From Synechococcus sp. MU1617 (GTDB lineage: Bacteria > Cyanobacteriota > Cyanobacteriia > PCC-6307 > Cyanobiaceae), in the NCBI RefSeq assembly GCF_020514235.1, contig NZ_VTLB01000001.1, forward strand, positions 62,001 to 126,000: a stretch of 64,000 nt of DNA, written 5' to 3'. The notes under the pieces are model-generated. The model had not been told where the DNA came from, searched no databases, and saw nothing but the letters and a program-made list of their open reading frames with translations. Below, piece after piece: positions 1 to 64,000 of this stretch. A program made the translations under genes and the position numbers. The first letter of the stretch is position 1; each line of letters begins with the position of its first letter.

Positions 1-1238
1 GCCTCGCGGTTCCGAAGGTGGGTGCTGTCTTCGAGGAACTGGGTTTCACCTACATGGGGCCGATCGACGGCCATGACATCGGTGAAATGGTGCGCACCTT
101 CCAGGCGGCCCACCGTGAGGGCGGCCCTGTGTTGGTGCATGTGGTCACCAAAAAGGGCAAGGGCTACCCCTACGCCGAGGCCGATCAGGTTGGCTATCAC
201 GCCCAATCGGCGTTTGATCTCGGCACCGGCAAGGCGATTCCGTCCTCGAAACCCAAGCCCCCCAGCTACAGCAAGGTGTTTGGCCAGACCCTGGTCAAGC
301 TCTGTGAGCAGAACAGTCGGGTGATCGGCATCACCGCGGCCATGGCCACCGGTACCGGTCTTGATCTGCTTCAGAAGGCTGTTCCGGACCAGTACGTGGA
401 CGTTGGTATTGCTGAGCAACATGCCGTCACCTTGGCGGCTGGCATGGCCTGCGAGGGTTTGCGCCCTGTCGTCGCCATCTACAGCACCTTTTTGCAGCGC
501 GCCTACGACCAGTTGATCCACGACGTTGGCATTCAGAAGCTGCCCGTCACCTTCGTGCTGGATCGTGCCGGCATCGTCGGTGCTGACGGCCCGACTCACC
601 AGGGTCAATACGACATCAGCTACATGCGGGCCATTCCCAACTTCACGGTGATGGCGCCGAAGGATGAGGCTGAGCTGCAGCAGATGTTGGTGACCTGCCT
701 GCATCACGACGGGCCCACGGCGCTGCGGATTCCCCGGGGCTCCGGTGAAGGCGTTCCGTTGATGGAAGAAGGTTGGGAATCGCTGCCGATCGGCCGCGGT
801 GAACTGCTGCGGGAAGGCAACGATCTGATGATCGTGGCCTACGGCTCGATGGTGGCTCCTGCCCTAGCCACAGCAACGCTCTTGGAAGAAGCGGGGCTCT
901 CCACCACTGTGATCAATGCTCGCTTCCTGCGGCCCCTGGATCAGGCGCTGATTCATCCCCTGGCGCGACGCATCCCCCGCGTGGTCACCATGGAAGAGGG
1001 GGCGCTCCCCGGTGGCTTTGGCGCAGCGGTTCTTGAGTCGTTGATTGATCAGGACATCAACGTGTCGATGCTGCGCATCGGTATCCCCGATCAGCTGGTC
1101 GATCACGCCACGCCGCAGCAGAGCAAGGAGGCCCTCGGCCTCACTCCTGCGCAGATGGCGGAACGCATCCTTGAGCGCTTCAGCAACACCTCTGGTGATC
1201 TGCCATCCACCGCTTCGATCAAGGCCCTCCAGGCCTAA
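1..1238 (+). CDS. dxs: 1-deoxy-D-xylulose-5-phosphate synthase, 3' part (partial)
   Basis: This is the C-terminal 411 residues of the thiamine-diphosphate enzyme that condenses pyruvate with glyceraldehyde 3-phosphate, the first step of the MEP isoprenoid pathway. The frame is open from base 3, so the gene starts upstream; roughly the first third of a usual ~640-residue protein is missing. Visible motifs are GPIDGHD, the transketolase-type DVGIAEQHA carrying the catalytic glutamate, and [14 protein letters not shown]. The protein ends with a normal transketolase C-terminal domain and TAA at 1236. The next gene begins 13 bp later on the same strand. Family assignment is secure. Confidence 0.96.
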
Positions 1239-1251
1239 GGCTGAGGAATCG

Positions 1252-2439
1252 GTGTCGGTTCTGATCGTTGGCGCGGGGCCGTCCGGTGCCCGTTTGGCGA
1301 TTCAACTGGCGCGGGCGGGTGTTGAGGTCACCTTGGTGGATCGCTTGGCCGATCCCCATCGCCATGCCTATTCCAGTGGTGCTTTGCCATTGGACGCTGT
1401 TCGTCGGCTTGGTCTGCCGGATGAAGCCATTGCCGCCACCTGGCAGGGCTGGCAGCTGCACGATCCCTCGGGTCTCGTTCATCAGTGGTGGTCTGCCGGC
1501 GATCTGGGGGTGGTGCTCGACTTTGGTCGGCTTCGGTCCTGGCTCTGGGAGCAGGCGCGTCGCCATGGGGTGGAGTTGATTCAGGACTGCCGGGCTGCGC
1601 TGAGCTCGCTTTCGGCCGAAGGGGCCAGTGTCCGGTTGCAGACCCGCGATGGATGGACGTCATTACGCTCAGCTCGTTGGCTGATTGATGCCACGGGTGC
1701 ACGCCGAGATCTGCTGCAGCAGGCCGGCCTCAGCCCCAATCCGGAGGATCCATTGCTGCAGGGCATCGGCGTTGAGTGGTTGCTCCAAGCCGACGACCGT
1801 CAGTCCGCTGCCTGGCGGGATCGGATCAGTTTCTTCCTGGGCACCGCCTGGATCCCCCACGGATACGGCTGGATCTTCCCGATGCAAGGGCAACGGCTGA
1901 AGGTGGGCGTCTGTCACCTTCCACCGGCGGATCGATCGACTCCCGGCAGCCTGGCTAGCCCCCTTCAGCGCTTGATTCAACGCTGTGGCTTGAGCGCCTG
2001 CCCGGTGCTGGATCGCCATGGCGGCCCCGTGTCCAGCAGCATCTCACGCACCGAACCGTTAGCGGCCGGGGCGCTGCTGGCGGTGGGGGATGCGGCCAGT
2101 TCCGCCAACCTGCTTGGGGGAGAAGGGATCCGCCATGCCATGGACAGCGCTGATCAATTGGCCGATCTGTTGATCGCTGAAGGGATTCGGGGAGATTCCA
2201 CGACGATGGCCCGTCGATACCAACAGCAGCTCAAGGACCAGCGGAGTTGGCGCTGGTTGGTGTCTGGCCGGCTGGCGCGGCGCACCTGGTGGGGACTCGA
2301 CAATCCAAGGGCGGATCGGCGTCTTCAACGTCTGATCCATGGGCTTTCTGTTTCAACAGAAGCCCCAGCTCTGTCTGAGCTGTTGTTCGACTACAACTTC
2401 GAGCGTTACGGCCTTCGTCTGCTGCCGTATCTGCTTTGA
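1252..2439 (+). CDS. FAD-dependent oxidoreductase, geranylgeranyl reductase/lycopene cyclase-like
   Basis: A 395-residue flavoprotein with an N-terminal dinucleotide-binding motif (VGAGPSGARLA, about residues 6-16), a mid-protein IDATGA motif and a second FAD-binding motif GDAASSANLLGGEG. This architecture belongs to the superfamily of geranylgeranyl reductases, lycopene cyclases and aromatic hydroxylases. The GTG start at 1252 is chosen because the motif follows at once; longer in-frame starts would run into dxs. Position 13 bp after dxs suggests cotranscription and an isoprenoid, carotenoid or chlorophyll side-chain role, but that is inference; the substrate cannot be read from the sequence. 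Confidence 0.8.
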   Translation: MSVLIVGAGPSGARLAIQLARAGVEVTLVDRLADPHRHAYSSGALPLDAVRRLGLPDEAIAATWQGWQLHDPSGLVHQWWSAGDLGVVLDFGRLRSWLWEQARRHGVELIQDCRAALSSLSAEGASVRLQTRDGWTSLRSARWLIDATGARRDLLQQAGLSPNPEDPLLQGIGVEWLLQADDRQSAAWRDRISFFLGTAWIPHGYGWIFPMQGQRLKVGVCHLPPADRSTPGSLASPLQRLIQRCGLSACPVLDRHGGPVSSSISRTEPLAAGALLAVGDAASSANLLGGEGIRHAMDSADQLADLLIAEGIRGDSTTMARRYQQQLKDQRSWRWLVSGRLARRTWWGLDNPRADRRLQRLIHGLSVSTEAPALSELLFDYNFERYGLRLLPYLL

Positions 2440-2454
2440 GCCAAGAGTTGTTTC

Positions 2455-2477
2455 AGGGAGGAGACTGGCTCCTCCCT
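2455..2477. terminator. Hairpin between convergent genes, possible bidirectional terminator
   Basis: A perfect 9-bp stem (AGGGAGGAG / CTCCTCCCT) around the 5-base loop ACTGG lies in the 51-bp gap between the oxidoreductase (+) and psaK (-). It can form in both transcripts. No U-tract follows on either strand, so termination is inferred from position and stem strength. Confidence 0.55.
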
Positions 2478-2490
2478 CAAGTCATGTGCT

Positions 2491-2748
2491 TCAGAGCACG
2501 CCGCGGGCGGCCAGACCCTGGATGGCGCCGATGCCGATGATGTGGCCCAGGCTGGTGGTGCCGAGCAGGGCTGCGTGGCCCATTCCGCCGAAGAAGGAAG
2601 CGTTGGGGAGTCCAGCACCAACGTTGGGGTGCTTGATCGTGGCCTTGCCGACCATGATGGCAACCACATTGCAGAGGATCATCACCAAGGCGACCTTGGG
2701 AGACCAGGACACGGTGGCGGGAGCGATCGCGAAAAGGTGGGTCAGCAT
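2491..2748 (-). CDS. psaK: Photosystem I reaction centre subunit PsaK
   Basis: PsaK is a small peripheral membrane subunit of photosystem I with two transmembrane helices, involved in antenna association. The 85-residue product carries the family sequence features SWSPKVALVMILCN (helix 1), GKATIKHPNVGAGLP (connecting loop) and a C-terminal helix with LGHIIGIGAI. The ATG at 2748 (MLTHLFAIAP) is preferred over one eight codons upstream because it gives the usual length. It is monocistronic by appearance, with a 68-bp gap upstream and a hairpin downstream. The upstream gap holds a 10-bp palindrome CTCTTAAGAG at 2803-2812 of unknown role. Confidence 0.93.
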   Translation of the reverse strand: MLTHLFAIAPATVSWSPKVALVMILCNVVAIMVGKATIKHPNVGAGLPNASFFGGMGHAALLGTTSLGHIIGIGAIQGLAARGVL

Positions 2749-2816
2749 TCGAGCCAATGAGCGACACCTCATCTTCCGGTGATGGAGACGCCTTGCCTGA
2801 CTCTCTTAAGAGTTGT

Positions 2817-3104
2817 TCACCCTTTTTTGGTGGTTGGTAACAACAGTCCGATCACCAAAACCGTATTGCTGAGGGTGAGAAAGGCTTCTGCCCCACCATG
2901 CAACCAGTCGATCTCCACCAGTTCGGCGGAGCAGCAGCGCAGGGCGGCAATGGCGGCACCAATCGTGACGGCCACAAACAGAAGGGTGAGCTGGAAGCCC
3001 CGTTCCGCCATCAGCGGAAGCGCCTCACTTTTCCTGAGCCAGTACAGAAACAGCAGATAGGGGATCAGCGAGGCCGCGAACAGCGGTGCGGGATCGAAGT
3101 TCAT
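2817..3104 (-). CDS. DUF3593 family membrane protein
   Basis: A 95-residue hydrophobic protein with about three predicted membrane helices (start MNFDPAPLFAASLIPYLLF, a central LTLLFVAVTIGAAIAAL segment, and a C-terminal NTVLVIGLLL segment). It matches what I recall of DUF3593, known from cyanobacteria and plastid-bearing eukaryotes, function unknown. The ATG at 3104 overlaps the TGA of the upstream DUF2499 gene by 4 bp (ATGA), so the two are translationally coupled. The pair sits just upstream of psaK on the same strand, which hints at a thylakoid role but does not prove one. Confidence 0.75.
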   Translation of the reverse strand: MNFDPAPLFAASLIPYLLFLYWLRKSEALPLMAERGFQLTLLFVAVTIGAAIAALRCCSAELVEIDWLHGGAEAFLTLSNTVLVIGLLLPTTKKG

Positions 3105-3394
3105 GGAGCGCTGACTCCGTCCACCACTCGGCGTCGTTGGAGCTGCCAAGCCGCAAAGGCCAGGGTGCAGTTGCCGATCACGGTGAACAGGGCCTGAAGG
3201 GTGACCAGGCCCCTCAACGCTTCGCTGTTGTCAAACAGATGCCAGGTGCAGGCGGCCATTGCACTGACGAGGGCCGGAAGCATGGCCCAGGCCATGCCCG
3301 GCAGCCCGCGCCGATGCATCAAGACGATCGCGACGCACCACTCGACCACGGAGGCGACGTGGATCCACCAGGTTCCGAGTGACAACGCGTGCAT
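3101..3394 (-). CDS. DUF2499 family membrane protein
   Basis: A 97-residue protein starting MHALSLGTWWIHVASVVEW, with about three membrane helices and a basic C-terminus (AWQLQRRRVV). The opening motif and the conserved TWHLFDN segment are those of DUF2499, a cyanobacterial and plastid family without assigned function. It is the first gene of a two-gene unit with the DUF3593 protein. The ATG at 3394 is preferred because the extra upstream residues have no membrane character and would run into the divergent csaB gene, whose start lies only 27 bp away. Confidence 0.78.
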   Translation of the reverse strand: MHALSLGTWWIHVASVVEWCVAIVLMHRRGLPGMAWAMLPALVSAMAACTWHLFDNSEALRGLVTLQALFTVIGNCTLAFAAWQLQRRRVVDGVSAP

Positions 3395-3421
3395 GCCCTG
3401 AATCCTAGGAATCGGTTGATA

Positions 3422-4516
3422 ATGCCCGGAGTGAACAGGCTGCTGTCCGTGGTCCGCCCCACTGCGCCTGTATTGCTGCTTTGCGGCTACTACGGAGAGC
3501 ACAACCTTGGCGACGACGCACTGCTTCAGGTGCTGCTGTCGTCACTTCCCCAGCCGCAGCAGCTGCTGATTACCGCCCGCGATCCGGCACCCGTTCTGGC
3601 TTTGGCTCCGTCGGCGCAGACGGTGAATCGTCGTTCCTTGCTGCTTTGTCTTCGTGCGGCCCTGCGGGCGGATGTGCTCGTACTTGGTGGCGGGAGCCTG
3701 CTGCAGGACAGCACCAGCTTCAGCAGCCTTGTTTATTACTTCCTGCTGATGGTGGTTGCCCGCCTCGGTGGCGCTGAGGTGGTTCTTTGGGGGCAGGGCC
3801 TTGGACCCTTGCAACGTCGGATCAGTCGGCTATTGGTTCGCATGGTTTTGCCCTTCTGCAAAGCAGCGAGTTGGAGGGATCAGCGCTCCTTTGATTGGGC
3901 CCAGTGCTGGGCCCCAAAGCTGCCGATGGTCCTGGCCGCCGATCCGGTCTGGCAGATGCCGGCGCGCCCTTGGCTCGGTGGAGACGCCATCGTGATCAGC
4001 TGGCGTCCAACACCTTTGCTGGATCACTTGGGCTGGCGTCGCTTGACGGAAGCTCTGGATCTGCTTAGTGCCGACTTGGCGGCGCCGGTGATCTGGCTGG
4101 CGTTCCATCACACCCAGGACGCACCGCTGCTTCAGCACCTGAGTGATCAAGGTCTGCTGCCGGCGCGATTGAAAGCGCGCAGCTCAACCCTGGTGCCCCA
4201 GTCCTTGGAGGCTGTGTCCGACTTGGTGCAGCGGGCGCGCCTCGTGCTGCCGATGCGCTTGCATGCCCTGATCCTGGCCCGACTGGCCAACAGCCCCATG
4301 GCTGCCCTCAGCTACGACCCAAAGGTGGAGGCAGCAGCGGCTATGGCCAACGTGCCTTGCACGCCATTGCGGTCCCTTCCCTCTGTCGATGATCTGTTGA
4401 GCCTTTGGCGGCCAGAAGTGGATCGTCCAGCGGATCCTGATCAGACCGAAATCTTGCGTCGCCAGGCGTCAGCGCACAGCGAGCTTCTCAATCGGATGGC
4501 AGCCGAAGGCCGCTGA
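3422..4516 (+). CDS. csaB: Polysaccharide pyruvyl transferase, CsaB-like
   Basis: A 364-residue member of the polysaccharide pyruvyl transferase family, which adds pyruvyl ketals from phosphoenolpyruvate to surface polysaccharides; in CsaB this modification anchors S-layer proteins. Recognisable motifs are GYYGEHNLGDDALL near residue 22, the LGGGSLLQDSTSF segment near residue 92, and RLHALILARL near the C-terminus. ATG 3422 is preferred; GTG 3431 is possible, and the longer start at 3389 would overlap the divergent DUF2499 start. The 3' end overlaps convergent ggtA by 29 bp. An exopolysaccharide or S-layer role is inferred from family only. Confidence 0.85.
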   Translation: MPGVNRLLSVVRPTAPVLLLCGYYGEHNLGDDALLQVLLSSLPQPQQLLITARDPAPVLALAPSAQTVNRRSLLLCLRAALRADVLVLGGGSLLQDSTSFSSLVYYFLLMVVARLGGAEVVLWGQGLGPLQRRISRLLVRMVLPFCKAASWRDQRSFDWAQCWAPKLPMVLAADPVWQMPARPWLGGDAIVISWRPTPLLDHLGWRRLTEALDLLSADLAAPVIWLAFHHTQDAPLLQHLSDQGLLPARLKARSSTLVPQSLEAVSDLVQRARLVLPMRLHALILARLANSPMAALSYDPKVEAAAAMANVPCTPLRSLPSVDDLLSLWRPEVDRPADPDQTEILRRQASAHSELLNRMAAEGR

Positions 4517-5465
4517 CGGCATCAAAGTGGTGCTCGCAAGCGCTGGGCCAACTGACGCGTGGTTCAGCCTCAATTTCTGTTTCTCCGGGGCAGACCAGCC
4601 GCAGGTCGCCGCGATCGCAGCGCACCAGCAACATTTGGTTGGCTCCGAACCATTCACGGCTGAGGATCGTGCAGGGCGAGCCATCGGGATCGAGCCGCAC
4701 GTCGTCAGGTCGGATGCCCGTGATCACCCCGTCCTTGGCTGGCAGCAGGTTCATCTGCGGGCGGCCGATGAACTGGGCGACAAAGGTGCTGGCCGGTTGC
4801 AGGTACAGCTCACGGGGCGTTCCGATCTGTTCGATGCATCCCTCGCGCATCACAGCGATGCGATCTGCCAGCGCCATCGCCTCCTGTTGGTCATGGGTGA
4901 CATAGACCACAGGCTGTTCACCGCCAATCATCAGACGGCGCAATTGAGGTCGCAGGTCCTCGCGCAACTGGGCATCCAGATTGCTCATCGGCTCATCGAG
5001 CAGGTAAACGAGGGGATCTCGCAACAGGGCGCGGGCCAGGGCGACGCGCTGGCGCTGTCCGCCCGATAGTTGTGAGGGCCGTTGCTGGGCCTGCCCGCTG
5101 AGCTGCAACACCTCCAGGACGCTGCGGATCCGTTCATCGCGGGCACCGGCGGTGCCGCCCCGCATTCGCAGCCCAAGTTCGAGGTTCTCCCACACATTCA
5201 GATGCGGGAACAGGGCATAGCTTTGAAACACCATCCCCACCCGGCGACGTTCAGCGGGCACGTCAACCATCTCCGCACCATTGATGCGAATCGACCCTTG
5301 ATCGGGGTGATCGAGTCCGGCAATCAGACGTAAGGCCGTGCTTTTCCCACAGCCACTGGCCCCAAGCAGAGCGACGCATTCGCCATTCGCCACATCGAGA
5401 CAAAGCTCGTTGAGAACCTGACGCTCGCCGAAGCGCTTGTTGATGGCCCGAAGTTGCAGTGTCAT
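4488..5465 (-). CDS. ggtA: Glucosylglycerol ABC transporter, ATP-binding protein
   Basis: The ATPase of a sugar-type (MalK-like) importer. In 325 residues it shows the Walker A motif GASGCGKST (35-43), the signature LSGGQ (133-137), Walker B VYLLDEP (153-159) and a C-terminal TOBE-like region (GIRPDDVRL). It is shorter than many MalK proteins, with a reduced regulatory tail. ATG 5465 overlaps the ggtD stop as ATGA. It is the last of five chained genes headed by glucosylglycerol-phosphate synthase, so assignment to GgtA rather than another sugar or iron ATPase rests mainly on context. Confidence 0.85.
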   Translation of the reverse strand: MTLQLRAINKRFGERQVLNELCLDVANGECVALLGASGCGKSTALRLIAGLDHPDQGSIRINGAEMVDVPAERRRVGMVFQSYALFPHLNVWENLELGLRMRGGTAGARDERIRSVLEVLQLSGQAQQRPSQLSGGQRQRVALARALLRDPLVYLLDEPMSNLDAQLREDLRPQLRRLMIGGEQPVVYVTHDQQEAMALADRIAVMREGCIEQIGTPRELYLQPASTFVAQFIGRPQMNLLPAKDGVITGIRPDDVRLDPDGSPCTILSREWFGANQMLLVRCDRGDLRLVCPGETEIEAEPRVSWPSACEHHFDAVSGLRLPSD

Positions 5466-6307
5466 CCCTTGATGGCTCCGTTGGTGAGTCCACTGACGAT
5501 CTGGCGCTGGAACACCAACACCAGGACCAAAAGAGGAATGGCACCAAGCACGGTGGCTGCCGCGTAGGTGCCGTAGGGGACCGAATAGGTCGATGATCCC
5601 GCAATTCGTGCCATCGCCACCGGCAATGTGAGCAGATCGCTGCGGCTCAGCCAGGTGAGGGCCACGGGATATTCGTTCCAGGCAAACAGGAAAACCAGGA
5701 TTGCCGTGCTGGCGGAGGCCGGTGCAATCAAAGGGAGAAGCACCCAACGCAGCCGTTGCCACAACGACAGACCCTCCAGTTTTGCTGCGTCTTCGAGATC
5801 GTTGGGCAGGGCTTCAAACGCTGCCGTGAGCAGCAGCAGGGCCAGGGGCATCGACAGAGCGCTGTAGGGAATGGCGATGGCGATCAGGTTGTTGCCCAGC
5901 GCAAAGGTGCGGGCCAGTTCGAGCAGCGCTAGGAACAGAAGCACATAGGGAAACAGGGCGGCTCCCACCACGGCGGCCCTGAGGCTTCCCTTCCACCGAT
6001 CCGGGAGTTTGGCCATGCCGTAGGCGGCTGGGATGGCGAGCATCAAGGTGAGCAGTGTGGTGAGGGAGGCCACAAAGCTGCTGTTGAACAGGTAACGCCA
6101 GAACGGTGGATCGGTGCTGAGCAGATCCCGGTAGTTGTTGAGCGTCCAACGGCTCCAGAAGCTCAGTTGGTCATTGACCAGGGCATCTGCGGTGGTGAAG
6201 GAACTCACCAGCTGCCACAGCATCGGACCCAGGGACCAAACCAACAGCAGTGCAATCCAGAGGGAGCGTCGTGTCATTGATCCACGTGTCATCGATTCAT
6301 CCGTCAT
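5462..6307 (-). CDS. ggtD: Glucosylglycerol ABC transporter, permease GgtD
   Basis: A 281-residue inner-membrane permease of the MalG type with about six helices and the EAA loop (AAFEALPNDLEDAAKLEG), which docks on the ATPase. The start is ATG 6307, overlapping the ggtC stop by 4 bp. With GgtC it should form the channel that takes glucosylglycerol (and probably sucrose or trehalose in the characterised relatives) back into the cell. Two further in-frame ATGs occur within the first 11 codons, but the ATGA overlap favours the first. Confidence 0.86.
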   Translation of the reverse strand: MTDESMTRGSMTRRSLWIALLLVWSLGPMLWQLVSSFTTADALVNDQLSFWSRWTLNNYRDLLSTDPPFWRYLFNSSFVASLTTLLTLMLAIPAAYGMAKLPDRWKGSLRAAVVGAALFPYVLLFLALLELARTFALGNNLIAIAIPYSALSMPLALLLLTAAFEALPNDLEDAAKLEGLSLWQRLRWVLLPLIAPASASTAILVFLFAWNEYPVALTWLSRSDLLTLPVAMARIAGSSTYSVPYGTYAAATVLGAIPLLVLVLVFQRQIVSGLTNGAIKG

Positions 6308-7170
6308 CGGTCCAGGGGCCTCAGCAGACCGGAGCTCCTCAGCAGCAATGTGCCAGCCAGGATCAGCGCGGTGAGCAGCAGAAATCCTGCGAGCATCACC
6401 GTCGCGCTGTAGCCGAAATCAAGGAAGCGCATGCCGTTGAGGTAGGCATAAAGGGCGATGCTTTCGGTGCTGCCTGCGGGACCACCACCGGTAAGCACCT
6501 GCACCAGATCGAACACCCCGAAGGCCTGGGCCAAGCGGAACAGAAGGCTCAGCAGGATGTAGGGGAGCAACAGCGGCAAGGTGACCCGGCGAAGGGCCTG
6601 AAGGGGCGTTCCCCCTTCCAGACGAAAGGCGCTGTAGAGGTCCTCGGGAATGCTCTGGAGCCCCGCCAGAAGAATCAGCGTGATGAAGGGCGTTGTTTTC
6701 CAGACATCAGCAAACACGGTCACCAGCCAGGTGATCGATGGGGTGGACAACAGATCCAGGGAGTTGAGGCCAAGGCTTCGTGCCAGCACCTCGATCGGGC
6801 CATAGGGGGTGTTGAAGATCCAGCGCCAGCCCAGGGCCATCATCGTTGTGGGCAGTGCCCAGGGCAGCAGGGTCAGGGCACGAACGGCGCCTCTGCCACG
6901 CCAGCGCTGATGCAGGAGCAGCGCAATGGCCAGGGCCAACAGCAACTCCAAACCCACGGAGATCAGGGCGAATCGCGCGGTCTGTCCGGCATCCAGCCAG
7001 AAGCGCTGATCAGCCGCCAGTCGCAACCAGTTGGCCCCGCCATTGGCCACCGGTTCAAGGCCCGTGAGAACGGAATCAGCGTGGAAGCTCAGCCAGGCGT
7101 AGCGAAGCATCGGCCAGCCGAAGACCACCGCAATCAACAGCAGCGCCGGAGCAGCCAGGAGCATGGTCAT
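6304..7170 (-). CDS. ggtC: Glucosylglycerol ABC transporter, permease GgtC
   Basis: A 288-residue permease of the MalF type: an N-terminal helix (LLAAPALLLIAVVFGWPML), five more membrane segments, and an EAA-like loop (SIPEDLYSAFRLEG) for coupling to GgtA. The start at 7170 overlaps the ggtB stop as ATGA; ATG 7164 is an alternative. It is the first permease gene after the binding protein, the usual order in carbohydrate uptake type-1 transporters. Specificity is inferred from the adjacent ggpS. Confidence 0.86.
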   Translation of the reverse strand: MTMLLAAPALLLIAVVFGWPMLRYAWLSFHADSVLTGLEPVANGGANWLRLAADQRFWLDAGQTARFALISVGLELLLALAIALLLHQRWRGRGAVRALTLLPWALPTTMMALGWRWIFNTPYGPIEVLARSLGLNSLDLLSTPSITWLVTVFADVWKTTPFITLILLAGLQSIPEDLYSAFRLEGGTPLQALRRVTLPLLLPYILLSLLFRLAQAFGVFDLVQVLTGGGPAGSTESIALYAYLNGMRFLDFGYSATVMLAGFLLLTALILAGTLLLRSSGLLRPLDR

Positions 7171-8432
7171 GGCGTGGCTCCCGCAGCACGCAGCAGGGTC
7201 TGACTCCGTTGCTGACTGGTGGTCATGGCCTCATCGGCGGACCCGGCATCGGTGAATAAGCCATTGAGTTCCCGCTGCACCACATCACTCAGCTGGGCGT
7301 AAAGCGGGGTTGGCGGACGAACCACCGCATGGTTCAAGGCCATCAGCAGATCCGGCAGCACGGGGGAGGCCTTCAGCATCTCCGAGTCGTTGAACAGATC
7401 CGCCTGGATGGGGGTGTAGCCGTTGTTGAGAAAGCGCGCCCGCTGGGCGGCTTCGCTGGTGAGATAGCGAATCGCTTCCACCGCTGCCTCCTGGTGCTGC
7501 GATTGCCGCATCAGGCTCAGCCCCCAGCTGCCAAGGGTGGCTCCGGGACGTTCACCCGGTTGGGCCACCATCAGGCTGATGCCGACGTTGCCTTTCACCT
7601 TGCTGTCGTCCTTCTGCAGTTCAGCCCAGGCGTAAGGCCAGTTGCGCATCAGAGCGGCATCCCCGGCTTTGAAGGCCTGAAGCGACTCTGCTTCGGCGTA
7701 ATTGGTCACGGCGTAAGGGCTGACGCCTTTGCGAATCAGATTGTTCAACCATGCCGCCGCGGCCGTCGCCGCAGGCGTATCGAGCTCCATGGTGTTGGTG
7801 GTGGTGTCCATCCAGTCACCGCCGAAGCCCTGCAGCACTTCAAGAAAGTCGCAGCTCAGACCTTCGTACTGACGCCCCTGCCAGACAAAACCGTTGGCAA
7901 CGGCTTGGCTTTGCACCAGCTGTCCAGCAATGTCCACCAGCGCGTCGGGCGTTGTCGGTGGCTGATCCATCAGATCCGTGCGCCAGTAGAGCAGCCCCAC
8001 ATCGGCCACCAGGGGCCAGCGGTAGAGATGTCCGTCGTAGTCATTGCCGAGCCGTGCCCCTTGCACAAGCTGTTCTTGATCGCCCGGATCAAACCAGGGA
8101 TCCAGCGGTTCCAGCCAACCGGCGGCGGCATATTTCGGCAGCCAGGTGACATCCATCAGCAGCGCGTCGAACGGCGCATCTCCAAGAAGAAGACTGCTGA
8201 TCGCCAGGTCTGAAATCGATTCCGTGTTCAACGGACCTCGAATCAATTTGAGATGAATCCGCCCGCGATGCTCGCGGTTGAAGGCCTTCACCAGATCAGC
8301 ACTGGCGTCGGTGAAGGACGAGGGCATGAGGATGCTCACCTCCTCCGCTCGCAAAGCGGCTGATCCAACCAGAGCTCCCAGGGCCATCACCAGAGCCAAG
8401 GCGCCGCCTGCGAGCCAGCGGCGCATGTTCAT
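7167..8432 (-). CDS. ggtB: Glucosylglycerol ABC transporter, periplasmic substrate-binding protein
   Basis: A 421-residue family 1 solute-binding protein. It starts with a Sec-type signal peptide (MNMRRWLAGGALALVMALG..) and a likely cleavage near AALRA/EEV; no lipobox cysteine follows, so it is predicted free in the periplasm. The mature part has typical binding-protein features (FNREHRGRIHLKLIRG near the start, MRNWPYAW, and a C-terminal helical region). It would capture leaked compatible solute for GgtCDA. The start overlaps the ggpS stop by 4 bp. Ligand specificity is inferred from linkage. Confidence 0.87.
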   Translation of the reverse strand: MNMRRWLAGGALALVMALGALVGSAALRAEEVSILMPSSFTDASADLVKAFNREHRGRIHLKLIRGPLNTESISDLAISSLLLGDAPFDALLMDVTWLPKYAAAGWLEPLDPWFDPGDQEQLVQGARLGNDYDGHLYRWPLVADVGLLYWRTDLMDQPPTTPDALVDIAGQLVQSQAVANGFVWQGRQYEGLSCDFLEVLQGFGGDWMDTTTNTMELDTPAATAAAAWLNNLIRKGVSPYAVTNYAEAESLQAFKAGDAALMRNWPYAWAELQKDDSKVKGNVGISLMVAQPGERPGATLGSWGLSLMRQSQHQEAAVEAIRYLTSEAAQRARFLNNGYTPIQADLFNDSEMLKASPVLPDLLMALNHAVVRPPTPLYAQLSDVVQRELNGLFTDAGSADEAMTTSQQRSQTLLRAAGATP

Positions 8433-9919
8433 TGCGGGGTCGAGGAGGACAGACCAGAGATCTGTTCATCAGCCCAGTCGCGAACCGTGTAGCTCTCCAC
8501 GGCATCGGTCATGCGGCTCATTCGGTCGCGTTGTTCGTCTTCATCCATTTCCAGTGCCGATTCGATGGCCTCATCCATGCGGCGATTCGAATACGGGTTG
8601 GTGAGCACAGCGCCATCGAGCACAACCGAGGCTCCGGTGAATTCCGAGAGAACAAGAACGCCGCCACGGTTGCGTCGAGCAGCGGCATATTCCTTGGCTA
8701 CAAGATTCAGTCCATCCCGCAGCGGTGTGATCCAGCAGACATCGGCATGGCAGAACCAGGCGATCATTTCGTCGTAGGGGATCCGGCGGGTGGAAAAGCG
8801 GATGGGGACCCAATCAATCTGGCTGAAGCGGCCATTGATTCGGCCGGCCATTTCTTCGATCGAGCGTTGGGTGTCTTCGTAGATCTTCATCCCACTGGCA
8901 GCGGCCACACAGGCCAGCATCAGCACCACCTGCCCATGCAGATCCTTGCGTCGTTCCAAGAGACGTTCAAAGGCAAGCAGCAACTCTTCGTTCCCCTTGG
9001 TGTAATCCACCCGACTGGCGGAGAGGATCAGCTTTCGGCCTTTTTTGGTGTCTTGAACGATCAATTCACCATGGCTTTCAACAGACGGGCTCCAGCACAA
9101 CTCCTGGATCAGATCTGGGGAGGTGCCCACCGGAGAGCTGAGTAGCTGAACGGTGCGACCGTTGTGCTCAAGGTGACTGGTCACCGTGCCTTCCGAAAGG
9201 GCGGTGCCGACCTCAATGAATTTCTTATCCACCGGGACTTTGGGCCCACGTTTGGCGCCAACCAGGGTGATGGCGGCACGGGCAAAATTTTCTGTGTAGC
9301 GGGGAATGTGGAAGCCGACGACATCACAACAGAGCAGGCTTTCCAGAATCTGTTCTCGCCAGGGAAGGATGGCGAAAACATCATTTCCTGGAAACGGAGT
9401 GTGATGGAAAAAGGCGATTTTTAGGTCGGGACGTTCTGCTCGGATGTATCCCGGAGCCAACCAAAGGTTGTAGTCATGCACCCAAACTGTTGCGCCTTCA
9501 GCGGCTTCCGCACAAGCCGCCATGGCAAAGCACTTATTGACTTCTTCAAAGATTTTCCAATTTGCATTGTTGACATTGAAGTAAGTTGGGAATGTATGAA
9601 GAATCGGCCAGAAGCATTCTTTAGAGGTGATGTGATAAAAACTGGAAATCTGTTCATCTTCCAGGGGGATTCTGCACAGAGTAAACGGCGAAGGGTTGTC
9701 CATCTCAAACCGTTCTGTGCCCTCATTCGACTGATCGTCGACGCGTCTCCAGGCAATCCAGGTTCCTTTTTCGCAGCTGCGAAAAAGATTGCGAAGTGTC
9801 GGAATAATTCCGTTAGGGCTTTTCTGATCGACCCATATTCTTTTCCCGTTCTTGTCTTTTGATTCGTCGAACGGAGTGCGGTGGTAGAGGATTACAAACG
9901 AACTCTGACCCACAACCAT
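8429..9919 (-). CDS. ggpS: Glucosylglycerol-phosphate synthase
   Basis: A 496-residue GT20 glycosyltransferase that joins ADP-glucose and glycerol 3-phosphate to make the osmolyte precursor glucosylglycerol phosphate during salt acclimation. It is related to trehalose-6-phosphate synthase: WVHDYNLWLAPGYIRAERPD, AFFHHTPFPGNDVF and the C-terminal NLVAKEYAAARRN are typical. ATG 9919 is preceded by a 52-bp gap after prxQ. It leads a five-gene chain with the transporter, so synthesis and recapture are coupled. The 5' part (about 9420-9919) looks clearly AT-richer than its neighbours. No ggpP phosphatase gene is present in the window. Confidence 0.94.
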   Translation of the reverse strand: MVVGQSSFVILYHRTPFDESKDKNGKRIWVDQKSPNGIIPTLRNLFRSCEKGTWIAWRRVDDQSNEGTERFEMDNPSPFTLCRIPLEDEQISSFYHITSKECFWPILHTFPTYFNVNNANWKIFEEVNKCFAMAACAEAAEGATVWVHDYNLWLAPGYIRAERPDLKIAFFHHTPFPGNDVFAILPWREQILESLLCCDVVGFHIPRYTENFARAAITLVGAKRGPKVPVDKKFIEVGTALSEGTVTSHLEHNGRTVQLLSSPVGTSPDLIQELCWSPSVESHGELIVQDTKKGRKLILSASRVDYTKGNEELLLAFERLLERRKDLHGQVVLMLACVAAASGMKIYEDTQRSIEEMAGRINGRFSQIDWVPIRFSTRRIPYDEMIAWFCHADVCWITPLRDGLNLVAKEYAAARRNRGGVLVLSEFTGASVVLDGAVLTNPYSNRRMDEAIESALEMDEDEQRDRMSRMTDAVESYTVRDWADEQISGLSSSTPQ

Positions 9920-9971
9920 TTATTTGAACAACACTTCGTTCGTTCCACCATTCAGCAAAAGGCCTTTTTTG

Positions 9972-10532
9972 TCAAACGGTGGCTTTGTTCTGAAAAGACG
10001 TCAACGAATCCAGCACCTCCCGGGCGTGACCGTTGGGTCGAACCGCCACCCACCGCTCACGCAAGACCCCTTCGGGATCGATCAGGAAGGTGTGGCGTAG
10101 CGAGTACGGCGCCATCCAGGACCCGTAGGCCTTGCTCACGGTTCCGTCGGGATCGGACAGCAGGGGGAAGCTCAACCCCTCGCTTTCACAGAAGGATTCA
10201 TGGTCGTCAACGCTGTCAGCGCTGATGCCGATGACCTCGCCCCCGGCCTGAAGGAAGTCGGCGTGGAGGCTTTCGAAGCCCCTGGCTTCGATTGTGCATC
10301 CCCCGGTGAAATCCCTTGGATAGAAATAAACCGCCAGCCAACGGCCGCGGAGATCACGGCTGCTCCATCGCTTCCGGTCGGGTTCGGACTGGCTGGATCC
10401 GGGCAGATCAAAATGGGGAACGGTCGTTCCCGTTTCCAAAACAACACCCCCGAGGGCCGAAGCCCGCGAGGGTGAAAGGGTCAGGGCTGTAAGGAAAAGG
10501 CCGGACTTGACTAGTAATTCCCGCCGATTCAC
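9972..10532 (-). CDS. prxQ: Exported peroxiredoxin Q (BCP type)
   Basis: A 186-residue thiol peroxidase of the bacterioferritin-comigratory/PrxQ group. The N-terminus MNRRELLVKSGLFLTALTLS looks like a Tat or Sec signal, so it probably acts in the thylakoid lumen or periplasm. The peroxidatic cysteine is C79 in PRDFTGGCTIEA. The common resolving cysteine five residues later is absent (Arg84). A second cysteine, C115 (HESFCESEGL), is 36 residues away, a spacing found in PrxQ proteins that use a distal resolving cysteine. It starts 12 bp after rpmB and precedes ggpS. Confidence 0.9.
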   Translation of the reverse strand: MNRRELLVKSGLFLTALTLSPSRASALGGVVLETGTTVPHFDLPGSSQSEPDRKRWSSRDLRGRWLAVYFYPRDFTGGCTIEARGFESLHADFLQAGGEVIGISADSVDDHESFCESEGLSFPLLSDPDGTVSKAYGSWMAPYSLRHTFLIDPEGVLRERWVAVRPNGHAREVLDSLTSFQNKATV

Positions 10533-10544
10533 CCGTTCAAGATC

Positions 10545-10781
10545 TCAGATCTTGGCCAGGTTAATGCCCAGAGACTTGGCGTAGGGGCCCAGGCCTTTCT
10601 TCTGGATGGTTTTCAGAGCGCGCGTGGTGACACGCAGCTTCACCCAGCGATTGCCTTCTGCCCACCAGAGCCGACGCTGCTGCAGGTTGGCCTGCTGCAG
10701 CTTCTTGGTGCGGATGTGGGAATGGCTCACGGCCATGCCGTTGTTGGCGCGAGTACCGGTGAGCTGACACACCCGTGACAT
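10545..10781 (-). CDS. rpmB: 50S ribosomal protein L28
   Basis: A 78-residue basic protein of the large ribosomal subunit. [20 protein letters not shown] and the [14 protein letters not shown] segment are diagnostic of L28. It lies between htpG and prxQ on the same strand. A strong inverted repeat (10803-10838) is located 22-57 bp upstream of the start codon and could be part of the mRNA leader. Confidence 0.97.
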
Positions 10782-10802
10782 GACGATGTCCTTCTACTGA
10801 GA

Positions 10803-10838
10803 GGTTGTTTGGAGCTGAGAAACCAGTTCCAAACAATC
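10803..10838 (-). repeat. 11-bp inverted repeat in the rpmB leader / htpG trailer
   Basis: GGTTGTTTGGA (10803-10813) pairs with TCCAAACAATC (10828-10838) with one G-T wobble and a 14-base loop. In the minus-strand transcript it lies 22 bases after the htpG stop and 22 bases before the rpmB start. No U-tract follows in either direction, so it may be an mRNA processing or stability element, a ribosomal-protein leader structure, or a weak terminator. Confidence 0.55.
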
Positions 10839-10860
10839 AACTTAGCAAAAGGTCTTCAGC

Positions 10861-12765
10861 TCAAAGTCCTCTCTGCATCAGGGCACCCATCAATTCAGCG
10901 CTGCGGGTCTGGAATCCGGCCAGCTCATTGGGCTCCAGCCCCCCCACGCCCAGCCGTGCCATGTCATAGAGATGGCACGCCACATCCTCGGCCAGGCTTG
11001 CGGTTGGAGACGTTTCCGCCGCTCCCACCAGCACGCCCCCGGCACGCAACTTGAGCATCCCCTCCACAAGGGGGTGACGACGGTTCACCAGCAGAACGTG
11101 ATGCTCCGGAAGACCTGGCAGGCGTTGGTCCATCAAGGCGCCCATGTCGTTCAGCCGGCGCATTTGTTCCGGCAAAAGGATCATCGCCGGCGGTGCCCCT
11201 TCGGCTTTCAGTGCCTGCACCTGAACGGTCACCTTGTCGTTGGCCAGAGCTGCCTTGATCAGGTCTCGCAGTCGGTCGGACTCCGTGGTGCCGTCTTGAT
11301 CGGCGAGTTCGGCGTCGTTGTCCTTCAGGCTCTCGTCCAGTTCAGAATCGACACGTTGGAAGGTGAGTTCCTCATGGCGATGCTCCAGCCACGGGATGAA
11401 TTGGGTGTCGATCACCGTCTCCAGCTTCAGCACCTCCGCGCCTTGGGAGGTCCAGAGGTTGAGTGCTCCAGCCTGGGCAACGTCATCGGTGCTGTAGAGC
11501 ACGCGCTTGTTCTGATCAGCGGCCAGTCGGCTGCGGTATCCCTCCAGGGTGGTGAAGGCACGGCCATCGCAGGCGATCGGGTCAGCGTCGTTCCCTTCCC
11601 CTGCAGCAGCGGTGGTGGCGAACAGGATCAATTCCGACACTTGCTCGGCGAACTTCTCGTCTTCCATGGCGCCGATCTTCACGAAGGGTGCAAGGGCATC
11701 CCAAGCCTCGGCGTAGCCCTTGGGATCCTCCTTTTTCAGGTTCCGCAGCCGGTCGGAAACTTTCTTGGCGACGAAGTTGCCAATGGAGCGAACGCGACGG
11801 TCGGTCTGGAGAGCACTGCGGCTCACGTTCAAGGGGATGTCGGGTGAATCGATCACCCCCCTCAGGGGCAACAGGTAGCGGGGAACGACTTCCTTGATCG
11901 AATCGCTGACGAACACCTGGTTGCAGTACAGCTTGATTTCCCCCTTCTCCCAGTCGGCACGACCGGTTTGCTTGGGGAAGAAAAGAATGCCCTGAAGGTT
12001 GTAGGGATAGTCGGTGTTGAGGTGAACCCAAAGCAGGGGGTCGCCCTGGAAGGGATACAGGTAGTGGTACAGATCGATGTAGTCCTGATCACTCAGATCT
12101 CTGGCGCTTTTGCGCCAGGGGGCATCCATCTTGTTGATGGTTTCCCCTTCCAGCTGCACCGGTACTGCCATGAAGTCGCAGTAGGTGTTGATCAGGGTGC
12201 GGATCCGAGCCGGTTCGAGATATTCGAGCTCGTCCTCCATCAGATGAAGGATCACGTCTGTGCCGGGCTGCTCTTTCTCGGCGGCAGTGAGGCTGAAGTT
12301 CGGGGAACCATCACAGCTCCAGCGCACGGCTTCAGAGTCGGGCCGGGCTGAACGGGTCAGCAGCTCCACCCGCTCGGCCACCATGAAGCTGGAATAGAAG
12401 CCCAGGCCGAAGTGGCCAATGATGGCGTCGTTTTCCTGCTTGTACTTCTCCAGGAAATCCTCGGCACTGGAGAAGGCCACCTGATTGATGTAGCGCTTCA
12501 CCTCATCGGCGGTCATGCCGATGCCGTTGTCGCTGATGGTGATGGTCTTGGCTTCCCGATCCACCGTGATCCGGATGGCGCCGTCGTCCCCTTCGCTGCA
12601 ATCGCCAGCCATGGCGGCCATCCGCCGCTTGCTGATGGCGTCCACGCCATTGCTGACCAGTTCCCGCAGAAACACCTCATGGCCGGAGTAGACGGCCTTC
12701 TTGATGATCGGGAAAATATTTTCGGTGTGGATCTGAATCTGACCCTGTTCCTCCAGGACCGCCAT
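10861..12765 (-). CDS. htpG: Hsp90-family chaperone HtpG
   Basis: A 634-residue ATP-dependent cytosolic chaperone dimer. The GHKL ATPase domain occupies about the first 220 residues, with ELVSNGVDAISK (Asn/Asp for Mg-ATP), DNGIGM, GLGFYS and GTDVILHL; a middle domain with the NVSRSALQTDRRVRSIG segment and a C-terminal dimerisation domain follow. The length is normal for bacteria. In cyanobacteria HtpG contributes to heat and light stress tolerance. No CIRCE element was seen in the 88-bp upstream gap. Confidence 0.97.
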   Translation of the reverse strand: MAVLEEQGQIQIHTENIFPIIKKAVYSGHEVFLRELVSNGVDAISKRRMAAMAGDCSEGDDGAIRITVDREAKTITISDNGIGMTADEVKRYINQVAFSSAEDFLEKYKQENDAIIGHFGLGFYSSFMVAERVELLTRSARPDSEAVRWSCDGSPNFSLTAAEKEQPGTDVILHLMEDELEYLEPARIRTLINTYCDFMAVPVQLEGETINKMDAPWRKSARDLSDQDYIDLYHYLYPFQGDPLLWVHLNTDYPYNLQGILFFPKQTGRADWEKGEIKLYCNQVFVSDSIKEVVPRYLLPLRGVIDSPDIPLNVSRSALQTDRRVRSIGNFVAKKVSDRLRNLKKEDPKGYAEAWDALAPFVKIGAMEDEKFAEQVSELILFATTAAAGEGNDADPIACDGRAFTTLEGYRSRLAADQNKRVLYSTDDVAQAGALNLWTSQGAEVLKLETVIDTQFIPWLEHRHEELTFQRVDSELDESLKDNDAELADQDGTTESDRLRDLIKAALANDKVTVQVQALKAEGAPPAMILLPEQMRRLNDMGALMDQRLPGLPEHHVLLVNRRHPLVEGMLKLRAGGVLVGAAETSPTASLAEDVACHLYDMARLGVGGLEPNELAGFQTRSAELMGALMQRGL

Positions 12766-12853
12766 TCCTTTGCTGCGAAAAACCAGACACTAGAGACAGG
12801 CTTCACCCTGGCTCAACGGCTGTTTCAGAGGGGTCTCCGTACCTTGTTCTGGC

Positions 12854-13078
12854 TCAGGGCGACTTCTGGAGGTCAGGACGCTCTTCGGCAACGATGGCAC
12901 CTTCAACGGGACACACCTGCAGGCAAATGCCGCAATCGATGCAGGTGTCGAAATTGATCCAGTAGAAGTCGGTTCCCTTTTTGTTCTTTCCTTTGCCTTG
13001 GTCAATACAGGCCACTGGGCAGGCATCAACGCAGTCAGCGATGCCCTCGCAAACGTCAGTGACGATGGAATGAGCCAT
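12854..13078 (-). CDS. Small bacterial-type ferredoxin with eight cysteines
   Basis: A 74-residue soluble Fe-S protein. Cysteines are C10-X5-C16-X3-C20-P-X2-C24 and C46-X2-C49-X2-C52-X3-C56-P. The second set is a standard 4Fe-4S motif; the first is not the classical CX2CX2CX3C and resembles the arrangement in 7Fe/8Fe ferredoxins where one cluster may be 3Fe-4S. Start ATG 13078 (MAHSIVTDVCEG) is chosen since upstream in-frame residues would overlap hisZ. It lies 25 bp after hisZ. It is probably an electron carrier; its partner is unknown. Confidence 0.88.
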   Translation of the reverse strand: MAHSIVTDVCEGIADCVDACPVACIDQGKGKNKKGTDFYWINFDTCIDCGICLQVCPVEGAIVAEERPDLQKSP

Positions 13079-13103
13079 GGAGGTCCTGCTGAACAACGGG
13101 ATC

Positions 13104-14282
13104 CTAAGGATCGAGCCAATCCAGCTCCAGATCACCCTGGGCCTTCGCCTGCTGTTCAGCCTCCTGCTTGGACGCCAATGCTTCAAGGGCCATCACTGCT
13201 GGTCGTCCCTGCTCATGCCAGCTGCGCTGGCGCTCCATGGCGGATTCCAGATTCGAGGCCGTTGAAAAAGCAACGAGAACATCGGACTGCTGTTGTTCGG
13301 CAGCATCCAAGTCCGAAATCAGTTCGCGGATCGGATCGATCGCCAGACTGAATCCAGCGCCAAAGGCCCGGTCACCCGTTGCGCCGCAACGGCGCACCAG
13401 ATCGTCGTAGCGGCCGCCGCGGGCAATCACCACTGGTGAACTGCGGCCATCACAGACCAGTTGGAACACCAGGCCGGTGTACAGCTCGAAATGGGGTTGG
13501 AAGGTTGGGTCGAGCTGGATGGTCACGGCCTGCGCTTGAGCAGCCGAGGCGAGATGGACACAGAGGCGACGCAACTCGTCGAAAACCGGTTGTTCCCCGC
13601 AGATACTGGTGAGCTGCGCCAGCACCTGGTCGGGGGTGCCGCGGCATTCCATCAGGGAGAGCAGCCTGCTCTTCTCAGCGTCGGCGAGATCGAAGCTCTC
13701 GATGGCCAATCGGTCGAAATCGATCAGTGCCGTGCGGATCTGATCGCGCAGCGCGCCGCTGAACGGACGGAGCACCAGATCCATCAGGGCGGTGTGGCCC
13801 AGCAGCAGCCTCGGCTTCTGACTGGCCTGCAGCCCCAAGGTCTGAACGGAGGCCATCAACAGGCTGAGCAGTTCCATCTCCGCTTCACTGCCACTGACGC
13901 CGAACAGTTCAACGCCGCTCTGCAGGTTTTCTTCGATGCACTGTCCCCCCTCATCGGCGGAACGGGTGCGAAACACCGTCCCGGAGGCCCAGAGCCGCAG
14001 CGGTCTCTGGCGATCTGCAAATCGGGTGCAGGCGGCTCTGGCGATGGATGCAGTCATCTCAGGTCGCAGCCCGAGGGGGTCATCCGCCACCAGACGAACA
14101 ATGTCTGAACTGTCGATGGCACCGCCGGCCATCAGGGTGGCCAGGCGTTCCACCCGGGGTGGCGAAACCTCGTTGTAGCCCCAGAGGCGGTAAACCGACG
14201 CCAGACGTTCCGTCAGCTGTCGGTTGGTCTCCACCTGACGTGGATTCAGATCCTTTGCGCCAGCTGCAGGTTGCAGCGCCAT
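13104..14282 (-). CDS. hisZ: ATP phosphoribosyltransferase regulatory subunit HisZ
   Basis: A 392-residue paralogue of class II histidyl-tRNA synthetase that lacks aminoacylation and serves as the regulatory partner of the short HisG in the first step of histidine synthesis. Class II core motifs remain ([40 protein letters not shown]). The N-terminus [11 protein letters not shown] is typical of cyanobacterial HisZ. It follows the inositol-phosphatase gene by 22 bp. A HisRS-like identity was considered, but the histidine-A peptide and anticodon-binding domain are absent. Confidence 0.92.
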
Positions 14283-14304
14283 CTCACATCCTCACGGCCA
14301 CGCC

Positions 14305-15198
14305 TCAGGATCCCATGGCCGTGACCTCGGGCGCACCGAAAGCGGCTCCAGGCAGTGGTTTCACTTGAGACAAACCATCGATGATCGCCGCATGCAGGCT
14401 GGCGCCAGCGGCAACGACCCGACCACTGGAGAGGTCGAAGGGTCGATGGCCATATCCGGTGACGGTTCCACCGGCCAGATCCACCAACGCCACTCCAGCT
14501 GCCAGATCCCAGGGCGATAGGCCCCGTTCCCAGTAGCCGTCCTGGCGGCCAGCAGCCACAAAGGCCAGATCCACAGCTGCAGCCCCGCCACGGCGCACGC
14601 CGTGGGTGCGATGGGTGAACCAGCAGAACTCGGCGTAGTTGTTATCGAGTCGGGTGTGCCGGTCGTAAGCGAAACCGGTCACGAGCAGGGAGTCCTCGAG
14701 CCGAGCGCAGCTGCTCACCTGTAGGCGGCTGTCGTTGCAGAACGCTCCGATCCCCGGTGCCCCCCAGTACAACTCTTTGAGAAAGGGCACAGCGATGGCC
14801 CCGAGAATCGGTCTCTGGCCCAGGGTGAGCCCGATCGAGGTGGCAAAGAAGGGATAGCCGTGGGCGAAGTTCGTTGTCCCATCGAGGGGGTCAACACACC
14901 ACCTCAGGCCGTCCTGCTGTCCGGCTGCCCCGCTTTCCTCTGCCAGCACAGCAATCTCAGGGGTCTGCTCCGCCAGCAGCTTCAAGACGATGCCCTCGGC
15001 CGCAACGTCGGCATTGGTGACCAGGTCGCCGATGCGGCCTTTGCTTTCGATGGACGACAGGCGTCCGTAATGGCGCATCAGTTCTTGGCCGCCGGCATCG
15101 GCCGCTGAGCGGGCCACGGCGACAAGTCGCTCTAGATCGCCTGGGGTGAGACCGCCATCGCGGGCGGCCTGGCTGCAGATCGATTCCTGCATGCTCAT
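14305..15198 (-). CDS. suhB: Inositol monophosphatase family protein, SuhB-like
   Basis: A 297-residue Mg-dependent phosphatase with the family metal sites: Glu pair in VLAEESG (87-88), DPLDGTTNF (103-111) and the C-terminal WDLAAGVALV motif. The family dephosphorylates inositol 1-phosphate and related sugar phosphates; in cyanobacteria the in vivo substrate may also be histidinol phosphate or others. Position directly before hisZ makes a histidinol-phosphatase role worth considering, as inference only. The start overlaps the preceding ferredoxin stop by 4 bp (ATGA); ATG 15192 is an alternative. Confidence 0.87.
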   Translation of the reverse strand: MSMQESICSQAARDGGLTPGDLERLVAVARSAADAGGQELMRHYGRLSSIESKGRIGDLVTNADVAAEGIVLKLLAEQTPEIAVLAEESGAAGQQDGLRWCVDPLDGTTNFAHGYPFFATSIGLTLGQRPILGAIAVPFLKELYWGAPGIGAFCNDSRLQVSSCARLEDSLLVTGFAYDRHTRLDNNYAEFCWFTHRTHGVRRGGAAAVDLAFVAAGRQDGYWERGLSPWDLAAGVALVDLAGGTVTGYGHRPFDLSSGRVVAAGASLHAAIIDGLSQVKPLPGAAFGAPEVTAMGS

Positions 15199-15563
15199 TC
15201 CTCCTCGAGGGGAATGCGAGCGGTGACGCGCCCTTTGCCGAAGTGGCGTCCGAACTGGAGCTCGTACACCTCATCCTCATCCTGGGTTTCAGCTTCCAGG
15301 GGGGCGACGGCGCGGGCCACGCAGAGAAGGCCGTAGCCCTGAGCCCTCAGCTCCTGTGACAGACCCATGGCTTCGCGCTGGTCGAGGCTGCCGCTCTGCA
15401 CGCGAACGGCGCACTCAGTGCAGCATCCGTTCCTACACGAGAAGGGAAGCGGGTCGCCCTGCTCTTCGAAGCTGCGCAGGATGTAGTCCCCTTCAGGGAC
15501 GTCGTGGGTGATGGTGCGACCCTCCTGGCGCCAATGAATCGTGATCCTGTGGCTGGGACGCAT
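15195..15563 (-). CDS. Plant-type 2Fe-2S ferredoxin
   Basis: A 122-residue ferredoxin with the plant-type ligand set C43-X4-C48-X2-C51-X29-C81 (CRNGCCTECAVRV), plus one extra cysteine at 47. It has a longer, acidic C-terminal tail (ETQDEDEVYEL) than PetF, so it is probably not the main photosynthetic ferredoxin. ATG 15563 is chosen because longer in-frame starts would run through the tRNA-Ser gene. It is translationally coupled to the suhB-like gene through ATGA. Confidence 0.9.
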   Translation of the reverse strand: MRPSHRITIHWRQEGRTITHDVPEGDYILRSFEEQGDPLPFSCRNGCCTECAVRVQSGSLDQREAMGLSQELRAQGYGLLCVARAVAPLEAETQDEDEVYELQFGRHFGKGRVTARIPLEEE

Positions 15564-15616
15564 GAAGGTCAGCTGGCAGTGCCCTGCTACATTCTCACCT
15601 GCCCCATTTAGCCGGT

Positions 15617-15703
15617 GGAGAGCTGGCCGAGTGGTCGAAGGCGCAGCACTGGAAATGCTGTATAGGGGCAACTCTATCGAGGGTTCGAATCCCTCGCTCT
15701 CCG
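15617..15703 (+). tRNA. trnS-GGA: tRNA-Ser (anticodon GGA)
   Basis: An 87-nt class II tRNA with a 7-bp acceptor stem (GGAGAGC/GCTCTCC, discriminator G at 15703), anticodon stem CAGCA/TGCTG with loop CTGGAAA (anticodon GGA at 15651-15653), a long variable arm as expected for serine, and the T-loop GGTTCGAATCC. CCA is not encoded. It is followed by an intrinsic terminator. Confidence 0.98.
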
Positions 15704-15708
15704 CTTCT

Positions 15709-15735
15709 CCGGTCCTTCAGGACCGGATTTTTTTT
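15709..15735 (+). terminator. Intrinsic terminator of tRNA-Ser
   Basis: A perfect 7-bp stem CCGGTCC/GGACCGG with tetraloop TTCA, one A, then eight T residues (15728-15735). This is a canonical Rho-independent terminator six bases after the tRNA and the only clear one with a U-tract in the window. Confidence 0.95.
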
Positions 15736-15791
15736 GCCCATTTGAGGTCTGTACGTCAACCATGGTCTTGGCCGGGGTGAATGACAGACGA

Positions 15792-16613
15792 TCAGCCGAA
15801 ACGACCAGCGACGTAGTCCTGGGTGGCCTGCTGTTGGGGGGCGTTGAAAATCTTGTCTGTGTCGTTGAATTCCACGAGGTAACCCACCTTTCCGGTTCCG
15901 CCTTCAACCGCCTCTGCGTTGTAGAAGGCGGTCATGTCGCTGACGCGAACGGCCTGCTGCATGTTGTGGGTCACGATCACGATGGTGAAGCTCTTCTTGA
16001 GCTCATGCATCGTCTCCTCGATCTTCAACGTTGAGATGGGATCGAGGGCTGAACAGGGCTCATCCATGAGGATGACCTCCGGCTGAATCGCAATCGTGCG
16101 GGCGATGCAGAGGCGCTGCTGCTGTCCGCCGGACAGCGAATACCCGCTCTCATTCAGCTTGTCTTTGCACTCATCCCAAACCGCCGCCTGGCGGAGGGAA
16201 CGCTCAACAAGTTCATCCATGTCTCCCGTGTAGCCGTTGATGCGAGCACCGAAGGCGATGTTCTCGTAGATGCTCTTCGGGAATGGGTTGGGTTGTTGGA
16301 ACACCATCCCAATTCGGCGGCGCACTTCCACGGGATCAATCCTGGGCCCATAAAGGTCAACGCCCCCAAACAGAATGCTTCCCTTCAGTGAGCAGCCTTC
16401 GATCAGATCATTCATCCGATTCAATGAACGAAGCACCGTTGACTTTCCACAGCCGGATGGTCCGATGAAGGCTGTCACCTTGCCTCGGGGAATCTCGCAA
16501 TAGACGTTTTTGACAGCTTCGAAATTGCCGTAGCTGATCGTGACGTTCTGCAGGGCAAGGGCGATGTCTGTGTTGTAGGACTCGGTGGCTTGGGGCTGTT
16601 GAAGAGTCGTCAT
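15792..16613 (-). CDS. pstB: Phosphate ABC transporter, ATP-binding protein PstB
   Basis: A 273-residue ATPase of the high-affinity phosphate importer. Walker [10 protein letters not shown] is at 51-59, followed by the PstB-typical SLNRMNDL, the Q-loop region [15 protein letters not shown], signature [14 protein letters not shown] and Walker [17 protein letters not shown] 16613 gives a normal length; in-frame codons further upstream would enter pstA. It is the last gene of pstCAB, 20 bp after pstA. The phosphate-binding protein PstS is not in this window. Confidence 0.97.
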
Positions 16614-16633
16614 TGTTTTAAGTAAGAAGCGGT

Positions 16634-17551
16634 TTATTTGGCAGCAAATCGCGCCAGCCAGCGAGAGAAGAGGTTCAGGGCCAGGATCATCACCACGAGC
16701 ACAAACGATGCGGCCCAAGCCAGCTCGTTGTGAAATTCGTAGGGCATGATCGCGAAGTTGTAGATCATCACCGAGAGGGTCGCGATTGGAGCGAAGATCC
16801 CTTCCGGCGTGAGCAGATCCGACCAGAACGGTGAGAACAGAGCGGTGAAGATCAAAGGAGCTGTTTCCCCTGCTGCTCGGGCGATGCCAAGCACAACCCC
16901 TGTGGCAATCGGGGTTATTGCTGCAGGGAGGGTGATTCGAACAACGGTGACAAACCGGGATGCCCCCACGCCGAGGGCACCACGCCGGAGATCGTCGGGC
17001 ACCAGCTTCAGGCCTTCATCAGTGGTTTTGATCACTGTGGGAAGCATCAGCACCGCCAGTGCCATGCCTCCGGCCGCGGCGCTGTAAGCGTTCCCGAACA
17101 GAATTCGACTGGTGACGATCGTGCCGTAAATGAAAACGCCAGCAATGATCGATGGCACCCCGGCCAGCACATTGGTGCCGAAGCGGATGAACTGAGCGAA
17201 CCATCCCGAATGGGAGTATTCCGCCAGAAAAACGCCGCCACCGACGCCCACCGGAACGGCGATCAGTGCAGCGATGGCCGTCACCACCAGCGTTCCAACG
17301 ATTGCATTGGCGATGCCACCGTCTTCGAGGCCTGGTGGAGGAGGGAGTTGCGTCAGCAGGGCCAGGCTGATCTTGCCCCCCCCCTGCACGAGCACGTAAC
17401 CCAGCACAAGGATCAGGGGTAGGACAGCAATCGTGGCAAACAGGGCTGCCAGAAACGAGAGTGCCCTGCTGCTGATGTTTCTGCGTTGAAGGGGTTTGTA
17501 GCTGAGGTCAGATGCTGACTCGGCTTGGTTGTGGGTGAGTGTCTGTGTCAT
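16634..17551 (-). CDS. pstA: Phosphate ABC transporter permease PstA
   Basis: A 305-residue inner-membrane permease with about six helices and the conserved [15 protein letters not shown] coupling loop. The N-terminal ~30 residues are cytosolic. It starts one base after the pstC stop codon (17553), so translation is probably coupled. Pairs with PstC to form the phosphate channel. Confidence 0.96.
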
Positions 17552-17552
17552 G

Positions 17553-18500
17553 TCAGTACTTCAGGCTCAAACGCTTCACGATCCACTGGGCAAAAATATT
17601 CACGCACAGGGTGAGAACAATCAGCACGAACGCTGCGTACATCAGTGATGACACCTGTGAGCCATCCGCCTCACCAAATTGATTGGCCAACATCGCCGCG
17701 ATGGTGTTGCCGGGGGCCAGCAGCGACACGCTGAAGTTGTTGGAATTGCCGATGATCATCGTCACGGCCATGGTCTCGCCCATGGCGCGGCCCAAGGCCA
17801 ACATCACACCACCAATGATTCCGGAAATCGCTGCCGGGAGAATCACATTGATGATGGCTCCCCAGCGGGTTGTGCCCACCCCATAGGCCGCCTGGCGGAG
17901 TTGCGGTGGAACCTGATTCAGGCAATCACGGGAAATCGCCGTGATGATCGGCAGGATCATCACCACCAGGATCAACACCGCAGGAATGGTGCCAGGACCC
18001 ATCGGCGGAGTGCTGAACAGGGGGAACCAATTGAACAGCTGATAGAGAAGTTCAAGCCCAGGCCTGATGAACGGTTCCATCACAAAAATGGCCCAGAGGC
18101 CAAGCACCACCGATGGAATCGCCGCGAGCAGTTCCACCATCAGGCCGATCACGTCCCTGATCTGCTTGGGGATGATGTTTTCGGTGATGAAAATGGCTGT
18201 GCCAACCCCGAGGGGGACCGCGATTAACAACGCCAGCAGTGATGTGATCAAGGTGCCGTAGATCGCAGCCCCGGCCCCGTACTGATCGTCCACCGGATTC
18301 CAGTCCGAGGTGACCAGAAATTGCCAGCCATAGCGAGCCATGGAATCCAGGCTCCCCTGGAAAACCACAACAAAAATGGAAAAGAGAACGATCGCCACGG
18401 CGGAAGCCATGGCGATGGCGAGGTTTTTGAAACTGTTGTCCACCAACTTTTCCGCAGGTGGACGGCTTCGGAGCAAGTAACGACTGTCCGGGTCGGACAT
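17553..18500 (-). CDS. pstC: Phosphate ABC transporter permease PstC
   Basis: A 315-residue permease with about six helices, the periplasmic YGWQFLVTSDWNP segment and the coupling loop PPQLRQAAYGVGTTRW. It heads the pstCAB operon. A two-repeat Pho box lies 48 bp upstream of ATG 18500, so PhoB-dependent induction in phosphate limitation is expected. Confidence 0.96.
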   Translation of the reverse strand: MSDPDSRYLLRSRPPAEKLVDNSFKNLAIAMASAVAIVLFSIFVVVFQGSLDSMARYGWQFLVTSDWNPVDDQYGAGAAIYGTLITSLLALLIAVPLGVGTAIFITENIIPKQIRDVIGLMVELLAAIPSVVLGLWAIFVMEPFIRPGLELLYQLFNWFPLFSTPPMGPGTIPAVLILVVMILPIITAISRDCLNQVPPQLRQAAYGVGTTRWGAIINVILPAAISGIIGGVMLALGRAMGETMAVTMIIGNSNNFSVSLLAPGNTIAAMLANQFGEADGSQVSSLMYAAFVLIVLTLCVNIFAQWIVKRLSLKY

Positions 18501-18547
18501 GCAGCCAATGGCGCGCCCCTACAACGTATGACCCGAACCGCTGGAGG

Positions 18548-18566
18548 TCATTAAGAACGGCTTAAG
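18548..18566 (-). promoter_or_regulatory. Pho box (PhoB binding site) of pstCAB
   Basis: On the minus strand two 8-bp direct repeats, CTTAAGCC and CTTAATGA, are separated by 3 bp (11-bp period). This fits the cyanobacterial Pho box pattern of tandem PyTTAAPyPy-type octamers with 3-bp spacers. It ends 48 bp before the pstC start, in the 124-bp divergent gap with dnaK. No third repeat is evident. Confidence 0.75.
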
Positions 18567-18624
18567 CGGGGGACTGGAGCCGGTTTGGACCTGCCGTTAG
18601 CGTGGGGATCAAGTTTTCAGGGAT

Positions 18625-20616
18625 ATGGGGCGGATCGTCGGAATCGATCTGGGGACCACCAATTCGGTTGTCGCTGTGCTGGAGGCAGGTCGTCCCCATG
18701 TGATCGCCAATGCCGAGGGCGGACGAACCACCCCTTCCGTTGTCGGATACACCAAAGATCAGGAACTGCTGGTGGGGCAACTGGCCCGGCGCCAGCTGGT
18801 GCTCAGCCCCCGCAACACCTTTTCCAACCTGAAGCGGTTCGTTGGTCGTGACTGGGACGAACTGGAGGACAGCAGCTTGTCTGTGCCTTACACAGTGCGT
18901 GCCAATGACCAGGGACAGGTCCGGGTGCCCTGCCCGGTGACCGAGCGGGAGTACGCCCCTGAAGAACTGGTGGCCAGCATCATTCGCAAGCTTGTCGATG
19001 ATGCGTCCACCTACCTGGGTGAACCGGTGGAAGCCGCGGTGGTCACCGTCCCCGCCTATTTCAATGATGCGCAGCGACAAGCCACTCGCGACGCCGGACG
19101 CTTGGCCGGGATTTCGGTGGAGCGCATCCTCAATGAGCCCACGGCGGCTGCCCTGGCCTATGGATTTGATCGCAGCGCCGTCAAGCGGGTGCTCGTCTTC
19201 GACCTGGGTGGAGGCACTTTTGATGTGTCATTGCTGCGCATTGCCAACGGGGTTTTTGACGTCAAGGCGACCAACGGCGACACCCAACTCGGCGGTAACG
19301 ACTTTGATCAGCGCATCGTCAACTGGCTCGCCGATGCTTTTGAAGCAGAGCACAAGGTTGATCTGCGGCGCGATCGTCAGGCGTTGCAGCGGTTGACGGA
19401 AGCCGCTGAAAAAGCGAAGCAGGAACTCTCCGGCGTGCTGAGCACCCCAATTTCGCTGCCGTTTATTGCCACCGGCAGCGAGGGTCCGCTGCACATCGAA
19501 ACCCGCTTGGATCGCGCCACCTTCGAAGGGCTCTGCCCCGATCTGCTGGATCGTCTGCTGAGTCCGGTTCAAGCGGCCCTGCGCGACTCCGGCTGGGCGG
19601 CCGACGACATCGATGACGTCGTGCTGGTGGGTGGCGCCACGCGGATGCCGATGGTGCAGCAATTGGTGCGCACCCTGGTGCCGATCGATCCCTGCCAATC
19701 GGTGAATCCCGATGAGGTGGTGGCGATCGGTGCTGCCGTTCAGGCGGGGATCCTCACGGGCGAACTCAGGGATCTGTTGCTGAACGACGTCACCCCGCTG
19801 TCGCTCGGACTGGAGACGATCGGTGGACTGATGAAGGTGCTGATCCCTCGCAACACCCCGATTCCGGTTCGCCAGTCCGATGTGTTCAGCACTTCGGAAG
19901 CCAATCAGTCGTCCGTGGAAATTCATGTCTGGCAAGGGGAGCGCCAGATGGCGACGGACAACAAATCCCTCGGTCGTTTCCGTCTCTCCGGCATACCACC
20001 GGCCCCGCGGGGGGTGCCCCAGGTGCAGGTGGCCTTTGATATCGATGCCAATGGCCTGCTGCAGGTCAGTGCCACCGACCGCACCACGGGCCGCAAGCAG
20101 TCTGTGTCGATCCAGGGCGGCTCGAACCTCAATGAGGAGGATGTGACCGCTCTGTTGGCGGAAGCCGAAGCCAGGGCTGATGAGGACAGGCGCAAACGCA
20201 ACCAGATCGAGCGCCGCAACAGGGCTCAGACCTTGCTTGCCCAGGCGGAACGGCGGCTGCGGGATGCCTCACTCGAGCTGGGGCCCTATGGAGCTGAACG
20301 TCAGCAACGGGCCGTTGAAATGGCCATGCGTGACGTGCAGGATTGCCTCGCCAACGATGACCTTCAGGAGCTTGATCTCTGCGTGAGTGGTCTGGAGGAG
20401 GCGTTGTTCGGGTTGAACCGTCGTCTGTCGGCGGAACGTCAGGCCGATGGCAGTCCGCTTCAGGGCATTCGCAACACCCTGGGCTCGCTCAAAGATGAGC
20501 TGTTTGCTGATGACTGGGACGACGACCCCTGGGGTCCTCCCAGCCGTCCGGGTGAACGTGGCCGTGGTCTGAGCCGTCGTGACCCTGCACCTTGGGACGA
20601 TGACATCTACCGCTGA
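18625..20616 (+). CDS. dnaK: Hsp70 chaperone DnaK (one of the cyanobacterial paralogues)
   Basis: A 663-residue Hsp70. The ATPase domain (about 1-380) has DLGTTNSVVAV, DLGGGTFDVSL and VGGATRMPMVQQL; the substrate-binding domain follows, then a helical lid rich in charged residues. The tail is acidic/tryptophan-rich and Pro/Arg-containing (DDWDDDPWG, PWDDDIY), not the EEVD or Gln-rich types, so this is probably a DnaK1-like paralogue rather than the essential DnaK2; that is inference. Its stop overlaps dnaJ by 17 bp, which suggests a dedicated chaperone pair. No CIRCE element upstream. Confidence 0.93.
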   Translation: MGRIVGIDLGTTNSVVAVLEAGRPHVIANAEGGRTTPSVVGYTKDQELLVGQLARRQLVLSPRNTFSNLKRFVGRDWDELEDSSLSVPYTVRANDQGQVRVPCPVTEREYAPEELVASIIRKLVDDASTYLGEPVEAAVVTVPAYFNDAQRQATRDAGRLAGISVERILNEPTAAALAYGFDRSAVKRVLVFDLGGGTFDVSLLRIANGVFDVKATNGDTQLGGNDFDQRIVNWLADAFEAEHKVDLRRDRQALQRLTEAAEKAKQELSGVLSTPISLPFIATGSEGPLHIETRLDRATFEGLCPDLLDRLLSPVQAALRDSGWAADDIDDVVLVGGATRMPMVQQLVRTLVPIDPCQSVNPDEVVAIGAAVQAGILTGELRDLLLNDVTPLSLGLETIGGLMKVLIPRNTPIPVRQSDVFSTSEANQSSVEIHVWQGERQMATDNKSLGRFRLSGIPPAPRGVPQVQVAFDIDANGLLQVSATDRTTGRKQSVSIQGGSNLNEEDVTALLAEAEARADEDRRKRNQIERRNRAQTLLAQAERRLRDASLELGPYGAERQQRAVEMAMRDVQDCLANDDLQELDLCVSGLEEALFGLNRRLSAERQADGSPLQGIRNTLGSLKDELFADDWDDDPWGPPSRPGERGRGLSRRDPAPWDDDIYR

Positions 20617-21496
20617 GCCTGATTACTGGTCTCTGCTGGGGGTCGATTCCGACTGCACGGATCAGCAACTCAAACGGGCCTTTCGCCGGGAAGCACGCCG
20701 CTGGCATCCCGATCTCAACAGCAATGATCCCGTTGCTGAGGAGCGCTTCAAGTTGGTCAATGAGGCCTATGCGGTGCTCAGCGATCCCCGCCGGCGCCAG
20801 GCCTGGCAGCAGGGGGGTGGATCCAGGGCGGATGTCGCCGATCCTTTTGCCCAGGGCTTCCCTGATTTTGAGGACTACCTCGATGTGATCTTCGGCGGCG
20901 GATCAGGTCGATCGGCCGCTCAGGTTGAGGAAGAGCCCGATCCACCCTTCCGAAGTCCAGTGTCGGCACCGCCGCCACCGCCGCCGGTGCGTGCTGTGGA
21001 AGATCTCGAGTCAGTGGTTCATCTCACCCCGGATCAGGCGCTCCAGGGAACCATGGTGGAACTGACGCTCGATGACGGCACGATGATCGAGCTGAATACA
21101 CCTCCCTTGGCAGGAGATGGCTGGCGTTTGCGGCTTGAAGGCGTTGCCCCCGGTGGCCGTGATCATTTCCTGCAGCTTCGGGTTGTGACTGACGATGGGC
21201 TGCGGATTGACGGTCTGCGGGTGTTGTACAAGCTGATGCTGTTCCCGCCGGATGCGGCACTGGGCTGCGCTGTGGATGTGCCGACCCTGGATGGACCCGT
21301 GACGCTGCAGGTGCCTCCAGGCTCATCCAGTGGACGTTTGCTGCGGCTGCGGGGGCGCGGGCTGCAGCTGGATGACGAGCGCGGGGACCAGCTGGTGGAG
21401 ATTGTTGTGGTGATCCCCTCTGATCTGGGGGATGCGGAACGGGCCCTGTACCGGCGGCTTCAGGAACTGGCGAGCGAATCTGAGCAGGGTGGTTGA
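20600..21496 (+). CDS. dnaJ: DnaJ-type cochaperone without zinc finger (CbpA-like)
   Basis: A 298-residue J-domain protein. The J domain is at 1-70 with HPD at 36-38; the G/F-like linker is short and followed by a run of prolines (about residues 130-136); the C-terminal part resembles the peptide-binding domains of DnaJ/CbpA (LRGRGLQLDDERGDQLVEIVV). The CXXCXGXG zinc repeats are absent. ATG 20600 lies inside the end of dnaK, so the pair is translationally coupled and the J protein probably serves this DnaK. Confidence 0.9.
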   Translation: MTSTAEPDYWSLLGVDSDCTDQQLKRAFRREARRWHPDLNSNDPVAEERFKLVNEAYAVLSDPRRRQAWQQGGGSRADVADPFAQGFPDFEDYLDVIFGGGSGRSAAQVEEEPDPPFRSPVSAPPPPPPVRAVEDLESVVHLTPDQALQGTMVELTLDDGTMIELNTPPLAGDGWRLRLEGVAPGGRDHFLQLRVVTDDGLRIDGLRVLYKLMLFPPDAALGCAVDVPTLDGPVTLQVPPGSSSGRLLRLRGRGLQLDDERGDQLVEIVVVIPSDLGDAERALYRRLQELASESEQGG

Positions 21497-21540
21497 CGAT
21501 GGGTGAGACTCCGGTCCGGTTGATCTGACAGTTGTTCCCG

Positions 21541-21984
21541 ATGCGCGTCCACGTCCTGCTCTTTGATGCCGGTACGGATAGCGAAGGCATCCACTCGCTT
21601 GAAATCTCCGGACGGACCGTGGTTCTGTTGTTTGAGAATCCCGACGATGCCGAGCGTTATGCCGGTCTTCTGGAAGCCCAGGATTTTCCTGTCCCCACGG
21701 TGGAGGCCCTCGACCGTGAAGACGTTGATCTCTTCTGCCGTGAGGCCGGCTACGAGGCTCGCCTGATCGAGTCGGGTTTTGTGCCCAGCAATGACGAGGA
21801 GCGTCTGTTCATGGCACCGCCCCAGAGCAACCGCGATGTGAGCAATTGGCAAGACGACGCTGGTTCTGACGACGCGATGGCTGGGCAGCAGGCCGTGGAG
21901 CCGGCGCGCCAGGGGCTGGAGACCGAACCGGAGTCGAATCCTGAACTGGATGAGCTGCGTCGGCGCCTGGAAGGGCTGCTCTGA
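21541..21984 (+). CDS. DUF3110 domain protein
   Basis: A 147-residue protein with an N-terminal alpha/beta region starting MRVHVLLFDAGTDSEGIHSL, characteristic of DUF3110, and an acidic disordered-looking C-terminal third ending in a short helix (DELRRRLEGLL). No catalytic motif is visible and the function is unknown. It lies 44 bp after dnaJ and 3 bp before murQ on the same strand, so it is likely in one operon with one or both. Confidence 0.78.
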   Translation: MRVHVLLFDAGTDSEGIHSLEISGRTVVLLFENPDDAERYAGLLEAQDFPVPTVEALDREDVDLFCREAGYEARLIESGFVPSNDEERLFMAPPQSNRDVSNWQDDAGSDDAMAGQQAVEPARQGLETEPESNPELDELRRRLEGLL

Positions 21985-21987
21985 GCC

Positions 21988-22938
21988 ATGGCCGTGTTTG
22001 ACCCCGATCTGCAGCCCTCCAGCGACCGCGGCCATCTGCTCACCGAGCAGAGCAACCAGCGCAGTTCACGCCTGGATCAACTCGACACACTGGCGCTGGT
22101 TGAGTTGTTTGCAGACGAGGATCGTCGCCCTCAGGAAGCAGTCGCCGCGGTGGCCCCAGCCCTGGCCCAGGCGGTTGATGCTGTTGCCGAGCGCCTCCGT
22201 GCCGGTGGCCGCCTCTTTTATCTCGGTGCTGGCACCTCCGGACGGCTTGGAGTGTTGGACGCCGCGGAATGCCCCCCCACCTTCTGCAGTGATCCCCAGC
22301 AGGTGCAAGGCGTTCTCGCCGGTGGCTCCGCAGCGCTGCTGCGCAGTTCTGAGGGGCTTGAGGACATTGAGGCCGCCGGTCGCGCTGATCTCGAGGAGCG
22401 AGGCTTCTGCTCCAAGGACTGCCTGGTGGGCATCGCTGCCGGTGGCACCACCCCCTATGTGCGCGGTGGACTGGCGTTCGCGACAAACATCGGCGCCCTT
22501 GCCATCGCTATGGCCTGCGTTCCGACGGAGCAGGCCCCTCTGCCCTGCGACATCGACATCCGCCTGCTCACAGGCCCTGAGTTGCTGACGGGATCCACAA
22601 GGATGAAGGCTGGAACCGCCACAAAACTGGCGTTGAACACCCTCTCCACCGCCGTGATGGTGAAGCTGGGCAAGGTCTATGGCAATCGGATGGTGGATGT
22701 GGCCGCCAGCAACAGCAAGCTGGTGGACCGCTCATTGCGGATTCTGCGTGATCTGGCTGGCGTGGAGCGGGAGCGGGGGCTGACACTGCTGGAGGACGCC
22801 GGCGGATCGGTGAAACTCGCCTTGCTGATGGCCGCTGCGGCGTTGTCGGTGGATCAGGCTGAAGCTCTGCTGCAGCATCACGACCAACAGCTGCGTCCAG
22901 CCCTGGACGCCTGCGCCGCTCAGCTGGCGGAAGCCTGA
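21988..22938 (+). CDS. murQ: N-acetylmuramic acid 6-phosphate etherase
   Basis: A 316-residue SIS-domain lyase that cleaves the lactyl ether of MurNAc-6-phosphate to give GlcNAc-6-phosphate and lactate, recycling peptidoglycan. Motifs are GAGTSGRLGVLDAAECPPTF (substrate site) and TGSTRMKAGTATKLALNTLS. Length is normal. The start is 3 bp after the DUF3110 gene; the 3' end overlaps convergent mtnP by 19 bp. No MurNAc kinase (AnmK/MurK) or PTS is adjacent, so the source of the phosphorylated substrate is not shown here. Confidence 0.95.
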   Translation: MAVFDPDLQPSSDRGHLLTEQSNQRSSRLDQLDTLALVELFADEDRRPQEAVAAVAPALAQAVDAVAERLRAGGRLFYLGAGTSGRLGVLDAAECPPTFCSDPQQVQGVLAGGSAALLRSSEGLEDIEAAGRADLEERGFCSKDCLVGIAAGGTTPYVRGGLAFATNIGALAIAMACVPTEQAPLPCDIDIRLLTGPELLTGSTRMKAGTATKLALNTLSTAVMVKLGKVYGNRMVDVAASNSKLVDRSLRILRDLAGVERERGLTLLEDAGGSVKLALLMAAAALSVDQAEALLQHHDQQLRPALDACAAQLAEA

Positions 22939-23828
22939 TTGAACGGTCCCCAGTAGGGGGTGGTGAACAGATCGAGGTTGGAGCGGGTCTGCGCTGGCAC
23001 CTGATCCTTGGGCGTGATCAGGGCATCGGCGAGGGCTGTGTGGGCTGGCGAGGCGGGGGGCTCGTGCTTGAGCCGCTGCATCAATCCACTCAGGATCGGT
23101 TCGGTGGCCGAGGCATTGGCCTGGAGATTGCCGATCACCATCTCCACCGAGACGGCGTCGTGGTCCTCGTGCCAGCAATCGAAGTCGGTGACCATGCTCA
23201 AAGAGGCATAGGCCAGTTCTGCCTCTCGGGCTAGGCGGGCTTCGGTGTGATTGGTCATCCCGATCACCGAACAGCCCCAGGAGCGGTAGAGCTTGCTTTC
23301 GGCCCGGGTGGAGAAGGCGGGTCCCTCCATGCAGAGATAGGTGCCACCGCGGTGCAGCCGTCGACCCTCCGGCAACCCCTGCTCGGCGGCATCGGCCAGC
23401 AGGGCACTCAACTGGGGGCAGAAGGGGTCCGCAAGACTGACGTGGGCCACGCAGCCATTGCCGAAGAAACTGGCGGGTCGATCACGGGTGCGGTCAATGA
23501 ACTGATCGGGCACGACCATGTCGCGCGGTTGTAGATCCCCCTGCAGCGATCCCACCGCCGAGAGGGATATCAGCCAGCGCACCCCCAGTGAACGCATGGC
23601 CCAGATGTTGGCTCGGTAGGGCACTTCACTGGGAAGCAGATGGTGATGGCGGCCGTGGCGGGCCAGGAAGACGGTCTCGACCCCCTCGAGCTCACCCAGT
23701 CGCAGTTGATCGGACGTTGCCCCGAAAGGGGTATCGACCGTGCATTCCTCCACTTGGCGCAAGCCGGGGATCGAATAGAGGCCACTGCCGCCGATCACAC
23801 CAACGCGGGCTTGGGAGAGGTCGGGCAT
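22920..23828 (-). CDS. mtnP: S-methyl-5'-thioadenosine phosphorylase
   Basis: A 302-residue purine phosphorylase of the MTAP type, splitting methylthioadenosine from polyamine synthesis into adenine and methylthioribose 1-phosphate. Motifs: [15 protein letters not shown] (phosphate site), [32 protein letters not shown] and [19 protein letters not shown] 23828 gives the expected N-terminus; a longer frame has no family similarity. It faces the divergent cyclophilin gene across 40 bp. Confidence 0.93.
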
Positions 23829-23868
23829 GGTCGGCGTCTCTTTACACTCCAATTTTGCTCGCGCCACC

Positions 23869-24312
23869 ATGACCAAGGCCTTGATGGACACTGAAGTAGG
23901 CCTGATCGAGCTCGAGCTGTTCGAAGCCGATGCCCCGAACACCGTCGCCAACTTCGTGAAGCTGGCCAAGGAAGGCTTCTATGACGGTCTTTCCTTTCAC
24001 CGCGTCATCCCCGGCTTCATGGCCCAGGGGGGATGCCCTAATAGCCGTGAAGGCGCCCGCGGCATGGCTGGTACCGGAGGCCCCGGCTATCAGATCGATT
24101 GCGAGATCAACCAGCAGAAGCACCAGGCCGGCACCCTGGCCATGGCCCACGCCGGTCGCAACACCGGTGGCTCGCAGTTCTACATCTGCCATGAGGGCCA
24201 GCCCCACCTCGATGGTGTGCACACCGTGTTCGGTCACACCGGCAACATGGATGTGGTGCTGAAGCTCGCCAACGGTTCCAAGATCAACAAAGTGACGATC
24301 CAGGAAGGCTGA
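23869..24312 (+). CDS. Cyclophilin-type peptidyl-prolyl isomerase
   Basis: A 147-residue single-domain cyclophilin, predicted cytosolic as there is no signal peptide. Active-site elements are [13 protein letters not shown] (catalytic Arg), [11 protein letters not shown] and [13 protein letters not shown] 23869 is followed directly by the canonical first strand ([15 protein letters not shown]). Its TGA at 24310-24312 abuts the stop of convergent ribBA with no intervening base. Confidence 0.95.
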
Positions 24313-25972
24313 TCAGCTCCGGGTCCAGTGCAGCAGTGACGGGCCGTTTTCCAGCAGTCCGTCACTGCCCAAGTTGATCAACTCATTGAGTTGATACTCC
24401 ACCCGTTCGAGGGTCTGGGGCGGGTGCAGGGCCATCCGTTCTGTAGGAACGCGCATCAGACCCACACGTTCGGTCGCTGCTAGGGCCGCCAGGTTCTTGA
24501 GAAGGGGGGCTGCATCAGCACCGTCGGGAATCAACTTCCAGACAAATTGCGGTCGATCCCAAAGCGCTAATAGGCGTGGTTCATGCAGGGCCTCGAGGCT
24601 GAAGCCCTGGCGTTGGGCGATGGCTTCCACTTCCTGGCGAATGGTGGGCCAGCTTTCCGGGCCCACATTCACCGCAAGGGCCAGCACCACGCAGGGACTC
24701 TCAGATTCGAACAGATGCCCGAGCTTCTCTCGCTTGGCTGCTAGATAGTCGGCGTTGTGGGCGCCGGGGTCCATCACCAGCGGCACCCGCTCCTCCACCT
24801 GCAGGCCATAGCCGCCGAGGCCGGCGATCTTGCGAGGGTTGTTGGTGAGCAGCCGCAGCCGGTGGATGCCGAGGTCGGAGAGGATCTGCGCGCCAACGCC
24901 GTAGTTGCGCAGATCAGCCGGGAAGCCGAGCCGCTCATTGGCTTCAACAGTGTCGAGCCCCGCTTCCTGGAGGCTGTAGGCCTTCAGTTTGTTGATCAGG
25001 CCGATGCCCCGACCTTCCTGGCGCAGGTAGACGACCACACCCTCGCCTGCCGCCTCGATCTGGCGCAGGGCCGCCTCCAGCTGGGGCCGGCAGTCGCAGC
25101 GCAGTGAGCCGAAGGCATCCCCAGTGAGGCATTCGGAATGCATGCGCACCAGCACGGGTTCCCGCAGGGCATTGGGCTCGCCCTTGATCAGGGCAACGTG
25201 TTCGGAGCCATCCAGTTCGTTGCGGTATCCCACCGCCTGAAAGCTGCCGAAGCGGCTGGGCAACTGGGCCTGAGCCATGCGGCGGACGAAGCGCTCGTTC
25301 TCCAGCCGGTAGCGGATCAGGTCAGCAATGCTGATTAGCTTCAACCCCCAGCGATCGGCGTAGCTGCGCAGCTCCGGCAAGCGAGCCATGGAGCCATTGC
25401 TGTTCTGGATTTCACAGATCACTCCGGAGGGGCTGAGGCCCGCCAGCTGAGCCAGATCCACGGCGGCTTCGGTGTGACCGGCCCGTTTGAGCACGCCGCC
25501 CGGTCGGGCGCGCAGGGGAAAGATGTGCCCGGGGCGGCGCAGTTCCGCTGGCCGTGTGGCTGGATTAAGGGCCACCTGAATCGTGGCAGCGCGGTCTTCG
25601 GCGGAGATGCCTGTGGTCACCCCATGCTCGATGCCGGCATCGATGCTCACGGTGAAGGCCGTTTCGTTGGCATCGGTGTTGCGGTCCACCATCAGCGGCA
25701 GATCCAGTTCGTCCAGCCGCTGCCCCTCCATGGCGAGACAGATCAGGCCCCGTGCCTCGGTGGCCATGAAGTTGATTGCTTCCGGGGTGGCGAACTGGGC
25801 CGCGCAGATCAGATCCCCCTCGTTCTCCCGTTGTTCGTCGTCCACCACGACAACGCACTCCCCATTACGGATCGCCGCAAGGGCGTCGCTGATGGCATCG
25901 AACGCGATGGGTTCGTTTGCTGGGTCGAGGGAACTGGGATTCAGGAGCCTGGTCGCCGGGAGATGACTTCAT
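24313..25972 (-). CDS. ribBA: Bifunctional riboflavin synthesis protein RibBA, apparent +1 frame break near 5' end
   Basis: DHBP synthase (RibB, roughly first 200 residues; [12 protein letters not shown], metal and substrate site) is fused to GTP cyclohydrolase II (RibA; zinc cysteines in [28 protein letters not shown]) plus a C-terminal extension. The main frame runs back from the GTG at 25848 through conserved [20 protein letters not shown] to a stop at 25969-25971 without any ATG, GTG or TTG. A fitting ATG at 25972 ([12 protein letters not shown]) lies one base out of frame. Removing one G from the GGG at 25936-25938 joins both parts. Either an indel (sequence error or real mutation) or a CTG start at 25944 explains it. 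Starting at 25848 would cut conserved RibB residues. Confidence 0.85.
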
Positions 25973-26045
25973 TATTGATCTCTGTACGATCGATCGTTGG
26001 CTGATTGGTTCAATGGCAGGCAAGACAAAGTCGGCGGTTGAAGCG

Positions 26046-27119
26046 ATGGCAACGGTGCAGGGCGGACGGGTTGCTGTGATCGGCGCCTCCGGCTACGGCG
26101 GCCTGCAGACCATCCGTCTGCTTCAGGGCCACCCTGGACTTTCCGTCAGCTTTCTGGGTGGTGAACGCAGTGCTGGTCAACGCTGGAGCTCTGTCTGTTC
26201 CTTCCTGCCCCTGCCGGACGACCCAACGGTGGAATCGGCGGATCCGGATCGAATTGCGGCCTGCTCCGATTTCGCAGTACTGAGCCTCCCCAACGGCCTG
26301 GCTTGTCAGTTGGCACCACAACTGCTGGAGCGGGGTGTGCGGGTGGTGGATCTCTCCGCCGACTTCCGCTACCGCTCTCTGGAGCAGTGGCTGAAGGTTT
26401 ACGCCAAGGAGGCTGGCTCCCTCAACCGTCAGGACGCTGAGCTCTGCAGCAGTGCCGTCTACGGCCTGCCGGAATGGAACGGCCCCGCCATCGCTGACGC
26501 GAAGCTTGTTGCAGCTCCCGGTTGCTTCCCCACCGCCAGCCTGCTGCCTCTGCTGCCGTTCCTTAAGCAGGGTCTGATCGAGGCGAGCGGCATCATCATT
26601 GATGCCAAGACAGGCACGTCCGGCGGGGGTCGGGTGCCGAAGGAGGCGATGCTGCTGGCGGAGGCCTCGGAATCCATCGCGCCCTACGGCGTTATCGGCC
26701 ATCGCCACACCTCTGAGATCGAGCAGATGGCGATGGAGGTGGCTGGCCAGGAGGTGCGGCTTCAGTTCACGCCACACCTGGTGCCGATGGTGCGTGGTCT
26801 GCTCTCCACGGTTTATGCCCGCCTGCGCGACCCCGGACTCACCGCCGAGGATTGCACCACGGTTCTGGATGCGATCTACCGCCACCACCCCTGTGTTGAA
26901 GTGCTGCCGGTGGGCACCTACCCCGCCACCAAGTGGGCGCGCCACACGAACCGTGCCCTGCTGTCGGTTCAGGTGGACAACCGCACGGGCCAGCTGGTGT
27001 TGATGAGTGCCATCGACAACCTGATCAAGGGCCAGGCCGGGCAGGGCGTGCAGTGCCTCAACCTGATGGCGGGTCTCGCCCCGCAGACGGGGCTGCCTTT
27101 GCAGCCGTTCTATCCCTGA
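26046..27119 (+). CDS. argC: N-acetyl-gamma-glutamyl-phosphate reductase
   Basis: A 357-residue NADPH-dependent enzyme of arginine synthesis that reduces acetylglutamyl phosphate to the semialdehyde. The N-terminal Rossmann motif is VAVIGASGYGGLQT; the catalytic cysteine is in VAAPGCFPTAS; later motifs are TGTSGGGR and GHRHTSEIEQ. ATG 26046 (MATVQGG) and ATG 26013 (MAGKTKS) are both possible; the shorter is chosen for usual length. It diverges from ribBA and its 3' end overlaps purN by 10 bp. Confidence 0.95.
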   Translation: MATVQGGRVAVIGASGYGGLQTIRLLQGHPGLSVSFLGGERSAGQRWSSVCSFLPLPDDPTVESADPDRIAACSDFAVLSLPNGLACQLAPQLLERGVRVVDLSADFRYRSLEQWLKVYAKEAGSLNRQDAELCSSAVYGLPEWNGPAIADAKLVAAPGCFPTASLLPLLPFLKQGLIEASGIIIDAKTGTSGGGRVPKEAMLLAEASESIAPYGVIGHRHTSEIEQMAMEVAGQEVRLQFTPHLVPMVRGLLSTVYARLRDPGLTAEDCTTVLDAIYRHHPCVEVLPVGTYPATKWARHTNRALLSVQVDNRTGQLVLMSAIDNLIKGQAGQGVQCLNLMAGLAPQTGLPLQPFYP

Positions 27120-27751
27120 CGCCAGGTTGGCTTCAGGCCAGCCAGGGCCCTAGGCAGGAGCAGATGTTCCTGCTCCTGAATGCGTTTGGCGAGCCTGGCG
27201 TGGTCATCTTCTTCGAGGACGGGAACGGCGGCCTGGGCCAAGATCGGTCCGGCATCCAGCTCCTCGGTGACGATGTGCACCGTGCAGCCGGTGATCTTCA
27301 CCCCGGCCTTCAGGGCCTGCCCGATGGCGTCCAGGCCACGGAAGCTGGGCAGCAATGAGGGGTGAATGTTGATCAGCCGTTCGGAATAGCCGCTGACCAA
27401 CACATCGGTGACGATCCGCATCCACCCCGCCATCACCACCAGCTCCACCTGGTCGGCACGAAACAGGCGCACCAATTCGCCGTCCAGCTCGCGCCGGTCC
27501 TTGATCAGGCGATGGTCGAGCACCGATACGGGAATGCCGAGACGCTCCGCACGCTGCTGGGCACCACAGCCCGGATTGTTCACCACCAGCCTCTGGATCC
27601 GCGCGTTGAGGTTCCCCGCCTGAATCGCCTGGGCCAGGGCCTCGAAGTTGCTGCCGTTTCCGGATGCCATCACCCCCAGCTGCAGCGGGGCCTGGTCAGC
27701 TCGATTGTCGTGGCTAGGGTCAGTCAAAGCGGGGTTCGGTCTATGTCCCAT
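27110..27751 (-). CDS. purN: Phosphoribosylglycinamide formyltransferase PurN
   Basis: A 213-residue formyl-THF-dependent transferase of purine synthesis. Motifs are MASGNGSNFEAL (phosphate-binding), RLINIHPSLLPSFRG with the catalytic His, and VTEELDAGPILAQ. The start is uncertain: ATG 27751 overlaps the start of the divergent Ycf35-like gene by 9 bp, while TTG 27727 would avoid this; the extra residues before LQLGVMASG are not conserved in the family. Confidence 0.92.
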   Translation of the reverse strand: MGHRPNPALTDPSHDNRADQAPLQLGVMASGNGSNFEALAQAIQAGNLNARIQRLVVNNPGCGAQQRAERLGIPVSVLDHRLIKDRRELDGELVRLFRADQVELVVMAGWMRIVTDVLVSGYSERLINIHPSLLPSFRGLDAIGQALKAGVKITGCTVHIVTEELDAGPILAQAAVPVLEEDDHARLAKRIQEQEHLLLPRALAGLKPTWRQG

Positions 27752-28093
27752 CTCTCCATCCTGCCGACTGTCTTCACCGACCTCGAGCGTCTGGTTCAGG
27801 CCCTTTGTGATGAGGGCTTCACGGTGGAGCGAACGACCGAATTGCAGGGATTCGCGGACGACTCCCACGCCGTTGATGTGCTGGCGTTTCAGGGCTCTGC
27901 CATGCCCCTGGGCTGGACCCAGCGAGAGAACGGAACGATCGTGATGCATGGCGATATCCAGCGAATCAGCCGCCAGCCGGGACTTGAACAGCGCTTGCAG
28001 CGGGTGACCCGCCGCTACGCCCTGCTCCATGCCATCGACCAAGTGCACCTCGGTGACATGGGTTCGGCCGACCTGATTCTGCAGACCCACTGA
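27743..28093 (+). CDS. ycf35: Ycf35-like protein (DUF1257)
   Basis: A 116-residue protein starting MSHLSILPTVFTDLERLVQAL, matching the DUF1257 family that includes plastid-encoded Ycf35. No function is established. The ATG at 27743 lies within the first codons of divergent purN. The stop is separated from the GTG of the M61 peptidase gene by one base, so they are probably cotranscribed. Confidence 0.82.
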   Translation: MSHLSILPTVFTDLERLVQALCDEGFTVERTTELQGFADDSHAVDVLAFQGSAMPLGWTQRENGTIVMHGDIQRISRQPGLEQRLQRVTRRYALLHAIDQVHLGDMGSADLILQTH

Positions 28094-28094
28094 C

Positions 28095-29792
28095 GTGTTC
28101 GAACCGGTTCAGATCCGGCTCGATCTGAGCCATCCCCAAACCCAGACCATCGCTGTGTCCATCCAGTGGACACCGCAGACCCAACGCCAGATCTTCCGAC
28201 TGCCGGTGTGGACGCCGGGGTCGTACACGGTGCGTGATCATGCCCAGCACCTGCATAGCCTGCAGCTGCATGCCAACGGTGAGGAGCTCCCGCTACGTCG
28301 GATAGCGCCGCACCAATGGCTCTGCGATCTGCCGGATCTCAGCCCGCTCACGCTCAACTATCAGCTTGAGGCCCGAGATCTGACCGTCCGCACCGGGTTG
28401 CTGGATCCCGATTTCGCATCGCTCTGCCTTGCCGCTTTGGCGATGGAGATCGACGGCTGCCGCTGGTCGCCGCACCATGTTGCCGTCACGGCTCCGCAGC
28501 ACTGGAGTGTGCATCTGCCGCTGGAGGCCAGTGCTCAGGGCTGGGTGGCTGCCGATTTCGATGCTCTCGTGGACAGCCCGCTGCATGCGGGGCCCTTTCA
28601 GGCGGAACCCTTCACAGTGGAGGGCAAGAACCATGAGCTGCTGCTAATCGGCACGCCGCCGATGGGTTGGCCGCCGAGCTTCATCAGCGACATCGAGAAG
28701 GTTTGCAGTGCAACCTGTCGCTTGCTGGGAACGCCACCTCCGGCGGGGGATCGGTACCAGCTGGTTCTGCAACTGCTCGATCAGGGCTATGGCGGCCTAG
28801 AACACGATCACAGTGCTGTGCTCCAGTTCAGTTGGGCGGCCCTTGCCAAGCCCAAGGGCTACCGGCAGCTGTTGCAGCTGATCGGCCATGAATACCTGCA
28901 TCAGTGGAATGTGCGGCGGCTGCGTCCTGTTGAGCTGCGTCCTTACGACTACGGGCAGGCGGTGATCACCGAAGGCCTCTGGTTTGCCGAGGGAATCACC
29001 AGCTACTTCGACCTCAGCCTGCCCCTGCTAGCGGGGTGTTCGGATCGGCCGACCCTGCTCAAGGATTTGGGGGAGGAGCTGTCCAGCGTGCTGATGTCAC
29101 CCGGCTGTTCGATCCAGTCGCTGGCGGCCAGTGCCCGTGAGGCGTGGATCAAGCTTTACAAGGCGACGCCAGCTTCGCGGGACAGCCAGATCAGCTACTA
29201 CCGCCTTGGTGCTGCAGTGGCCTTCTGCCTGGATGTCCGCCTGCGGCAGCGCGGCCACTCCATGGCCGCGATCCTGCGGGAGTTGTGGCATGGTCCCGGC
29301 CGTCAGGCCCGTGGCTACAGCCGTGATGACATCAAGGCCGCCCTGGCTCGATGGGATGCCGATCTTGCGGCGGATCTGGATCAATGGCTGGACCAGCCCG
29401 AGGCCCTTCCCCTCCTTGATTGCGTGGAGGCCCTGGGGCTGCGCATGGACCCTGTGCCGCTCAAGCATCCCGACCACGGACTCACCCTCAAGGATGCTGA
29501 CGGTGCCGCTTTGATTCAGAGGGTGCGCCGGGACAGTCCCGGCCAAGGGGCTGGGCTTGTGGTGGGTGATGAGCTTTTGGCGATTAATGGCTACCGGGTG
29601 CGTCGCAGCGGTGACCTTTCAGTTCTGCTTGAGAAGCAGGAGAGTGTGCGCGTCACCTATTCACGACGCAGCCTGCTTAAGGAGACCCAGCTTTCCCCTG
29701 GCACCGGTGTGGACCATTGGGTGTTGGATTGGGATCCTGGGTGCACAAGGGAACAACGGCAGTTGCGGGATCGATGGTTCGAGATCGTTTAA
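28095..29792 (+). CDS. M61 family metallopeptidase with PDZ domain
   Basis: A 565-residue glycyl-aminopeptidase-type protein. It has the N-terminal beta domain of M61 (PVWTPGSYTVRDHAQHL), a zinc-binding HEYLH at 265-269 with HQWNVRRLRP after it, a downstream glutamate in FAEGITSYFD, and a C-terminal PDZ-like region (QGAGLVVGDELLAINGYRV). No signal peptide is seen, so it is predicted cytosolic. The GTG start is one base after the Ycf35-like stop. The last 19 bp overlap the amidase gene. Confidence 0.9.
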   Translation: MFEPVQIRLDLSHPQTQTIAVSIQWTPQTQRQIFRLPVWTPGSYTVRDHAQHLHSLQLHANGEELPLRRIAPHQWLCDLPDLSPLTLNYQLEARDLTVRTGLLDPDFASLCLAALAMEIDGCRWSPHHVAVTAPQHWSVHLPLEASAQGWVAADFDALVDSPLHAGPFQAEPFTVEGKNHELLLIGTPPMGWPPSFISDIEKVCSATCRLLGTPPPAGDRYQLVLQLLDQGYGGLEHDHSAVLQFSWAALAKPKGYRQLLQLIGHEYLHQWNVRRLRPVELRPYDYGQAVITEGLWFAEGITSYFDLSLPLLAGCSDRPTLLKDLGEELSSVLMSPGCSIQSLAASAREAWIKLYKATPASRDSQISYYRLGAAVAFCLDVRLRQRGHSMAAILRELWHGPGRQARGYSRDDIKAALARWDADLAADLDQWLDQPEALPLLDCVEALGLRMDPVPLKHPDHGLTLKDADGAALIQRVRRDSPGQGAGLVVGDELLAINGYRVRRSGDLSVLLEKQESVRVTYSRRSLLKETQLSPGTGVDHWVLDWDPGCTREQRQLRDRWFEIV

Positions 29793-30661
29793 GCCGTTGC
29801 TGGAGCGGTGTCTGGAACCGCGTTGATAAGAACCGTTCGCTCGCGATCAGCGTTGCTGCAGCGGGGGCTTTGGCTCTGGGACTGACCGGCTGGGTGTTGA
29901 TGGATCCAGGGGAGCTGTCCCCTGTGGTGATGGAACGCGGTCGCCAACGGGAAGACAATCCCTCCTCATCGTTGCCGTTGCCGCCGAAGTCGCGCTCCTG
30001 GCGGTCGCCACTGGCCCGCCAGTGCTCGGGTGTGGACACCACTTTGCGGTCGCGTTTGAACCAGCTCGAAGCCCGCTCGAGTTCCTGGCGGGCCTTCGTG
30101 AAGATCGATCCCACCAATTTTGGTGATCGCTATGACAAGGACGCCTACGGCCGCGTGATTGATGCCACGCCGCGGGTGGTGGTGCTGCACGAAACCGTCT
30201 ATTCGCTGAGCTCCGCCTTGAACACCTTCATGACGCCGCACCCGCGGGATGAAGATCAGGTGAGCTATCACACGTTGGTGGGCCAGGACGGGCGCGTTGT
30301 TGATCTGGTGGACCCGTTAAGTCGTGCCTACGGCGCGGGTTACTCCGCCTTTCTGGGGGAGTGGGCGATCACCAACAAGAAGCTCAAGGGCTCCGTTAAC
30401 AACTTTGCCTTGCACCTGAGCCTGGAAACCCCGCCGTCAGGGGCGAATGCCTATGGCTCTCATTCGGGCTACACCACCCAGCAATACGACGCGTTGGCCT
30501 TGGTGTTGTCCGGTTGGATCCGCTCCTTCAATCTGCCGCCGGCGGCGATCACCACCCATCGCCATGTGGATCTGGGCGGAGAACGCGGTGATCCACGCAG
30601 TTTTGACTGGTCGAAACTGCAGACGCGACTCGCGGCCCTCGGGGACCTCTGCGTGACCTGA
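29774..30661 (+). CDS. N-acetylmuramoyl-L-alanine amidase (Amidase_2 type), membrane anchored
   Basis: A 295-residue zinc amidase that would cleave the MurNAc-L-alanine bond of peptidoglycan. An N-terminal helix (LAISVAAAGALALGLTGWVL, about residues 22-41) is a signal anchor. The catalytic domain has VVLHETVYS (His139, zinc ligand), NNFALHLSLE and a C-terminal THRHVDLGGERGDPRSFDW carrying the other ligands. ATG 29774 lies inside the end of the M61 gene; the longer frame start at 29717 would add nothing conserved. Confidence 0.87.
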   Translation: MVRDRLSRCWSGVWNRVDKNRSLAISVAAAGALALGLTGWVLMDPGELSPVVMERGRQREDNPSSSLPLPPKSRSWRSPLARQCSGVDTTLRSRLNQLEARSSSWRAFVKIDPTNFGDRYDKDAYGRVIDATPRVVVLHETVYSLSSALNTFMTPHPRDEDQVSYHTLVGQDGRVVDLVDPLSRAYGAGYSAFLGEWAITNKKLKGSVNNFALHLSLETPPSGANAYGSHSGYTTQQYDALALVLSGWIRSFNLPPAAITTHRHVDLGGERGDPRSFDWSKLQTRLAALGDLCVT

Positions 30662-30698
30662 GGCGTCGTTAGCGTTCAGCATCCTGTTCAGTGCGTCG

Positions 30699-30938
30699 TT
30701 GACAACGCTCCCCAGCGAAGATCTCGATCGGATCATTGAAATGGCCTGGGAAGACCGCACTCCATTTGAGGCGATCGAATTTCAATTCGGACTCTCCGAG
30801 CCGCAGGTGATTGCTGTGATGCGGCAACAGATGAAAGCGTCGTCGTTCAAGCTCTGGCGCAAGCGGGTGAGCGGCCGCAAAACCAAACATGCCGCCACCA
30901 GCCGCTCCGATCGGTTCCGGGCGAGCTGCCATAAGTGA
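30699..30938 (+). CDS. TIGR03643/DUF2805 family small protein
   Basis: A 79-residue basic protein with the family core DRIIEMAWEDRTPFEAIEFQ, a helix-turn-helix-like middle (LSEPQVIAVMRQQMK) and FKLWRKRVSGRKTKH. The function is unknown, though it looks nucleic-acid binding. The only start giving the complete core is TTG 30699; the first in-frame ATG (30741) would remove conserved residues. It lies 37 bp after the amidase gene. Confidence 0.78.
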   Translation: MTTLPSEDLDRIIEMAWEDRTPFEAIEFQFGLSEPQVIAVMRQQMKASSFKLWRKRVSGRKTKHAATSRSDRFRASCHK

Positions 30939-30955
30939 TTGCATCCTGCGTCGGT

Positions 30956-31255
30956 TCAGCGAAGGACGCCGCGCAGGATTCCCTCCACAAGACCCACCGG
31001 AATCACGCCTGTTGGGGCGATGGCAGGCGAGCTACGGAAACTTGGTCCTGAGATCAGACCTGCAGCCATCTGACCCATGGCTCCACCCAGAGGGCCGAGA
31101 TCAGCTCTGGATTGGGGAGGAGCGGTGAAGGCCCTGACGCAGCCATAGAAATCCCTAGCGTCTTTGCACTGGTCAGCCACCTCGGCATCCACCTGAGCCA
31201 ATGCTGCGGTTGGGAACAGCAGGCCAAACGCAAGCGGTATCAGGAGTTGTTTCAT
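30956..31255 (-). CDS. Small exported protein of unknown function
   Basis: A 99-residue protein with a clear Sec signal peptide (MKQLLIPLAFGLLFPTAALA) cleaved near AQVDAE. The mature part has two cysteines in DQCKDARDFYGCVRAF, which could form a disulfide, and a Gly/Pro/Ser-rich rest. I do not recognise the family. It is predicted to be periplasmic or lumenal. It is preceded by a 156-bp gap that contains two hairpins. Confidence 0.65.
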   Translation of the reverse strand: MKQLLIPLAFGLLFPTAALAQVDAEVADQCKDARDFYGCVRAFTAPPQSRADLGPLGGAMGQMAAGLISGPSFRSSPAIAPTGVIPVGLVEGILRGVLR

Positions 31256-31300
31256 CGATCTTCTGAGTTGGATCGATTCTTCAACAGCCAGGGGGCTTCT

Positions 31301-31322
31301 GCCTCCCCCAAATGGGGGAGGC
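31301..31322. repeat. GC-rich perfect hairpin
   Basis: GCCTCCCCC and GGGGGAGGC form a perfect 9-bp stem with loop AAAT, about 45 bp upstream of the small exported protein gene and downstream of the lysozyme-like gene, both on the minus strand. No U-tract follows on either strand. It could terminate the upstream transcript, or stabilise or attenuate the leader of the downstream one. Confidence 0.6.
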
Positions 31323-31373
31323 CTGGATGCTCAGAACTCACTCAACTGAGGGATGAGGAGATGAGCGATTGGA

Positions 31374-31394
31374 TTGGCTTCCCCTAAAAGCCAA
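31374..31394. terminator. Hairpin downstream of the lysozyme-like gene, possible terminator
   Basis: TTGGCTT and AAGCCAA form a perfect 7-bp stem with a 7-base loop (CCCCTAA on the plus strand), 17 bp past the minus-strand stop at 31412. There is no U-tract, so terminator function is inferred from position. Confidence 0.4.
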
Positions 31395-31411
31395 CTCCTC
31401 TCCGTGGATTT

Positions 31412-32182
31412 TTAAACAGTGATGTCTGGATTCGGTTGATGACCGCCGTAAATCAACCCGTGCAGTTCAGGGTCCTGCATGTAGCCCAGCACCCGAGCCG
31501 GGTAATCCAGTTTTCCGTTGTGCAGGTAGGTGAGGGTGGCGATCGCCTTGGCATCGAGATACGAGCGACTTGCTTGCAGCATCAAGTTGTCCGGTAGGCC
31601 CAGGGCCAACTTCAGCCGTTGGAACTTCGCCGCCAGCAAGGTGATGTTCATCTCGGGGTCCAGCAATTGATTGCGGGCCCAGGTGATTTCTTCCGGCGTT
31701 GGTTTCTCGGAAAGTCGCTTCTGATGAATCAGCTCAGCAATGCCGAGCTGCGCGAGACCATGGGTCTTCACCAGGCCGGAGTGGGCGATGAAGGGGAGGC
31801 TCTCCCCTGGCTTGGAGTGCTGGATCTCGTCGAAGAGAACGGCCGTGATCAACATCGGATTCACCTGATGCGCCGTTGCTTCGCGCAGGATCACCGGTTT
31901 CAGCTTCCGCAGGCGATTCAAGGTTGATGAGCGCAGCGGTTTGAGCTGATCGACGCTGCTTGTGAACAGCTGGGCCAGCTGCGTCTGGGGGCCGTGCACC
32001 CCGAAGCGCCTTTGGAGCAGCTTCAGTTCTTCCGGGGTGAAGTCGGTCGGCTCTAGCCTGTCTTCCACCACCACAGGCAACTGATCCTCAACCTCAGCCA
32101 CCGGCTGTGACCACTGACCGACCAGGAAGAGGCTCGCTGCCATCGCCAGTAGCCCAGTGGTCAATCGCAGTTGCTCAGCCAT
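31412..32182 (-). CDS. Membrane-anchored or exported lysozyme/transglycosylase-like protein, unknown
   Basis: A 256-residue protein with an N-terminal hydrophobic segment (LTTGLLAMAASLFLVGQW) that serves as signal or anchor. The rest is helical: LKPVILREATAHQVNPMLITAVLFDEIQ resembles the opening helices of soluble lytic transglycosylase folds, with a candidate catalytic glutamate in FDEIQHS, then HGLAQLGIAE and a repeated-helix C-terminus. Similarity is by pattern only. ATG 32182 (MAEQLRLT) is chosen because it starts at the signal. It diverges from pgi. Confidence 0.6.
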   Translation of the reverse strand: MAEQLRLTTGLLAMAASLFLVGQWSQPVAEVEDQLPVVVEDRLEPTDFTPEELKLLQRRFGVHGPQTQLAQLFTSSVDQLKPLRSSTLNRLRKLKPVILREATAHQVNPMLITAVLFDEIQHSKPGESLPFIAHSGLVKTHGLAQLGIAELIHQKRLSEKPTPEEITWARNQLLDPEMNITLLAAKFQRLKLALGLPDNLMLQASRSYLDAKAIATLTYLHNGKLDYPARVLGYMQDPELHGLIYGGHQPNPDITV

Positions 32183-32297
32183 GGGGGCTGGAAATGGGGT
32201 CAGCGGAATGTGACATGAAACTAGCCGGGGTGTCCTTTTGCGTGGGCATCCCGTCAGATTCTGGATACGTTCAGCAAGACCGCATCGTCCGCCAGGC

Positions 32298-33896
32298 ATG
32301 AGCTTTCCGGATTTCAACGCTTCCGACGCTCATATTCAGTGGCAACGCTTCTGCGACCTCGGCTGGTATCACGATGATCTGGGCGTCTGGCTCGACATCA
32401 GCCGGATGCACGTGAACGCCGCAGACCTGCAGGCTCTGCAGCCTCGGATGGACAAGGCTTTCGCTGCAATGCAGGAGCTGGAAGCCGGTGCAATCGCCAA
32501 CCCAGATGAGCAGCGCCAGGTGGGTCACTACTGGCTGCGCACCCCCGAACTCGCCCCCTCCTCAGAGCTGCAACAGCACATTTCCAGGGAAATCGATCTG
32601 ATCGCAGCCTTCGGGCGCGATGTGATCAACGGAACGATCAAGGCGCCCAACGGTGAAACCTTCACCGATGTGCTCTGGATCGGCATCGGCGGCAGTGGTC
32701 TTGGCCCCGCCTTGATGATCAAGGCCCTGCAGAACCCAGGCGAGGGTCTCCCGTTTCATTTCTTCGACAACGTCGACCCCGACGGGATGAGCAACGTCCT
32801 GGCGGGATTGAAGGGTCGTCTTGACCGCACGTTGGTGGTGACGGTGAGCAAGTCGGGGGGCACCCCTGAACCCCACCTCGGATTGGAGCAGGCCCGCCAT
32901 CGCCTTGTGGCCGCTGGTGGCCAGTGGGCCGGTCAGGCCGTTGCCGTGACGATGCTCGATAGCAAGCTGGATCAGCAGGCCCAGGCCGAGGGGTGGCTCA
33001 AGCGCTTTGACATGTTCGATTGGGTGGGGGGACGCACCAGCATCACCAGTGCCGTTGGTCTGCTGCCCGGTGCCCTGATCGGTAGCGACATCCGCGACTT
33101 CCTCACCGGCGCATCTCAGATGGATGCCGCCACCCGCGCAGCGGATCTACGCCGCAATCCAGCGGCCCTGATGGCCGCGTCCTGGTATGTGGCCGGTGGG
33201 GGGCGAGGTCAGCGTGACATGGTTGTTCTGCCATACCGCGATCGCCTGGAGGTGTTCAGCCGCTACCTCCAGCAGCTGGTGATGGAATCCCTGGGCAAGC
33301 GCCTGGATCGCAACGGTGAGGTCGTTCACCAGGGCATCGCTGTTTACGGCAACAAAGGCTCTACCGACCAGCACGCCTATGTGCAGCAACTGCGCGATGG
33401 TGTCGACAACTTCTTCGCAACGTTCATCGAGGTGCTCGAGGACGCGAGCGATATCCCCACGATTGACGGGGAATGCCCTGGCGACTTCCTCGATGGTTTC
33501 CTGCAGGGCACCCGCTCAGCCCTCACCGAGGGTGGGCGCCAGAGCATGACGATCAGCATGCGCCGCTTTGATTCACGCCGTCTCGGTGCATTGATCGCTC
33601 TGTTCGAGCGCGCCGTCGGTCTCTATGGCGAACTTGTGAACATCAACGCCTACCACCAGCCCGGCGTTGAAGCCGGCAAGAAGGCGGCGGCGGCGATTCT
33701 TGGCCTGCAAGGCCGTGTGGAGGCGATCCTGGCCGACGGTGTGGCCCGTTCCGCCGATGAGATCCGCCTGGCCCTCGGGGATGGCACCGACGAATCCATC
33801 TTCTGGATCCTGCGTCACCTCACCGGCAACCAGCGTGGTTTCAGTGCCCAGGGCGACTGGAGCCAGCCCGCCTCGATGCGCTTCAGCAAAGGCTGA
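32298..33896 (+). CDS. pgi: Glucose-6-phosphate isomerase
   Basis: A 532-residue enzyme that interconverts glucose 6-phosphate and fructose 6-phosphate. Motifs are WIGIGGSGLGPALM, VTVSKSGGTPEPHLG, the GKRLDRNGEVVHQG segment and the catalytic-region GSTDQHAYVQQL. ATG 32298 is followed by a normal N-terminus. Its stop codon lies inside a hairpin shared with convergent leuS. Confidence 0.97.
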   Translation: MSFPDFNASDAHIQWQRFCDLGWYHDDLGVWLDISRMHVNAADLQALQPRMDKAFAAMQELEAGAIANPDEQRQVGHYWLRTPELAPSSELQQHISREIDLIAAFGRDVINGTIKAPNGETFTDVLWIGIGGSGLGPALMIKALQNPGEGLPFHFFDNVDPDGMSNVLAGLKGRLDRTLVVTVSKSGGTPEPHLGLEQARHRLVAAGGQWAGQAVAVTMLDSKLDQQAQAEGWLKRFDMFDWVGGRTSITSAVGLLPGALIGSDIRDFLTGASQMDAATRAADLRRNPAALMAASWYVAGGGRGQRDMVVLPYRDRLEVFSRYLQQLVMESLGKRLDRNGEVVHQGIAVYGNKGSTDQHAYVQQLRDGVDNFFATFIEVLEDASDIPTIDGECPGDFLDGFLQGTRSALTEGGRQSMTISMRRFDSRRLGALIALFERAVGLYGELVNINAYHQPGVEAGKKAAAAILGLQGRVEAILADGVARSADEIRLALGDGTDESIFWILRHLTGNQRGFSAQGDWSQPASMRFSKG

Positions 33897-33912
33897 TCCC
33901 GTCTGGGATCAG
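33893..33912. terminator. Hairpin containing the stop codons of pgi and leuS
   Basis: CTGATCCC (33893-33900) and GGGATCAG (33905-33912) form a perfect 8-bp stem with loop GTCT. The TGA of pgi (33894-33896) and the complement of the leuS TGA (33909-33911) lie in opposite arms, so one hairpin serves both convergent transcripts. There is no U-tract. Confidence 0.55.
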
Positions 33913-36518
33913 GGCACCAGGTTTACAAGTTTTCCGGGGACAACAATCACCCGCCGGGGGGTGGCGCCCTCTAACCACTTTTCGGCCACGTCACTGGCCA
34001 GGGCCAGCCGTTCCAGCTCCTCCTTGCCGGCGGAGGCCGGAACCTGCAGTTTGCCCCGCACCTTGCCCTTCACCTGGATCACCACTTCAACGCTGTCTTG
34101 CACCAAAGCCGTTGGATCCAGCACCGGCCAGCTTTCACGGTGCACGCTGCCGCTTCCCCCCAGACGGCTCCAGAACTCCTCTGCCAGATGCGGCGCGAAG
34201 GGAGCTAGCAGGCGAACCAGTCCCGAGAGAGCCTCCTGGAGCACAGGAGCACTGAGGGCATCGATGCCCGTGGAGCTGATGGCATTGGAGAGTTTCATCA
34301 ACTCGGAGATCGCCGTGTTCAGCTGAATCTCGTCACTGAGATCCTCGCTGACGGCTTCGATGGCCAGGTGTAGCGCCCGGCGTACGCCGCTATCGGCATC
34401 GGTCAAATCGGCTGGCCGTTGCAGCGGCTCGAGTGAGTCGATGCGGCCAGCACCCGCCTCAACAAGGCGCCAGAGCCGTTGCAGGAAGCGGAACTGGCCT
34501 TCCACATCGGCGTCATCCCATTCCAGATCCTTCTCCGGCGGTGCCTTGAACAGGATGAACATCCGGGCCGTGTCTGCGCCGTAGCGATCAATCACCGCCG
34601 CGGGGTCGACGCCGTTGTACTTCGATTTCGACATCTTCTCGAACAACACTTCGAGCTTGTCGCCGGTGTTGGGGTCGCGAGGATCCTCCGGATCTGCCAC
34701 ATCCGCTGGAGCGATGTACTTGCCGGTGGTCGCATTGCGGTAGGTGATGCCCTGCACCATGCCCTGGGTGAGGAGCCTTTCAAACGGTTCGTTGATGTCG
34801 ATCAGACCGCGATCCTTCAGTGCCTTGGTGAAGAAGCGCGCATAGAGCAGATGCAGGATCGCGTGTTCAATGCCGCCCACGTATTGCTTCACCGGCAACC
34901 AGCGGTTTACCGCTTCCTTGCTGAAGGGTTTCTCGGTGTTGTGGGGATCTGCAAACCGCAGGAAATACCAGGAGGAACACATGAAGGTGTCCATGGTGTC
35001 GGTTTCCCGCTTGGCCGGCTTGCCACAGCAGGGGCAGGCCACATTGACCCAGTCGCTCTGTTGGCTCAGGGGCGAACCGCCCTTGCCGGAGAGATCAATG
35101 CCCCGAGGCAGTTCCACCGGCAGCTCTTCGCGCGGCACAGGTACAGCACCGCAGTCATCGCAGTGGATGATGGGAATCGGGCAGCCCCAGTAGCGCTGGC
35201 GCGAGATCAGCCAATCGCGCAGGCGATAGGTGACCTTGCTGCGGGCCCAACCCTGCTCGGCGCCGTGGCCGGTGATGGCGCCCTTGGCCTCGGTGGAGGC
35301 GGTGCCATCGAAAGCACCTGAGTTGATCAGTGTTCCGGCATCCGTCCAGGCCTGGCCTGCAGCGATGGCTTCAGCAGCTCCCTCGGCGTCAATCACCTGC
35401 TGGATCGGAAGTCCATTCGACTGGGCAAAAGCAATGTCGCGCTGGTCGTGGGCCGGAACGCCCATCACGGCGCCGGTGCCGTACTCGGCCAGCACATAGT
35501 CGGCGATCCACACCGGCAGCACCGCTCCCGTCAGGGGGTTGATCACGTGACTGCCGATGGGCACCCCCCGTTTGGGCCGGTCATCACTGGTCCGTTCGAT
35601 CGTGCTGAGTCGAGCCACCTCCTTGCGGAAGGCCTCCACCGTGTCTTTTTGTTCAGCGCTGGTGAGGCTGTCGACCAGCTCGTTTTCCGGTGCCAGCACC
35701 ACATAGCTCGCTCCAGCGAGCGTGTCGGGACGGGTGGTGAACACGGTGATCGTCTGATCCTCTGCACCATCAACGGTGAAGCTGATTTCCGCGCCTTCGG
35801 AGCGGCCGATCCAGTTGGCCTGCATGGTGCGCACCCGTTCCGGCCAGCCCTTGAGGGCATCCAGGTCGTTAAGCAACGGTTCGGCGTAGTCGGTGATGCG
35901 CAGGAACCATTGGTTCAGCTGGCGTTGTTCCACCAGGGCGCCGGAACGCCAGGAGCGGCCGTCACCGTCCACCTGTTCATTGGCCAGCACGGTCTGGTCA
36001 ATGGGATCCCAGTTGACGGTGGCGTTCTTGCGATAGGCCAGCCCCCCTTCAAGGAGTTCCAGGAAAAGCCACTGGGTCCAGCGGTAGTAGTCGCTGTGGC
36101 AGGTCGCCTGCTCGCGGCTCCAGTCGATCGACAAGCCAAGCCGATCCAGCTGCGCCCGCATCTGATCGATGTTGCGGTCGGTCCACTCGCCGGGATCAAC
36201 ATTGCGTTCGATCGCCGCGTTTTCCGCGGGGAGTCCGAAGGCATCCCAGCCCATCGGATGAAGAACGGCATGGCCCCGCATTCGTTGAACCCGGGCGATC
36301 ACATCGGTGATCACGTAGTTGCGCACATGGCCCATGTGCAGGCTTCCCGAGGGGTACGGGAACATCGACAGAGCAAAGAAGCAAGGCTTCTCACTGCTTT
36401 CTTCGGTGCTGTCCACCCCATCCGCCTTCCAGCTCTCCTGCCAGCGCTGCTCGAGCGCAGCGGGGTCATAACGACCGCTCTGGGCACTGGCGTCGACGGC
36501 AGGGTTGTCAGCGTTCAC
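33909..36518 (-). CDS. leuS: Leucyl-tRNA synthetase
   Basis: A class I aminoacyl-tRNA synthetase of about 869 residues charging tRNA-Leu. The HIGH-type motif is HMGH near residue 61, the CP1 editing domain contains the expected [17 protein letters not shown], and KMSKSKYNG is near residue 627, followed by the anticodon-binding and C-terminal domains. The N-terminus is unsettled: GTG 36518 is used here; TTG 36536 would add six residues. The catalytic core is complete. It lies 46 bp downstream of hfq on the same strand. Confidence 0.95.
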
Positions 36519-36564
36519 GGAACCAGCGCTCGGCAAGGTTGCGATCGTGCCACATGCCTGGTGT

Positions 36565-36786
36565 TCAGCCGAGGGAGCGGATCACGCTGATCTGACGACG
36601 GTTGATCAACACGGGCCGGCTGCTGCCCGCACGTTCGATGGCCAGAAATTCAGGGTCCTGCCAGATCAGACGGCCCTCGATGGTCCCTTCTCCCACCACC
36701 GCAATGCTGAGGGGAAGCTGTTCACGGATCCAGCTCTGCAGCAACCGAACCCCCGGAAGGCTTGGATCGAGTGGAGATGTCTCCAT
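36565..36786 (-). CDS. hfq: Hfq-like protein, short cyanobacterial type
   Basis: A 73-residue protein with an Sm-fold pattern: short N-terminal helix ([17 protein letters not shown]), then strands ending [18 protein letters not shown] and RRQISVIRS. This matches the divergent cyanobacterial Hfq, which lacks the C-terminal tail and has poor sRNA binding but supports type IV pilus function in the studied model. ATG 36786 is 27 bp from the divergent dapF start. Identification is by pattern and length. Confidence 0.75.
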
Positions 36787-36813
36787 AGGATTCGGGGGCG
36801 ATACCGGCCACGT

Positions 36814-37920
36814 ATGCTGCAGTTCAGCAAATATCAGGGACTTGGCAACGACTTCCTGATCGTTGAAGGCCGGCAGGGACAACTGCCAGATGCCATCAGT
36901 AATCCCGATCCCGCCTGGGTGAGGCGCATCTGTGATCGGCGCTTCGGCGTGGGCGGCGATGGCCTGATCCTGGCGCTGCCCCCTCAGGCGGAGGGAGAAC
37001 TGCGGATGCGGATTCTCAATGCCGATGGCAGTGAGGCCGAAATGTGTGGCAACGGCATTCGCTGCCTGGCCCGCTACCTCGCCGACACCGACGGTGATGG
37101 CCCCGGCCGCCGTTGGGACATCGAAACCCTGGCGGGAATGATCCGGCCTGAACTGATGGCCGATGGCCAGTTGCGGGTGGACATGGGCCCGCCCTTCCTC
37201 ACCTCCGAGGGCATCCCCACAACCCTGATGCCCGAAGAGGGTCTGCCGCAGGGGGTGTTGCTTCTGGAGGGCGAGCAGCTGAAGGTGGCGGCCGTTGGCA
37301 TGGGCAATCCTCATGTGGTGGTGCCCGTCGACGACCTCGCCAGCATTCCCTTTGATGCCTGGGGTGCTGCTCTGGAAGTGCATCCGGCCTTCCCGGCCAA
37401 GACCAACGTTCATTTCCTCCAGGTGCACAGCCGTGAGCGGCTGGAGATCCGGGTCTGGGAACGGGGCGCAGGCCCGACCCTGGCCTGTGGCACCGGTGCC
37501 TGCGCCACCTTGGTGGCGGCGGTGTTGTTGGACCTCGCCGATGACTGCGCCGAGGTGCTTCTGCCCGGTGGTCCGTTAATGATTGAGTGGCGCGATCGCA
37601 CCGGTTCCGTGCTGATGACTGGACCCGCTGAATCGGTGTTTGACGGGGTGCTGACACCCGATTTGGTGCCGGCAGGTTCCTTGACGGCGTCGATCAGCGA
37701 AGCCACTGCCGCTTCACCTGCGGAGACGGCCGCAGCCGACTTCGATTGCGCAAAGGATTGCGCTGACCAGTGTCAACGCCCCGACCGCTGTCTCCGCGAT
37801 GAGGCGCAGCAAAAGGTGCAGGCCTTCCTCAGCAGCACCTCCCTCGACTCGATGCTCAATCTCGCCAGTGAGTCCCTGGAGCAGCGCACCAAGGCGCGGT
37901 TTGAGCGTGGAACGCCCTGA
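36814..37920 (+). CDS. dapF: Diaminopimelate epimerase with C-terminal cysteine-rich extension
   Basis: DapF converts LL- to meso-diaminopimelate for lysine and peptidoglycan. Both catalytic cysteines are visible in AEMCGNGIRCLARY and TLACGTGACATLVAA, and the N-terminal FSKYQGLGNDFLIVE is canonical. The core ends near residue 280, the usual family length, but the frame continues to residue 368. The extra ~85 residues contain C312-X3-C316-X3-C320-X5-C326, then an alpha-helical tail. The extension overlaps the following cysteine desulfurase start by 14 bp. Whether it is a metal site or simply a lineage-specific tail is unknown. Confidence 0.93.
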   Translation: MLQFSKYQGLGNDFLIVEGRQGQLPDAISNPDPAWVRRICDRRFGVGGDGLILALPPQAEGELRMRILNADGSEAEMCGNGIRCLARYLADTDGDGPGRRWDIETLAGMIRPELMADGQLRVDMGPPFLTSEGIPTTLMPEEGLPQGVLLLEGEQLKVAAVGMGNPHVVVPVDDLASIPFDAWGAALEVHPAFPAKTNVHFLQVHSRERLEIRVWERGAGPTLACGTGACATLVAAVLLDLADDCAEVLLPGGPLMIEWRDRTGSVLMTGPAESVFDGVLTPDLVPAGSLTASISEATAASPAETAAADFDCAKDCADQCQRPDRCLRDEAQQKVQAFLSSTSLDSMLNLASESLEQRTKARFERGTP

Positions 37921-39079
37921 GCTCTATCTGGATGCTGCTGCCACGACACCGCCCCTGCCGACGGTGATCGCGGCGATGCAGCAGCTCCAGCAGACAGCCT
38001 GGGCGAACCCCAGCAGCCTCCATGGGGCAGGGTTGGCAGCTGCGGAAGCCCTCGAGCGGGCTCGCTGGCGCATTGCCGAGCGCTTTGCTGTCACTCCTGA
38101 TCAGTTGATCGTCACTTCAGGGGCGACGGAATCCGTTCACCTCGCCCTGCTCGGCAGTGCCACCGGTCTTGTCCCTGGCCGGTTGGTGATCTCTGCGGTG
38201 GAGCATCCGGCGGTGGTCGCTGCGGCACACCAACTCGAAGCGTTGGGCTGGACCATCGCTGAATGGCCCGTTGATGGCCAGGGCGTTGTGCGGCTCGATC
38301 AGCTCGATCGGCTGTTGTCCGCTCCAACCCGGCTGGTCTCCCTGATCGCAGCCCAGGGCGAGGTGGGTGCGTTGCAACCAGTGAGCAAGATTGCAAGGGC
38401 CTGCCGCCAGCGCGACATCGTGATCCACAGCGATGCCACGCAACTGGTGCCGCAGGGTTGCTTCTCTTTCGAGCGGCTTGGGGTTGATCTGCTGACCCTC
38501 TCGGCCCACAAGTTCCGTGGTCCCCGGGGTGTGGGTCTGCTGATTCGTGGCCCTGGTGTGGCGCTTTCGCCCCTCCAGGGCGGTGGCGGCCAGGAACACG
38601 GCCTGCGCTCCGGCACCGAACCCGTTGCTTTGGTCAGCGGCATGGCCGAAGCCCTGATGGCCCTCCCCAGCTTTGACCCCGTCAGCCAACCCGTCCCCCC
38701 CGGCTGCTCGCCGCAGATCCGTCGTCAACGGGATCAACTGCTCGAACGCTTACTCGATCTGCCCCAGCTTCAGCTCTGCGGCCCTCCACTCGATCAGCGT
38801 CTGCCTCATCACATCGCGCTGCTAGCAAACTCCGCCGATGGTCAGCCCCTACAAGGACGCGATCTCGTGCGACGGCTCGCAGCGGCGGGAGTGGCCTGCA
38901 GCAGTGGCAGTGCCTGCAGCAGTGGCAGCAGTGCTGACAGTGTTGTGCTCACGGCCATGGGAATTCCCGGGCCTGCACGCCAGTCGGGCCTGCGGCTGAC
39001 CCTTGGCCCCTGGCTATCGGACCAGGATCTCGACGCCGTTCCCGGCCGTTTTGCATCCGTGCTGGAGGCATTTCCCTGA
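37907..39079 (+). CDS. Cysteine desulfurase, NifS/IscS-like
   Basis: A 390-residue PLP aminotransferase-fold enzyme that removes sulfur from cysteine for Fe-S clusters and thio-cofactors. The PLP lysine is in LSAHKFRGPRGVGLL and the catalytic cysteine loop in VACSSGSACSSGSSADS. GTG 37907 sits inside the end of dapF, so the genes are coupled. The active-site loop is encoded by an 18-bp tandem repeat (38894-38929). It is a group I (IscS/NifS) rather than SufS type by this loop; the exact paralogue cannot be named. Confidence 0.92.
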   Translation: MERPELYLDAAATTPPLPTVIAAMQQLQQTAWANPSSLHGAGLAAAEALERARWRIAERFAVTPDQLIVTSGATESVHLALLGSATGLVPGRLVISAVEHPAVVAAAHQLEALGWTIAEWPVDGQGVVRLDQLDRLLSAPTRLVSLIAAQGEVGALQPVSKIARACRQRDIVIHSDATQLVPQGCFSFERLGVDLLTLSAHKFRGPRGVGLLIRGPGVALSPLQGGGGQEHGLRSGTEPVALVSGMAEALMALPSFDPVSQPVPPGCSPQIRRQRDQLLERLLDLPQLQLCGPPLDQRLPHHIALLANSADGQPLQGRDLVRRLAAAGVACSSGSACSSGSSADSVVLTAMGIPGPARQSGLRLTLGPWLSDQDLDAVPGRFASVLEAFP

Positions 39080-39091
39080 CATGCTTTGGCG

Positions 39092-39808
39092 ATGACTCAA
39101 TCCAACGCTCCTTGTCTCGATCTACCCGCGGATCTGCTCGCGGCCGAGGAGGCCATGCTGCAAGCCGCCCTGGCGGCCGTTGGATCCGGCGACGGTCAAC
39201 GCTGGGCCGCAAGCCTGCGCTTTGAGGGCCTTCGCCTGCTCCCGGTGGCGGTGCGTCTGGCCCGCGCGCTGATCGCCGCCGGTCAGCAGCTGTTGATGGT
39301 TTGGCCCGATGCCGGTGCTGCCGCCCTGGCCAGGCGTGATGCGGAAGACCTCAAGGAGGTGATCTTCGATTTCAATCAGCTCAAACGTGCGGAGAGCGAC
39401 TCTCCCGACACCCGCCTGCTGCTTGCGGTGAACCCGTCCCCTGCCGATTACGAGGAGTTCCAGGCGTTGTGTGAGAACCACGCTGGAGTGGTTTTGATGC
39501 TGAATGGTCGTCTTGAAGATGCCGCCGTTGGCATCGGGAGCGTGGCCCGCGAGCGCCGTAAGGGTTTCGTGGCCAGCTGGCAGCAGGCCTATTGGCTTCA
39601 GCCCCTGGAGGGAGGAGCACTGATGCGCTGCTTCCCCGATGACTGGCGTCTCTATCGCCAGGATCCCGATGGTTACAGGCAACTTGAGGTGCTTCCCGAA
39701 CGTCCGGATCCGGATACCACAGCTGCGCTTCTGGCCGGTGAAGATCCTGACAGCATCAAGCAACAGCTTTCCGGTGTCGACCGCTTCCTTGATGGTCTGC
39801 GCAATTGA
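39092..39808 (+). CDS. DUF1995 family protein
   Basis: A 238-residue soluble protein with the features of DUF1995: a Rossmann-like first half (LRLLPVAVRLARAL, LMVWPDAGAAALARRD) and a C-terminal FPDDWRLYRQDPDGYRQLEVLPERP segment. The family is common in cyanobacteria and plastids and has no firm function. ATG 39092 is preferred over TTG 39086. It follows the cysteine desulfurase by 12 bp. Confidence 0.78.
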   Translation: MTQSNAPCLDLPADLLAAEEAMLQAALAAVGSGDGQRWAASLRFEGLRLLPVAVRLARALIAAGQQLLMVWPDAGAAALARRDAEDLKEVIFDFNQLKRAESDSPDTRLLLAVNPSPADYEEFQALCENHAGVVLMLNGRLEDAAVGIGSVARERRKGFVASWQQAYWLQPLEGGALMRCFPDDWRLYRQDPDGYRQLEVLPERPDPDTTAALLAGEDPDSIKQQLSGVDRFLDGLRN

Positions 39809-39813
39809 GCCGC

Positions 39814-39831
39814 GCCTGGCTTGATCCAGGC
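39814..39831 (+). terminator. Short hairpin after the DUF1995 gene, possible terminator
   Basis: GCCTGG and CCAGGC form a 6-bp stem with loop CTTGAT, 5 bp past the DUF1995 stop and 42 bp before the DUF4330 start. A pyrimidine-rich stretch (CTCTCTAT) follows but no true U-tract. Confidence 0.35.
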
Positions 39832-39873
39832 TCAGACTCTCTATAAGGTTCGAGCCCAGGCTCCGTATCGATA

Positions 39874-40377
39874 GTGCTCCCCAGGCTGCGATCCCTTTCA
39901 CCCATCGATGCCGTGGCCGGAGTCGTTGCTCTGGCAGCGCTGGTTGGGGTGATCTGGTCCCCCAAGCTCTCCAATGCAGTCGCCAAGGCCACGGGTGCCG
40001 TTAAGCCTGTGCAGGTCAGCGTTGATGTGCATCGCCTCTACAGCGCTGATCCTGAGCAGCTGTTGAATTCAGCCCGGGAGGAAGCGGCCCTCAACATCGT
40101 GATCCGCAATCAACCGGCAGGTCGGGTGACCCTGGTGTCGGTGGTTGACCTCACCAACCCTCTGACGGCGGTGCAGCCCGATGGCTCGGTGGTGATCGCG
40201 GATGCCCCCAGCACAGACCTGCCCCGGCATGCCCGTTTTGTGATGGAGGCCCAAGCTGAGATCAAACCCTCCGGCGTTGTGATCGGTGGCACCAAGCTCA
40301 AGGTGGGAGTTCCCGTTGAGCTGGAAGGACGCCTTTACCGCTTGAACGGTGTTGTAAGTGGAGTCATGCCTCTGTGA
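39874..40377 (+). CDS. DUF4330 family membrane-anchored protein
   Basis: A 167-residue protein with an N-terminal membrane helix (DAVAGVVALAALVGVIW, about residues 12-28) and an extracytoplasmic beta-rich domain (VDVHRLYSADPEQLL, VVIADAPSTDLP). It fits DUF4330, of unknown function. GTG 39874 is the start. Its stop overlaps the GTG of the following carboxypeptidase gene as GTGA, so a shared envelope role is possible. Confidence 0.72.
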   Translation: MLPRLRSLSPIDAVAGVVALAALVGVIWSPKLSNAVAKATGAVKPVQVSVDVHRLYSADPEQLLNSAREEAALNIVIRNQPAGRVTLVSVVDLTNPLTAVQPDGSVVIADAPSTDLPRHARFVMEAQAEIKPSGVVIGGTKLKVGVPVELEGRLYRLNGVVSGVMPL

Positions 40378-41681
40378 TTCGCTCTGCCCTGGTCTCCCTG
40401 CTGGTGCTGGCGCCCCAGTTGCCCCTCAGGGCCGCGCCTCCACTGTTGGCACCACCTCCTGTGGTCCAGCGTCAGGGCCAGGCCATGCTCAGCGGCGGTG
40501 CGCTTTGCCCTGCTCTGCAGACGGCCTTGGCATCAGCGGTGGGGACGGAAGAGCGGCTCTGGAGCGTCAGCGTTCTCGATCAACGGGGACAGCTGCTGGC
40601 TGATCTGAACGGGGGGGTCCCCCGGATTCCTGCATCGAATCAGAAACTGGTCAGCACGGCCTTTGCCCTGGATCGCCTCGGTCCCGACTTCCGTTTGAAG
40701 ACGCAGCTGTTGCGTCACCCCGATGGATCACTGGAGATCGTGGGGGAAGGCGATCCCGACCTCAGCATTGCCGAGATCCAGAAGTTCGCCATGGTGGCTC
40801 TCGGCCAGGGGGGCTCCCGCAGCACCACCAGCCTCGCCGCAACACCTGTTCAGCTGATGGTTCGGGAAGAACCGCGTCAGCGCTGGTGGCCAGCCGATTG
40901 GGATCCTGCAGATCGGTCCTACGCCTATGGCGCACCGATCACCCGTCTCGCCCTCACCAGCAATGCTCTGCACATGGCGGTGATGGATCCAGCGGCACGG
41001 CTGCAGCGCATCCTCAACTCCACAGTCCGCCAGCAGGGAGGTCAGATCCATCTTCAGATGGTTGATCAGCAGACTCGGGAAGCGACCCTTGCGCGGAGTA
41101 GGGGAGCGAGTGTGGTGTTGTACAGCGAGGATTCTGCGCCCATGCACGCCTTGCTCAGCTTGGCCAACACGGAGAGCCATAACTTCACCGCTGAGGTGCT
41201 GATGCGGGAGGCGGCCGATGTGTGGGATGTGAATCGTGCATCCGTCGCCACCACCCGCTGGTTGCAAGCCCAGGGGGTCCCGATGACGGGACTTCGGCTG
41301 CGGGATGGCAGTGGACTTTCACGGGGCAACCGTCTCACCAGCCGTTCATTGTCCGTGCTGCTTTGGCGCATGGCGCAACACCCCCTGGCGGCCTACTACC
41401 AGGCCTCGATGGCGATTGCTGGCCAGAGGGGAACGCTGCGCAACTATTTCCGCGGCAGCTCGCTTCAGGGTCGCTTCTGGGGCAAAACCGGCACCCTCAG
41501 TGGTGTTCGTTCGATCTCGGGCATTCTTGAGACCGCCGATGGACCGCGTTACGTGAGCATGATTGCTAACGGGTCCTACGCACCCAACTCCGTGATGGGC
41601 CAGATCCTGCTGGCCAGCCAGCGGATTAGCCGTTGCCCCGCATGGACCGCAGCCGGGACGCTGCCCGGTGGGCCCGACTGA
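40374..41681 (+). CDS. dacB: D-alanyl-D-alanine carboxypeptidase/endopeptidase (PBP4, S13 family)
   Basis: A 435-residue penicillin-binding protein that trims or opens peptidoglycan cross-links in the periplasm. A signal peptide (MIRSALVSLLVLAPQLPLRA) precedes the catalytic domain with SNQK (88-91, serine nucleophile), SHN (268-270) and KTG (371-373). The GTG start overlaps the DUF4330 gene by 4 bp. The 3' end overlaps convergent coiled-coil gene by 56 bp, the largest tail overlap in the window. Confidence 0.92.
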   Translation: MIRSALVSLLVLAPQLPLRAAPPLLAPPPVVQRQGQAMLSGGALCPALQTALASAVGTEERLWSVSVLDQRGQLLADLNGGVPRIPASNQKLVSTAFALDRLGPDFRLKTQLLRHPDGSLEIVGEGDPDLSIAEIQKFAMVALGQGGSRSTTSLAATPVQLMVREEPRQRWWPADWDPADRSYAYGAPITRLALTSNALHMAVMDPAARLQRILNSTVRQQGGQIHLQMVDQQTREATLARSRGASVVLYSEDSAPMHALLSLANTESHNFTAEVLMREAADVWDVNRASVATTRWLQAQGVPMTGLRLRDGSGLSRGNRLTSRSLSVLLWRMAQHPLAAYYQASMAIAGQRGTLRNYFRGSSLQGRFWGKTGTLSGVRSISGILETADGPRYVSMIANGSYAPNSVMGQILLASQRISRCPAWTAAGTLPGGPD

Positions 41682-42645
41682 ACGGCACTGTTTTGGCGTC
41701 GTCGGCAGCGTTGGCGGAAGGGGTCGCTGAGCGGATCGTCTGAATCTTGGAGAGCTCCTGACGGCCGGCCATCACCACCTGGGCCATTTCCTTGAGGCGC
41801 ACTTCCAGCTCACCCAGCGTCTGTTCGGCGTAACGGTTGGCGCCGTCCTGAACTCCGGCGGCCTCCTGGCGGCTGCGTTGGATCAGAGACTCGCATTGCT
41901 GTTGGGTCTGCTGGCGGAACTGCAGCGCATCGCTGTGAATCCGCTCGGCCTCGTCCCGGGCTTCCTTCTGAAGCCTCAAGGCTTCACGGCGAATCGTCTC
42001 CAGATCCTGCAGTGCATGCTGCCGGTTGGCTTCATGTTGCTCAGCGTGTTGGCGCTTGAGTTCCGCCGCGTTGGCCTCGATCTTTTGGATTTGCTGTTGG
42101 GCCTGTTGGCGGCTGGCTTCGAGTCGCTCAGCGTGTTGACGCTTCAGCTCAATCGCCTCCTGATCCAGTTGTTGGCGACGCTCCAGGCCTTCCTGCTCCA
42201 GCTGCTGGCGGCGTGAGGCGAACTGCTGCTCCAACTGGGCCAGCTTGCTTTGCATCTCCTGTTCCAACTTCGCCCCCTGCTCCCGCGTTTTCTGCAGGAG
42301 CTGCTCACACTGCTGGCGGGCCTGCTCACGCATCTCATTCACTTGCCGTTCCGCTTCCTGGCGAATAGCGGCGTTGTTCACCAGCTGCTCGCGCTGACGC
42401 TGGGCCTGCTCAACGATCTCTTCGGCGTTCCTGCGGGCGGTGTTGATGAACTCGTCGCGGCGGTCCAGCAATTTGACCGCCCGCTCCAGCTCCTTGGGCA
42501 ATTCCTCGCGGACGGCATCCAGTAGTTCAACGGCATCGGTTTCGTTGACCAGACGTCCGCCGGTGAAGGGCATCCGACTGCCCTCCAGCACAACTTCCTC
42601 CAACTGATCGAGTTGATCGAGAACGGAGAACCGGACGTCGTTCAT
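41626..42645 (-). CDS. Long coiled-coil protein, DivIVA-like pattern, unknown
   Basis: A 339-residue protein: a short N-terminal region (LDQLEEVVLEGSRMPFTGG) with a conserved-looking NETDAVELLDAVREELP, then about 230 residues of Gln/Glu/Arg-rich heptads, and a basic tail. It contains an imperfect ~27-residue internal repeat around ELKRQHAERLEASRQ and ELKRQHAEQHEANRQ. It resembles DivIVA or the ATP-synthase b type only in coiled-coil character. ATG 42645 starts one base after the coaD stop, so it is cotranscribed with coaD. Scaffold or division role is speculation. Confidence 0.7.
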   Translation of the reverse strand: MNDVRFSVLDQLDQLEEVVLEGSRMPFTGGRLVNETDAVELLDAVREELPKELERAVKLLDRRDEFINTARRNAEEIVEQAQRQREQLVNNAAIRQEAERQVNEMREQARQQCEQLLQKTREQGAKLEQEMQSKLAQLEQQFASRRQQLEQEGLERRQQLDQEAIELKRQHAERLEASRQQAQQQIQKIEANAAELKRQHAEQHEANRQHALQDLETIRREALRLQKEARDEAERIHSDALQFRQQTQQQCESLIQRSRQEAAGVQDGANRYAEQTLGELEVRLKEMAQVVMAGRQELSKIQTIRSATPSANAADDAKTVPFSRAHRAASRLRSMRGNG

Positions 42646-42646
42646 C

Positions 42647-43138
42647 TCAGCTGGCGTGGAAAGCCGAATTAAAGAGCCTGTTGAGGTCCTTCGCCACCTC
42701 TGGAGGGACCATGTGGTCGATTGATCCGCCAAAGCGGGCCACTTCCTTCACCACGGAGCTGCTGAGAAAGCTGTGGCGTGCCGTGGTGGCCATGAACACC
42801 GTCTCCAGATCGTCCGCTAACGAGCGATTGGTGTGGGCGATCTGCAGTTCGTATTCAAAGTCACTCATCGCTCGCAAGCCCCTCAGGATCAGGTCGGCGC
42901 GATGGGTGACGGCACAGTTCACCGTGAGGCCATCGAAACTGATCACCTCAACTCCGGAGAGATGGCGCGTCGCCGTGCGGATCTGTTCGATCCGTTCCTC
43001 GACACTGAATGCAGGCCGTTTGCTCGGATTGCTGAGCACCGCAACGACCACCTCGCCAAACAGGCTCACCGCCCGCTCGATCAGGTCCATATGACCGTTG
43101 GTGAGAGGGTCGAAACTGCCGGGGTAGAGCGCCCGCAT
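42647..43138 (-). CDS. coaD: Phosphopantetheine adenylyltransferase
   Basis: A 163-residue nucleotidyltransferase that makes dephospho-CoA from ATP and 4'-phosphopantetheine. The T/HXGH motif is in [15 protein letters not shown], with [20 protein letters not shown] and the ISSS-like [10 protein letters not shown] motif near the end. It is divergent from the flavin reductase gene across 69 bp. Confidence 0.96.
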
Positions 43139-43207
43139 CGGGAATCAGCGATGGGCGGATCCTATGCAGTGGATCGCTGTTTAGATTTCAACCAACGCAT
43201 TCGTGCC

Positions 43208-43690
43208 ATGAGCCTCGACGCTGACGCCAAGAAGGTCCTGCTTCGCAAGATCCCCCACGGTCTCTTCATCTGCGGCGTGCGCAACGGCGATGAGGTCAAC
43301 GGTTTCACCGCCAGCTGGGTGACCCAGGGATCGTTCGAACCACCGTTGGTTGTGATGGGCGTTCGGGCAGACAGCAGCAGCCACGCCATCATCGAGGCCA
43401 CCGGCAAGTTTTCCCTCAATGTGCTGCGGGCCGATCAAAAGGACCTGGCGGCGGTGTTTTTCAAGCCCCAGAAGGCGCTCGGTGGTCGCTTTGAAGCGGC
43501 ACCCTTCGAAGAAGGTGAGCTTGGCCTTCCCCTTCTCACCGATGCCGTCGGTGGTGTGGAGTGCGAGCTCGTGGGTTCGATCAAGCACGGTGACCACACC
43601 GTCTTTGTCGGCGAAGTCAAAACGGCGCGTCTGATTGCCGATGGCGAGGCCCTGAACCTGGCCAGCACCGGCTGGAATTACGGCGGCTGA
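43208..43690 (+). CDS. Flavin reductase-like FMN-binding protein
   Basis: A 160-residue split-barrel flavin reductase: KIPHGLFICGVRNGDEVNGFTASWVTQ is the typical FMN-binding N-terminus, followed by PPLVVMGVRADSSSH and a C-terminal GDHTVFVGEV. Related domains occur fused at the C-terminus of cyanobacterial flavodiiron proteins. ATG 43208 fits the family start; a longer open frame is read through from the divergent gene. It lies 9 bp before uvrC. Confidence 0.85.
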   Translation: MSLDADAKKVLLRKIPHGLFICGVRNGDEVNGFTASWVTQGSFEPPLVVMGVRADSSSHAIIEATGKFSLNVLRADQKDLAAVFFKPQKALGGRFEAAPFEEGELGLPLLTDAVGGVECELVGSIKHGDHTVFVGEVKTARLIADGEALNLASTGWNYGG

Positions 43691-43699
43691 GCTGGCCTG

Positions 43700-45685
43700 G
43701 TGGATGCCGCCTCCGGTGCACCGCTGCTGACGCAGCCCGAGCGTCTCGAACGCCGCCTCAAGGAGATCCCCGCTGAGCCGGGTTGCTATCTGATGCGAGA
43801 CGGCGACGACCGGATCCTCTACGTCGGCAAGTCGAAGGCGTTGCGTAGTCGCGTGCGCAGCTATTTCCGCAGCCGCCACGATCTGTCACCACGGATCCGG
43901 CTGATGACGCGCCAAGTCTGTGAGATCGAGTTCATCGTCACCGACAGCGAGGCGGAGGCCCTCGTGCTCGAGTCGAACCTGATCAAGAACCATCAGCCGC
44001 ATTTCAACGTGTTGCTGAAGGACGACAAGAAATATCCGTACCTCTGCATCACCTGGAGTGAGGCCTACCCACGGATTTTCATCACCCGTCGCCGCCGCTT
44101 CCGCAGTCCCCTTGATCGCTTTTACGGGCCCTATGTCGATGTCGGCCTGCTGCGCCGCACCCTGTTCCTGGTGAAGCGGGTGTTTCCGCTGCGCCAACGA
44201 CCACGTCCGATGTATCCCGACCGGACCTGCCTCAACTACAGCATTGGCCGCTGTCCGGGGGTCTGCCAGGAAAAAATCAGCTCAGAGGACTATCACCGCA
44301 CCCTGCGCAAGGTGGCGATGGTCTTTCAAGGCCGCAGTGATGAACTGCAGCAGCTGCTTCAGGAGCAGATGGAGCGGTACGCCGAGCGGATGGACTACGA
44401 GTCGGCGGCCCGGGTCCGGGATCAACTTCAGGGGCTGGATCAGCTCACCGCCGACCAGAAGATGAGCCTGCCGGATTCCTCCGTGAGTCGGGATGTGCTG
44501 GCCCTTGCCTTTGATGAACGGTTGGCGGCCGTTCAGCTGTTTCAAATGCGCGCCGGGAAGTTGGTGGGACGTCTCGGCTACACCGCCGACGCCTCAGGCC
44601 TGGAACCTGGACTGATCCTGCAACGGGTGATTGAAGAGCACTACAGCCAGGTGGATTCCGTTGAGGTTCCCCCCGAGCTGTTGGTGCAGCACGCTCTGCC
44701 CCAGCAGAAACTGATGGAGGACTGGCTCTCGGAACAGCGGGAGCGTCGGGTGCAGATCCACTGCCCCCAGCGCCAGCAGAAGGCCGACCTGATCGAACTG
44801 GTTCAGCGCAATGCGGAGTTTGAGTTGCTCCGCGCCAAGCAAGGCCAGGAGAAGCAGTCGTTGGCCACGGAGGATCTGGCGCAACTGCTGGAGTTGCCGA
44901 CCCCGCCCCGGCGGATCGAGGGGTACGACATCAGTCACATCCAGGGCAGCGATGCCGTGGCCTCCCAGGTGGTGTTCATCGACGGATTGCCCGCTAAGCA
45001 GCACTACCGCAAGTACAAGATCCGCAGCAGCAGCATCCGCGCTGGTCACAGCGACGACTTCATGGCGATGGCAGAGATCATGCGCCGCCGTTTTCGCCGC
45101 TGGGCTCGGGCCAAGGCGGAGGGGGTGGATGTGGGTGCCCTGCGTCACAAAGGCGGCAGCGCCTTGCAGACCGATGGCCTCAACGACTGGCCCGATGTGG
45201 TGATGATTGACGGCGGTAAAGGCCAGCTCTCAGCCGTGATGGAGGCCCTGCGGGAGCTGGATCTGCACGAGGATCTCAACGTCTGCTCCCTCGCCAAGCA
45301 GCGCGAAGAGGTGTTTCTCCCCGGCGAAAGCCAGCCGCTGGAGAGTGAACCGGATCAGCTCGGGGTTGTGCTTCTCCGCCGCTTGCGGGACGAAGCCCAC
45401 CGTTTCGCCGTCAGCTTCCACCGCCAGCAGCGTGGTGAGCGGATGAAGCGTTCACGCCTGTCGGACATCCCTGGGGTCGGTCCCAAGCGGGTCAAGGATC
45501 TATTGGCTCACTTCCATTCGATTGATGCCATCCAGCTGGCATCGCTTGAGACCCTGTCCAAGGCTCCTGGTGTCGGCCCGGCGCTGGCCCGCGACATCCA
45601 CGATTTCTTCCACCCGTCGGAGGACGGCACCGACGCTGATGCCATGGCTGCTTTAGAAGGGCAGCCTCAGGAACTCTCCGCATGA
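43700..45685 (+). CDS. uvrC: Excinuclease ABC subunit C
   Basis: A 661-residue nuclease that makes both incisions in nucleotide excision repair. The GIY-YIG domain is at the N-terminus ([20 protein letters not shown]), a UVR motif follows ([14 protein letters not shown]), then the RNase H-like domain ([28 protein letters not shown]) and tandem helix-hairpin-helix elements near the end ([25 protein letters not shown]). The start is GTG 43700. It overlaps the next gene as ATGA. Confidence 0.96.
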
Positions 45686-45969
45686 TCCGTCATCTCTGCA
45701 TGGCTCTGGCTGGAGTGCTTCTGCTCGCCACTCCGGTCTGGGCGTCCCCCGGCCTGTGCACGGGGCCCGTGTGTGCCGATGGCATCACCCGCAGTGCCAA
45801 GAACCACTGGCAGTTGGTGCTGCGGCTCAACGATCAGCAGGGCCATCGAGAAAAAGTGGTGATGAATTGCCGGGCCGGCCAGCTGAGCCCCATGGCAGGA
45901 CCCGTGGATCGCGCCTATGCCACCGCCCTGGGCCGTCGTGCCTGCCGCCTTGCTGGGGAGGACAGCTGA
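45682..45969 (+). CDS. Small exported protein of unknown function
   Basis: A 95-residue protein with a Sec signal ([21 protein letters not shown]) and a mature part with four cysteines (CTGPVCADG near the start, NCRAGQ and RRACRLAG), which could form two disulfides. I do not recognise the family. It is translationally coupled to uvrC (ATGA) and 2 bp ahead of the photolyase-related gene, so it rides in a DNA-repair operon, though its export argues against a direct repair role. Confidence 0.65.
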
Positions 45970-45971
45970 CG

Positions 45972-47468
45972 GTGGATCTCAGTCTCGTTTTTCCCCATCA
46001 GCTGTTTGAGAACCATCCCGCGATCCAGCCGGGGCGAGCCGTGGCCCTGATCGAGGATCCGCTGCTGTTTGGTTCCGATCCCCGCTGGCCGATCCAGGTG
46101 CATCGGCAGCGCCTGCTTCTGCATCGGGCCTCGATGAATGCCTATGCAGAGATGCTTCAGGCCAAGGGCTTCTCTGTGCTGCGGATCCTGCAGGGCCAGG
46201 CGGCCAGCACCGCTGTGATCCTCGGGGGTCTGCTCGATCAGGGCTACCGCTCCTTTCATCTCGCGGATCCGGTGGACGATGTTCTGACCCAACGGATCTC
46301 CGCCTTCGCATCACGCCATGACTGCGGTCTGGAGGTCGTCCCCACCCCGATGCTGCTCACCCCAGAGGCCGTCATCGATGACCATTTTGGCTCCGGCAAG
46401 AAGCCCCTGATGGGTCGCTTCTACGAGATGCAGCGCAAGCGACTGGATCTGCTGATCGATCCGGATGGTGGCCCTGTCGGCGGCCGCTGGAGTTTCGATG
46501 CCGACAACCGCAAGAAGCTTCCCAAGGGAATCCTTGTCCCTGAGCTCCCCGCCGAACGTTCGAGCAGCTCGATCGCCATCGTCAACACCGCTCGGCAGCA
46601 GCTGATTGAGGAGGGGGTGGCCGGCATCGGCAGCTGGGACGGCTTCCATTACCCCGTCACCCATGGCGATGCAGCCCGTTGGTTGGATCAATTCCTCGAT
46701 CAGCGGCTGCGCCAGTTCGGGGCTTACGAAGATGCGATCAGCACCCAGCACCAGGTGATGTGGCACAGCGTGCTCACGCCAATGCTCAACATCGGTTTGC
46801 TCACGCCGCAGCAGGTGCTGGATCGAACGCTGGAACGGGCTGAGGCCGGTGATGTCCCCCTCAATTCATTGGAGGGATTTCTACGTCAGATCGTCGGGTG
46901 GCGAGAGTTCATGGCCGCGATGTACCGGCGCCATGGTGTCGAGATGCGTAACGGCAATTTTTGGGGCTTTGAAGACCGACCGATCCCTTCAGCTTTTTAC
47001 ACCGCTTCCACGGGACTGCCTCCGATTGATGACGCCATCCGCCATGCCCTAGAGACCGGTTATTGCCATCACATCGAACGTCTGATGCTCCTGGGCAACG
47101 TGATGCTCCTCTGCGGATTCCATCCAACCCGGATTTACTGCTGGTTTATGGAGCTGTTTGTGGATGCCTACGACTGGGTGATGGTGCCCAACGTCTATGG
47201 CATGAGTCAGTTTGCCGATGGTGGCATCTTCACCACCAAGCCTTATCTCTCCGGGTCGAACTACGTTCGCAAGATGTCGGACTACCGCAAAGGCGAGTGG
47301 TGTGACACCTGGGATGGCTTGTTCTGGAGTTTCATCCATTGCCATCAAGACTTCTTCCGGCGCCAATACCGCCTGGCGATGATGGCCCGGAATCTGGATC
47401 GCATGGCTTCCGATGTTCTGGCGGCCCATCAACGCCGGGCCAGCGATTTTCTTGACGCTCTCACCTGA
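45972..47468 (+). CDS. Photolyase/cryptochrome-related protein (DPRP / FeS-BCP family)
   Basis: A 498-residue flavoprotein of the deoxyribodipyrimidine photolyase-related family, whose studied members are (6-4) photolyases or cryptochromes with a 4Fe-4S cluster. Signs are SLVFPHQLFENHP at the N-terminus, SWDGFHYPVTHGDA, GWREFMAAMYRRHG and GYCHHIERLMLLGN. GTG 45972 starts immediately after the exported protein. Cysteines in the cluster region are C365, C381, C390, C444 and C457, but the pair normally following the KMSDY motif (434-438) seems absent. It may lack or have a rearranged cluster. Confidence 0.83.
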   Translation: MDLSLVFPHQLFENHPAIQPGRAVALIEDPLLFGSDPRWPIQVHRQRLLLHRASMNAYAEMLQAKGFSVLRILQGQAASTAVILGGLLDQGYRSFHLADPVDDVLTQRISAFASRHDCGLEVVPTPMLLTPEAVIDDHFGSGKKPLMGRFYEMQRKRLDLLIDPDGGPVGGRWSFDADNRKKLPKGILVPELPAERSSSSIAIVNTARQQLIEEGVAGIGSWDGFHYPVTHGDAARWLDQFLDQRLRQFGAYEDAISTQHQVMWHSVLTPMLNIGLLTPQQVLDRTLERAEAGDVPLNSLEGFLRQIVGWREFMAAMYRRHGVEMRNGNFWGFEDRPIPSAFYTASTGLPPIDDAIRHALETGYCHHIERLMLLGNVMLLCGFHPTRIYCWFMELFVDAYDWVMVPNVYGMSQFADGGIFTTKPYLSGSNYVRKMSDYRKGEWCDTWDGLFWSFIHCHQDFFRRQYRLAMMARNLDRMASDVLAAHQRRASDFLDALT

Positions 47469-47503
47469 ACCCTGCGTAAGGTCGCTCCAGAGCAGTTGTG
47501 TTG

Positions 47504-48076
47504 ATGACGTTTTCGCCTGAGGCCTACCTCTGGTTCAAGACCCTGCACATCGTTGGAGTTGTGGTGTGGTTTGCAGGCCTCTTCTACCTGGTGCGCCTGT
47601 TCATCTACCACGTTGAAACCGAGGAACTGGCGCCGGAATTGCAGCAGCCGTTTCGCGATCAATACACCTTGATGGAGAAACGTCTCGCCAACATCATCAC
47701 CACGCCCGGTATGGCGGTGGCGGTGTCGATGGCCATCGGGTTGCTGCTGGCCCAGCCCTCCTGGCTTCAGCAGGGCTGGATGCACGCCAAGCTCGCCTTC
47801 GTGGCGGCTTTGCTGGCCTATCACGTGTTTTGTTACCGGCTGATGGGCCAACTCCACGCCGGCACCTGTGCCTGGTCGGGCAAGCAGCTCCGCGCCCTCA
47901 ATGAGCTGCCCACGTTGCTGCTGGTGATCGTGGTGATGCTGGTGGTGTTCAAAACACAGTTCCCCACCAGCGCAGCGAGCTGGTTCATCGTCGCCCTGGT
48001 GGTGTTCATGGCGGCGTCGATTCAGTTCTATGCCCGTTGGCGCCGACTGCGGGCCGAAGCCTCCGCTAAAGCTTGA
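47504..48076 (+). CDS. hemJ: Protoporphyrinogen IX oxidase HemJ
   Basis: A 190-residue membrane protein of the UPF0093/HemJ family, the cyanobacterial enzyme that oxidises protoporphyrinogen IX for heme and chlorophyll. It has about four to five helices; key features are LHIVGVVVWFAGLFYLVRLF (conserved His), TTPGMAVAVSMAIG, and the conserved basic WMHAKLAFV segment. ATG 47504 is chosen; GTG 47498 and TTG 47501 directly precede it in frame. Confidence 0.92.
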   Translation: MTFSPEAYLWFKTLHIVGVVVWFAGLFYLVRLFIYHVETEELAPELQQPFRDQYTLMEKRLANIITTPGMAVAVSMAIGLLLAQPSWLQQGWMHAKLAFVAALLAYHVFCYRLMGQLHAGTCAWSGKQLRALNELPTLLLVIVVMLVVFKTQFPTSAASWFIVALVVFMAASIQFYARWRRLRAEASAKA

Positions 48077-48089
48077 GATGAGGGCTGAG

Positions 48090-48737
48090 ATGACCCATCC
48101 GCTCAAGGCTGTTCTCGACCAGGTGGGACCGTCGAGCTGCCCCACCACGCACAACTTTCACTGCCATACCGTCTGCAGCGACGGCAGCCTCGAACCGCTG
48201 GCTCTGATTCAGCAGGCCACCGAGCGGGGGCTCCAGCATCTTGCGGTGACGGATCACCACAGCAGCCAAGCCCATCAGGAAATCCAAGCCTGGCTGAAGC
48301 AGCAGCGCGGCACCGGTGCGGTGCTCCCCACGGTCTGGAGCGGCATGGAAATCAGTGCACTGCTGAAGGGTTGCCTGGTTCATGTGCTCGCCCTTGGCTT
48401 CGAGCTGAACCACCCTGCGCTTCAGCCTTACAACCGTGGTGATGCCGTTGTCGGTGAACCGCTAAGGGCTGAGGCGGTGGTCAAGGCCATCCATGACGCC
48501 GGTGGATTGGCGGTGTTGGCCCATCCCGCCCGTTATCGCCTGGGTCATGACCTGTTGATCGATGAGGCGGCTCGTCTCGGTTTCGATGGCGGTGAAGCCT
48601 GGTACGACTACGACATGCAACCAACCTGGTCTGCCAGTCCGTTGATCTGCGAATCCATCGATCGACAGCTGAGCAACCTTGGCCTTTTGCGTACGTGTGG
48701 CACCGATACCCATGGAATTGACCTTTGCGGCCGCTAA
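48090..48737 (+). CDS. PHP-domain phosphoesterase
   Basis: A 215-residue metal-dependent hydrolase of the PHP superfamily: HCHTVCSDGSLEPLALI (HXH motif), VTDHHSS, GMEIS and the later LAHPARY and CGTDTHGIDL metal sites. Such proteins hydrolyse nucleoside 3',5'-bisphosphates or short oligonucleotides; the substrate is not evident here. ATG 48090 is preferred; ATG 48078 would add four residues and lies 1 bp after the hemJ stop. Confidence 0.85.
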   Translation: MTHPLKAVLDQVGPSSCPTTHNFHCHTVCSDGSLEPLALIQQATERGLQHLAVTDHHSSQAHQEIQAWLKQQRGTGAVLPTVWSGMEISALLKGCLVHVLALGFELNHPALQPYNRGDAVVGEPLRAEAVVKAIHDAGGLAVLAHPARYRLGHDLLIDEAARLGFDGGEAWYDYDMQPTWSASPLICESIDRQLSNLGLLRTCGTDTHGIDLCGR

Positions 48738-48764
48738 GTTCATCCCATCTCAGTTCCGGTCGAC

Positions 48765-49319
48765 ATGGGCTTCTTGGATCGTCTGCTGAAAAAGGATTCC
48801 GCAGAGTCCGACTCCACGATTCAGCCGCGCAAGCCAGCGAAGGACAAGCCGGCCGAGTTCTTCCTCGATGCCGATTCCTCATCCTCACTGGGTGACGTGG
48901 ACTACATGCGGGAGTCGAAGACGATTCGTCGCACCTTCCCCGGCACGGTCGACAGCCCCGGCACCAAGGAGCAGATCATGGAGGTGGCCGCTGAAACCGG
49001 GAAGCTTGAAAAGCGCAGCGAAGGCCTCGGTGGTGTTGTCAAAAAGGAAGAATCAATCAGCCTCAATGCGGGCATCCCTACACCGGTGAAGAAAACCTTC
49101 GCCGAGCAGGTGAGTACGGAGGAGATGAGCAAGCGCCTCAAGGGCACGGCCATCACCGGTGTGAATACACCCGCTCCAGCAGATGCTGCTCCCGTTGGAC
49201 GCAAGGAAGAGCTCAAGGCACAGGAACAACCGGTGGCTAAGGCTGGTTCCGCTGCGCCTTCCTCGAAGCCTGGATCGATCGATCCCTTCCGTCAGATGGT
49301 TCGCGACCTCAACAAATAG
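48765..49319 (+). CDS. Soluble, low-complexity protein of unknown function
   Basis: A 184-residue hydrophilic protein starting MGFLDRLLKKDSAESD, with a conserved-looking centre (DVDYMRESKTIRRTFPGTV) and a Pro/Ala/Glu-rich, probably disordered C-terminal half ending DPFRQMVRDLNK. No known domain is recognised. The central segment, with an aromatic and basic cluster and a proline, could be a binding motif. The 3' end overlaps cobN by 11 bp. Confidence 0.7.
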   Translation: MGFLDRLLKKDSAESDSTIQPRKPAKDKPAEFFLDADSSSSLGDVDYMRESKTIRRTFPGTVDSPGTKEQIMEVAAETGKLEKRSEGLGGVVKKEESISLNAGIPTPVKKTFAEQVSTEEMSKRLKGTAITGVNTPAPADAAPVGRKEELKAQEQPVAKAGSAAPSSKPGSIDPFRQMVRDLNK

Positions 49320-52300
49320 GGCTTCCGCGTTCAATTTGGGCTTCGCTGCTGTTCACCAGCGTTTGCAGGTGCAGCAGCTGCTCATCAGTTGCTGAAGCCC
49401 AAAGGCCTCGATTCGAGGCCTCCAGCAGTCGTTCGGCCATGTCCCTCAGCACCCAGGGATTGCTTGCCTTTAGGAAGTCGAGAATCCGCGACTGACTCAG
49501 CCACTCATCACACAGCGCGCCATAGCACCAATCGGGAACGCGATCGGTGGCGGCGTCGTAGGCAAACAGGTAATCAAGGCTGGCCCCCATCTCGAAGGCC
49601 CCCTTGTAGCCGTGTCGCATCATTCCCTCGATCCAGCGGGGGTTGAGCATCCTGCTGCGCATCACCTTGTCCAGTTCCTTCTCGAGCCGATGCAGGCGAG
49701 GCCGCTCGGAGCGGGAATGGTCCCCGAACCAAAGCTGCGGACGGACTCCTGACACCTCCTCCACCGCGGCACTAAGGCCACCCTGGAACTGGTAGTAGTC
49801 GTCGGAATCAAGCAGATCGTGCTCGCGATTGTCCTGGTTGTGGAGCACCACCTGCACTCTGCCCAAGGCCCGCTCCAGGCCGGAACGATCGAGGCTGGGG
49901 GCGGCGCCACCGTCGTATGACCACTGGCTCCAGCTGAGGAAGGCTTGGCCCAGGTCTGCTCGGGATTCCCAGGCACCACTGTCGATCAGAGCCTGCAGAC
50001 CGGCTCCATAGGCACCGGGGGCGGATCCATAGATGCGGCCCTGTGGTCCTCCTTGACGGGTGAGCTCGGCTAGGGGGTTGAGTTCATCCGGTTCATCGAG
50101 GGCCGCAATCATCGACTGGGCCTGATGCACCCAGCCCACCAATTGGGGAAATGCATCGCGAAACAGTCCGGAGATACGCAGCACCACATCCACCCGTGGT
50201 CGCCCCAGCAAGCGGGCTGGAATCACCTCCAGGTCCACCAGCCTTCGGGTGGGACCGTCCCAGACCGGTCGAACACCAATCAGGGCCAGCAGCTGGGCGA
50301 TGTCTTCTCCGCCATTGCGCATCGTGGCCGTTCCCCACACCGAAAGCGCCAAATGGCGCAGCGGCTCCCCCTGCTCCAGCAGATGCAGATCCAATAGCTG
50401 TTCTGCTGAGCGTCGCCCCAGGTCCCAAGCGGCTTCCGTGGGCAAGCCCCGAAGATCGACGGAATAAAAGTTCCGGCCTGTGGGCAGCACATCGGGACGG
50501 CCACGACTCGGAGCTCCTGACGGTCCAGCAGCAATGCGCTGACCCTGAATGCCCCGAAGGAACGCCGCTTTTTCGGCTGCGGCACAACCGCTCAAGCGGG
50601 GCCAGAGGTCGTTGCGCAGGTTCAGCAGGCAGGGATCCTCCGGGTTCCAGGTCCGGAAGGGTTCCGCCAGCCCGTCGCACTGTTCCCCATGGACGACCTG
50701 ACGGATCAACAGCTGAGCCTGCTGCTCAAGCCACGCACAACCATCCCCAACACGACGGCAGTCCGAGCCGCCCAGCACCCTCAGGTGGGTCTGGTCCGTC
50801 TCCGAGAGCTTGTCGCCTTCGTCCTGTTGCCAGGGGTCGAAGCCCAGACCTGCCTGCAGGGCCATGGCTTGCAGCAAGCCAGGCTGTCCCTGTCTGGGGG
50901 GACGGGCCAGGGCAACAAGCAGTTCATCGGCGGCTTTTGCCGATGGCGCAACACCGAACCGATGTAGGCCCGTGCGGATCTGCGATTCCTTCAGCTCGCA
51001 GAGATAGGTCTCCGCCTGATCCAGACAGCTCTCCAGCAGCTCCGGTTGCCGGCGAATGTCCTCTTCGCTGGGGATTCCTGGCCAGTTGAGGGACAGCAAG
51101 CTGGCATGCACCGACTGTTCCAGCACCTGGGCTCGCTGCCCCCCCAGCTGTCGTACCTCCACCAGTTCGTCGAGCAGTCCCTCCAACCGTTGCAGTGGTC
51201 CGTGCAACCCAGCACGACCCAAGGGCGGCGTGAGATGGTCCAGCACCACGGCGTGACCGCGACGCTTGGCCTGGGACCCTTCGCCGGGGTCGTTGACGAT
51301 GAAGGGGTAGAGATGTGGGATGGGGCCGAGGGCCAGCCCGGGGCCGCAGGCATCGCTTAACCCCACTGACTTGCCCGGCAGCCATTCCGCACTGCCGTGC
51401 TTGCCCACATGCAGCATCACCTGGGTTTGATGCACGCTGCGCAGCCAGAGGTACTGGGCCAGATACCGGTGCGGTGGCGGCAGATCCGGTGAGTGGAGAT
51501 CGGCGATCTGGTCGGCGTCATAGCCACGATCCGGCTGGATCAGCACCACCACATGACCGAAGCGCAGGCCGTGAATGGCAAACCCCTGGTTTGGATCCAG
51601 ATCGCAGGCGGTCTCTGGAGGTCCCCATCGGGATTCGATCAAGCATCGAGCCTGCTCCGGAACAGTTCGCCACCACTGCTGATAGGTGGTGAGGGGCAGA
51701 TGATCCAGTGGTGGTCGGTGCTGTCCCTCCGGTGCATTGGTGCGACCGGACAACAGCTGTTGCATCAAGCCATCGCCGGTATCCGGCAAGGCCTCCGTGC
51801 CCAGGTCATGGCCTGCGTCCGCCAGCCATCGGAGCATCCGCGCCGTGCTGTCCGGTGTATCGAGGCCAACACCATTGGCTACACGGCCATCGCGCACGGG
51901 ATAGTTGGCTAACACCATGGCGATGCGCCGCTCGGTGCATGGGGTCTGGCGCAACTCCACCCAGTGCAGGCAGTGCTCGACCAGCCATGCCAGCCCCCGT
52001 TGATCCGGCTGCAGACAAGGAATAGCCGTGGCCAGAGGTCCGCTCGTCTGCCGGTGCTCACGAAAACCGCAGGGCCGCGTGGTGATCCGGGCATCCAGCT
52101 CCGGCATCACCACTTGCAAGGACAGGTCCATCGGATTGAGCCCCTGGCTGCTCTCCAGCCACTGGGCACGGCTGCGGCTGCTGCTGAGCAGTTGCAACAC
52201 CGGTCGATCCAGCCGATCCCAGAGGGGGCTGCCCAATCCGGCCTGTTCGGCCTGCACTGAGGCAAAGGACGTGCCCGCGATCACGAGCTCAGCGTTTTGC

Positions 52301-53037
52301 TGTTCCAACAGGTCATGAACTCCGGCCTGTACTGCCGGGTCTCTCAAGCTGCTGACCCAGAGCAGGCAGGGTCGCAGTCCCTGTTGCCGAAGTGCGGCCG
52401 TGAGTTCATCCGCCAGGGCCAGATCTCCGGCCTGAAACTGAGCTCGATAGAGCACCACGCCAACCGCGGCCCCCGGTTCATCGCGCCAATCCCAGGGCAT
52501 CGGATCGGGGCAAGGCACCACCGCGACGCTGTCGGGTGATGGGGGGGTGCCCTCCAGCAGGGCCTCGAGGGCCTTCAAGCACTGCCCCATGTTGTCGATG
52601 CCGCCTTCCCGCAGCAGTGCCGACAGCTGATCCGCCAGTTCGGGGCTGCAGGATCCCAAACCATGTAGCTCGTTGCTCTGATCGGCGGTTCCGGCAAGCA
52701 CGATCAGTTGCCGCTGCGTCGCTTCGCCGCACCAGCGCTGCAGTTGCTCCAGGCCATAGCTCCAGTGCCCACGGCTGCCAAGCAGGCGCACCACAATCAA
52801 CCTCGCCGCTTGGGCGGTGGTGTTGAGGTAGTGGTCCAGCTGGGCTGGGTGGTCAAGGCAGCTCAGGGGCAATGCCCGGATCCGATCGTTCCAGGCCGGG
52901 TTGCTCGCCAGGCTCGCGTCGAGGCAGCTGATGTCCGTGCCAGCGCTGGTGAGGAACAGCACGTCCGCAACCGGCTGCTCGACGAGCACCACATCTTCCG
53001 GTGGGTCTAGACCCGGACAGGTGGCAAGGCGATGCAT
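49309..53037 (-). CDS. cobN: Cobaltochelatase subunit CobN
   Basis: A 1242-residue large chelatase subunit that inserts cobalt into a corrin ring in cobalamin synthesis; it is homologous to magnesium chelatase ChlH. Family signs are VLLHVGKHGSAEWLPGKSVG-type segments (MLHVGKHGSAEWLPG), GHAVVLDHLTPPLGRAG, the ISGLFRDAFP motif and DYYQFQGGLSAAV. ChlH is ruled less likely by length and these CobN-type stretches, but the two are close relatives. No cobalamin riboswitch is visible in the 66-bp upstream gap. Confidence 0.93.
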   Translation of the reverse strand: MHRLATCPGLDPPEDVVLVEQPVADVLFLTSAGTDISCLDASLASNPAWNDRIRALPLSCLDHPAQLDHYLNTTAQAARLIVVRLLGSRGHWSYGLEQLQRWCGEATQRQLIVLAGTADQSNELHGLGSCSPELADQLSALLREGGIDNMGQCLKALEALLEGTPPSPDSVAVVPCPDPMPWDWRDEPGAAVGVVLYRAQFQAGDLALADELTAALRQQGLRPCLLWVSSLRDPAVQAGVHDLLEQQNAELVIAGTSFASVQAEQAGLGSPLWDRLDRPVLQLLSSSRSRAQWLESSQGLNPMDLSLQVVMPELDARITTRPCGFREHRQTSGPLATAIPCLQPDQRGLAWLVEHCLHWVELRQTPCTERRIAMVLANYPVRDGRVANGVGLDTPDSTARMLRWLADAGHDLGTEALPDTGDGLMQQLLSGRTNAPEGQHRPPLDHLPLTTYQQWWRTVPEQARCLIESRWGPPETACDLDPNQGFAIHGLRFGHVVVLIQPDRGYDADQIADLHSPDLPPPHRYLAQYLWLRSVHQTQVMLHVGKHGSAEWLPGKSVGLSDACGPGLALGPIPHLYPFIVNDPGEGSQAKRRGHAVVLDHLTPPLGRAGLHGPLQRLEGLLDELVEVRQLGGQRAQVLEQSVHASLLSLNWPGIPSEEDIRRQPELLESCLDQAETYLCELKESQIRTGLHRFGVAPSAKAADELLVALARPPRQGQPGLLQAMALQAGLGFDPWQQDEGDKLSETDQTHLRVLGGSDCRRVGDGCAWLEQQAQLLIRQVVHGEQCDGLAEPFRTWNPEDPCLLNLRNDLWPRLSGCAAAEKAAFLRGIQGQRIAAGPSGAPSRGRPDVLPTGRNFYSVDLRGLPTEAAWDLGRRSAEQLLDLHLLEQGEPLRHLALSVWGTATMRNGGEDIAQLLALIGVRPVWDGPTRRLVDLEVIPARLLGRPRVDVVLRISGLFRDAFPQLVGWVHQAQSMIAALDEPDELNPLAELTRQGGPQGRIYGSAPGAYGAGLQALIDSGAWESRADLGQAFLSWSQWSYDGGAAPSLDRSGLERALGRVQVVLHNQDNREHDLLDSDDYYQFQGGLSAAVEEVSGVRPQLWFGDHSRSERPRLHRLEKELDKVMRSRMLNPRWIEGMMRHGYKGAFEMGASLDYLFAYDAATDRVPDWCYGALCDEWLSQSRILDFLKASNPWVLRDMAERLLEASNRGLWASATDEQLLHLQTLVNSSEAQIERGSPIC

Positions 53038-53103
53038 GACCTCATTCTCCGTGTTTGTGGTGACCGGTGGTGAGAAGATTCAGCGGTCGGATCCATCACG
53101 GTG

Positions 53104-54018
53104 ATGCATCAGTTCCTGCCCTATGCCTGGTTCCAGGGCCAGTGCGTTCCCTTCGAGGAGGCCAGGATCTCCATTGCCACCCATGCGTTGCACTACGGCA
53201 CCGGTGCCTTCGGCGGCATGCGTGCCATACCCGATCCCGAGAACAGCAACACCATGCTGTTGTTCCGCGCTGATCGTCATGCCCGACGTCTCAGCCAGAG
53301 CGCCAGGTTGCTGCTCACGGATCTCAGTGAGGAGACGATCCTCTCAGCCCTCACCGCGATGCTGCAGGCCAACAAGCCTGACCAGCCGATCTATCTGCGG
53401 CCCTTCGTTTACACCAGCGATCTGGGCATTGCCCCGCGCCTGCACAACATTGAGACCGATTTCCTGATTTACGGCCTCCCCTTGGGGGATTACTTGTCCC
53501 CGGAGGGGGTGAGCTGCCGAATCAGCAGCTGGACCCGCCAGGAGGACCGTTCCCTGCCGCTACGCGGCAAGATCTCTGGCGCCTACATCACCAGTTCGCT
53601 GGCCAAGACGGAAGCCGTTCAGAGCGGTTTCGACGAAGCACTGCTGTTAAACAGTCGCGGCAAGATCAGTGAAGCCAGTGGCATGAACCTGTTCCTGGTG
53701 CGTGATGGCCAGCTGATCACGCCTGGAGTTGATCAAGACATCCTCGAGGGCATCACCCGCGCCAGCGTGATTGAGCTGGCCAAAGCGATGGATATCCCTG
53801 TGATTGAACGTCCGGTCGACAAAACCGAATTGTTCATCGCCGATGAAGTATTCCTTTCCGGCACGGCCGCCAAGGTGACGCCGATCCGTCAGATCGAATC
53901 CACGGTGCTGAATGCCAAGCGCCCTGTGATGGATGCGCTGAAGGCCAAGCTCGTGGGGATCACTGAAGGGCGAGACCCCGCCTATGAGCACTGGGTGACT
54001 CGAATTCCGATCTCCTGA
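53104..54018 (+). CDS. ilvE: Branched-chain amino acid aminotransferase
   Basis: A 304-residue class IV PLP aminotransferase that makes leucine, isoleucine and valine from their keto acids. Motifs are HALHYGTGAFGGMRA, the PLP lysine K168 in YITSSLAKTEAVQSG, EASGMNLFLV and FLSGTAAKVTPI. ATG 53104 is chosen; GTG 53101 precedes it. It diverges from cobN. A D-amino-acid aminotransferase or lyase of the same fold is less likely given the GMRA-type N-terminus. Confidence 0.9.
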   Translation: MHQFLPYAWFQGQCVPFEEARISIATHALHYGTGAFGGMRAIPDPENSNTMLLFRADRHARRLSQSARLLLTDLSEETILSALTAMLQANKPDQPIYLRPFVYTSDLGIAPRLHNIETDFLIYGLPLGDYLSPEGVSCRISSWTRQEDRSLPLRGKISGAYITSSLAKTEAVQSGFDEALLLNSRGKISEASGMNLFLVRDGQLITPGVDQDILEGITRASVIELAKAMDIPVIERPVDKTELFIADEVFLSGTAAKVTPIRQIESTVLNAKRPVMDALKAKLVGITEGRDPAYEHWVTRIPIS

Positions 54019-54081
54019 AGGAACAGCCTGAAGTTCGTCCTGAGCTTTTCTTAAGATCGGTGCTTCTCCTGGGGTGAATGG

Positions 54082-57000
54082 ATGGTGGTGACGCAGGCAG
54101 ATCGGCAAGCCACCACCTCTGCATTCCTCAAGTACCTGCATGGGCCGCAGCGCCCTGTGTTGGTGTTCGACGGCGCCACAGGCACCAGTCTTCAGGGTCT
54201 GGGGCTGACCGCTGATGATTTCGGTGGTCCTGACCTGGAGGGCTGCAACGAGAACCTTGCGGTCACCAAACCGGATGCGGTTAAGGCTGTGCATCGCCAG
54301 TTCCTCGAGGTGGGCTGCGATGTCATCGAGACCGACACCTTCGGGGCTGCATCAATCGTCCTGGCGGAGTACGGCCTGGAGGACAAGGCCTTCGAGCTGA
54401 ACAAGCGGGCAGCCGAGCTGGCACGGGAGATTGCTGATGAATTCAGCACCCCTGAGAAGCCCCGCTTCGTGGCGGGGTCCATGGGACCCACCACCAAGCT
54501 GCCCACCCTCGGCCACATCGATTTCGACACCATGCGGGACTCGTTCCGCGAGCAGGCTGAGGGACTGATCGCCGGCAACGTCGACCTGTTCATCGTCGAA
54601 ACCTGTCAGGACGTGCTGCAGATCAAGGCAGCTCTCCAGGGCATCGAAGAAGCCTTTGCCGCCACTGGTGAGCGGCGGGCCCTGATGGTGTCGGTGACGA
54701 TGGAAACCACAGGCACCATGCTTGTTGGCACGGACATCGCTGCCGTGGTGTCGATCCTTGAGCCGTTCCCGATCGACATTCTTGGCCTGAACTGCGCCAC
54801 CGGTCCGGAGCAGATGAAGGAGCACATTCGCTATCTCTCCGAGCATTCCCCCTTCACTGTCAGCTGCATTCCCAATGCAGGTCTGCCAGAAAACGTTGGC
54901 GGTGTGGCCCATTACCGCCTTACGCCGGTGGAGCTGAAGATGCAGCTGATGCACTTCGTTGAAGACCTCGGCGTGCAGGTGATCGGTGGTTGCTGCGGCA
55001 CCACTCCGGCCCACATCGGCAGCCTGGCGGAACTGGCGCAGGAGCTCAAGCCTGCACAGCGCCCCTCCCGCTGGGATCTCGCCAGCGCGGAAGATGTGCG
55101 CCCCAGCCTCAATTACGAGCCCGCCGCGTCATCGATCTATGGCGTCACGCCTTATCACCAGGACAACTCTTTCCTGATCATTGGTGAGCGGCTCAATGCC
55201 AGCGGCAGCCGCAAGGTCCGCGAACTGTTGGCAGAGGAAGACTGGGACGGGCTGGTGTCGGTGGCCCGTGGCCAGGTGAAGGAAAATGCTCACGTGCTCG
55301 ATGTCAACGTCGACTACGTCGGTCGCGATGGCGAACGGGATATGCACGACTTGGTGAGCCGTCTGGTCACCAACGTCAACCTGCCCCTGATGCTCGACTC
55401 CACCGAGTGGCAGAAGATGGAGGCGGGCCTGAAGGTGGCAGGGGGCAAGTGCATCCTCAACTCCACCAACTACGAAGACGGTGACGAGCGCTTCTTCAAG
55501 GTTTTGGAGCTTGCCCGCCGCTATGGCGCCGCTGTGGTGGTCGGCACGATCGACGAAGACGGTATGGCCAGAACGGCCGAGAAGAAGTTCGCCATCGCCC
55601 AGCGGGCCTATCGCGATGCCCTGGAGTTCGGGATCCCGGCCCACGAGATCTTTTATGACCCCCTGGCACTTCCCATCTCCACTGGCATCGAGGAAGACCG
55701 TCTGAATGGTCGCGCCACCGTGGATGCCATTCGGATGATCCGGGAGAACCTCCCTGGTGTGCACGTGGTGCTCGGGGTCAGCAATGTGAGTTTCGGCTTG
55801 TCACCGGCGGCCCGGATCACCCTCAATTCGGTCTTCCTCCACGATTGCTGTGAGGCCGGCATGGACTCGGCCATCGTCAGCCCCGCCAAGATTCTTCCGT
55901 TGATCAAGATCAGCGATGACCACCAGAAGGTGTGTCGGGATTTGATCAATGACAACCGCCGTTTCGAGGACGGCATCTGCGTTTACGACCCGCTGACTGA
56001 ACTCACCAAGCTGTTCGAGGGAGTCAGCACCAAGGAAGCCCGTGCTTCAGGCCCCTCACTGGCCGATCTGCCGATTGAGGAACGGCTCAAGCAGCACATC
56101 ATTGATGGTGAGCGCATCGGCCTTGAGCCCTCCCTGGACGAGGCGCTGCAGACCTATCCCCCTCTGCAGATCATCAACACTTTCCTGCTCGATGGCATGA
56201 AGGTGGTGGGTGAATTGTTCGGCAGCGGCCAGATGCAGCTCCCCTTCGTGCTGCAAAGCGCCGAGACGATGAAATCCGCCGTGGCTCACCTCGAGCCGCA
56301 CATGGAAAAAGGCGAGGGTCAGAGCACGAGCAAGGGCAAGTTCCTGATCGCCACGGTGAAGGGTGATGTCCACGACATCGGCAAGAACCTGGTGGACATC
56401 ATCCTTACCAACAACGGCTTTGAGGTGATCAACCTCGGCATCAAGCAGAGCTGTGACGCGATCGTTGAGGCCCAGCGTGAGCATCAGGCCGATTGCATCG
56501 CCATGAGCGGTCTGCTGGTGAAATCCACGGCTTTCATGAAGGACAACCTCCAGGCCTTCAACGATGCGGGCATTGATGTTCCTGTGATCCTCGGCGGTGC
56601 GGCCCTGACGCCGCGCTTCGTGAATAAGGACTGCCGCGAGGTTTATGACGGCAAGGTGATCTACGGCCGTGATGCCTTCGCTGATTTGCGCTTCATGGAT
56701 GCGTTGATGGACGCGAAGCGGAGCGACAACTGGAGCAACACCAAGGGCTTTCTGGCTGATGCCCCCCAAGGCGTCGGCCTGGATGAAGAGTCGACAACCT
56801 CCGAGACCGCTGAGGAGTCCTCCGCTTCTCCAACGGATGCTCCAGCAGCGGATCTGCCGCCGGTGAGCTCGGATCGTTCTGACGCCGTCCCTTCTGAAAC
56901 CGCACCAGTGCCTCCCTTCCTCGGTTCTGCTGTGATCACCGAGGTCGACATCGACATCGCTGAGGTCTTCCACTACCTGGACCGCAATGCTCTCTTCGCT

Positions 57001-57708
57001 GGCCAGTGGATGCTCCGCAAAACCAAGGAACAGAGCCGGGACGATTACGAGGCGATGCTCGCGGAGAAGGCAGAGCCCGTGCTGCAGGAGTGGTTGCAGC
57101 GTTGTATCGACGAGTCACTGCTGACCCCCCGGGCGGTGTACGGCTACTTCCCTGCCGGACGCGATGGCAACAGCCTTCGGGTGTTCGATACCGATGGCAA
57201 GCGGGAACTCGGACGTTTCGAACTTCCCCGTCAGCGGTCTGGCAACCGCTACTGCATTGCCGATTTCTTCAACGATCTGGACTCTGATGGACGCCCTACG
57301 GACGTTCTGCCGATGCAGGCCGTGACCATGGGGCAGAAGGCCTCCGTTGTGGCTCAGGAGTTGTTCAAGGGCGATCGTTACAGCGACTACCTGTATTTCC
57401 ACGGCCTTGCGGTGCAGATGGCCGAAGCGATGGCTGAATGGGTGCACGCACGCATTCGCGCCGAACTTGGCTTCGCTGATCCTGATGGCATGGCACTGCG
57501 GGATGTGCTGGCACAGCGTTATCGCGGTAGTCGTTACTCCTTCGGCTACCCCGCCTGCCCCAACGTGGCTGATTCCAGGCAGCAGCTGGAATGGCTCGGC
57601 GCCGACCGTATCGGTCTCAGCATGGATGCGAGCGACCAGCTCGAACCGGAGCAAAGCACCACAGCACTGGTGGCTCTCCACTCCCAGGCGCGTTACTTCA
57701 GCGCCTAA
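54082..57708 (+). CDS. metH: Cobalamin-dependent methionine synthase
   Basis: A 1208-residue four-module enzyme that transfers methyl from 5-methyl-THF via cobalamin to homocysteine. The homocysteine module (about 1-330) has the zinc cysteines in LNCATG and GGCCGTTP; the folate module follows ([11 protein letters not shown]); the B12 module has D762-X-H764-X2-G in DVHDIGKN; the C-terminal AdoMet reactivation module ends the protein. A Ser/Thr/Glu/Pro-rich linker of about 50 residues separates the last two. It lies 63 bp after ilvE with no visible riboswitch. Confidence 0.97.
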
Positions 57709-57755
57709 GCCCTGAGGAGCGTCCCATAGCCTTAGGCGCCCTGTTTCTGCTCACC

Positions 57756-58028
57756 ATGGCCATTGCCGGACCGGATGGAGTCGATGCCGCCATCAAAGCG
57801 GGTGTCGATCTCGATGGAAGTCCAATCCCTGAAGCGATGCTCGCTCTCTACAACCAGGTGATGGATCTGGAAAGTCAGCGCACTCGCAGCGGTGTTCTGA
57901 AATCGATGCGCAACCGGGTGGTCAAGACCGGAGCCAAGCATTTCGACCAGGAAACGCTCAATCAGAGGCTCCAGGAGGCCGGATGGGACGGTCTGAAGGA
58001 CAAGGAGATCTCTTTCTTCTACGGATGA
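57756..58028 (+). CDS. Small conserved-looking protein, unknown
   Basis: A 90-residue protein (MAIAGPDGVDAAIKAG...EISFFYG), mostly helical, with a Gly-Ser-Pro turn and a basic middle (SMRNRVVKTGAKH). No domain recognised. ATG 57756 is chosen, 47 bp after metH; an in-frame extension upstream overlaps metH and is not coding-like. It may be specific to picocyanobacteria. Confidence 0.68.
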   Translation: MAIAGPDGVDAAIKAGVDLDGSPIPEAMLALYNQVMDLESQRTRSGVLKSMRNRVVKTGAKHFDQETLNQRLQEAGWDGLKDKEISFFYG

Positions 58029-58062
58029 TCTCCTGCTGACCGAGACACAGCCTCTGCCGGGC

Positions 58063-58293
58063 TCATTCCTGGCAGAGCTTCTCCATAGTGTCGATCACCT
58101 CTTGCTGAAACGATTCCAGGGCATTGGACTCGCTCAGATCAAGGCCTTCGCCAGCAGCGTTCTGGGCTAGGTCCTGGAAATGAAAGGCTCCCTCTCCATT
58201 GGCCAGGAACTCGATCGCCGAGCTTTCGCCGCTCTCGCGAAACGCATCGCAGAGCGCCAGAAACGCGGCGTCTTCAGTGAACTCCCAATCCAT
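58063..58293 (-). CDS. Small acidic protein, unknown
   Basis: A 76-residue, strongly acidic protein (MDWEFTEDAAFLALCDAFRE...MEKLCQE) with two cysteines near each end and amphipathic helical character. No known family recognised. It converges on the preceding small gene with 34 bp between stops. Codon usage looks normal for the window. Confidence 0.6.
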   Translation of the reverse strand: MDWEFTEDAAFLALCDAFRESGESSAIEFLANGEGAFHFQDLAQNAAGEGLDLSESNALESFQQEVIDTMEKLCQE

Positions 58294-58404
58294 CGAGTGG
58301 ACATGACTGAATGACCTTTAACCCGCTCCCCCAGGGGTTCGTCAACCGTCTGAAGTCAAAATGTGCCAGTCCTTGGGCAGACTCCCCCTTAATTCAGCGC
58401 TCAG

Positions 58405-58800
58405 ATGTCCAGCAATAGCCCCGAATTTCCGCAGGCCAGGAACGTTCTTGGCGACCTACTGCAAAGTTGCAGTTGCGAGCCGATGACGGGTTGGTACCGC
58501 AATGGTCTCTGCCAAACCGATCCATCCGATCTCGGCCAGCACAGCATCTGTTGCGTGATGACCGAGCAATTTCTCAATTACAGCAAGGCCCAGGGCAATG
58601 ACCTGACCACTCCGATGCCCGCCTTTCAGTTCCCGGGCTTGCAACCGGGGGACCACTGGTGCGTCTGTGCGCCGCGCTGGAAGCAGGCCTACGAAGATGG
58701 CGTCGCGCCGTTGGTGCGCTTGGAAGCAACGGAAGACACGGCCCTGACCGTGGTCAGCCTTGAGCAGCTGAAGCAGCACGCTCACCAATCGATCGACTGA
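58405..58800 (+). CDS. DUF2237 family protein
   Basis: A 131-residue protein with the DUF2237 pattern: ARNVLGDLLQSCSCEPMTGWYRNGLC, TDPSDLGQHSICCVMTEQFL, and PGDHWCVCAPRWKQAYEDG. It contains eight cysteines, several conserved in the family. Function is not assigned. It overlaps the convergent SDR gene by 19 bp; the upstream 111-bp gap contains no obvious structure. Confidence 0.88.
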   Translation: MSSNSPEFPQARNVLGDLLQSCSCEPMTGWYRNGLCQTDPSDLGQHSICCVMTEQFLNYSKAQGNDLTTPMPAFQFPGLQPGDHWCVCAPRWKQAYEDGVAPLVRLEATEDTALTVVSLEQLKQHAHQSID

Positions 58801-59510
58801 CCGTCCCAGGCGAGAAAAGCCCCTGACTGTTCTGGGGTCTGTTGCAGCAATACCGCCACCAACTGCTGAGCGGCCCGTTCGGGTGAGAACAACTTGTCCG
58901 GTGCCACGAAGCTCTGGAACGGACGAGACAGGGCTGTGTCCGTCGTGCCGGGATGAAGCAGGCTCACGGTGGCCAACGGCCAGCGGCGGGCCCATTCAAT
59001 GCTCAGACAGCGGAGCAGTTGGTTCTGAGCCGCCTTGGCCGCTCTGTAGCCGTACCAGCCCCCGGTGCGGTTGTCGCCGATGCTGCCCACGCGAGCGCTG
59101 AGGCTCGCAAAGTGAAAGGGTTGATCCCTTTGCAGCAGAGGTTCAATCGCTTTGGCCAGGAGGATCGGAGCCATGGCATTGATCCCGAATTGCTGCTCCA
59201 ACTGGGAGCGTTCGACCTGTTGAAGACGTTTTTCCGGTTGAAGTTCAGGCCCATGCAGACGGCCGCTGCAGTTGAACACCAAACGAAGCGGCAGGCCCTC
59301 CGCACGCAAGCTCGTGTTCAATCGATCCAGATCGCTGTCGTTTTCGAGGTCAAGCTGCAGTGAGGATTCGGGCGGTCCATGACGTCCGGCCGTCAGCACC
59401 TTCAGATCAGGGCAGCACTGCTTTAGTTCCGCCGCCACTGCTGATCCGATCCCACCGGGGCCAACCACCAGGGCCAGGCCAATCCAGTCGGTCGAGGCTG
59501 CTTCGACCAT
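58782..59510 (-). CDS. Short-chain dehydrogenase/reductase
   Basis: A 242-residue NAD(P)-dependent oxidoreductase of the classical SDR fold: VVGPGGIGSAVAAEL for cofactor binding, NCSG in place of NAAG, ASLSAR for the catalytic Ser, and GYRAAKAAQNQ for Tyr-XXX-Lys. The substrate is unknown. It resembles the cyanobacterial C-factor-type SDR group by its short length, but this is a tentative comparison. Confidence 0.85.
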   Translation of the reverse strand: MVEAASTDWIGLALVVGPGGIGSAVAAELKQCCPDLKVLTAGRHGPPESSLQLDLENDSDLDRLNTSLRAEGLPLRLVFNCSGRLHGPELQPEKRLQQVERSQLEQQFGINAMAPILLAKAIEPLLQRDQPFHFASLSARVGSIGDNRTGGWYGYRAAKAAQNQLLRCLSIEWARRWPLATVSLLHPGTTDTALSRPFQSFVAPDKLFSPERAAQQLVAVLLQQTPEQSGAFLAWDGQSIDW

Positions 59511-59586
59511 GTGATCTTGCTGCGGAGTGGAGACCGTCTAGCGGAAATCAGGCATCATCGGCTGGAGGCTCTGTTGAGCAGTTCTG

Positions 59587-60465
59587 GTGCCGCTTCACCG
59601 TTACTTCTGGCCCCCTGCCGTGCTCGGAAGCCTGCTCATGGCCGCTTTGATCGGCTGGTTGGCTCGGCCACTCGCTCAGCGGCTTGATCAGCCCCCCTCA
59701 AGACTGCTTGAGCTGCTCGAGACCGATTCAACCGTTGGTTCGGGTGTATTGCCCAAGGTGCCGCCGGTTGCTGATCACGTGCCTCTGGAGATCCGCGTCG
59801 GTTTGGTCAGCCAGAGTCCCATCACAGCCTTCCGGCCAGGCCCCAACGTGCTGTGTCGCAACCAAAACGGCTCTGTGATTCCTTCTCAACAGCTGGGGAA
59901 AAGGATTGCTTCATCCACCCCACAGGAGATTCACTGCTCAGGCGGGCCTGTTCAGATCAACCAGCACCACTATCGAGGCGATGTATCACTGGTCAAAAGC
60001 CAAGGTGCTTGGCTCCCTGTGGTCTCCCTTGACCTGGAAACCTATGTGGCCTCAGTGGTTGGCGCCGAAATGCCGAGCCAGTGGCATCAGGAAGCCCTGA
60101 AGGCACAAGCTGTTGCAGCTCGCTCCTATGCGATGGCGCATCTCGCCAGACCCGCAACAACCGCTTATCACCTCGGGGACACAACCCGTTGGCAGGTGTT
60201 CGCAGGGGAGAAGAGCACCACACAGGCGAGTCATTCAGCCACTCGGGAGACTCGGGGAATGATCCTGAGTTACAGCGGTGGCATTGTGGAGAGCCTTTAT
60301 GCGTCAAACGCGCAAGTCAGTGCTGAAGCCCATGGCCATCTCGGCGCCAGCATGAGTCAAACCGGGGCACAGCAACTGGCCCGCCAGGGACTGCCCTTCA
60401 ATGCCATCCTCGGCAGGTACTACGCAGGAGCCTCGCTGGCACGGTTGACTTGGCATGACCAGTGA
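59587..60465 (+). CDS. SpoIID/LytB domain protein, membrane anchored
   Basis: A 292-residue protein with an N-terminal anchor (AVLGSLLMAALIGWLAR) and a SpoIID domain: SLDLETYVASVVGAEMPSQW, HQEALKAQAVAARSYAMAH and a C-terminal SGGIVESLYASNA. SpoIID proteins are peptidoglycan lytic transglycosylases, with the glutamate in VGAEMPSQ the likely catalytic residue. The terminal repeats typical of LytB are absent. GTG 59587 is the start; the stop overlaps the next gene by 11 bp. Confidence 0.88.
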   Translation: MPLHRYFWPPAVLGSLLMAALIGWLARPLAQRLDQPPSRLLELLETDSTVGSGVLPKVPPVADHVPLEIRVGLVSQSPITAFRPGPNVLCRNQNGSVIPSQQLGKRIASSTPQEIHCSGGPVQINQHHYRGDVSLVKSQGAWLPVVSLDLETYVASVVGAEMPSQWHQEALKAQAVAARSYAMAHLARPATTAYHLGDTTRWQVFAGEKSTTQASHSATRETRGMILSYSGGIVESLYASNAQVSAEAHGHLGASMSQTGAQQLARQGLPFNAILGRYYAGASLARLTWHDQ

Positions 60466-61300
60466 ACTGCTTCGAAAAGCGACGGAGGTCACGGTTGCAG
60501 CGAGTGCATCCGGAGCGCTGGTGCCGCTCGACACCACGTTGACCCACCTCATGGGGGATGGAGGAAGCCGCTTTGAGTTACGGCATCTCCTCAGCGCCAC
60601 ACCAAAGCACCTTCGAGCTTCTGGTCCAAAGCCGAATCCATTTCTCCCCTGGGATCAACGTCTGGAGGTTGATCGGATTGGTGATTCCCACGTCGTGATC
60701 CTGAACAAATATCCAGTTCAGACCTCCCACATGTTGCTCATCACCCAGGACTGGCAACCCCAGACCGGTTGGTTGTCCATGGAGGATTGGCGGTCCCTCG
60801 CCCGGATTGATGCGACGACGACGGGGCTTTGGTTTTTCAACAGTGGTCCTGATGCCGGTGCGAGTCAGCCGCACCGGCATCTGCAGTTGTTACCCCGTGC
60901 AGCAGGGGAGCGCATCTGTGCTCGGGACGATTGGTTTCGACGCTGTGCTCAGAACACAACCATGTCTGCTCAGGATCCTCTGTTGCGCAGTTCACGGGTC
61001 GCAGCGATCAGTTCAATCCTGACGGGTGAAACGCTTCAAGAGCTCTATCTCGCTCTTGCAGATGACCTCGGTCTCGGACACCCCACCACCGACGACTGCC
61101 CCCGGGGGGCCTACAACCTGCTGCTCTCAAGGCAGTGGATGGCCATCGTTCGCCGCAGAAGGGAGGGGATACGTGGTTTCAGCGTCAATGCTCTCGGCTT
61201 CGCCGGATCCTTGTTGAGTACCGAGGCCTCCGATCGGCAATGGATTCAGCGTTCAGGACCGGAGGCCCTGCTTCAAGCCGTTGTTGACGCTGACGGGTGA
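60455..61300 (+). CDS. ATP adenylyltransferase (Ap4A phosphorylase-like)
   Basis: A 281-residue HIT-superfamily enzyme expected to split Ap4A with phosphate into ATP and ADP. Motifs are VILNKYPVQTSHMLLIT, and the HIT-type QPHRHLQLLPR with the nucleophilic histidine region. Ap4A is a stress alarmone, so it may link to the following sigma factor. ATG 60455 lies within the SpoIID gene end. The 111-bp interval to the sigma gene contains a hairpin. Confidence 0.88.
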   Translation: MTSELLRKATEVTVAASASGALVPLDTTLTHLMGDGGSRFELRHLLSATPKHLRASGPKPNPFLPWDQRLEVDRIGDSHVVILNKYPVQTSHMLLITQDWQPQTGWLSMEDWRSLARIDATTTGLWFFNSGPDAGASQPHRHLQLLPRAAGERICARDDWFRRCAQNTTMSAQDPLLRSSRVAAISSILTGETLQELYLALADDLGLGHPTTDDCPRGAYNLLLSRQWMAIVRRRREGIRGFSVNALGFAGSLLSTEASDRQWIQRSGPEALLQAVVDADG

Positions 61301-61350
61301 AGCAAAGCTCCGTGACAAAGACGTCACCAACGACGCATTAGTGCAGTGGT

Positions 61351-61367
61351 GCCACGGATGCCGTGGC
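61351..61367 (+). repeat. Hairpin upstream of the sigma factor gene
   Basis: GCCACGG and CCGTGGC form a perfect 7-bp stem with the 3-base loop ATG, 50 bp after the Ap4A phosphorylase stop and 45 bp before the chosen sigma start. No U-tract. It may terminate the upstream operon or structure the sigma mRNA leader. If the sigma gene starts further upstream it would be inside the coding region. Confidence 0.4.
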
Positions 61368-61411
61368 TGGCTTGTCTCTGCCAAGGCTGTAGGTGCACTC
61401 ATCACCATCCA

Positions 61412-62047
61412 TTGGACAAGACCTGCCTCAAGCGTCGAAATCTTCAGATCCAGGACAACCTGCATCTGGTTCGACCCATTGCCCGTCATTACGCTCAGCA
61501 GACAGGCCTAGAAAATGACGATCTCCTGCAAGTGGGATGTCTGGGACTGATCAAGGCCTGCAACCGCTACGACGCTCAACGGGGGGCACCATTTCCCAGC
61601 TTCGCCAAGCCGCACATTCGAGGAGCCATTCTTCATTTTCTTCGTGACAGAGTCGGTTTGATTCGACTCCCAAGGGCCGTTGAAGAACGGGCCATGCGGA
61701 TGATGCGCAGCTCCGGAGGCTCTGTTCTGAGCCCAGCCGATGCCCTGGTGGTTGACCATTACCGCAACAAGCAGAACTGGGTGGAATTCAACGACGATCT
61801 GCTCAATGAAACGCTGGAAGGAATCGAGTTGCTTGAACGCTCGGAAGCCTGGAGCAGGGTGAAAAGGCTTTTCCGCAAACTTGAGAAAGACGACCAATGC
61901 GCCCTGCAGATGGTCGTCATCGATGGGATGAGTCTGAGGCAAACAGCTCAACAGCTCGGGATTTCAGCGATGACTGTTCAGCGTCGGGTTAAACGCGGCC
62001 TCAATAGCCTTTCGAGAGAGTTGAACGCTGTTCAGCTGGACGCCTGA
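61412..62047 (+). CDS. Alternative sigma factor, group 3 type
   Basis: A 211-residue sigma-70 family protein with region 2 (NLHLVRPIARHYAQQTGLENDDLLQVG..), a core-binding and -10 motif in GLIKACNRYDAQRGAPFPSF and KPHIRGAILHFLRDR, and region 4 with a helix-turn-helix (MSLRQTAQQLGISAMTVQRRV). Region 1.1 and most of region 3 are absent, so it resembles SigF/SigJ-type stress factors. TTG 61412 (LDKTCLKRRN) is chosen; no ATG fits except by reading in 18-22 unconserved residues. Confidence in the family is high, in the start low. Confidence 0.85.
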   Translation: MDKTCLKRRNLQIQDNLHLVRPIARHYAQQTGLENDDLLQVGCLGLIKACNRYDAQRGAPFPSFAKPHIRGAILHFLRDRVGLIRLPRAVEERAMRMMRSSGGSVLSPADALVVDHYRNKQNWVEFNDDLLNETLEGIELLERSEAWSRVKRLFRKLEKDDQCALQMVVIDGMSLRQTAQQLGISAMTVQRRVKRGLNSLSRELNAVQLDA

Positions 62048-62217
62048 GCGTCGCGATCCATTTGTTCTTGGAGCGTTTTGATGGCGGCATTGAGGGCCGA
62101 CAGCTGCCGTTCTGCACCATCACGCCAGAACCGCAGCATCGACAACTTCCGTTCCTGATGCTGGCGGCGCAGGGCCGTGTGATCGGTGCTGGTGCTGCAG
62201 CAGAAAGGAGGAAGCAT
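62032..62217 (-). CDS. Small basic protein, unknown
   Basis: A 61-residue frame starting MLPPFCCSTSTDHTAL with a helical, charged C-terminal half (FWRDGAERQLSALNAAIKTL). ATG 62217 is chosen; the frame continues open upstream without protein-like character. It overlaps the sigma gene end by 16 bp. The heptad-like second half looks like a real coding signal, but no family is recognised and the gene could be spurious. Confidence 0.45.
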   Translation of the reverse strand: MLPPFCCSTSTDHTALRRQHQERKLSMLRFWRDGAERQLSALNAAIKTLQEQMDRDAQASS

Positions 62218-62302
62218 GTCAGCGGGTCGAATCCCATGAATCCTGACGGATTTCCACGTCTGGTGCGACTCTCCAATCACTTGGCTGTGGCAGAAGGTGG
62301 AA

Positions 62303-62335
62303 CTACGGTGTGGGCTCACGACAGTCACACCGTGG
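62303..62335. promoter_or_regulatory. Inverted repeat upstream of the DUF3370 gene
   Basis: CTACGGTGTG (62303-62312) and CACACCGTGG (62326-62335) are complementary over 10 bp with one G-T pair and a 13-base spacer. The dyad lies in the 155-bp divergent gap, ending 37 bp before the DUF3370 ATG at 62373. It could be a dimeric repressor or activator operator or a 5' UTR stem. Nothing else is evident in the gap. Confidence 0.4.
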
Positions 62336-62372
62336 TGTCGACGTCCTTGCGAACACCACAACAGCAAGCCGC

Positions 62373-63899
62373 ATGAGTCTCAGGCGAGTCCCGGTATTGG
62401 TCTTGACCTGTGTCTCGCTTGCTGGTCTTGAGTTTGGATTGCAGTGCCGTGCTGACGCTTACGTCGCCTTGATGGCTGGTCAGCGCGCACGCCCCCTCAA
62501 CGGAACGTTCAATAACGTCCCTGTGCTGCATTCCAATCAACCGGAGATCGTCACCGGACCTGGAATCCTGGTGAACACCGCTGCCGGTTCTGCTGTAGCA
62601 GCAGAGTCGAACCAGCCTCTTCGCAACGCCGCCTACACCTTCAATGGTGAGTTCGGCGTTCATATGCATCACAAGTACTACCCCCAAGACCAGGCAAAGC
62701 TCGGGGGACGACGATCCCGGGGCTTGATGACCTTGGCTCTGATCGCGACGAATCCAGGATCGACGCCGATCACGCTGGATTTCGACCGTGGTTCGGTCAA
62801 AAATAGTTTTGAAGCGCCGTATCACCCGAATCGCTTGATGGGGGTCAAACCCCTCGGGAAGCGCCCATGGAACACCGGTCCTGGCGATGCCACCGCCGTT
62901 CAACTGCTTCGCGGAGAACTGGATCGCAAGTTGCCCGAACGCGTCGTGATCCCTGCAGGAGGACGTCGTGTTGTGGTGCGCACTGTTCTCCCCGCCCGTG
63001 GCATTGCCAACGGCCTGTTGAAGGGACGCAGCAGTGGTCCGTTCACGATGGCTGTTGTTGCTGCTGAGCAAACAGCTCAGGATTCAGATCTCTTTGCGGT
63101 TCTGCAATCAGGGCGTCTGGCCCCGGGGCGGATTTACTTGAATCGGATTCGAGAGATTCAGCTGGGTCGCGTCTTCTCACGGGTGGCCGGCGTTGCCCTT
63201 GGCGATGCTTACAAGGCAGAGATCAGCCATGACCTCGACCAGGGTCCACTACATGTGCCCTTAACCAGCACGAAGCGGCATCACTTCGGCACCAGCGATG
63301 TTCAGGTCAATCCGTTGACCACACGGATGATCGATTCTGCTCTTAATAACGTTGGAACCTATGGGGTTCGCTACGACGTGACCCTGAATGTTTCGGGTAC
63401 AGGGCCTCATCAACTCGTGCTCAGTCACCCGGTTGTGTCTGGCAAGAAGACCTTCACTGCCTTTCGTGGTTCGCTGCAGATTGCTCAGGATCGAACCCTT
63501 CAAGAAGTTCACGTTGGCATGCGCTCAGGCGAGAGTCTTGCCCTGGCTGATCTCAACCTGGCGCCTGGTACTCGCAAGGCGGTGAAGGTGAGTCTGGTTT
63601 ACCCGGCCGATGCCACCCCAGGCCATCTCCTCAGTGTTGTTCCCGTTCAGCAGCTGGCCGTGCTTCATCGCCGCCAGCAACAGCAGCGAAACGCCCAGTT
63701 AAAAATTGCGGACACCAAATCAAGGAAGGTGGGACCGAAAACCGCTCCCCCACCTCCTGAGACAAAGCCCATTGTTGTGAATCCTGCTCCTGGGAAGCCA
63801 GCTCCTGTGATGCCTGCGGTGGTCCCCGTCACCACACCGCGCTACGGCGAGTTGATTCGATCTCAACAGCAATGGTTGCTGCAGCTTCAGGGCCGATAA
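62373..63899 (+). CDS. DUF3370 family exported protein
   Basis: A 508-residue protein with a signal peptide (MSLRRVPVLVLTCVSLAGLE...ADAYVAL), a large beta-rich domain (PLNGTFNNVPVLHSNQPEIV, FNGEFGVHMHHKYYPQ, NPGSTPITLDFDRGSV) and a Pro-rich C-terminus (KTAPPPPETKPIVVNPAPG). It fits DUF3370, cyanobacterial, function unknown; probably periplasmic or outer-surface. The Pro-rich tail could span or bind peptidoglycan. ATG 62373 is the start, as upstream residues have no signal character. Confidence 0.8.
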   Translation: MSLRRVPVLVLTCVSLAGLEFGLQCRADAYVALMAGQRARPLNGTFNNVPVLHSNQPEIVTGPGILVNTAAGSAVAAESNQPLRNAAYTFNGEFGVHMHHKYYPQDQAKLGGRRSRGLMTLALIATNPGSTPITLDFDRGSVKNSFEAPYHPNRLMGVKPLGKRPWNTGPGDATAVQLLRGELDRKLPERVVIPAGGRRVVVRTVLPARGIANGLLKGRSSGPFTMAVVAAEQTAQDSDLFAVLQSGRLAPGRIYLNRIREIQLGRVFSRVAGVALGDAYKAEISHDLDQGPLHVPLTSTKRHHFGTSDVQVNPLTTRMIDSALNNVGTYGVRYDVTLNVSGTGPHQLVLSHPVVSGKKTFTAFRGSLQIAQDRTLQEVHVGMRSGESLALADLNLAPGTRKAVKVSLVYPADATPGHLLSVVPVQQLAVLHRRQQQQRNAQLKIADTKSRKVGPKTAPPPPETKPIVVNPAPGKPAPVMPAVVPVTTPRYGELIRSQQQWLLQLQGR

Positions 63900-63923
63900 C
63901 CTTCCCGAAGGTGGATTGAACTT

Positions 63924-64000
63924 TTGAGCGGCGAGGACTCAAAACGTCAACGCATCTCCGTGGAGATGTCAGAGCCCATGGTCGCGTTGATTGACCAGCT
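63924..64000 (+). CDS. Ribbon-helix-helix-like protein, 5' part (partial)
   Basis: The frame from TTG 63924 (SGEDSKRQRISVEMSEPM..) runs off the window edge. KRQRISVEMSEPMVALIDQL matches the start of small ribbon-helix-helix DNA-binding domains. The window ends after about 25 codons, so product length and start remain open. It lies 24 bp after the DUF3370 gene. Confidence 0.5.
   Translation, partial: MSGEDSKRQRISVEMSEPMVALIDQ

Follow-up and report, generated by a model that had tools for sequence, protein, structure and literature searches.

A probable cluster-free prokaryotic (6-4) photolyase of the picocyanobacterial Phr2/PromaPL type in Synechococcus sp. MU1617

Introduction

The photolyases of the FeS-BCP group carry four cysteines for a 4Fe-4S cluster, whose role in 6-4 photolyases was called elusive in 2025 (PMC12082625). 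A stretch of 64,000 nucleotides of Synechococcus sp. MU1617 (the window) holds the gene of a related protein in which these cysteines are not in their places. The initial annotation placed KMSDY at residues 434–438, followed by RKGEWC with C444, which the translation confirmed exactly, and raised the question of whether the protein has lost the cluster or binds it through different ligands, and whether this bears on the electron-transfer path and the function. The window protein is regarded here, with high confidence, as a cluster-free prokaryotic (6-4) photolyase of the picocyanobacterial Phr2/PromaPL type.

Cluster-free 6-4 photolyases are already known in kind. In the available text of PMC4619345 (2015), cluster-free homologs made up 7% of 464 sequences, and PMC12082625 mentions that the ligand cysteines are missing from several orthologs. 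PMC9178010, citing Ma et al. 2019, counts PromaPL of Prochlorococcus among the 6-4 photolyases that lack the cluster and describes a cluster-free "subgroup M" of 6-4 photolyases comprising 20 of 110 sequences. PromaPL, Cyanorak Phr2 and subgroup M are, likewise, cluster-free DPRP-type photolyases of marine picocyanobacteria. The window protein was found to be of the DPRP type, to lack the ligand cysteines and to be separated from the FeS-BCP rows in a phylogenetic tree. Compared by published description, not letter by letter, it showed no difference from them. The finding is very probably known already for direct orthologs. Neither the C381/C444 signature nor the exchanged lesion assignment of Phr2 and Phr4 presented below was found in the accessible parts of the open-access literature.

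Gene, Product and Neighborhood

The phr2-type prokaryotic (6-4) photolyase gene (45972..47468; all window coordinates refer to the plus strand) begins with GTG and encodes 498 amino acids followed by a stop, and homology to the closest relatives starts at residues 1–4. The best named protein match was from Synechococcus sp. MU1642, with 96% identity, and the closest PDB relatives were the FeS-BCP enzymes SePhrB (8IJY), Caulobacter (Cc, 9HNK), Vibrio (Vc, 7YKN), PhrB (4DJA) and CryB (3ZXS), with E values of 1.9e-63 to 3.1e-75. The N-terminal DPRP (antenna) domain (PF04244 in Pfam) was found at residues 5–227 (45984..46652), with 147.9 bits (cut-off 22.1) and an E value of 5.3e-43. FAD_binding_7 scored 25.2 bits in the protein and so stayed slightly below its cut-off (27), which a six-frame search passed with 27.1 bits; this borderline score would reflect DPRP-type divergence. 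The NCBIfam search of the protein gave two matches only, each far under its cut-off. The window protein differs from class I CPD photolyases in that PF00875, their N-terminal domain, gave no match at E 0.001 and the active-site pair is His/Leu instead of Asn/Met. A pseudogene or frameshift was ruled out by the open frame of 498 codons and by dN/dS values of 0.09–0.12 in five of six pairs, two of the five having high dS (1.9 and 2.4) and the sixth, with L010, giving no value on account of an ambiguous codon. The gene is under purifying selection.

Upstream lies the excision repair gene uvrC (43700..45685), with the Pfam domains UvrC_RNaseH_dom, UVR and GIY-YIG. A small ORF of 95 amino acids (45682..45969), with no match in Pfam, overlaps the uvrC stop and ends 2 bases ahead of phr2; the three are tightly packed (43700–47468), with a 4-base overlap followed by a 2-base gap. 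The gene of a UPF0093 protein (47504..48076; PF03653) follows downstream. The order uvrC, 95-aa ORF, phr2 and UPF0093 was found at 32 of 51 loci (29/48 without the window copy and two duplicates), and the remaining 19 had none of these neighbors of phr2 in the flanking DNA compared, which was short for some. The genes of dark (uvrC) and light (phr2) repair may lie on one transcript.

Ligand Sites and the Shortened Loop

In the PDB and MAFFT alignments, the PhrB ligands C350, C438, C441 and C454 correspond in the window protein to P351, a gap, a second gap and D445, respectively. None of the four known ligand sites thus holds a cysteine, and the loss of the cluster, one of the two options in the initial annotation, is supported by these vacant sites and by the deletion of a 10-residue stretch that includes the CxxC with ligands C438 and C441. 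The protein has six cysteines in all (C118, C365, C381, C390, C444 and C457). The shortened loop K434–D448 (KMSDYRKGEWCDTWD; 47271..47315) corresponds to the one housing ligands 2–4 in PhrB, and C444 (47301..47303) within it faces PhrB A453, one residue ahead of the fourth ligand, C454.

The distribution of these characters was evaluated over the 125 rows of the MAFFT alignment, a non-random sample made up of the window protein, 120 distinct relatives and four PDB chains. Ligand cysteines were absent from 89 rows and complete in 36, with no intermediate (the incomplete L016 was scored at the first ligand site only). P351 (47022..47024), in the place of the first ligand, is Pro in all 89 cluster-free rows, and this column is Cys in the 36 others. 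The cluster-free rows further share W443 and W447 (88/88 rows with letters), D448 (87/89) and two clade-specific conserved cysteines, C381 (47112..47114; 86/89) and C444, adjoining the lost fourth site (85/89); neither column has Cys in any of the 36 cluster-bearing rows. Since P351, W443 and W447 are invariant in the cluster-free rows and dN/dS is low, the altered ligand sites are attributable neither to chance nor to a sequencing fault. Judged from the sequence, the window protein would be free of iron.

Fold and Repair Residues

The AlphaFold2 model, built with 18 sequences (four of them cluster-bearing), had a mean pLDDT of 88.8 and a pTM of 0.89. It was closest to 4DJA, with a VIA Z of 47.5 and an rmsd of 2.1 over 485 residues. 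Ten prokaryotic 6-4 photolyase entries gave Z values of 41.7–47.5 and the other listed entries 29.2 at most; in Foldseek, prokaryotic 6-4 photolyases again came first. An earlier model from nine sequences, with pLDDT below 50 at residues 403–441, placed the same family first in Foldseek (TM 0.72–0.76 to the query) and was superseded by the 18-sequence model. The five FeS-BCP enzymes named above share the fold of the window protein (VIA Z 41.7–47.5), its inner Trp and its residues for catalysis, lesion binding and the Mg-site, CryB being likened by fold and E value only. The window protein differs from them in its identity of only ~30%, in the missing ligand cysteines and 10-residue stretch, and in having Y343 for the outer donor W342 of PhrB and R52 for W53 of the Caulobacter antenna pocket.

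Residues H366, H367, R370, L371, M411, W391, D176 and D254 were invariant in all 125 rows, as were Y425 and Y431 in the 124 rows with letters. The residues of a DPRP-type (6-4) photolyase (H367, L371, Y425, Y431, D176 and D254) are, consequently, all present. D176 and D254 match Asp179/Asp254, which we take to be the Mg-site of PhrB. The catalytic pair H366–H367 (47067..47072) corresponds to H365/H366 of PhrB. In that enzyme, repair was reported to require His366 and, to be efficient, Tyr430, with Tyr424 needed to bind the lesion (PMC4619345). By analogy with PhrB, the window protein most likely repairs (6-4) photoproducts.

Which Lesion Is Repaired

This reading runs against a published assignment. 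On the strength of the missing cluster, the mBio study of 2022 (PMC9426592) predicted CPD repair for Phr2, with 6-4 repair left to Phr4/Phr5. The active-site pair of the Phr2 type is His/Leu (H367 and L371) in all 89 cluster-free rows. The same genome also holds an ORF of 323 amino acids (L129:4644-5612, minus strand; G000:C2) with cysteines aligned to all four cluster sites, the pair Asn/Met, and the Pfam domain FAD_binding_7 with no DPRP domain. It is overlapped by a second ORF that runs in the same direction but in a different frame, the layout described for phr4/phr5 in PMC9426592, and the length of the first ORF, its cysteines and this overlap suggest that it is Phr4. It belongs to the same superfamily as the window protein and is its mirror image, combining the four cluster sites with Asn/Met. 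The class I enzyme of the genome has Asn/Met and no cysteines at the ligand columns. According to PMC4619345, the replacements H366N and L370M in PhrB are changes to the CPD counterparts, and L370 alone was not essential, so that the 6-4 argument hangs on the His. In SPL proteins, the cluster is found together with CPD repair (PMC9649867).

The active-site residues suggest, therefore, the opposite of the 2022 assignment of Phr2 and Phr4/Phr5. We lean, with some reserve, towards the view that cluster and substrate are uncoupled in marine Synechococcus, the cluster-free Phr2 being of the (6-4) type and the cluster-bearing Phr4/Phr5 of the CPD type. That, in addition to this uncoupling, the C381/C444 thiols now stand in for the lost cluster in a redox or structural role is unlikely.

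The converse, that the window protein is a CPD photolyase as proposed in 2022 for the cluster-free Phr2, is distinctly improbable. It draws on the disruption of phr2 in Synechococcus RS9916, which lowered survival under UV-B ~1,000-fold and under UV-C 20–30-fold, on the light-dependent UV-B protection that RS9916 phr2 conferred on E. coli, and on the argument that UV-B yields relatively few 6-4 lesions, all as reported in the accessible text of PMC9426592, with whose own assignment the survival data fit in part. Against it stand the residues that separate the classes, H367 and L371, which are of the 6-4 type in every one of the 89 cluster-free rows, the Asn/Met pairs that both the Phr4-like ORF and the class I enzyme carry in this genome, and the citing of PromaPL as a cluster-free 6-4 photolyase in PMC9178010. 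The Phr2-like enzyme of V. cholerae was said in PMC9426592 to be without the cysteines; the 7YKN (Vibrio) row, contrary to this, has all four ligand cysteines, and the crystal structure in PMC9852545 assigns Cys357, 445, 448 and 461 to the cluster. Because active site and cluster point in opposite directions in Phr2 as in Phr4, the published assignment of both enzymes is directly testable.

Nearby Cysteines, Electron Path and Antenna

A cluster held by other ligands, for example C365, C381 and C444 with a non-cysteine residue, is highly improbable for the window protein. Five cysteines do lie in the region, and of the 88 rows with letters in the columns of both C381 and C444, 83 have Cys in each. 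The remaining three are less well kept among the cluster-free rows (C365 in 59/89, with Asn or Ala in 28/89; C390 in 5/89; C457 in 3/89), and C381 and C444 are lost independently, one being kept without the other in four rows (L015, L072, L087 and L088). Since only C381 and C444 are conserved among the five, an all-cysteine 4Fe-4S site is unlikely, and the different ligands offered as the second option in the initial annotation found no support. Alternative cysteine ligands were rejected as a candidate for the same reasons, two conserved residues out of five and their independent loss in four rows. An obligate replacement of the cluster by a C381–C444 disulfide was, likewise, unsupported, in view of the four rows that keep just one of the two.

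The cluster-free homologs in the available text of PMC4619345 were also without Tyr at positions 437, 443 and 460. In the present cluster-free rows with letters, the columns of PhrB Tyr437 and Tyr460 have Tyr in 55/88 and 26/88, respectively. Because of this clash, the 7% set of that study probably covers just part of the present clade, or else the deletion is aligned differently in the two studies.

The window protein keeps the inner Trp (W391) and has F392 as its bridging residue, a position taken by Phe in 89/89 cluster-free and 31/36 cluster-bearing rows. In PhrB, Trp390 and Trp342 conduct electrons to FAD and the Y391F variant still photoreduces (PMC4619345, PMC5887102). The outer donor W342 is replaced by Y343, with Tyr in 64/89 and Trp in 3/89 cluster-free rows; this column varies in the cluster-bearing rows too (Trp 24/36, Glu 11/36), so the change is not strictly tied to the cluster. 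PhrB Tyr460 corresponds to F451, and the PhrB variant Y460F showed normal repair (PMC4619345). Cluster and FAD are ~18 Å apart in the Caulobacter enzyme, and its authors saw no indication that electrons pass directly from one to the other (PMC12082625). With this distance, the retained W391 and an F392 common to both kinds of rows, the idea that the altered cluster region bears on the electron-transfer path turned out weak.

The antenna of FeS-BCP enzymes is DMRL or 8-HDF. At residues 47–52 (46110–46127), in the surroundings of antenna and FAD, K48 and W53 of the Caulobacter enzyme are replaced by R47 and R52. The W53 column has Trp in 31 of the 36 cluster-bearing rows; in the 89 cluster-free rows its five most frequent entries are Arg (53), Phe (18), Lys (7), Gln (6) and a gap (3), with no Trp among them, which suggests that the antenna of the window protein may be different or absent. 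CofG and CofH gave no match over the cut-off in the genome (G000; best 35.9 and 19.3 bits); among 14 control genomes, each passed its cut-off in 3. For the class I photolyase of this genome, the best match was an 8-HDF-type model, with 649 bits, under the cut-off of 884.6.

That the window protein is a cryptochrome-like light sensor without DNA repair, as might be thought from CryB of Rhodobacter, a member of the same family reported also as a gene regulator (PMC9178010), is hardly credible, given that the tested repair residues are all present and that the RS9916 ortholog confers light-dependent UV survival on E. coli (PMC9426592).

Proposed Mechanism and Loss of the Cluster

In the proposed mechanism of the cluster-free (6-4) photolyase, photoexcited FADH- would hand an electron to the lesion, with His367 donating a proton, Tyr425 holding the lesion and Asp176/Asp254 binding Mg2+; FAD would then be re-reduced via the chain of F392 and W391. 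The clade's ancestor would have lost the 4Fe-4S cluster along with the CxxC stretch, and the deletion would have been closed by a shorter conserved packing of P351, W443-C444-[D/E]445-x-W447-D448 and C381, a role presumed from their conservation. Replacement of single cluster cysteines in PhrB, or growth without iron, gave little or insoluble protein (PMC4619345). Because PhrB depends on the cluster for soluble protein in this way, its loss would have needed compensation. Three PhrB cysteine mutants yielded no soluble protein (PMC4619345), which makes the natural cluster-free enzymes a usable comparison. They suggest that the cluster is unnecessary for the repair chemistry, and the conserved replacement residues mark changes that may render it dispensable.

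The loss of the cluster is old and clean. In a maximum-likelihood tree of 77 rows, calculated with the trait columns omitted, the 40 cluster-free rows lie beyond one branch (support 100/99), and the cluster label requires a single change of state; the tree is unrooted, with long branches for L076, L136 and L110 and odd letter composition in 18 rows. The change is read as a loss and not a gain, with the Phr4-like protein as outgroup, because this protein, which has no DPRP domain, aligns Cys to the four ligand columns.

The window protein was matched in 156 of the 201 genomes of its family. Among the matches listed, 57 genomes had the cluster-bearing type (at least 59% identity to L097), 95 the cluster-free type (at least 42% identity to the window protein) and none both, against 27 expected if the two were independent; for part of the genomes the type was called from identity and not from the cysteines, and kinship may inflate this exclusion. 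Four further matching genomes had fragments only or a weak match. Both types, in different genomes, were found within five genus codes (g5, g21, g25, g30 and g40, the last depending on one partial match, G064). The exclusion fits a scenario in which both types do the same job and one has replaced the other.

Iron scarcity was reportedly proposed by Ma and co-workers in 2019 as the reason for the loss. As the sole cause it is disfavored by the Phr4-like ORF, with its four cluster cysteines, retained in the same genome, and by the occurrence of cluster-free relatives in assemblies named as Verrucomicrobiota and Bacteroidota. The latter (L013, L015 and L016), along with an unassigned bacterial bin (L014), fall with the cluster-free rows in the tree, show 42–63% identity and may represent inter-phylum transfer or mis-binned contigs. 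Six IMG/VR contigs filed as viral (L131–L136) also carry relatives, two of them cluster-free (L131 and L136) and four with the cluster cysteines.
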